Assembly: GCA_025201365.1 (NCBI GenBank)
Contig: JAIXMF010000001.1
Span: 248,001 to 312,000 of the forward strand
Origin: Syncephalis plumigaleata
Lineage: Eukaryota > Zoopagomycota > Zoopagomycetes > Zoopagales > Piptocephalidaceae
Reading direction: 5' to 3'
Length of the DNA: 64,000 nt
The notes under the pieces were generated by a model. It saw only the letters and a list, made by a program, of their open reading frames with translations. It did no database searches and was not told where the DNA came from. Made by a program: the position numbers and the translations under genes. How positions within the stretch are numbered: the stretch's first letter is position 1; each line of letters begins with the position of its first letter. Shown piece by piece: positions 1-64,000 of the stretch.

Positions 1-1500
1 CATGCAGGTTAGTCGACCAGGAATGTACTGCTATAGCTTCTCCTGGTAGTATGCCACTTGCTAAAGCGTATTGTTTGGTTAATACCGCTCACAGCAAACG
101 CTGCTTCTCAATAGTTCATTGACAGCACAGCTTGTTGCTTGTGCTGATAGCTCGTTCGCTTACTCGTCTACTACTCTATTCATACACTCGTATCTCTATT
201 GTTTATTTGTATTCTACACGGTAAGTGGTGTATACGCGGTATTCACTCTATTCACTAGTTGCTGCTACTGCTCCTCTTTCTTGTTGTATCAACTCTGTTT
301 ATTTGTTTATTTGTTTGTATTCTATAAGCATATGTGCTCATTCGCTCTATTCACTCCTACTGCTATCCATACTACTTGTTCCTCTGTTTCTATTCTCATT
401 CAGCCAATAAACACCATATCAACTTCATACATATCATTGTATTCTCTACACTCTATTGAGCATACTTTGCTTTCAACCAATACAACTAGCTACTACTACT
501 ACTACCGCTATTCCTATCATTCATATTCAGTTATCAGCACTATGCAGTCAACTAGAATATATCACTCATCCACTCACTGATTATGCATTAATATCAATGG
601 ATGTATATTTACCTGTAGTCATTGTAATGAATTGTATAGCAAATCATCGAACAACACAATAGATACTGATCATCTGACGTGATCGTGCGTGCATTGACAT
701 GGATACACTATTACTACCTAATACTTGAATCATGACCTATAACTGAATGACAGCATGGCTTACAAGTAGAAACAATGGTTTAATGGTCATTGCCATTATA
801 GTTGGAGTGTATTCAATGACTTGTCTATTATCTCGAATGCTCTAATGTTAGCTAGTTGCATACCAATGCATTATGTAGATCGAGCTATTATTGAAACTAA
901 ATCGAATTCCATTCCATTTCCATATCAATCATGCACGTTTCAATTGCAGCTGAATTCAATACATTATTCTGGATTTTATCCACGTTAGCTGTAACAGAAT
1001 CAGGACCCTAATAGCATTCAGTATCTATTATGGCCTTTATCCATGCTGGTTTGCAATAAAGTCAGTACCCTAATGTCATTCAATGCCTATAATTAGTGAC
1101 TACACATGGCGAAATGCCATGCTGTATTTATTTGATACTTCGTTTGAAAGACATTCCAATGCTCATTCTGTATTCATCCACGTGAGATGTAACAGAATCA
1201 CAGCTGTAAATGAGTACCGTAAATGCCATTCGATATCTATCATTCGAAATTACACATGGCGAACGGTTCCATGGTTCGTTTGCTGATATAACGTTTGAAA
1301 ACACTTCAATGCCGTACCCATCGACTACTCACCTATAAATTAATTGCCATTTGCTGAACAATTCGATAGCTCACTATTTTCACCTCATTTACACGCACAA
1401 TATACGCACATCCACTTCTTTACTCTTAGACCGTAGCGAACAATATGCGAATAATTCCATTCTACATTAACTATTAGCACTTGTGCTTTAGCGCTTTATC
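1..1500. other. Non-coding stretch, no gene seen
   Basis: No open frame here has protein-like composition. The longest frames are Ser/Tyr/Thr-rich translations of CT-rich DNA. A GTAAGT-like donor occurs near 220 but I found no coding exons around it. The only structure I see is a diverged repeat at about 983-1330, listed separately. The open frame of the kinase-like gene begins near 1478. Confidence 0.6.
983..1330. repeat. Diverged tandem repeat, about 150 bp period
   Basis: Several words recur about 150 bp apart. ACACATGGCGAA occurs near 1102 and 1253, CGTTTGAAA near 1142 and 1292, and GTACC(C/G)TAA followed by a CATTC(A/G)AT word near 1062 and 1218. GTAACAGAATCA recurs near 990 and 1189. 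The copies are well diverged and include smaller subrepeats. They show no splice-site pattern like the micro-exon array at 22-23 kb. Confidence 0.55.
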
Positions 1501-2654
1501 CCAAATATCTAGCGTTCATTCAGTTGGAGGTTCTGCTTTCCAAGAAGGCAAGTTATTCATACGTAGTCTTATCCGACGTCTGTTAACTTGCTTATAGGTC
1601 GTCCAATCAAATCTACGTTTTCCAAGGAATACATTGAGAAAAACAAGGACACATATGGACTATCGAATATACGCTGGGGTGGTGGAGATGTTATGAGCTT
1701 AGCTTTGCACGAGTAGATTGGAACGGCCGCGATGCCTTTCTGAAATGCGACAGACATTGAAGGAAATAGCTGCATTCAACGTAAGTATATCTATCTATTA
1801 TTCAAATAATCTCACTCATCATTTGATATAAAATAGGCATTGAAGAAATGAAGGAGAATTTGGCCCAAGAAGAAGTTGGACCCTGTCTACATGATAGGTC
1901 AACAAAATGTCATGAATCCCTTGCATCAATTTGCCTTTACTAAGGATGGTCCGGTGGATATTAACTTGGCTGATCCCAAACAGATGTACGTATGTCATCT
2001 TTACAGCTTCGTTAAGGGAATGTCCTTATTAGACTACTTTGAAAAAAGTACCCCTGCTCAAGCATATATTGTTACTGCCAGGATATTACCTGATATTATT
2101 AAGGGTATGCATTATGTCATTCATATATAATATGCTTACTAATTGTTCTGTAGGTTTGCTTTATCTTTACAATGCTCGTATTGTTCATAATGATATAGCT
2201 CCGAGAAGTAAGTAAGCATTTATAATAATTGAGTATGCTAATAATGGAATATAGATATTATACTAGAGCAAGATTCAAATGGCAAATACATTCCAAAGAT
2301 TATAGATTACGATTTAGTAATAGTATTTGATGAAAAGACGAATGACTGGGCTCGTATAAATCCGAACAATAAGGAATACTTGTTACCAGATCCACCTCAA
2401 AAATACTCAGCCTGTCATTCCTTTACCTTTTCGATAACAAAATTTTTGAATGGTTCTTTTTTATCGATAATGACACTTTTAAGAAAGGCTCTGAGCTTTC
2501 CGAGTCAGTCGCTATAGAGAAGTTAAACGTTTTTAACGAATGCCTAATTACTGCTGGCCTAAAGAAAAGAGTACCTGGTTTACCATTAAAACTACCTGAT
2601 GTAGAGCCAGCCCTTCCTTCAATGCGTTATCTCTTAAAGCGTATTACACATTAG
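1500..2654 (+). pseudogene. Disrupted protein-kinase-like gene
   Basis: Several exons read as a divergent protein kinase fold. The first part reads VGGSAFQEG, then GRPIKSTFSKEYIEKN. A later exon (about 1876-2104) encodes a segment ending in SFVKGMSLLDYFEK and is spliced (introns 2105-2153 and 2208-2254) to GLLYLYNARIVHNDIAPRN and then KIIDYDLV. HND sits where kinases have HRD, and DYD where they have DFG. The C-terminal part runs through IFEWFFFIDNDTF to a TAG at 2652-2654. The frame is broken at least three times: near 1709, at a TGA near 1853, and near 2400-2425. The intron 1548-1597 would be GC-AG (G|GCAAGT). With this many breaks in 1 kb it is probably a pseudogene, but other genes here carry one-base indels that look like sequence errors, so a living gene is possible. 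No catalytic claim is made. Confidence 0.6.
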
Positions 2655-5600
2655 AACTTGACCGGTTTACTTGCACCGCTCCTATGCGTGCATTAAGAGG
2701 ACTAAGCCACCGCACTTCCTGGTTCTAATCGATACATATTAGTATACGGTAAGTACCGAGCAGTAGCTGATTCATTCTACTAAAATACTAATAGGTCATT
2801 GAATGGATTAGCAATCATATAGACAATGGAATGTGATGACACTCGCACAGCATGACCATACAACTACGCTATCGTGTATGATCTAATGATTTCATCATCG
2901 ATAAAACATATTCACTGTTCATACAATGTATTCTAGCTTTTAAATGTACTGCTGCAATATGATGTGCTCGTCATTAGGAGTATAGCCAGCAATGGCTTGC
3001 TACGTGTATACAACTAGATATACAATGACTATACAGAATGACTAATGCTAACTGATAATTATGAATGGTGAATCTTGCTTACCTGTATGGTAATTCGCAT
3101 ACGTTGCTTGTATTTCCCTCCATTTCATCGACATTTGCAATAACTATTGCTGGACTAGTCGTTGATGATATCACGTATACCTTCATCTCATTATGGTAGA
3201 CTATTCCACTGATGCAACGTACACTTGCTATGTCAATGTATCGAACATGGCGTGTACGCGTATAGATTGACACATGTCAGTAAAATATAATGCCTATGGA
3301 AATAATAATGATAGAATTATAGATAGAATAGTGCGCGTGCAATGACATGTGCTTAAATAGTCGTGACAGCATTAAGCGTGGAATAGACCTGCGGTGTCAA
3401 CAATTACCGATGACACACGTAAATGTCGACATACTGGTATGATATGTGATGACATTCTCCGCAAAGTCAATGATAATGAGCGAGCCTGTGTACAAGCGCT
3501 GTTGACAAATGCAATAACTATACGATATTGTACTACTACTGCACCATACAACTGCTTACTATGGGTAAAGTGAGATACCGGTCAATGTTTATTATTGTTT
3601 TTATACTGTGCAGCTTGCATGCTTTATCTACATGCCAGTCTACGGGAAAATAACCTGTTGAGATGGCAGTACCATTCCATATGGCATTAATTTGCACGTG
3701 ATAGTAAAAATGCCCTGTTTGTCTATCGCGTTGTACTCCCCCTTATCGGCACGCATCATCATCATCCTCATCGTTATTATTGTCATTAAAGAGTAATTTT
3801 AAAAGCATCGTCATTAGTGTACAAAATTGTGCCAGAACATATGGATATAATCCGATAGGATTAGAAGCGAACGATGCTTCCTAGGAGTGTACTGGTGGAA
3901 TGGCTAGTGTAAATACGATAATGGAAGCATAGCCGTGCCAATCTATACCGTTTAATTTATAATGGATACACATTGTGGTATACATTGTCCTATCAATGAA
4001 AAATGCCGGAAGACACGCATAGCAAGCGATGCAAGATAGGAAAACCGCCGTCTCCTTTGCGTACTGCATGCTGTGTAGGCTAGGCAATTAAAAAAACAGT
4101 TATTTTTGCAACTACACTACTTTGCCGTTTTTATCATAAGCCTAGCTCCGCGACACATGCTTCCTCTAACGCTCCATCTTTTACTCGACAATTCTTCGTC
4201 TTCTCGTTATCACGTAGTTACGTGCGACATTCTGTCGGTTTCTTGAAACTTCTTCATCCTCTTTATCTTCTTATTACTTAACGAACAATTTATTGCTGTC
4301 AAATCTTGACGGAAATCATGTAGGTAACAGCGATGATATACGTGTATATAGATTATTGAAAGCGAGAGCTATGATAGTGCGCGTTTGCAACGAGATACAC
4401 ACACGTTGGATTGGTGCACCTTGTTGTGTACGTGCTGATATATTTCTACGGGATATTTATAAAGTGATAGCGTAGTCTATTATTGTTTTTTATTTTGATA
4501 ATACTCGGACGCAATCGATACGTTTTACTATGCTTACCTACATTAGACATGACTTTTATTCGTGAGTATCGATTAATGTGTCCTAGTACGGTCATGCAGC
4601 TCTTGTTATACTAGCAATCATTGATGGCATGAGATTGCTATTCAAGCATAGTATACACTGCTAGCTGCTAGATATGGTTTATAGACGGAATTGTTGGTTA
4701 CCGAAATATGTCGAATTGATCATGATAATGTCAATGTGATGATAGGAATATGCGTGTGTAGGTGTTTATAAAGCTCAGGCTGATTGATTAGCACTAGTGT
4801 TGCCTTATCGGCTTCACGTGCGTTAAATGGATTTCACCATTTTTTGGTTACAATGTGAGAGTCCTGTTATATTGCGATTAATCGGTAACTATAACTAAGG
4901 CCGGTCAGTATGACTAATTAATTTCCGTAAAAGTGTACACGCCATTTATAGCCTGCGATGAGCATCACATTTATTACTTACGCTAATCGTCGATTTCCTC
5001 GTTCACTTCTTATTTATCTCTTGCTCTTCTTGCTCTTCTTGCTCTCTTATATTCGTGTACATAACCGTATGATAGTGTAGCACCTTGTGAATCATCGAAA
5101 AACGCTCACACTTTATACTGACTCGCTTGCGACACTAGCATTCTCTGCGTTTTTGTTAATATACCATCCATCCAGCCACCTATCTACTCATCTATCAATT
5201 ATTATTTATTAATTCATTGGCTAATTGGTTCATGATCATTTCTTTTTATTGACTCGAATAGCTATCTAATTAACGACATCAACCAACGGCCATCACCTTG
5301 CTATTGGTTCTTCTTGACATCACATTATCGCTCAACAGGCTACTGCAACACATCAGCCTGCCGGTTTGCCACATTAACAGGTACGTATGACTGCTGTTGC
5401 CCCAATAGCGTTTCATTCTCGTTTAGGCCCTGGTCATACACTGCCAGGCTTAGATGGTTGCTTATACGCAAACACCGCATTTGGTATGGGCCACGTCAGA
5501 ATGCAGCGCGGTGTCTCGGTCATGCACTCGTCGTGCCTTTGCCATTGCTTGATGTATTCGTTTTAATGGTCAAATTCACCACCTTTGCCTGCAGTTGGAG

Positions 5601-7198
5601 CATAGGTTTTTGCATGGCGGAATATTTGTGATGGTGTCACAGCATACGGCTTTGGTTAGTTGGCAATTTTCCGCGCTTGTTTCACTACCACTAGTGGTAT
5701 TCATATTACTACGAGAACAAAGCGGCTCTTTGTTAGAATGCTGCGCTTTTTTCCCTTTCGTATACCATTGCCAAACAACCATTTCAACCATTAACTCTTG
5801 TTATCTATGTGCACGAACGAGTATGTACATGTGTGTGTGTGTGTGTATGTGTATACGCGTACTCGTGCAGTACAATCCATTCGTTCGCTCGTACACACAC
5901 ACACTAGTGGTTTGTATGCTGGTCCATGCGCCAATAATATGAAGGACTTCTTCAGGACATGACAGGGTATTACTTTTTTTAGCGGCTATTCCTGATAAAC
6001 CGGAATGTACTTGCTACTTGTACATTTTTCTTTTTGCTTTGCTCCCTGAGTCTTCTGCGCACCGGTGTTTTTCGCATTTGCAGCAAGGATGCAGCCACGT
6101 GTATGAGGGGGTTTTCATTCCACATGGTCACCAAATCTTTTGCCTTGATTAATCCATGATTCTTTTTAATTATTCTTCCTTACGCAGCCAACGAATGCCT
6201 ATACTTAAGCGTTTTCGTTTGTTTGCCTGACATCCTGTACCAGCATTGCGTTTCTCGTCTTTTTTATTTTCGCGCGTTTTTTACTTTTCGCTGTCGTTTT
6301 TATATCATCATCATCATCGTCATCATCGTCATCGTCGTCGTCGTCGTTTATTCCGTTCATCACCTCTCACCTATTATTCTCGCTTCTATAATCTCGTATC
6401 TGCGAATAGTCTATACGTACATTCGTGGAAATACCCATCATCAACATTATCGTTTACTAGTCCGTTTACCAACGGTACCTCCCTCTCCCTCCTACTTCGC
6501 TTCTATCATTATTGTCACATCTCGCGATACTCAGCATTTCGTTTTATTGCGTTTGTATTATTTGCGTCTCTTTTTAACCTATTCACTGAAGCAACCCGCC
6601 CTCTCTCTCACTCTCTCTCCCCTCTCACTCTCTAGTGTATTGATACGAACATCCGTGCAACCTTGCCTTACCGTTCAAACTCAATATTACTATCATTAAT
6701 TCTTTTATTATCTGATCTACTTTATAGCACACCAACTATCCCTTTATTCCATCTATAACAGGCTGTATATATCCGGTTATATTTACTTTCTTTGTCCCTT
6801 GTATTTGTTCCAAAGCCTGTTAGGTACCTGATCATCTTCATAACGGTGATCGTTCAGCCATTCGATCAAATATCCTTGGTGGTACCTCTAATTGTCAAGT
6901 GTGCTAACGCGTAAGTTCCTGGAGGAGTGTATACACACGTACACATACGCGTATCAGGTAAGTTGGTTGTCAGTACGCGAATTGTTTCTTCTTTGTATAT
7001 GTTATTCGTAGAGCGTAGCATTTGTCTGGATCCTCTCCTGGGGAATGATATTTACTTTTCATGCATGTGCACGCGATTTTTATGCACAACTGCAGTGTAT
7101 GGCCTTACCTTTACAAGGAATCACTGCAATCTTATTATCGTCTATAATGGCCAGGCAACGTTGCGTCATGTATATGGAAGAAAGAATGTCTGGCCATT

Positions 7199-7230
<32 letters not shown>
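7199..7230. repeat. (AGT)n microsatellite
   Basis: A run of about ten perfect AGT units in the non-coding region upstream of the zinc-finger gene. CTG/CTA-type imperfect triplet runs also occur at about 8476-8550. No function is visible. Confidence 0.9.
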
Positions 7231-9739
7231 TCCAGATGCACTATCATGCTCGACTATGGCTGTAGTCTCGCCAAGTCGTCCAACTAGGCCTTTTACTTTT
7301 TCATACGCAGCCTGCCATTATGGCAGTTCTGATACCAGTTGTTCAATGGATAGGAAGATGAAAAGAAAAATGCAGATAACCGGAATGGTTGACAGGATTA
7401 CATTACTCTGTAAAGCATGATAATGTAGCCCCTTTGTTGTTGCCATATGTATACATACTACTAGTATTACTAGTATTACTACTACTAGTAAAAGTGGCTG
7501 TTTTCATTGCCATATTGATCAATGCAACACAATCAATCATAGAGCCGGAATAATCATTTTTATTATTGCTAATAATGCTTCTTTCATTTCTATTGATTGT
7601 ACAAGAGATTAGCAATCTGGTGCAAAAGTGCCGTAATGGAATGACGCATCAGCTCTTACATTATCGTTATTTGTTATTTCCCTTGCCAACTGTTGCTCCC
7701 TTATCCTTCCGTCAAGTTGCTTCCTATTGCGCATGCTTATCGCTAGACTAGACTGAACTGGACTAGGCTGAACTGGGCTGTGGCAGATGCATGGAGAAGA
7801 AGCTGCGGTTTCCCCTGGTCTCTGTGAATGCGTGTTCATTAGCCCCTTCTCGTTGCTATCATTATCGTGTACTATTGCTGCTCCCGCTGCCGATGCATCT
7901 ACCCTTCTCCATGTGCGTGCACAGATAAAAATCTCGTACTGTGAGGAGGAGGGGGAGGGGGAGGCCCACTCCACTTTGCGGGATTACGCGATACAGATGG
8001 TGGCGAATTTTCAGCCATAGGATTGTAATCACTCCCCCCCTTGTCTATCGACTGTTTGCCTTTCGCGATAAGCACATGTGATTATTCATTCATTTATTTA
8101 TTTCTTAGTAAGCATTAGTAAATCCATACTTTATTTGAATTATACACGGACGCTACATAAATAGATGACGATAATCATGCTTATCATCATCATTATGGTG
8201 TATTTATTGATCATTGACTAGAGTCATTTCATTTCCTTAATGCTTGTTCGTTATCATCGTAGACTTACGCGCGTACACGCGTACTCGTCGGCGCATTAAC
8301 CGACTTGTCAAGTATGTCATCATTCTTTGTAAAAAAGTGTAAACGAATCCCCTGGTCATTATCCTCGATCATATTGCGTGCATATTTACGCCTTGACTAG
8401 TGCGTGTCATGAGACGCACACATCTAACGAGTGGCATAGTCATTGCTTCTATGACTGCTTCTTCTTTTCTTTGCTTCTACTGCTTCTACTGCTACTGCTA
8501 CTACTGCTACTGCTAGTACTATTACTACTGCTGCTGATACTACTGCTGATGCTGTTTGGTCTCCGTGTAGTTGCCGCTGTCGCCCCTTTGCTGCATCCCC
8601 TTTTCCGAGTGGTACGCTCGTTTTAGATGGCATATGCGTTTTAATGTGTCTCCTGCGCTTGCGTAACCGTTATTAGACTCCCACTCCTACTGGGTCGGGA
8701 TGCGTATACAGCGTCACCAGCAGCCAGCACTCTTTTGCCATATGCCCCTTTTATGCCAACGCACGCGCATTATCTCCATTCCCATTATCCTTGGAATAAT
8801 ATACGAGCGCTGGCGGCCATATAAAATATACACTAGTGACCGTGCGTGTTTCCCCGCGTACATATACAACTTATCGTCGTATCCCCACTAAGTGCGTGTG
8901 TGTGTAATCATATATATATATATTGCTTTTTCTTCTCTCTCTATCTTTTTCTTTCTATATCTTGCATTGGCTGCTGATTGTGTGAGCATTTCTTTTTCTT
9001 TATCGCGAGACAAGCCAACATATAGGTTCTCTCTCACTCTCACTCTCTCGCGTGTGCTTTCTTTTTTATTCTGCGTTTTTGCTCTTCTCTACACGACACC
9101 GTACACATAGTTACTAGTGCAGTGGCAGTTGTGTTGTTTCTCTTTTCACACTTTCAATTCTAGATTGATTTCCAATTTTGTTTACATTACGGTTTTCATC
9201 CAAACCATAAAAAGCAAACAGACTGTTGATCACTCAACGCGTTTGTGGCACATTATCATCGCCTTTACAGTAGCGACACTTCACGTTTGTGCGTTTGAGC
9301 CTCTAACGGTACTTGGTGTATCCTAGTGCCACACTACCTGATTATATCCATTTTGTATTGCTTTCTCTCTTTCGCTCCCTCTTACTCACTATCTCACTAT
9401 CTCATTATCTCACCCACTCTCACACCTTCCCTTCTCCTCACACACACTATTTTCGGTTCTTGATAGGCAAGACGGCAATTACTCAAACCGTCATTATAGA
9501 GCGTCAACCTAGAACGTTGGCTCCGATTTGTCACACACACGGGTAACAGTTGCTTCGCCAACTAGAGTTGCCGTTATCTATTCGCATTATTCCGATTGGT
9601 TTAACCCCGCCATTTTGCGATTGCTTATAATATTTATTTATTATTGTATCCAGACTACTTACTTATTGTTGATCTTGTTCTAGTTATCTATTCATTCGCC
9701 TATTAATTATTAACTCACTCACTTATTAACTCTACCGGT

Positions 9740-9792
9740 GACGCACTACTATCTGTCTATCTATCAGTCTGTGTTCCATTTCAGGTAAGCAC
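9740..9792 (+). promoter_or_regulatory. Candidate recursive splice (ratchet) site, TTTCAG|GTAAGC
   Basis: A pyrimidine-rich run ends in a strong 3' splice site (CCATTTCAG, G at 9784) that abuts a strong 5' splice site (GTAAGC from 9785). Such joined AG|GT sites act as zero-length exons in recursive splicing of long introns. Here it could lie in a long leader of the zinc-finger gene. It may equally be an ordinary exon end with a donor only. The sequence cannot tell these apart. Confidence 0.35.
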
Positions 9793-12201
9793 ATTTATTT
9801 TTATTTTTATTTTTTTATTTTGAAACAAATCATACATCTACACACATAAAAGGCCACCATGAGGTGACATGATATTGACAGCATGCTGTGATAACCTCCA
9901 TGCTCCTCACTTCATCTATAGCATTGTCACGATATGTGTATCATCATTGCTATTCTACTATGGTACATGTCAATGGATGCACACATTACTTGATTAGCAC
10001 TAAGCGTAGCATGTTGATTATCGGCGATTTCTCTTTGTGTGGTGCGTTTGTCTTCACGTGAAACTACCTTTTTTAGGTAGAGTTAAACACCGCCACGAGT
10101 TGTCATATTACAATCAAAGCATTTTTTTTCCTTTATCCTCTTCATTGCATGATCTCCTTAGTAATGCATGGCATACTCAGACCTCTTACGCTTCACGCCT
10201 CGACTTGTCTATATCAATGACCCGATTGGCTAGATATAGAAAGGCGAGAATGCGAATAGTAAGAGGGGAAGAAGAAGAAGAAGCAAGAGGAGGAGGTGGA
10301 GGAAAAAAGGAGAGCCCGACAGGCCCAATAACCATAGTGAGGAGGAAGCATTCTTATTCTTTTTGTGTGTGTGTGTGTGTCCCATTAATGAAAGAGGAGA
10401 GACCCTTATCTTCTAATCCGTATTTTCCTTTTCTTTTTGAGTGACATCGGAAGTATACGGAGAATTTTTCTTTTTAATCCGACCTTTGACTCTCCTATAC
10501 CACACCCTGTATGTGTGTATCTATTTGTTTCTGCTTCTCTCCGTTTGTGTGTCATTATGTAGAAGGGGCAAGCTTGCTTCAGTAACATACAACAGTTTGA
10601 AAATACGCGATATGTCAACCCGATTTATCCATGATGAGCTGTTGTTTATTTTCCGGATGGCCACCATCTTCCTTGGCTTGTTTCAATGGTTTAGAACGTG
10701 TTTTTTTTCAGCCACGTGGCGTATCAATGCTTGTACTTTGGTTTCATGTTTGTATTTGCTATACCAGTCTCGTTCTCTCTCTCGTTCTCTCTCTCCCCTT
10801 CCCTGGCATACTACGCGTAAAAATAGGCCAGCTGCACATTTCATGAGTGGCAACATGGCGGATGAGGTGATCGTGCCTTGTCTCTCGTTAGTCCTACCAT
10901 TTCCGTTCAGAGCCATTTATTCTCCGCGGGCTAATCTGGCACACTGGCAAGTGTGTTCCATGTGGATGCGTCATTCGTAACAACATGGTCCTTCCTTGTT
11001 TGCCTTTCTCGGTGACCCCGCTCTATGAGTCCAAGGGTTTATCGGCCTTATAGACTATCACATGTAAATGAACGCGATAACGCCACTTGGTTAATGCGCG
11101 CTACCCCGCTCCCCTTGTTACTCTTCTCTAGTATCTGCCTTTAACTTTTCGATTTTTTTTTCGTTACTTTTTTTTTGAATAGCTTTATTCGTTGTCTCTT
11201 TCATTTGCGTTTTGCGTCTTTTCTACTCGCACTTTTGCGATTCACCTATCGTCGTCTTCACTTCATCCATCTCGCTCTATCGCACCTTATCACTCTACTA
11301 CTACTTCCACTACTACTTCCACTACTACTGCCACATTAACATCGCCCTTGCCATTATCTTCTTCTTCTTCTTCTTCTCCACCTACTCCTACTCCTCTTTT
11401 TCTACTCGATTGAACAACTTCACCTCTATCCTCCTTCACCTTTGTCGATTTGCGCTCTATCCATCTATCCTCGCCATTAGGCGCGTGTATCTATATTTTA
11501 CTTGTTGATGCCGCGCGCTTTATTGCTTTCGCTCTATCTTCCCTTTACCCACCTCTTATCCATTTGTTGTCCGGCTATTTCTTCTTCGTCGACCTTCTCG
11601 TGGTGTGTTTGCGTTGCTGGTTCAGTGGCTATTGTTCATTAGTGTGATTCCACTGTGGTTTGTAAATGCCAATACTAAAAGTACTGTAGATTCCTAGTTA
11701 GTTAGTTACTTTGTTAGTTCTATCTCTTACAACATCGTTCATTCATTTAAACGACAACTACAGACTATTGTTATTGGATTGTGATATCACATCATTATCG
11801 TTATATACACGCACACCTATTACAAACCAGATCAACGCGTATTTCGAGTATTTCAGTTTATTTTGCGTATAGGCTATAGAATTTTTGATCCGGAAAATAT
11901 TGTTATCGTTTCTATCGAATACATACATACACACAAACACATACGCACATTTATCGTCATTATCACTTATCAGCACCAATTTTGTTATACGCGCTAATTG
12001 TGGTCGATCTTTCCTTATCGTAGAATTATTCACTCACGCTTTCTTCCTAACCACATTGTTATTGTTGCTGTTGCTGCTTCAACTGTTGATTCATAGGCCA
12101 TTGATCGTTGATTCGTATAGTATTCATTTAAAGCTGGTGTCGTTCAAAATCAGCTTAAATCGAGGCTCGAACAAAGTAACCGATTTGTGCATCTTACGAA
12201 T

Positions 12202-13884
12202 ATGGATTCAATGACACAACCACGTGGTATCTACTCGCAACCACCGGCATCCATGCTGACTCCATCTAGACGAGCCACCATGGAGAATGGTAGTGGTATT
12301 GCTCGATCAGATCTATTTACAGCTGGTCCAGTAAGGAACAATAGTACGATACAGTTACCGCCACTTCATCATAATGGATCAACTACTGCCACCATTACAG
12401 CTACCACCACTACTACAGCCACTACTACTCCTGGTACGACATCGTCTGATGTGTTTTATTCGCGTCGTGATGAATCGACAAATTCTCGAAATGCCATTGC
12501 GGTCGCATCGACTGTAACCACAGGCAATGGCAATGCTGAATCATCGTCAACCGATGCTAAACCACGCGCTTATCAATGCGAAATATGCTTACGAGCATTT
12601 CGACGTCTAGAACATCTTACCCGTCATTTGCGTACACACACGGGTGAGAAGCCACATCAATGTTTGCATATTGGTTGTGGTAAGCGATTCTCGCGTCAGG
12701 ATGAATTGCGTCGACATACGCGTATTCACACTGAACCACGAACTCGTAAACCACGTCGATCTCGTTTGCTTACTGGTGTATCTGCAACCTCCACCACTAC
12801 CACCACAACGATGTCTGCTACCAACAATGCTGCTATGGCTAGTGCCACTATCACTAGTACGACCACGATGCCTACCTCAGGTCAATCATCATCCGCATCA
12901 CCCTCACCATCGTCATCCGTATCGTTGTCATCTATGCTACTAGCAGGATCTCAACGTGACTACGACTTGTCCACCGGTCCTGTAGGTTCATTTTCATTGG
13001 CAAATCATCAATTCGATCATGATATGCTAGCCACTGAAGAGGCACGTAATGGTGCAGCGGCTATTCTCTCGTTGTCTGGTCGTCATCATCTACCTGACGC
13101 GGCATCGTCGCATCACTGGTCTGCATTGTCGTCATCATCTTCGTCGTCGCCCGTCTATGGACCACAACATACATCGACATCTGGTCATAACTCGCCTGTC
13201 TACACGGCTAGTAGTCCGCCATCGCTCCAATCTCCATTGGACTCGCCTTCATCGGGTAGTCGTCCTCAGAGTAAGAGCTCGTCGCCAGATTGCACACCTC
13301 TACCATCGCCACGTCTATTAATGGAGACATTTGCTGATCAGCAATTCGTTCCCTCATTATCAAAGGATGTTGGCTTAGTCCCACACCATTCGCAACATCA
13401 TGTTCAGCACCAACACTCGCACCAGCATCCGCATCAGCACCAGCATCCGCACCAGCACCACTCGTCGCATGCATTGCATTGTTCTCCGTATCATTCTACG
13501 TATACGACATCGTTGCCAACATGGTCAAAGCACATGGCACCCGCATCATCATCATCATCAGCATTGTCATCTTCCTCGCCTTCACACGCCGTACTAGACA
13601 CGTCCATGGTAGCGAGTTCAGATGCTCGGCTGGGCCAGCATCATTCACACCACTCGTATAGTCAGCATAGTCATCATCATCATCATCATCATCATCTACC
13701 GTTGACTTTCTCGTTACCACCTCCACCGGCACCAATGGAGTGTCATCGACCTCGTATGGCTTTACCGTCACTAATGCCACCCCTACCCTCAATGGTCTCA
13801 CCCGGACGTCCATTGAGCTTGCCACTACCACGTCTAGGAGAGTCTACAACGCGTGATTGTCCATTTGCCTTAGGGCCTTTCTAG
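12202..13884 (+). CDS. C2H2 zinc-finger repressor of the MIG1/CreA type
   Basis: A single-exon protein of 560 residues. Two tandem C2H2 fingers lie at about 126-146 (C126, C129, H142, H146) and 154-176 (C154, C159, H172, H176), joined by a TGEKP linker. The helices RRLEHLTRH and SRQDELRRH are those of glucose repressors Mig1/CreA, which bind GC-rich SYGGRG sites. Most relatives have SDEL where this protein has QDEL. A basic stretch (TRKPRRSR) follows the fingers. The rest is low-complexity Ser/Thr, with His-rich blocks near 400-430 and 475-500 and a Pro-rich end. I chose the ATG at 12202 because the codon opening the frame at 12187 is GTG. Likely role: nuclear repressor in carbon-source control. 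The function is inferred from the fingers alone; related C2H2 factors share this motif. Confidence 0.85.
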
Positions 13885-16800
13885 ATTTGTATGATCTCTC
13901 TCTTTCGTAGACTTGGTAGAAGAACATAATTATCAATAAGCATTGGTGGATTATGTTGTCATTTCCTATTCTCCGTATTGTTTTTTTTTTCAGTGTCAAA
14001 AAATACTTATTTCTAATCTATTTCTGTTATTCCTTTATATTATCTCAGTACCTCCTCAGTCTCTCTCTCCTCCTACTTTCCACCATTCCTTTCTCTGGCT
14101 TACCGTACGATTACATGATAGGCATAGGTCGTCATTCATGGGCGAGTGGTAAGCTAATAGAAGCCTTTTCCTCCATCGTGTGTAGCACGTCCTTACGCTA
14201 CACTACTGTCCCGTACAGCACTGATCACTTGTTACATGTGGTACTAGGGAGAACACTGTTATATTAACGTTAGTATGAATAGTCGGTGATCTCTACAGTA
14301 GTACTGTGTCATGCTATACAGTGTTGTCGTCATCGTTATTAGTAGCTTTTGTCACGAATGTGAAGCTGCTTCTTTCGTCTTCACCACGCATTCCCAGTTG
14401 TTTGCGCGTGTGGTATCATTACGTCCCTTTTGTGGCGTAGGCCTCCCCCGACCTCTATATGTGTGTGCGGTTCTATGAATAGTCATCATCATCATCTGTA
14501 ATGATTCTATATTAAATATCTTATTATTTAAATAGAATTCATTAGCCATTTGGAATAATCTTATAGTTATCTATCATCGATATTCTCTTTGGTTTTCCAC
14601 TTGGCTAAAAGTATATATACGCATACAGAATGATATACTTTTATAGTATTTATTATTTGTAGTCGCACAAAATCATCGTCATCATCCTCATCCTCATCAT
14701 CGCCGTTGTGGATACGACAAATGTTTATTTTACAATGTAATCTCTCGTATTCTACCGCGGTCAAGTTGTTCCGGATTTCTGGCATTTTATCTATCATCTA
14801 TCTATCTATCCATCTATCCATCTATATACAATCTACATCTACATCGACCATTGACCGCGCCTTTCACTCGTATTGGTGCGTCTACTTTGTTTATTAGATT
14901 ACTGGGATTACAACTATGATTGCAACTGCTATAACTACTATAATAAGTGTCTTTGCTATTCGATTAGAATGCGCGGGTGCGCCCGGTCCATATTGCCTAT
15001 CCCATGCGCCTTTGAGCACAGGCTTTCTACTTGCCCTCTAATGCAAGTCGTTTCCTTTTTTATCAAGTTCCTCACTTTCCATTCTCCTATTCCCATTTCC
15101 CTTGGCCATTAAGTAGACCAATGATTACTACTACTATTACTACTATTACTACTATTACTATTTATTATTACTACACGATGAAGATGGAGCTAGCCGTGTG
15201 CAACATTAGTTGTATTGACATGTCCATTCGAATCATGTAGTAATACTAGAATAATACGCTACAACCAATGGCACTATGTAATATATTTCTTTCCTCTTTC
15301 TCTTCCTTTTCCTCTTCATCATTTCCTCTTTCCTATCTGCTCTATCTCTCTTTCTATCTCTCTCTCTTCCTCTCTCTCTCTCTATCTTTTCAGTTTCCAC
15401 TTATTTTATTTCCGTTCTAGTTTTCAATGTGCTTTTTTTAGTTCCGTATGTGGTGAGCGAGTGGACTGTGGTGTGTATGAGCCCACGCGCTCTTTCAAGT
15501 AGTCTACTCTCGATAATCTGCTCTTTTTGCAGGTTGACCAACATTATTATTATTATTTCATTTTTTAGTCGTGGTTGTATCTCAAATGCACTTTTTTTGT
15601 TTCTTTTTGCATACCAATTACCGTAGATCACACATACATACACCCTATTTTTATTGATGCATCATCTATTCTCCTAGATATAATGCAAACCTCATAGATA
15701 TCTAATATAATGTAGATCGCTACTAGTCGTGGTTGTTTCCGATAATTATTTAGCATTGTCTTCCATTGTGTGTGCACATATGTATAGTGTTTTTATGAAT
15801 TATATTAGAGAACGACAATGTAATATGGATGTTTAAATGACAATTTTATACTGATAAACCATGTATCATTGCCATTGTTAGTAAAGATTATATGTATTAT
15901 TTCTAACTTGTTACAATACTCGACTAGAAAGTATCCTCACAACTCATGCAAATGCTCCCAATACTAATCATATAACAAATAGATCAATCCATGGAAATAG
16001 CAATATCATTCTTACTATAATTAGCCATCTATTAATAGTGAGATAGACGATATGTGAAAACAAATAGTAATGGCGGATCTATGATCGGCAAATCAGTTTG
16101 TCATTAGCTTGCAAATGGACATACACCGCTTTTATGATGAACCATTTTGGCAAATGCGGCGAATGAAGATTATTTATCCGAAGAATAAGTAAATGCAATT
16201 GTAGAAACTGGTCAATTGATCGAGTAGCCATTAACGAGCAATTCATCTAGAGCAAATTGTCATATTGCTGCTGCTAGTAATCACTGGTTGATTCCTCACT
16301 AGTACGACACTATTGGCACATGTTTTTGTAACAACTACCCCACGAACGCTAAGGGCAACTCAACTCACTATATGCACACACACACGTGAATGACAACGAG
16401 GATGTCAAACTATACAACGAGTACATACTTGTCAAATCACTCATTCATTCTCTCGCTATTGTCTACTCCAACAACAGCATCATCGTCATCATTGTTATCA
16501 TTGTTATCATTGTTACGTTGCGTGCTTGTGTATAAAGTCAAAACGGTATACCGGTTCCCAGAATAGGCGAGCCGACAGGGCGAATGTCGCTTGACCAATC
16601 GATAATGGGTTGTATATCACCTCTTCAGCGAGTATTGTAGTCAAAATAGTAATGTTTCAAAAGGGTAATTCGCTATACTAATCAAGTAAACAAGGGGAAG
16701 CTGATTTAGCAGTCGATGTTCACTTGTTGATATCGCTCTACTTTCTCTTTTGGCTCTCACTCACTCGCTCGCTCGCTTTTTTTGTATGTATACGTGTGTA

Positions 16801-17687
16801 TGTGCGCGATACACATCCCGATTGCTTGATAGCATGAGAAGATGCATTATCAGTTTAGTATGAGACGAGATCTACGGCATGGATACGTGCCGTGCCATAG
16901 TATGTCATTGGCTAGCCACCTACTCTATCCGTGACAGTACTTTTTTCTCGGGGTAAGACGTGCTTCTATTACTAAAAATGGCACTGAATTTAATGCCTAT
17001 AGCAAGTGGACTTTTCTCTCCCTCTCTGTATGTCTCTTCCACTTACTGTCAATTAGTCTTTGTGTATCAGTGTGCATATGTCTCTGTTACGCTGTCCTAC
17101 CAGAGAGAAGAGGTGGGAGAGGCGTGACCAGTAGGGTGGCTACATTAGGATAGATTGTGATGGGTACATCGCAACAATATTACTTCAAAATGGCAATTTC
17201 TTATTGGGAAGCCAAGTTGACCGAGTAGAATTGCGCTCATTGAAGCTGTTATTAGCGTCATTCTCACCTCTAAATAATACTACTCCGTTCGTTTATTTCT
17301 ATCATTTGGTAGTGAAAATGGCATTATATGGCTTTTATCAATACGGCACCTCAATACTGTCCAGAATGCTGCATTAGGGAGAAGTAAGGAAGGACTGGTC
17401 GCCCATTCTAGTATAGGCAAGGCAAGTAGTACATTCTTAATGGATGTGCAATCGCTAAAGATGTGCATGCTTCTGGAACTCAGGGAACTGCTGCATTTGG
17501 TAATCTATCCATTGTCGGGGGTTGCACTTGTAATACTGTTCGCGCCATCTACACTCCCACGAATAAAGTAGACAATTTTTGTATAAAGCCACGGAGCTAA
17601 ACGACACAAGTGCCGTCCTAACTTTACCACTTACTTGTTCTTCCTTTTATTCTACGGCTTCTAGTTATTCTTAGGCGTGTGCTCGTC
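13885..17687. other. Non-coding stretch between zinc-finger gene and secreted repeat protein
   Basis: No convincing gene. The start is the 3' region of the zinc-finger gene. CT-rich runs (15290-15400) and short triplet or tetranucleotide runs (ATCT near 14790-14825, ACT near 15120-15175) occur. The last kilobase probably holds promoter elements of the secreted gene at 17816. Open frames of 60-100 codons here lack protein-like composition. Confidence 0.5.
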
Positions 17688-17697
17688 TATATAAAAT
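17688..17697 (+). promoter_or_regulatory. TATA box of the secreted repeat-protein gene
   Basis: TATATAAAAT lies 119 bp upstream of the ATG at 17816, followed by a T/C-rich leader. Position and sequence fit a strong TATA promoter, as expected for an abundant secreted wall protein. Confidence 0.6.
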
Positions 17698-17815
17698 CTT
17701 TCTTTTTTCTATTACCTGCTAAGCAGCTATTATCTTGTAATCACTCTCTCCTTGGTAGAGAAATCCGTATTCTTGACAACAATCTTATAATCTTAATAAC
17801 CTAATCTAATTAAAC

Positions 17816-19180
17816 ATGAAGTTCATGCAAGCTGCCCTTCTATTGGCTTTCGCCGCCACCGTTACTGCTACGCCAGCCTTTGTGCGTCGTAACTATGTAG
17901 CCACTCCAGCACCAGGTGGTGAATTGCCATCCACCCCAGCTCCACAGCCAAGCTACGGCACTGCCCCAGCTCCAGGTGGTGAATCACCATCTACTCCTGC
18001 ACCAAAGCCAGACTATGGTAATGTCCCAGCCCCAGGCGGTGAATTACCATCCACTCCATCCACTCCAGCTCCCAGGCGGTGAATTACCATCTACTCCATC
18101 CACTCCTGCACCAAAGCCAGACTATGGTAATGTCCCAGCCCCAGGCGGTGAATTACCATCTACTCCATCCACTCCAGCTCCAGGTATGGTACCGTCCCAG
18201 CTCCAGGTGGTGAGTTGCCATCTACCAACAACACCACTCCAGGATATGGTAATGTTCCAGCTCCAGGCGGTGAGTTGCCATCCACCAACAACACCACTCC
18301 AGGATACAACCATACCACTCCAGGAGGTGAGTCACCAGCCACTCCAGTTCCAGTTCCAGGATATGGTGAAGCTCCAGCCCCAGGTGGTGAATTACCATCC
18401 ACTCCGGCACCAAAGCCAGACTATGGTAATGTCCCAGCTCCAGGTGGTGAATTGCCATCTACTCCATCCACTCCAGCTCCAGGATATGGTAATGTTCCAG
18501 CTCCAGGCGGTGAGTTGCCATACACTCCATCCACCCCAGCACCCAAGAAATGCATCAAGAAGAAGTACCCAAAGAAGCCCAAGAAGTGCCACAAGAAGCC
18601 AACTCCATACGTCCCAGTCCCAACTCCAGGCGGTGAGTTGCCATCCACCCCATCTACCCCATCCACTCCATACGTTCCAACTCCAGCTCCAGCTGGTAAT
18701 GAGACTTATGGTGGAGAGTCACCTGCCACTCCATCTACTCCATATGTTCCAACTCCAGCTCCAGCTGGTAACGAGACTTATGGCGGAGAATCTCCAGCTA
18801 CTCCAGCTACTCCATCTACTCCATACGTTCCAGCTCCAGTCCCAGCCGGTAACGAAACCTATGGTGGAGAATCCCCAGCTACTCCAATCACTCCAGCCAC
18901 CCCTGTTCCATGCAACAAGACCACCGGCGGTGAACTCCCAACTGGCAACAACACCGTCCCAACTCCAGCTCCATACGTTCCAGCTCCAGTCCCAGCCGGT
19001 AACGAGACCTATGGTGGAGAGTCACCAGCTACCCCAATCACCCCAGCCACCCCTGTTCCATGCAACAAGACCACCGGCGGTGAATTGCCAGCTGGTAACG
19101 AGACCTATGGTGGAGAATCCCCAGCTACTCCAATCACTCCAGCTCCAGTCCCAGCTGGTAACGCCTATGGTGGCTACTAA
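17816..19180 (+). CDS. Secreted Pro/Gly/Thr repeat protein (cell-wall or mucin-like)
   Basis: It begins with a clear signal peptide (MKFMQAALLLAFAATVTATP) followed by FVRRNYVATP. RR could be a Kex2-type site. The body is tandem repeats of units such as GGELPSTPSTPAP and PDYGNVPAPGGE. A Lys/Cys-rich island (KKCIKKKYPKKPKKCHKK) follows, then longer repeats built from PAGNETYGGESPATP and PVPCNKTTGGELP. It ends in NAYGGY with no GPI-type tail. Many Thr and Pro residues suggest heavy O-glycosylation, and NET/NKT are N-glycosylation sites. The frame shifts at about 18073 (an extra C in CTCCCAGG versus the repeat consensus) and back at about 18184 (a missing A in CCAGGTATGG). The two shifts cancel, and the middle still encodes the repeat in the third frame. 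Sequence errors or repeat recombination explain this best. Exact function is unknown. Confidence 0.75.
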
Positions 19181-19533
19181 TTTCAGTTAGGCAAGCTAAT
19201 GTGTTTGGATAACTATAAATTCTCCTCTATTACTATTACTACAAGTACAATTACAACTGATATTTCAGCTTATTAATAAACTGTAATAAATTTATTCTTA
19301 AAGCGTATTATGCATATTGCACTTGTATATATTTATTGATCCATTGTTAGTAAATAATAGCATCATTTCATTTAGCTGGTTGATCGTGTATGCCACCATA
19401 AAATTTGAATATGTTTTACTCTCATTACAATAAACAACAAACGTATTACTGTAAAAATAAGCGAAACATGACACCGTTCCATTCTTCATTCTAATTGCAT
19501 TTCGTTGTTGTTCAACCTTACTTGCCCAACAAC
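19181..19533. other. Intergenic, 3' region and NAXE promoter
   Basis: About 350 bp of AT-rich DNA. AATAAA occurs near 19275, downstream of the secreted gene and usable as its polyadenylation signal. No gene was seen. Confidence 0.6.
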
Positions 19534-20783
19534 ATGACTTTACGGGTATGCACTATCATGGAATTAACTAAAAGAAAAACCAATAACTATGCTAATTCCA
19601 CTTGTTCACTCTAGTACTTGACGCAACAGCTTGCTCAGCAAATTGACACGGAACTAATGAACCCGGAGATTGGTGGGTTTGCCGTCGAGCAATTAATGGA
19701 ACTCGGTATGTACACCTATTTCTGTCGCTTACCCTCTTCGCTAATATGCAACGGATGGTTATCGCTCCTAGCGGGTCTAAGTGTTGCCCAGTCTATCGCC
19801 AAAGAATACGCCACTAAACAGTATCCACGTGTGCTTGTTTGTTGCGGACCCGGTAATAATGGTGGCGATGGTAAGTATGCAGCTCGTTAATTGTTCACTC
19901 GTGTATAACTAATTGTTCAATTTATAGGATTGGTATGCGCGCGTCATTTGGTACATTTTGGCTATCAGCCTGTAGTATATTATCCAAAACCAGGACGTCA
20001 TCAACTATTTCAGCAATTAGTACGGCAATGTCGTAATCTATCAATTCCCATAGCTGATGACGCGCCTCAACGTATGGTCAATGAAGCAGACATTATTGTT
20101 GATTCGGTATTCGGTAGGTTGCTGTTGGTATTGCATGAACACTAGTAGTTACCGATATAATTCATATAGGGTTTAGCTTTAATGGCTCGGTTCGTGAACC
20201 ATTTACTCAAGTAATTAATGTATGTTCATACAGACTTAATACACGATACATTTTGTAAACTAAGTAACGTTTACTATTAGCTATTTCGAACGACGAAACT
20301 GCCTATCGTCTCTGGCAAGTACTATGATTCTATTAAGTATTTAATGGTCTAACTCGATTTTATTTACTATTCACTAGTTGACATTCCATCCGGATGGGAT
20401 GTAGAGCAAGGTATGCTTATTGTAAAGCACAAACAAAGCACAAGCAAACAGTGTATCATTAATAATTATTGCCATTGACATAACTACAATGCTTAGGGTG
20501 TCGTTCATTAGGCGATCAAACGTTTCAACCTGATATGTTAGTCTCGCTGACAGCGCCAAAACAGGGAGCTCGTACATTCCAGGGTAGATTCCACTATCTG
20601 GGTGGTCGATTCATTCCTCCGTAAGTCTCGCGTATGATGTGTATCATTATCATTATTATTATCACTTGCATTGTTACTATGATGCTAACGCAGTGTAGTG
20701 AGATGGCAAAACAATACGAATTAAATCTACCCGATTATCCAGGCACTGATCAATGCGTTCGTCTTCCCACCACCACGCAATGA
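19534..20783 (+). CDS. NAXE: NAD(P)HX epimerase (YjeF N-terminal domain protein)
   Basis: Nine exons give 237 residues with no break: 19534-19545, 19615-19705, 19772-19870, 19928-20113, 20170-20219, 20281-20314, 20378-20410, 20497-20620, 20699-20783. The enzyme interconverts R and S forms of hydrated NAD(P)H so that the partner dehydratase can repair it. Family signatures are all present: [25 protein letters not shown] (nucleotide-binding loop), [39 protein letters not shown] (catalytic Asp region), LTAPKQGA and GGRFIPP. Length matches yeast YNL200C (about 246). No mitochondrial leader is evident, so it is probably cytosolic. The fifth intron (20315-20377) uses a GC donor (G|GCAAGT). The first exon is only 12 nt. 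The gene converges on TAF9, with stops 156 bp apart. Confidence 0.93.
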
Positions 20784-20939
20784 CTAATTGTTCACCATTT
20801 GTAAATAAATACATTGTTTGTTTACCATCCAATTACTAACAAAATTTATTAGTAATTATGTACAAGTTTAGTTGATGCGAATAATACTCTAACAATAGGA
20901 AACAATGACTAGTGCGTGTGTGCGTGTATGTGTGGATTA

Positions 20940-21651
20940 TCACGGATTTGCTGTGGAGCCTTTAGGCGGATTACGCGATTCATCCGTGGACGGTGGCTTT
21001 ACAAGTAAAATGCACGTTTAACATGTATTCTTCATTGGGCATGTACTGCAGAAAGCACTCACCTCGGGTATAATCTGGAAATTAGCACCGGTTAGACAAT
21101 ATTGCTCGGGAGGCAGTCGGATGCCATAACGCTCGGGAATCAATGGAAGCGGTGTGGCGTTCTTTTCCGTGGCCAATTCCATTAGGAACTAGTGTAATAA
21201 TATAATGGATAGCATATGGATTACATGAGTATCATCATTATCATCGTTAATAACAATAATGCTAGTACTACTACTGCTAGTCAATATAAATAGATCGTGT
21301 ATTCGCTTACCTCACGTGGTGGTGGTCCCATGAACGAATTGTTAACTAGTCCTTGAATAGCAAGTTGCACGTCGTCCAGTTCAATATCATGCTTTCCAGC
21401 GTGTTGAGCATAGAGCTGAGCATCCTGGAATACATCCGTCATGTACCCTACTAGTATGTTACTTCTGTTTGATTTAAGAAACGCTAGCAAACGCGCTACT
21501 TACGATGTACGAATTCCATTAGCATTGGAATGATTTTTGGATCGTACTCCTGCACGCCTAAAGATCTAAGGATAAGTGCCATGGTATGCGCCTCTTTAGG
21601 CAACACGGACGAAGCGTTAGTGATGCCAGTCGGGTTAAGTATAGGGTTCAT
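20940..21651 (-). CDS. TAF9: TBP-associated factor TAF9 (histone-fold subunit of TFIID/SAGA)
   Basis: Four exons (21651-21504, 21447-21311, 21188-21063, 20996-20940) encode 155 residues, matching yeast Taf9 (157). The histone fold reads LPKEAHTMALILRSLGV, then YMTDVFQDAQLYAQHAGKHD and IELDDVQLAIQ. It is followed by the diagnostic PPPREV and the C-terminal block ERYGIRLPPEQYCLTGANFQ. It pairs with TAF6 in TFIID and SAGA in the nucleus. The start is the first ATG in frame; upstream codons up to a GTG at 21744 do not look like the family. The acceptor of intron 1 was placed at TAG ending 21448 because it restores FVHRYMTD. The frame is intact. The gene sits just downstream of the micro-exon gene on the same strand. 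Confidence 0.94.
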
Positions 21652-21977
21652 ATTGTGAATGACGATCAAGAATGTCAAGAATATTAAAAGAACAAATGGA
21701 CTAGCTGAGGGAATCAAGAAAGAAAAGCGAATAAACGATTCCACTTTTACTGCGATAATTAATCATGACATCTAAGAAATAGTAATTTGATTAGTATTAC
21801 AATCGATATTCATATTCTCTCTCTCATTTTCATATGAGTCTTTGCTCAATTAACTAAAGGTACATTTGTCTATTGTAGTATATGCAATTTCACCTATAAA
21901 TATCATTAAAGGAATAAATTGAAATCGTCATTGTGTTGAAACTGTCGAGCATTGTAATGGTCAGAATAGGACATATA

Positions 21978-21983
21978 TTTATT
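21978..21983 (-). terminator. Polyadenylation signal AATAAA of the micro-exon gene
   Basis: AATAAA on the minus strand about 150 nt into the terminal exon that starts at 22131. It places the transcript end near 21960, about 300 bp upstream of the TAF9 start codon. Confidence 0.5.
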
Positions 21984-22180
21984 CAATAAATGATTGAATG
22001 ATCTTGTAGATATATTTCTTGATCCAAGGAATAATGACTTGAATGACATGGACACTAAATGAGGGTCTTGCACCAATACATTCTTGACTTGAATACCTAT
22101 AATATCTACTTGATGATGTCCTTGTCTTGCTCTGTAATCATAATGGATTAGTATGGTTATGATGATTGTGGATTACTTAC

Positions 22181-23235
22181 TGTTTAGATCTATCATTCAA
22201 TTAACATATATCGTATTGTGATTAGTACGCCATACATTTAGTAAAAATGATGGCTTACCTCCTACCGTACAGAAATATGTATGGGCCATGTGTCATATTA
22301 TGATTAGTATGCTATACGTTCAGTCAGAACGGTAACTTACACGCTAGTATAGACGGGGACATACGTAGATTGGGTGCCATGTAATAGTTAGTGCCCGTTT
22401 ATTGCAGTCAGCGTGATAACTCACAGGCTAATGTAGACAGGCAAATGGATCGTGTGTCATAGCGTGATTAGTACGTCCATACATTAAAATCAGGTGATAA
22501 CTTACAGGCTGGTATCCATAAATGTATGGAAATCATGTGCCAAATCGTAGTTAGTATGTCATTCATTATAGCCAGAATGATTACTTACAGCCTGTTATAC
22601 ACAAGCATACGTGGATTATGTGCCGATACTGTGGTTAGTACATCCATACATTACAGTTCAAAGTGTTAACTTACAGTCTATTGTATACAGAGATATATAT
22701 TATAATTAGTGTGCCATTCATTATTGCCGGAAATGATCATTTACAAGCTATCATGTAGGAACGTATACCACATCATAGTTAGCACAACCATACATTACAG
22801 TCAGAATGGTAACTTACCATCTATCATACAGGAACATATGTAGGTCGCGTGTAATAGCATAGTTAGTACAACCATGCATTGCAGTCAGAATAGTAACTTA
22901 CAGACTATCATAAGGAATATATACGTGAATCATGTACCATTGTTGTAATTAGTAGTCATTCGATATAGTCAAATAATTACTTACAGCCTGTCGTATACAA
23001 GCATACGTGAAGCATGTGTCATATGTAATTAGCATAGCATAATGAAGGTAAGAATATTAACTTACAGGCTAGTATACAAACATGCGTGGATCGTGTGTCA
23101 TATCATAATTTTAATACATTGTGCATTACAATTAGTATGCTAACTTACAGGCTGTTACATGCCAACGTACAAGAATGGCGAATCATACTGTAGTTAGTAT
23201 TCGTACAATGTAGTCAGAACTTTTACTTACAGGTA
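22181..23235 (-). repeat. Tandem array of intron plus 3-nt exon units, about 80 bp period
   Basis: About 13 units of 70-86 bp, diverged but alignable. Each carries GTAAGTTA, a TTCTGACTG(T/C)AATG(T/C)ATGG word, a TACTAAC/T branch site, a CACATGATCCACGTATG-like word and a TATAC/GATAG acceptor, followed by three exonic bases. Point differences and small indels fall between the splice signals, while the signals themselves stay. The array appears to have grown by duplication of a whole intron plus 3-nt exon. Confidence 0.85.
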
Positions 23236-23571
23236 CTTGTAAGTGTATTCACGTATAATTTATAATACAATTAGTACAGCATTTGTTATGGTCAACAAAT
23301 TAGCTTACCATCTTCAACTAACAAATTAATAGATAGAACAAACATTATAATGCAATTAACACGTCATAACAACCATTTAATATACATGAGCTTACTACCT
23401 ATTGATAATCATCGGTAGGCAATCAAACAATAGACTACGATTAGTACATCAATTGATAAGGTCACGGTCAGACATACCATGACGTTCCTGGGCGGGACTA
23501 GCTTCAACGATGGCCATACTGATGAGAGCGACAACGGCGACGGCAATAGCGATAACGGTAGAGAACTTCAT
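22184..23571 (-). CDS. Secreted micro-exon gene: signal-peptide exon plus 16 tiny exons
   Basis: Exon 1 (23571-23478) encodes a signal peptide (MKFSTVIAIAVAVVALISM, then AIVEASPAQERHG). Downstream are 16 very small exons, each preceded by AG and followed by a 5' splice site: GTA 23398-23396; a 9-mer 23317-23309; TACCT 23235-23231; twelve 3-mers at 23151, 23068, 22987, 22904, 22820, 22747, 22677, 22591, 22508, 22427, 22343 and 22261 (first base of each); and a 9-mer 22189-22181 containing TAA. The 3-mers spell CCT CCT GCT TCT ATG CTT ACT GCT CCT CCT CGT GAG. Spliced together, the tail after ERH is GIEDVPPPASMLTAPPREI, 50 residues in all. Introns are 67-83 nt, nearly all with GTAAG donors and TACTAAC/T branch sites, and usually no AG between branch site and acceptor. 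An intron of 49 nt (22180-22132) and a terminal exon from 22131 follow in the 3' UTR. No homologue is recognised and the role is unknown. The splicing is inferred from sequence. Confidence 0.7.
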
Positions 23572-23951
23572 ATTGATATTAGTCTAATGGAATGGATAGA
23601 CAGATAAGTTGATTAGAACGAGAATAGAAAGTAGAGTAGAGTAGAGTAGAATAATAAGGCAGTGGTATATACGAGTAGTGATAGGTAGAATAGAGTAGAA
23701 GAGCGAGTATAATCGTCATTGTTTATCATTCCTAATTATTGTTGGTAGTTTTAATCCAACAGTTTTCGTGTACTGATCGAATGAGTTGGTCCGGATTCTG
23801 TTCAAATCAAACAAGAAAAAAAACAATATCGGAACAGCAAGACCGTATTCTTTTATTTCCGTGTCTGCTTGACGACTAGCATCGTTTCCTCTCCTGTTTC
23901 CAGGTGTTTATGCTTGTGTTCGTCTCTTAATAACGGTGTCGTTTGATCGTA
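23572..23951. other. Divergent promoter, micro-exon gene / TOM70
   Basis: A 380 bp head-to-head spacer. It contains the TATA box and CT-rich leader of the minus-strand gene and, on the plus side, a T/C-rich leader before the TOM70 ATG (about 23840-23940). No coding potential was seen. Confidence 0.55.
23666..23671 (-). promoter_or_regulatory. TATA box of the micro-exon gene
   Basis: TATATA on the minus strand 95 bp upstream of the ATG at 23571. A CT-rich stretch (complement of the GTAGA repeats near 23630-23700) lies beside it and forms part of the divergent promoter shared with TOM70. Confidence 0.5.
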
Positions 23952-26354
23952 ATGTCTAACGCAACTACACTTCGTGAGAAAGCCGCCCGTATGGTGGAGG
24001 ATAAAGATTGGCGCGTACTAGCAGGTGCCGCGGCTATTGCGGCGCTCACCGGTCTTGGCGTTTGGTGGCTAATCAGCGGCGACAAGTCGTCCGGTGGCGC
24101 TAAGGGTGGAAAGCGACGAATCAAGAAGAAGAAGAAGACCAAGAAGGCTGGTGTGTCCGCTTCTCGGGATCTCGACGCGTCGAAATCTGATGCCACGGTA
24201 GCAGACGAGGACGATATTAGTAAGTAGAAGAATGCGCGTAAGCACTAATAGGGAACATTGACAATAATAATATGTTGTATTAGTTAACTACACTGACGAG
24301 CAAATCGGTGAACTCTCAGAAAAGGTAAGCGTATGGAACGAGGATGAATAATAGTGGTATATAACTGGAGAAAGTGCACGTTACTTACTCTGATTATGAC
24401 GGTTGTAGGAGCGAAGAGCACACGCTCAAACCATGAAGACAAAGGGTAATACGGATTATGCGGCCAAGAAATACGAGTCTGCTATCGTTGGCTACACGCA
24501 AGCCATCAAGTTCTATTCGGAGGACCCGGTGTTCTATGCCAATCGTGCTGCATGCTACCTTAGCGTTGGCCGCTACCATGATTGTATTCGCGACTGTGAC
24601 GAAGCATTGAAGCGCGATAGCATGTACATTAAAGCGCTTAATCGACGAGCGGCAGCGCGTGAAAACTTGATGGAGTATGAGGAGGCCGTAAATGGTACGT
24701 GTACTATGACATATCATCATGCATTCGATAGTCTATAACATCGTATCCGCAATGTAGATTACACGGCTTGCTGTATTATTGATGAATTTAAAAATCAAAA
24801 CTTTGCTGTTGCCATGGAGCGTGCATTAAAGGCGTTAACCGAGGAGAAGACCAAGGAAGTGTTAAAGGTGAATAGTAATAATAATAATAGAGCTAACTAC
24901 TATGGTACGTGATTTATTAACGAATATACATGTCAATAGGAACGAGAGAGCAAAGATCTCGGATTTCCATCAGGCTACGTGATCGCTTCCTATTTAGAGG
25001 GATTCCGTTGCTGTAAGTTATTGTAATTACCGTTGAATAATGTCAATTCTTGTTAATTACTTATGTGCATATATGCGCATGTAGGCATAAAGGCAGGTGT
25101 AGAGGAAGCACTATCTAGTATACCAGAGGATTCATCGCAAGCAGGAGACGACGCTTATCGATCTGCATTGACAGCCTTGTTGGAAGAGAAATACGCGGAT
25201 GCCGAGAAATTGATCATTCAAGCGGTGGAGGCCGGCTGTACTCGACAGCATCATGCCTTTGCGTTGTATGCCATGTTCTTTGGTCTACGGGGCAATATGC
25301 TTGCCGCTATGCGTAACTTTTCGCATGCTTTAGAGTTGAAGCCAAATGATGTAGAAACTCTTGTATTACGAGGAGCGACACTATTGCAACTTGGTGATGT
25401 GGCCGCCGGTATGGAACAATTTACACAGGCATTAGCAATCGATGATGCCAACGCAGACGTGTATTATAATCGGTAAGCATATTGATCATTTTACATTCTA
25501 CTTATTTACTAATGACTATTTATCATGTCGTGCTAATAGTGGACAAGGTATTTATCTAATTACTACTATACGTGTACATTATAAATGAATAGAATACTTA
25601 CTCTTGAATTAGGTTATTTCATTCAGGGAGATTTGGCCAATGCCGCTGCTGATTACAAGAAGGCGATTGAACTGGACGATTCGCGATCAGTAGCGTTCAT
25701 TCAGCTTGGCATGACCCAGTATCGTCTTGGAGAGAAACGAGCCGCCGAAGCCACATTCCGTCGAGCTGCACGCGCGTTCCCCGACTCGGCACACGTACGT
25801 ATATTCCATTCTGAGCTGCTGATTGACCAGCAACGCTTTGATGATGCGGAGAAACTGTTGGAAGAAGCGACCAAACTGGATCCAACCAATGCATTGGCCT
25901 GGGTGAACCGAGCACTATTATACATGCAACAGAAAGGAGATCCCACTGGAGCAGAGGAGTTGCTTAAGAAAGCCATTGAAGGTATATGTGGAAATGGAAA
26001 GACTATCATTTACTAGTTATGCTAATGCATTATATACACACACATATATGTAGTGGACAACGAATGCGAGGCTGCCATGATAAGTTTAGCGCAGATATAC
26101 TTGCAACAAAGCAAGATGGCCGATGCACTTGCACTATTCGAACGTGGTGTGGAATTGGCACGTACAGAACAGGAAATCTCTACAATGGTCGGATATTGCG
26201 AGGTAGGCATTCTTATTTTTAGTACAATGAGCATTATTACCGTCATATTAATTCTATTTCCGTCGTCGATTAGGCCACAAGAACACAAATCATGTTTACA
26301 AAACAGCACCCGGCACTTGCTAGTCGTCTTACTGCTCTACATGGCGGTTTCTAA
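23952..26354 (+). CDS. TOM70: Mitochondrial import receptor TOM70
   Basis: Ten exons give 590 residues with no break (yeast Tom70 is 617). Exons: 23952-24219, 24284-24324, 24409-24694, 24758-24867, 24940-25012, 25085-25472, 25540-25547, 25613-25981, 26054-26202, 26274-26354. An N-terminal membrane segment (LAGAAAIAALTGLGVWWLI) is followed by a Lys-rich stretch, as in outer-membrane-anchored Tom70. TPR repeats follow: a Hsp70/Hsp90-binding clamp (KTKGNTDYAAKKYESAIVGY, then FYANRAACYL) and a C-terminal preprotein-binding array (GDLANAAADYKKAIELD, WVNRALLYMQQKGDPTGAEE). Exon 7 is only 8 nt (TGGACAAG). It is required for frame and for the conserved RGQxYFIQGDL motif. The start is the first ATG. 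The gene diverges from the micro-exon gene. Confidence 0.95.
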
Positions 26355-27376
26355 TGATAACAATAACATCAACTACAACAACAGTAATAAAACCATTTAT
26401 CATGTTCTTTCTCTCTCTCGTGTAACCGACGATGATCCTATGCTTATTCCAATGCTAGTTATAGACTAAATAGATTCACTCAATACTCGACTATATTTAG
26501 TGCATGGCTGTTATTGTCAAGTGGTAAATGTAGTTTAACCGTATGCACGCACGACAATCGTTAAATTGAATGCGGTATTAATTGTACGCTAATGGAATAT
26601 CGCATAGGAAGATTAGTGTTGCCAATAAACCATACGAAACCGTAAATGGTAGTAGATTTCTGTTTGCGCACTTTGTTTCATCATAACCCTTTTGGTAATG
26701 TCGCTTTCTAAAATAAACTGGTCATTTGAAACAGGTCGACGTACTTGGTAATGTACTTCGAACGCCGTACAACAATGCCATCTCGCATGATACACTTGCT
26801 ACAACTGCAATATTGATGAGGTTCCACGTTAATATGCGACATACTGTAGTGATGCTAACAAAGTAGGAATGTGCCTATTATTATTATTATTACTTGTACG
26901 ATGCTAATAAGCTTTATTCTTTCCTGTATGTCAGTGCGAATTAGTAGAATTGAAAGTGCTATTACCTTTTTTGTATATTCTATTTTTACCCTTCATGATG
27001 TTGATACAAAAGTATTTGCCATTACTCGCTTTAATAGATGTCAATCGCAATTAGTTGAGATACCGAGAATGGTAACGGGGACATCAAGACAATCTTGCTG
27101 GGATTCAATGTAATTATAGCGATGCTTTCGTGCTAGATATGGAAACTGACTTTTGAATGGAAGGGAATGCTCGAATTCCACATGACTCGTTAGCTATAAA
27201 TTGCCGCTATTTTACGGTAGCTTTGGCATCGATATCTACACTCATACTCACACTCATACTCATTTGAACGCATCTGTGCTCTCATTCACGAACGGCTACC
27301 CATTTGCTCATTAACTTTTGAACCTCATTTTGAATACTAGCAGGCTTTTAGTATTCCCCATCCATCACTAGAAATC
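26355..27376. other. Intergenic, nothing recognised
   Basis: About 1 kb holding the 3' region of TOM70 and the promoter of the secreted gene at 27377. CACTCATACTCA repeats lie near 27238-27265. Short open frames do not look coding. Confidence 0.55.
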
Positions 27377-28413
27377 ATGAAGAGCATTAACAAGTCAGTT
27401 ACACTACTTTCGATTGGCACGTTGGTCGTACTACTTGCCGCGGTATCGAGCTCACAGCCACAATTTAAACGACGAAATTACGCCAGCACTGGTGAAACTC
27501 AACGATACGAGGTAGTAACAGGTGTCTACAAACCTCAAGTTACACAACCGGCACCAGCTCCTGGTACCTACTGTCCCTATGGTATGAAGATGGGCGGTGA
27601 ATGTATGGACAAGCAGCCCCAATGTCCCGAATGTCCCTATGGCAAGCATGCCAATGGCACCTGTGCTAGTGCACCACCGTCTGTGTCTATGGCGTGGATG
27701 CCAATGGTAATTGTGCCACCACAGCTAATAACACCAACACTTGCCAGTATGGTATGAGTGCCAGTGGCGCTGGATGTAACGAGCCCAAGCCACCAACCGT
27801 CTGTGTCTACGCCACCAATCCCGATGGTACCTGCAAGACTAAGGAGGAATGCGATAAGGACAAGCAACCAGACCAAGTCAATGGCTACGACGGCAAGATT
27901 CCTAGCAATAACAACGACAATGCTTATGAAGATATTGTTTTTGTAGGCGAGGATAGTTATAAGGGCCAGGATAGTTATAAACATACCGGTAGCTATGAAG
28001 GCGGCAATAGCTATGAAGGCAAGGATAGCCACAAGGGCAAAGACAGCTATGAAGGCAAGGATAGCCACAAGGACAAGAATACCAACAAGGATAAGGATAG
28101 CAACAAGGACAAGAGCAGCTACGATAACGACAACAGCTATGAAGGCAAGGATAGCCACAAGGGCAAAGACAGCTATGAAGGCAAGGACAGCCACAAGGGC
28201 AAAGACAGCTATGAAGGCAAGGATAGCCACAAGGACAAGAATACCAACAAGGATAAGGATAGCAACAAGGACAAGAGCAGCTACGATAACGACAACAGCT
28301 ATGAAGGCAAGGATAGCTATAAAGATACCAACAGCTATGAAGGCAGCAATAGTTATGAAGGCAGCAATAGCTATGAGGGCGGTAATGGCTATCCTATTGC
28401 AACAGACTATTAG
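27377..28413 (+). CDS. Secreted Cys-motif and Lys/Asp/Ser/Tyr repeat protein
   Basis: A signal peptide (MKSINKSVTLLSIGTLVVLL...) leads into QPQFKRRNYASTGE, close to the FVRRNYVATP junction of the secreted gene at 17816. Residues about 60-155 hold five copies of a C-x-Y-(G/A)-x(5-8)-C motif (CPYGMKMGGEC, CPYGKHANGTC, CVYGVDANGNC, CQYGMSASGAGC, CVYATNPDGTC). The rest is a hydrophilic repeat of SYEGKDSHKGKD, KNTNKDKDSNKDK and NSYEGSNSYEG units, ending in GYPIATDY with no GPI tail. The frame shifts once near 27675-27690, in CACCACCGTC, where one base appears to be missing compared with the later copy CCACCAACCGTC. Function is unknown. A wall-associated or extracellular matrix role is possible. 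Confidence 0.7.
28014..28314 (+). repeat. Coding tandem repeat (15-nt and 30-nt units, about 120-nt higher order)
   Basis: Units of GGCAAGGATAGCCACAAG and GGCAAAGACAGCTATGAA alternate. A larger block (KDSHKDKNTNKDKDSNKDKSSYDNDNSYEG) occurs twice almost identically, at about 28060-28140 and 28225-28310. The near identity points to recent duplication. Confidence 0.85.
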
Positions 28414-28631
28414 TGATGTCGAATGGTGTTGTTGTAGGGCATGACCAGACATGTATTACTTCATTTTGATGAAATTCATCATCATTGTTATAGATCTCAA
28501 ATACAATAAACGTCAATTTCTATGGTTACATACACAATGATTGTTTATTTGAATACGACTAACACTAATGGTCGAATATATATATATATAGGAATGTCTT
28601 ATAACAATAGTTGCATCTCCATTATCATGGT

Positions 28632-29865
28632 TTAATCGATTTGTTTTCGTAATGCTATTGGAACTAGTTAGCAATCATATAACCTTCTACATGAGTGAAT
28701 ACACTTACCCTCTACTATGTTGAGGAATGCAGCACTGGCAGGCGAATCTGGATAGGTTTCTACGAATGACATGCCATGATCGCACGATTTACCTGTAATG
28801 ATTAGATGTTAATTTGCCGTCATTGCATTATAGGATAATAATGACTTACCAATCAATGGATCCAATGGAACAGATCCAAGGAATGGTACATTGAATTCTT
28901 CGGCCATTTTACGCGCACCTCCACTATTAGCAGGAAATATCTCGGATTCACCCTATTCATACAGCATTTGTTAGATTTAATAATCCAAATGCATAAATAA
29001 ACTTACCTTGCAATTCGGACACACGAATCCTGACATGTTTTCCGCGACACCTAGCACGCGTAGCCCGACCTTCTTGCAAAAGTTGAGCTCTTTACGTACA
29101 TCTGCAAGTGCTACCTCCTGCGGTGTAGTCACCACAAGTGCACCATCTACCCCAGCATCGCGTAAATATTGCACAAGCGACAGGTGTTCATCACTGGTGC
29201 CAGGCGGTGTATCCACTAGCAAGTAGTCCAGCTCGCCCCAATCGACATCCTTGAGGAATTGCTTTATCAGGCCATTCTTCTTGGGTCCTCGCCAAATGAC
29301 GGCATCTGCCGATTCACGCAAGAGGAAGCCAACCGACATGACGGCTAGATTATCATCGGCATAAACTGGCTGCCAGCCTGTCATCGCTTGATGGACACGC
29401 TCGCCATCGACACCCATAACTCGAGGGATTGACGGGCCGCAAATGTCAACATCGACCACGCCCACTTGCAGTGCGTGGTTGTCGACAGCGGCTAGTGCGA
29501 AAGCTAGCTGTCCCGTAAACGTGCTTTTACCTACACCACCTTTACCGGATAGTACTAGAAGTTTACGACGAACATTGGCCAGTCGATCACGAATTACAGC
29601 AACGTCTAATATTCCCCTATGCTTTTAGTATTAACGAATTGACGGCTATTTGCAACGTACCTGGATCTGGACCTTTAGGTGTCGTAGCACATATTTGCTG
29701 GTTAGGACAACCGGCGCATGCGTCCGCTTTACCAGCTTGTTCGCTAGTGGTGCCCTATTTTTCATATGAATGTACTATGTGAGTATGCAATTATGGTAGG
29801 AATTTGTATTCCTTGCTTACCGGACAGTGTTCTGGTGCGTTGGCTGGCGTAGCAATGTCAGTCAT
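28632..29865 (-). CDS. NBP35: Cytosolic Fe-S cluster assembly P-loop ATPase NBP35
   Basis: It builds the CIA scaffold complex with CFD1 in cytosol and nucleus. The N-terminal cluster-binding motif that distinguishes Nbp35 from Cfd1 is present: [20 protein letters not shown] followed by NQQIC (C-x13-C-x2-C-x5-C). The deviant Walker A is [11 protein letters not shown]. Next come [24 protein letters not shown], and the C-terminal FVCPNC (CxxC) that bridges the second cluster. Residues of the MRP family continue to [15 protein letters not shown] and PLDPLIG. Several short introns split the gene, and the last joins NIVEG-type coding to a final exon ending in RKQID. The start ATG at 29865 precedes the cysteine motif by about a dozen codons. 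A run of TTTCC units lies directly upstream (29880-29910). The frame is intact throughout. Confidence 0.95.
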
Positions 29866-30105
29866 ATTATTATTGTAACGAAAGGAAAGGAAAGGAAAGG
29901 AAAGGAGGAGAAAGGAAAAGAAATAGTTGTCCAAGCTGTGAACTCGATAACTCATATGTCGCTGCTTATTAATCTTTTTTTCACAAGATAATCGATCGAT
30001 GTTTTTTCTTGATGAATTTGAACATTGTTTATTAAAGTCAAGTAGCAATGATGATTATTAAAATTTTAGTATTTTTAATAGAGTAAATGCCTGGTTACAA
30101 TCAGG

Positions 30106-31299
30106 TTAGAGATATGCTTCGGGCATCCAGGGATGAATGTTGTAAATGTTACGGATGGTGATCGCGTTCAGCTGGTCGAAATCTGCATCAGGAATTTGGT
30201 ACACTTGGAAGTTCTCGTAGATTCTTTCTGGATTGCTCGACTTTGGTACAACTGATAATAGAAGCAATTAATGGTAAGTACATTTGCTAATCAATTCGAC
30301 GATATCGACACCTACCTGATGCACCATGCTGGATAGCCCAGCTTAGTAGAGTTTGTGCCGGTGTTTTATTATTCTTCTTTGATACCTCGCAAACCTATTA
30401 TAGACAAGATATAGTAAATTATTAGTGTTTCTTTCTTTTTCATTATTTCCACATGTGCATGTGCTTACCGTTGCATCCTTAAGGAGGAGTGGCTCTTTTA
30501 GGAATCCAAAGGAACGATAGGCTGTAACGTGGATATCGTTATCCTGGCAGAACTTGACGAGTTCCGGTCGTGGATGGTATGGATGAAGCTCAAATTGATT
30601 AACAGCCGGTACCACTGTGGTCTTTTCAACAAACGTTCCAGGTCCTCGATGCTAAAGTTAGACACACCGATAGCCTTGACTTTACCGGTTTTTAGTAGTG
30701 CCTTAACGAAAGAAAAAGAAAAAGAAGAAGAAAAGATTAGTAACTTGTGGTAATTTATTCAATATTGTTGCTTAGTAGTCGGTGATAGATACTTGCCTCC
30801 ATTGCACGCCATGTGTCGCAAAAATCAATATCGGCCATGCTGACCGTGCCATCGGGATTCTTGGGAATTAGCTCGTCACCGCGTTTGAATGCTTGCGGGA
30901 AATGCATAAGGTAAAGGTCCAAGTAGTCGAGCTGAAGATCGGCCAATGTTTTATCGAGTGTTTTCTCAACGTCATCGGGATGATGACTGTTATTCCATAG
31001 TTTCGACGTAACAAAATACTGGTCGCGTGGCAGTCCCGCTTGTTTTAATGCCTTGCCAATGGCATCTTCTTGACCGTAGAATGCCGCGCAATCCAAATGA
31101 CGATAGCCCACCTCGAATGCCCTATTAATGACGTCGACCATCTCTTCCGCCCGGATGTCATCTGTTATAGTTAGCACTACTACAATGGATATGTGGATGT
31201 GGATGCCACTCCTCTACACGTACAAGTTCCTAGGCCAACAGCAGGAATGCTGGCACCGGTATTCAATTTGAACGACAAGTTAGGCGACATCGTGATCAT
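30106..31299 (-). CDS. Aldo-keto reductase
   Basis: An NADPH-dependent oxidoreductase of the AKR superfamily ((beta/alpha)8 barrel). Visible motifs: N-terminal [36 protein letters not shown] (catalytic Asp and Tyr); [16 protein letters not shown] (catalytic Lys); [11 protein letters not shown] (catalytic His); [37 protein letters not shown]; the C-terminal [11 protein letters not shown] that binds the cofactor phosphate; and the end WMPEAYL. Two in-frame ATGs open the gene (31299 and 31290); the first is taken. One intron (30796-30702) uses a GC donor (G|GCAAGT). A single missing base in an AAAA run near 30640 breaks the frame between LLK and TTVVPAVNQ, most likely a sequence error. The substrate cannot be told from sequence. 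Confidence 0.9.
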
Positions 31300-31790
31300 A
31301 AAAAGCAAGAGAAACAGAGAGAGAGAGATAGAGAGAATGATATATACGTGATATGAATTGCAATAGTAGATATGGTCTTGTTTTTTATAGCTACTTGGAA
31401 GCTGTAGTCGCTTAGTAAGGCTATACCCGTGTTACTATTGATTTAATATGTTTCAATTATTGTGTATTACGCGTACTAGTGCTTCATCTACAAATTATTA
31501 GTAATCTCATAGTGGCTGAATATGAATTGGGACAGTGTTATTACTTCGGCAGAAACAATAAGCGCGAGTAATAGTAAATGACATCATTATCACGAATAAG
31601 ACGAAGCTAATGGAAGCTTAAATTATTAATCAAGGTCTATTTCACAGTTTGTTTGTTTGATAATATGATATCTAGTAGTAAACAGGTAAGGAATACGTAA
31701 ATGGTTAAAACAAACAGCAAGCAATTTATTATGAGTAAAAATGAATAAAGTTTGTACCATGACCGTATAAGTCGATGACACGATCACAGA
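31300..31790. other. Intergenic, nothing recognised
   Basis: A GAGAGA run at 31315-31335 (CT-rich on the minus strand) lies just upstream of the aldo-keto reductase start, like the pyrimidine tracts before other genes here. AATAAA-like words on the minus strand near 31720-31750 could end the Crh gene transcript. Confidence 0.5.
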
Positions 31791-33360
31791 TTAATAGTAC
31801 CCAGCAAGCTGATTACGTGCAGCGACACACTTCCGACATGAACAATTGTACGGATGCTTGTGATAAGTAGGCGGTAGAGAGTTGCTCGATGTATCAACAT
31901 CACCATATGCGGTATTAACATCAGTGGCATCAACACCATCATATGCGGTATTAGCATCAGTGGCATCCACACCACCATATGCCGCGTTAGCACCAGTGGC
32001 ATCATAGGTTGTATTCGAGGTGCTAGTACTTGGATATGATGTACTCTCGGCCGTGTATTCATACTTGTCCGTTGCAGTAGGCGTAGCTTTACTCTCGGTG
32101 GATGTCACTGAATAGACGCCTGGTGCATAATCAGTTGCTGTAAAGGAGTTGCTTGGAACATTTGGTGCGGGTACAGTGGAGCTTGAAGCATCAACGGTAG
32201 CTGAGGAAGTGCTTGATGTGGCACTTGCCAATAGATCACTAGTGCTCGCTTGTGGTGTAGGTGAGCTTGCCGTATTACTTGAGGTGATAGACGCACTCGC
32301 ACTACTACTACTACTACTAGTTGTTGTTGTAGTGTTGTCATTCGTTGACGACGAATCATTGCCATTAGTTGGTGGCCAAGTGGTGGCGTTAGGGTAACGA
32401 CATTCTATTTTGACATCTTTAATGTACATCTTGTACACCGCGTTAGGATCCGTCCAGTCGGTTGGGGTGCCAGCCCATTCCGCCGTGCCCTTCGCTCCCT
32501 GACCTCCATCCCATATGCCCATTTGTACGTGTGACAACTTGCTCGGATAGTTGTAGGTACCGTTACTCTGTCGAGTGGTGGACCGTTGCGCCGTACGAAT
32601 TAGCTTGCCGTCGACATACCACGATATGTAATCCGGCTGCCAGTCAATGCTGTACTCGTGGAAATCCACCGTCGTATCGAATTCAAGCGCGTGTTCACTG
32701 CCCTTCGTGTAGTCTAGAATGCCGTTTAGTAATAGTTGGTTTGCACCTGCTTGCGATTCTTGCCCACCCATTCGAAATCGATTTCATCACCCTCAGGCGA
32801 CATGGTAATGAACGAGGACACCACACCGGGTGATGTAACTGCAGTTTTAATGACTGCCGTCATTCTTCCATATTCCATGTACCTAACAATGATGACAGTG
32901 TTAATAAGCATGAACATTTACACGCGTATAACCACCTACCTAGACCAACTAATGGTGGCGCCCACACCCTGCTTTTTACCGAACTTGTTTAGCGTGTCTC
33001 CTACTTTCATCTGCATCATGAGTTGATTATCCTCGATGGACGCATATCTCGGTCCATCCTCTATAATCCAGTCAACGGAATTGGGATTGCCGTTGTACTC
33101 ACTACGAGGCTGAATACGTGACGAATTAGTGAACACACTATTGTAGTTGGCACATTTGGCAGTGGATAGCACGACGCTGATGAAAATGAATCGCTAGGCT
33201 GGCAGCCTTCCGAGCAAGATTTCACGTCTGAACCGCAGGTGCCGGCAAAGCAGCATGGTGCCGATGCATCACATACTTTGCCATCATTCTTGCAAATGGC
33301 ATACGTGCTATCCAAATGGCTAATGGCTAGTGCTACGGCAAACAGTGTCGTCAGGATCAT
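31791..33360 (-). CDS. Crh-type GH16 transglycosylase with chitin-binding module, copy 1
   Basis: Crh enzymes cross-link chitin to beta-1,3/1,6-glucan in the fungal wall. A signal peptide (MILTTLFAVALAISHLDSTYA) is followed by a CBM18-like cysteine module (ICKNDGKVCDASAPCCFAGTC to CYPLP). The GH16 domain shows the catalytic DEIDFEW motif (E-x-D-x-x-E), then LDYTKGSEHA, EYSIDWQPDYISWYVDGK, MGIWDGGQGAKGTAEWAGTP and a YIKDVKIECRYPNA end typical of Crh. A Ser/Thr-rich region and a Cys-containing tail (YNCSCRKCVAARNQ) follow, with no hydrophobic GPI end. Two one-base gaps break the frame: near 33160 (CCAAATG, probably CCAAAATG) and near 32730 (TATTACTAAACGG, where the paralogue has NYYYNN). Both look like sequence errors. 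It lies in tandem with copy 2 downstream of it on the map. Confidence 0.9.
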
Positions 33361-34004
33361 TGGCTAAATAGTGATAGGAAAAGATGGTGGTAAGCAAGTT
33401 ATATTCTAAATAATGATAATATGGTTATCATCACGCTTACTGGTGTGCGCATAGATGAGACAAGCGATGTATCGAGGAAACTTGCCAGCAAGAAGAGTAT
33501 TTATTGAAGTGTAGTATGCGTTGAAAATAAATGATAATGCGGAACGATCGATATAAAGGTGTCAACATGTCCTTGTCGTCCATTACCGTGACCCATTTAA
33601 ATGACATCCTAGAATACTGCAATGATGGTCCGCTTCCCATTTTAACGGTGATCTACTCGAAATAGTAAAGCAGCCTACTTGAATTGGACATATATTTTTA
33701 GCTCGATCTTTTAGGATCATTCGTAGTTCAAACGAGCATTATTGATTTCCTAATATATAGACTGCGGCATTAAAGCAATGAACCGCCATTATACTACCGC
33801 TTAAATGGATTATCACGAATGTAGTTGATGCTTCTTTTATAGTTTCATAGTTTCATGGTAATGCATAAACTAACATTATCATCATTGATTGATTGATTGA
33901 TTGCAGTGTAAAATCTGCTTTTATTACGCCAGTACAATAACATAAATGGAAGAAGATGAGGAAACTGGTGTGTGTGTGTGTGTGTGAGGAACAAGCTAAA
34001 CTTC
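33361..34004. other. Intergenic between the two Crh genes
   Basis: Promoter of Crh copy 1 and 3' region of copy 2. TTTATAT on the minus strand near 33553-33559 could serve as its TATA box. A (TG)n run lies at 33968-33986. No gene was seen. Confidence 0.5.
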
Positions 34005-35323
34005 TTAGAAAGTAGTCAATGCACTAACCAAAGCTACCAAACCTGCCACAAAGCGATAGGCGCGGTGAATGTAGAGGCAAATGAACCACCGTCATCTTCG
34101 CTTGGCACGTAAGGACCATCTGGATTGGCCTTACCCTTGGGCTTTGGTCCGTAACCGGCTGGTGGCCAGTTGCCCGTAGCATTCGGGTAGAGACACTCGA
34201 TCTTGAGACTCTTCACGTATAGCGAGTAGATCTTGCTCTTGTCGGACCAGTTGGTGGGTGTGCCAGCCCAATCGGCCGTACCCTTGAGACCCATGCCACC
34301 ATCCCAGATGGAGAAGCCAACGTTTGACATCTTATTGGGGAACTTGTACGTGCCATTGGCCATTCTCTCGGTGCTGTTACGTGATGCGGTACGTACGGGC
34401 TTGCCATCCACCCACCAGGTAACGTAGTCGGGCATCCATTCGATGGCATACTCGCGGAACTCCTTGCTCGTGTCAACGCCAACATTGTGATGTCCACCCT
34501 TGGTGTAGTCCAATTCATTATTGTAGTAATAGTTGGACTGGACTTCGGTTGGATCCTTACCGACCCATTCAAAATCGATTTCATCACCTTCCGGTGACTT
34601 GGTAATGAACGACGAGACGACACCTGGTGACATCGAGGCAGATTTCATTACAACGGTAGCCTTACCGTATTGCATGTATCTAACATGAAACAAAATAAAT
34701 AAACGAGACAAAAAGCAATTAGTAATGATCATTACATGTATACGCACACATATATATATAACAACGATGATGATGTACTTATAGGAAAGAAAGAAGGAAA
34801 TACTTACCTAGTCCAAGTGACAGTGGCACCGAAACCACCATAATTACCGGCATCATTCTTCTTATCACCTTGATACTTCATATCCAGCTGTAGTCCACTG
34901 CCTCCAATGGATGCGTAATTCGGCTCAAAGTCACTGGTCCAATCAAAGTTGTTTGGATTGCCATCGTAGTTAGCAGCAGCAACTAGTTCCTTGGGATTAT
35001 CGAAATTAGTCTCGAAATTAACACAGGCAGGCTTAGGATAGCAGGAGTTGGGCGAGAACGAGTTCTCGGGATCACAACCCGCGGCACAAAAGTTCGGTTT
35101 AGAGTCGCAGTAGCCGTTGAGACAGCAGGGCGAGTCCTCGCTACACTTTGAGCCAAAGTTCTTACAAATAGCGTTTACTTGCGTCAAACTAGAGGCAAGC
35201 AAGATGGAGGCCGCAGCGGCAATGGTCTATGAAGTAGTAATAGAGACAAATGAATAAGCATTGTTAATAACTTATAATAATAATGCATTGTATTACACCA
35301 CTTACCCAGGTCAACTTCACCAT
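34005..35323 (-). CDS. Crh-type GH16 transglycosylase with chitin-binding module, copy 2 (GPI-anchored)
   Basis: Exon 1 encodes MVKLTW and is spliced to TIAAAASILLASSLTQVNA, together a signal peptide. A CBM18-like module (ICKNFGSKCSEDSPCCLNGYC to CYPKPACV) follows. The GH16 core carries DEIDFEWVGKDPTEVQSNYY (catalytic E-x-D-x-x-E), then YAIEWMPDYVTWWVDGKPVR, IWDGGMGLKGTADWAGTP and LKIECLYPNATGNWPP. The plain frame ends at a TAG at about 34034 after APIALWQVW. One missing T in GCTTTGTGG (near 34047) would instead give a C-terminal hydrophobic segment FVAGLVALVSALTTF ending at 34005, a typical GPI-attachment tail. I judge that reading correct and the gap a sequence error. It is a paralogue of the gene at 31791-33360. 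Confidence 0.9.

Positions 35324-64000: not shown

Follow-up and report, generated by a model that had tools for sequence, protein, structure and literature searches.

The locus described here raises the question of whether a gene can be built largely from exons that hold a single codon each, and whether such a gene would stand alone. It lies on the minus strand of a 64,000-nt stretch of the genome of Syncephalis plumigaleata (assembly GCA_025201365.1, contig JAIXMF010000001.1, positions 248,001 to 312,000), which is called the window in the following. A NUBP1-like protein encoded in the window is identical to a deposited protein of this species. Syncephalis belongs to the Zoopagales and is a genus of mycoparasites. 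We regard it as highly probable that the window gene is a protein-coding member of a large Syncephalis family in which a leader exon and sequentially spliced one-codon exons would yield a secreted peptide.

Read base by base, the minus strand carries a 94-nt leader exon followed by thirteen exons of 3 nt, two of 9 nt and one of 5 nt, all in frame (Table 1), which is the series that a preliminary description of this DNA had put forward. Fifteen of the 16 micro-exons measure 3 or 9 nt and the codon exons following the 5-nt exon are in phase 0. The spliced frame, ...ERH GIEDVPPPASMLTAPPREI, stays open up to a TAA in the last micro-exon (22189-22181), as had likewise been claimed, and the predicted product is MKFSTVIAIAVAVVALISMAIVEASPAQERH-GIEDVPPPASMLTAPPREI*. 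The signal-peptide exon expected at the start of the gene is present in so far as the leader, MKFSTVIAIAVAVVALISMAIVEAS, looks by eye like a hydrophobic secretion signal that is conserved in the family. With 62% identity to the leader of the deposited protein P0121 and with ERH where most of the fetched leaders have RR, the window copy belongs to the more divergent members. Our parser recovered 12 of the thirteen 3-nt exons, CTT with its GTAAAT donor being the exception. Sequence resembling the 3'-UTR exon of the window was seen 3' of the stop exon in 17 fetched places and starts exactly with AGCAAGAC in four of them.

Table 1. Features of the predicted micro-exon gene, in transcript order and in window coordinates
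Feature	Position	Strand	Remark
Exon 1: start codon, signal-peptide-like leader MKFSTVIAIAVAVVALISMAIVEASPAQERH and one base (94 nt, phase 1)	23478..23571	-	leader matched in 150 places genome-wide
3-nt exon GTA, phase 1	23396..23398	-	
9-nt exon TTGAAGATG	23309..23317	-	
5-nt exon TACCT, brings the frame to phase 0	23231..23235	-	exon lengths of 2 mod 3 in many other parsed members
3-nt exon CCT (P)	23149..23151	-	
3-nt exon CCT (P)	23066..23068	-	
3-nt exon GCT (A)	22985..22987	-	
3-nt exon TCT (S)	22902..22904	-	
3-nt exon ATG (M)	22818..22820	-	
3-nt exon CTT (L), donor GTAAAT	22745..22747	-	missed by the parser; set by hand
3-nt exon ACT (T)	22675..22677	-	
3-nt exon GCT (A)	22589..22591	-	
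3-nt exon CCT (P)	22506..22508	-	
3-nt exon CCT (P), donor GTGAGT	22425..22427	-	
3-nt exon CGT (R)	22341..22343	-	
3-nt exon GAG (E)	22259..22261	-	
9-nt exon ATCTAAACA, made up of the last codon, the stop TAA and 3 nt	22181..22189	-	ATCTAAACA also in intronless paralogue L066, there directly before 3'-UTR-like sequence
Last intron, 49 nt, after the stop codon	22132..22180	-	
3'-UTR exon, starts AGCAAGACAAGGACATCATCAAG; AATAAA at 21983-21978	21978..22131	-	3' end of exon provisional

The 16 introns between the 17 window exons are 67-83 nt long and all of them have a GT donor and an AG acceptor, the donors being GTAAGT in ten cases, GTAAGC in three and GTATGT, GTAAAT and GTGAGT in one case each. 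The motif TACTAAY occurs in 8/16 introns under the first-match rule of our script, and TACTAAT was found by eye in three more (introns 1, 5 and 13). Under the same rule, which leaves the branch of intron 5 unassigned, 12 of the 15 introns with an assigned branch lack an AG between branch and acceptor, while three contain one. The motif AG-NNN-GTRAG is present 13 times on the minus strand of 22181-23571, whereas 2000 dinucleotide-preserving shuffles average 0.06 occurrences and never exceed 2; 12 of the 13 sites coincide with exons of our model and one, as judged by eye, falls inside the first 9-nt exon. No such site occurs on the plus strand of the same region, and the whole window contains 27 on the minus and 11 on the plus strand. 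The preliminary description is therefore confirmed both in the regular succession of AG, three bases and GTAAGT and in the statement that most units keep a TACTAAC/T branch site without an AG before the acceptor. Tandem Repeats Finder listed no tandem array of about 82 bp in window positions 20000-26000, so that the series is not a fresh satellite. The bodies of 12 window introns are on average 63% alike, compared with 55% for shuffled partners, indicating that the splice sites stayed while the intron bodies diverged. Rfam and tRNA scans of the window gave no matches. Elsewhere in the window, two repeat-rich open reading frames are found on the plus strand, a long proline- and serine/threonine-rich one resembling cell-wall proteins at 17901-19190 (GGELPSTPSTPAPG units) and a lysine/glutamate-rich tandem repeat with a cysteine-rich start at 27670-28413 (SYEGKDSHKGKD units).

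The gene does not stand alone. It had been presented as a single micro-exon gene of a fungus, which is correct as regards a fungal gene with a run of one-codon exons but understates the scale, as the window gene is one member of a genome-wide phenomenon in S. plumigaleata. The arrangement of a one-codon exon between two donors (GTAAGT-intron-AG-NNN-GTAAGT) is found 1960 times in the 32.6-Mb assembly and 118 times with the reversed pattern as control. Spacers of other lengths gave 36 matches for four bases (control 222), 113 for six bases (control 46) and 125 for two bases (control 59), and many of the latter simply represent the stop exon TAAGCR. A pattern for the terminal exon, YAG-NNN-TAAGCR-GTAAGT, occurs 52 times genome-wide and never in the control; in four of the 52 matches NNN itself is TAA. 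The leader exon has 150 matches genome-wide (150 of 163 candidates scored, E up to 0.004), a number that includes duplicates and that is raised, like the pattern counts, by near-identical duplicate contigs in the assembly. The stretches C186 and C362, C370 and C1, and C220 and C318 are near-identical pairs, probably haplotypes, and inflate gene counts. Of the 497 3-nt exons from the fetched loci, 265 agree exactly with the pattern. Extrapolation to the whole genome yields about 3,450 one-codon exons including haplotype duplicates, a rough figure since the loci had been chosen mostly for their arrays. Two further arrays (C58:10437-12755 and C223:612325-614641) feature a distance of often 6 nt between AG and GTAAGT, possibly representing two-codon exons or tandem acceptors.

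For a closer view of the family, 24 arrays were parsed in 26 fetched stretches, leaving out L058 as a near copy of L057. The parser scores donors, branch sites and acceptors and grants a bonus for 3-nt exons; it hence favours this length, and the share of 3-nt exons among all parsed exons (497/609) has to be read accordingly, while the pattern counts given above and a set of 356 introns used below are independent of it. Each array contains 4-50 3-nt exons, and the median intron length is 80 nt. A leader exon is linked to 17 of the 24 arrays and seven have no linked leader. The frame of seven leader-linked arrays is open to the terminal stop exon (L041, L044, L048, L049, L054, L059 and L062, with L059 ending at a TGA within that exon), that of four is open but incomplete (L046, L057_61, L060 and L063), and the machine-parsed frame of the remaining six is closed or shifted (L042, L043, L045, L047, L053 and L055). 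A mis-parsed longer exon seems likely to account for some of these failures and decay for others (L042). The predicted products of L054 and L062 end in ...CSDGYHYVWSWETEQCCPNVGSGPCYDV and ...APVPVGIPGGFRAQDIKHPDLPPQ, respectively, and the predicted tail of the array on C362 reads NPINGSMDYVYWKP.... Locus L056 has a terminal exon but no recognised array, and the leader exons of L039 and L042 are altered. Pfam assigned none of eight proteins to a family above cut-off. A match of the predicted L054 product to Conotoxin stayed below threshold (17 bits, cut-off 25.1) and was taken as chance or signal-peptide likeness.

Several observations point at translation of the single codons. Not one stop codon is present among the 497 parsed 3-nt exons, where 14.8 would be expected from base composition by position, and the 3-nt exons of 356 distinct introns picked by pattern alone are equally free of stops (10.6 expected). 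All 20 amino acids are represented, with tryptophan and cysteine at 3-4 times their frequency in 11 picked ordinary open reading frames of the window. The codon usage of the one-codon exons gave no coding signal beyond third-base composition.

Selection on splicing, which had also been proposed at the outset, is supported by the avoidance of AG in the introns. In the 356 introns, the AG dinucleotide reaches 0.13 of expectation in the last 40 nt compared with 0.51 in the 5' part. Changes were also counted in 1003 pairs of equally long introns that differ by no more than 25%, a comparison that allows for shared ancestry and in which the pairs overlap: 3-32 nt before the acceptor, AG-creating changes make up 8 of 18,090 opportunities compared with 2903 of 40,399 for changes to A or G that create no AG, and in the 5' part of the intron the corresponding values are 133 of 13,754 and 1720 of 23,649. 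AG is avoided in both parts of the intron and far more strongly near the acceptor, just as scanning for the acceptor would predict. The distance between branch and acceptor in the arrays has its mode at 41 nt; a hairpin that would shorten this distance was considered and discarded, as the last 36 nt fold no better than shuffled sequence (58 of 120 lower). Two comparisons of closely related loci were uninformative: the allelic pair L057/L058 (5/1280 intron, 0/76 exon and 0/171 splice-site bases changed) holds too few changes to separate exon from intron, and the rates for L045/L055 (3/138 exon and 45/1384 intron bases) are not distinguishable.

Deposited protein models are perhaps ab initio predictions and hence no proof of transcription; all the same, some of them follow the arrays codon by codon. 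P0121 (BDF22DRAFT_685769) matches its own genomic locus only over the first 34 residues. Its last 40 residues, NPINGSMDYVYWKPIVPGYWGPINGLCYTPSMEKECAPEK, correspond to 40 one-codon exons that follow each other in the same order over 3.5 kb, with a few others omitted. Between leader and tail the model departs from our parse (GRKFMYINYSK). A plain pattern scan lists 42 codons at this locus, 39 of which were recognised by eye in the protein; the three absent ones are consistent with omission of the three exons with GTAGGT donors, where for one C the omitted exon may be either of two neighbouring TGT exons. The M of the tail is an ATG with donor GTACGT, and it is here, after 31 of 40 residues, that the greedy match of our script ended. 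The second half of the tail was predicted from the first before the letters of the corresponding DNA were read, and the prediction held. In P0123, 18 successive residues equal 18 successive one-codon exons of L063; by eye, the model omits TGC (donor GTAGGT), GGA (GTGAGT) and a 9-nt and a 6-nt exon with GTAAGC donors. P0122 and L060 have only six residues in common. Several other deposited members appear by eye to run into intron 1 or the 3' UTR, which suggests that secretome lists for S. plumigaleata are partly wrong. Searches with family proteins retrieved matches among Syncephalis and ncbi/jgi/ena proteins only (8 and 28). Among the jgi and ena entries, P0140-P0145, P0147 and P0148 have leader exons and apparently stem from related species; some run into a similar intron 1 (GTSGHGHIN, GMSGHGRIN), and the first exon-intron boundary therefore seems common to species beyond S. 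plumigaleata.

Relatives exist in which the codons are contiguous. L064, L065 and L066 each comprise the leader, a short tail and a stop that runs on into 3'-UTR-like sequence, with no intron recognised; they either represent the ancestral state or arose by cDNA-mediated intron loss. The joined last junction, TAAGCR followed directly by AGCAAGACAAGGACATC, which is the expected splice product in arrays such as L045, L054 and L056, is contiguous at 26 places in the genome (two exact, 13 with one and 11 with two mismatches) and at none in the controls; on comparison by hand, 18 of the 26 follow a leader-exon match on the same strand at a distance of 3-139 nt. L066 carries the same stop exon as the window gene. 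At one of the 18 places, C2:526871-526991, no more than 3 nt lie between the leader match and the joined stop-exon/3'-UTR sequence, as would be seen if every codon exon were missing.

A second group of arrays, L040 (about 2384-7479, minus strand), L050 and L052, lacks the MKFSA leader, opens with ATG-CTG-AAGCAGAC-GAG in our parse and mixes one-codon exons with exons of 15-27 nt that encode LEAEKQR/LEEANRR-like coiled-coil pieces. Residues 1-111 of the deposited protein P0136 match one contiguous open reading frame (C318:1455923-1456258, 96% identity). When exons not divisible by three are removed before joining, the spliced L040 peptide aligns to P0136 with a score of 110 (maximum of 500 shuffles, 54), with identities at 20 of 43 aligned residues from one-codon exons and at 14 of 41 from longer exons; BLASTP of this pair, as a single comparison, gives E = 3e-10. 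The L052 peptide scores 72 (shuffle maximum 42), and the L050 peptide, with a score of 54 and a shuffle maximum of 61, is not significantly similar. The alignments of L040 and L052 indicate that what is a contiguous run of codons in one gene is divided among separate one-codon exons in another.

A possible course of expression of such a gene is as follows. The conserved 94-nt leader exon would provide the secretion-signal-like peptide, and the tandem introns of about 80 nt behind it, most of them parted by a single codon, would each be removed by intron definition, most simply one by one from 5' to 3'. After removal of an intron, the codon would terminate an enlarged exon and the following GTAAGT could serve as donor, so that splicing would resemble a recursive-splicing ratchet that leaves three bases per step. 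Given a strong GTAAGT and a TACTAAY-like site whose commonest distance to the AG is 41 nt, with little or no AG in between, each intron should be removable by itself, and sequential removal in the 5' to 3' direction would keep splicing factors from clashing on so short an exon. Since only 3 nt separate the stop codon, in the last micro-exon, from the final junction, nonsense-mediated decay is not expected. The product would be a secreted peptide of about 40-80 residues with a tail that varies from gene to gene. We infer splicing in vivo, its order, secretion and a role in contact with fungal hosts from the genome sequence.

Other readings have to be weighed against this one. The arrays could be decayed satellite-like DNA with intron-like letters, the mRNA joining the leader directly to the 3'-UTR exon. 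The units within arrays are indeed related, some members look degenerate (L056, L039 and L042) and the arrangement at C2:526871-526991 resembles a product devoid of codon exons; the complete lack of stops in 497 codons, the depletion of AG-creating changes, the agreement with deposited proteins and the homology to a contiguous open reading frame nevertheless render this non-coding interpretation very improbable. That the family is real and the window copy alone is dead, a drifting relic, would fit its divergent leader with RH instead of RR, its single GTAAAT donor and its stop exon ATCTAAACA in place of NNNTAAGCR. We consider this unlikely, however, because the frame is open, its codons contain no stop, GT and AG are intact at all 16 introns and intronless L066 shares the very same stop exon. 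Yet another proposal, which extends the variant-making suggested in the preliminary description, accepts the coding capacity and assumes that 3-nt exons are often skipped, one gene giving rise to many peptides that differ by single residues. A codon exon in phase 0 can be removed without a change of frame, and both P0121, with its three missing codons, and P0123, with its four missing exons, could be taken as examples. Most donors are strong, though, several of the omitted exons have weak donors that a gene caller would also pass over, and retention of the codon in most between-locus comparisons (see below) suggests that a fixed sequence matters, so that frequent combinatorial skipping appears possible but rather doubtful to us.

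The history of the arrays is a separate matter. Among 21 pairs of units from the same locus whose flanks on both sides reach a similarity of 88% or more, 16 have different codons, ten of them at all three bases, whereas among 44 pairs from different loci with similar flanks the codons differ in 14 and are kept in 30; L055 was left out of this comparison. Within arrays, the codons look far more changeable than the adjoining introns, which could be due to diversifying selection or to conversion among introns with selection keeping the codons. The same 16 of 21 pairs may be read as if introns had been copied independently, and together with the existence of intronless paralogues they would be compatible with an origin by insertion, introner-like intron copies having split an intronless ancestor between its codons, rather than by tandem duplication of codon-plus-intron units; the product would be the same. 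An exact spacing of every 3 nt is hard to picture for such insertions, on the other hand, and the intronless copies could equally stem from cDNA-mediated intron loss. Moreover, of 26 pairs of introns with a similarity of 95% or more, 15 have the upstream and 13 the downstream codon in common (baseline 3%), showing that codons also travel with introns. We see insertion as a somewhat doubtful option. A little more credit, though still tentatively, may be given to the idea of a spliceosome that works as a codon assembler: one-codon exons, numbering thousands, would constitute a stock of intron-plus-codon cassettes, peptides would evolve by gain, loss and replacement of single codons, the introns, kept spliceable, would supply homology for recombination, and occasional skipping might add variants that meet host fungi.

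If the predicted mode of expression is correct, the Syncephalis arrays test how small and how densely packed exons can be, suggest that such a gene can be sustained by intron definition alone and provide a case where a codon might be acquired, removed or exchanged as a single unit. According to the preliminary description, micro-exon genes of this plan are not known from fungi, nor any with runs of single-codon exons, and in keeping with this we found neither an earlier report of one-codon exon arrays nor a paper on this Syncephalis family in the searched literature; as most subscription papers and preprints lie outside it, this negative result is weak evidence. Reported 3-nt exons are isolated cases in the literature consulted (e.g. 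PMC7392893).

The micro-exon genes (MEGs) of schistosomes had been named as the model for the plan of the window gene. They number 35 genes, have 10-20 exons between 6 and 81 bp long (3-81 bp according to the abstract), most often 15 bp, and contain introns that range from 100 to almost 5000 bp (PMC10526429). Like the Syncephalis arrays with their predicted products, they combine many small in-frame exons with secreted variable products and are hard for automatic annotation. The parallel holds for the leader with its apparent secretion signal and for short exons that are mostly multiples of three, but not for sizes: exons in the fungus mostly consist of one codon and introns of about 80 nt, unlike the typical 15-bp exons and the introns of up to 5 kb in the MEGs. 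The likeness is one of plan, compared by description. Aphid bicycle genes, described as having on average about 17 exons and almost all internal exons in phase 2 (PMC9168663), resemble the Syncephalis family as rapidly evolving putative effectors made from many small exons, whereas the codon exons in the window are in phase 0 and 3 nt long. That fungal spliceosomes handle tiny exons is evident from a 1-nt exon in Fusarium CYP621A, said to have read support (PMC12940212), and from a micro-exon in Trichoderma Xlr2 (PMC11121469). These are, however, isolated exons in ordinary genes and not tandem arrays.

Introner elements are many related introns spread through a genome, with copies inserted at new sites with target-site features. 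In Syncephalis, the related introns seen in the fetched arrays instead sit at codon spacing, and their similarity is partly independent of the flanking codons. At the ratchet points of recursive splicing an acceptor abuts a donor and no exon is left in the mRNA. Such points are known from long introns of Drosophila (PMC8605326). The two systems have in common that acceptor and donor are juxtaposed and would be used in succession, but in Syncephalis three bases lie between AG and GTAAGT, and each step would leave a codon behind.
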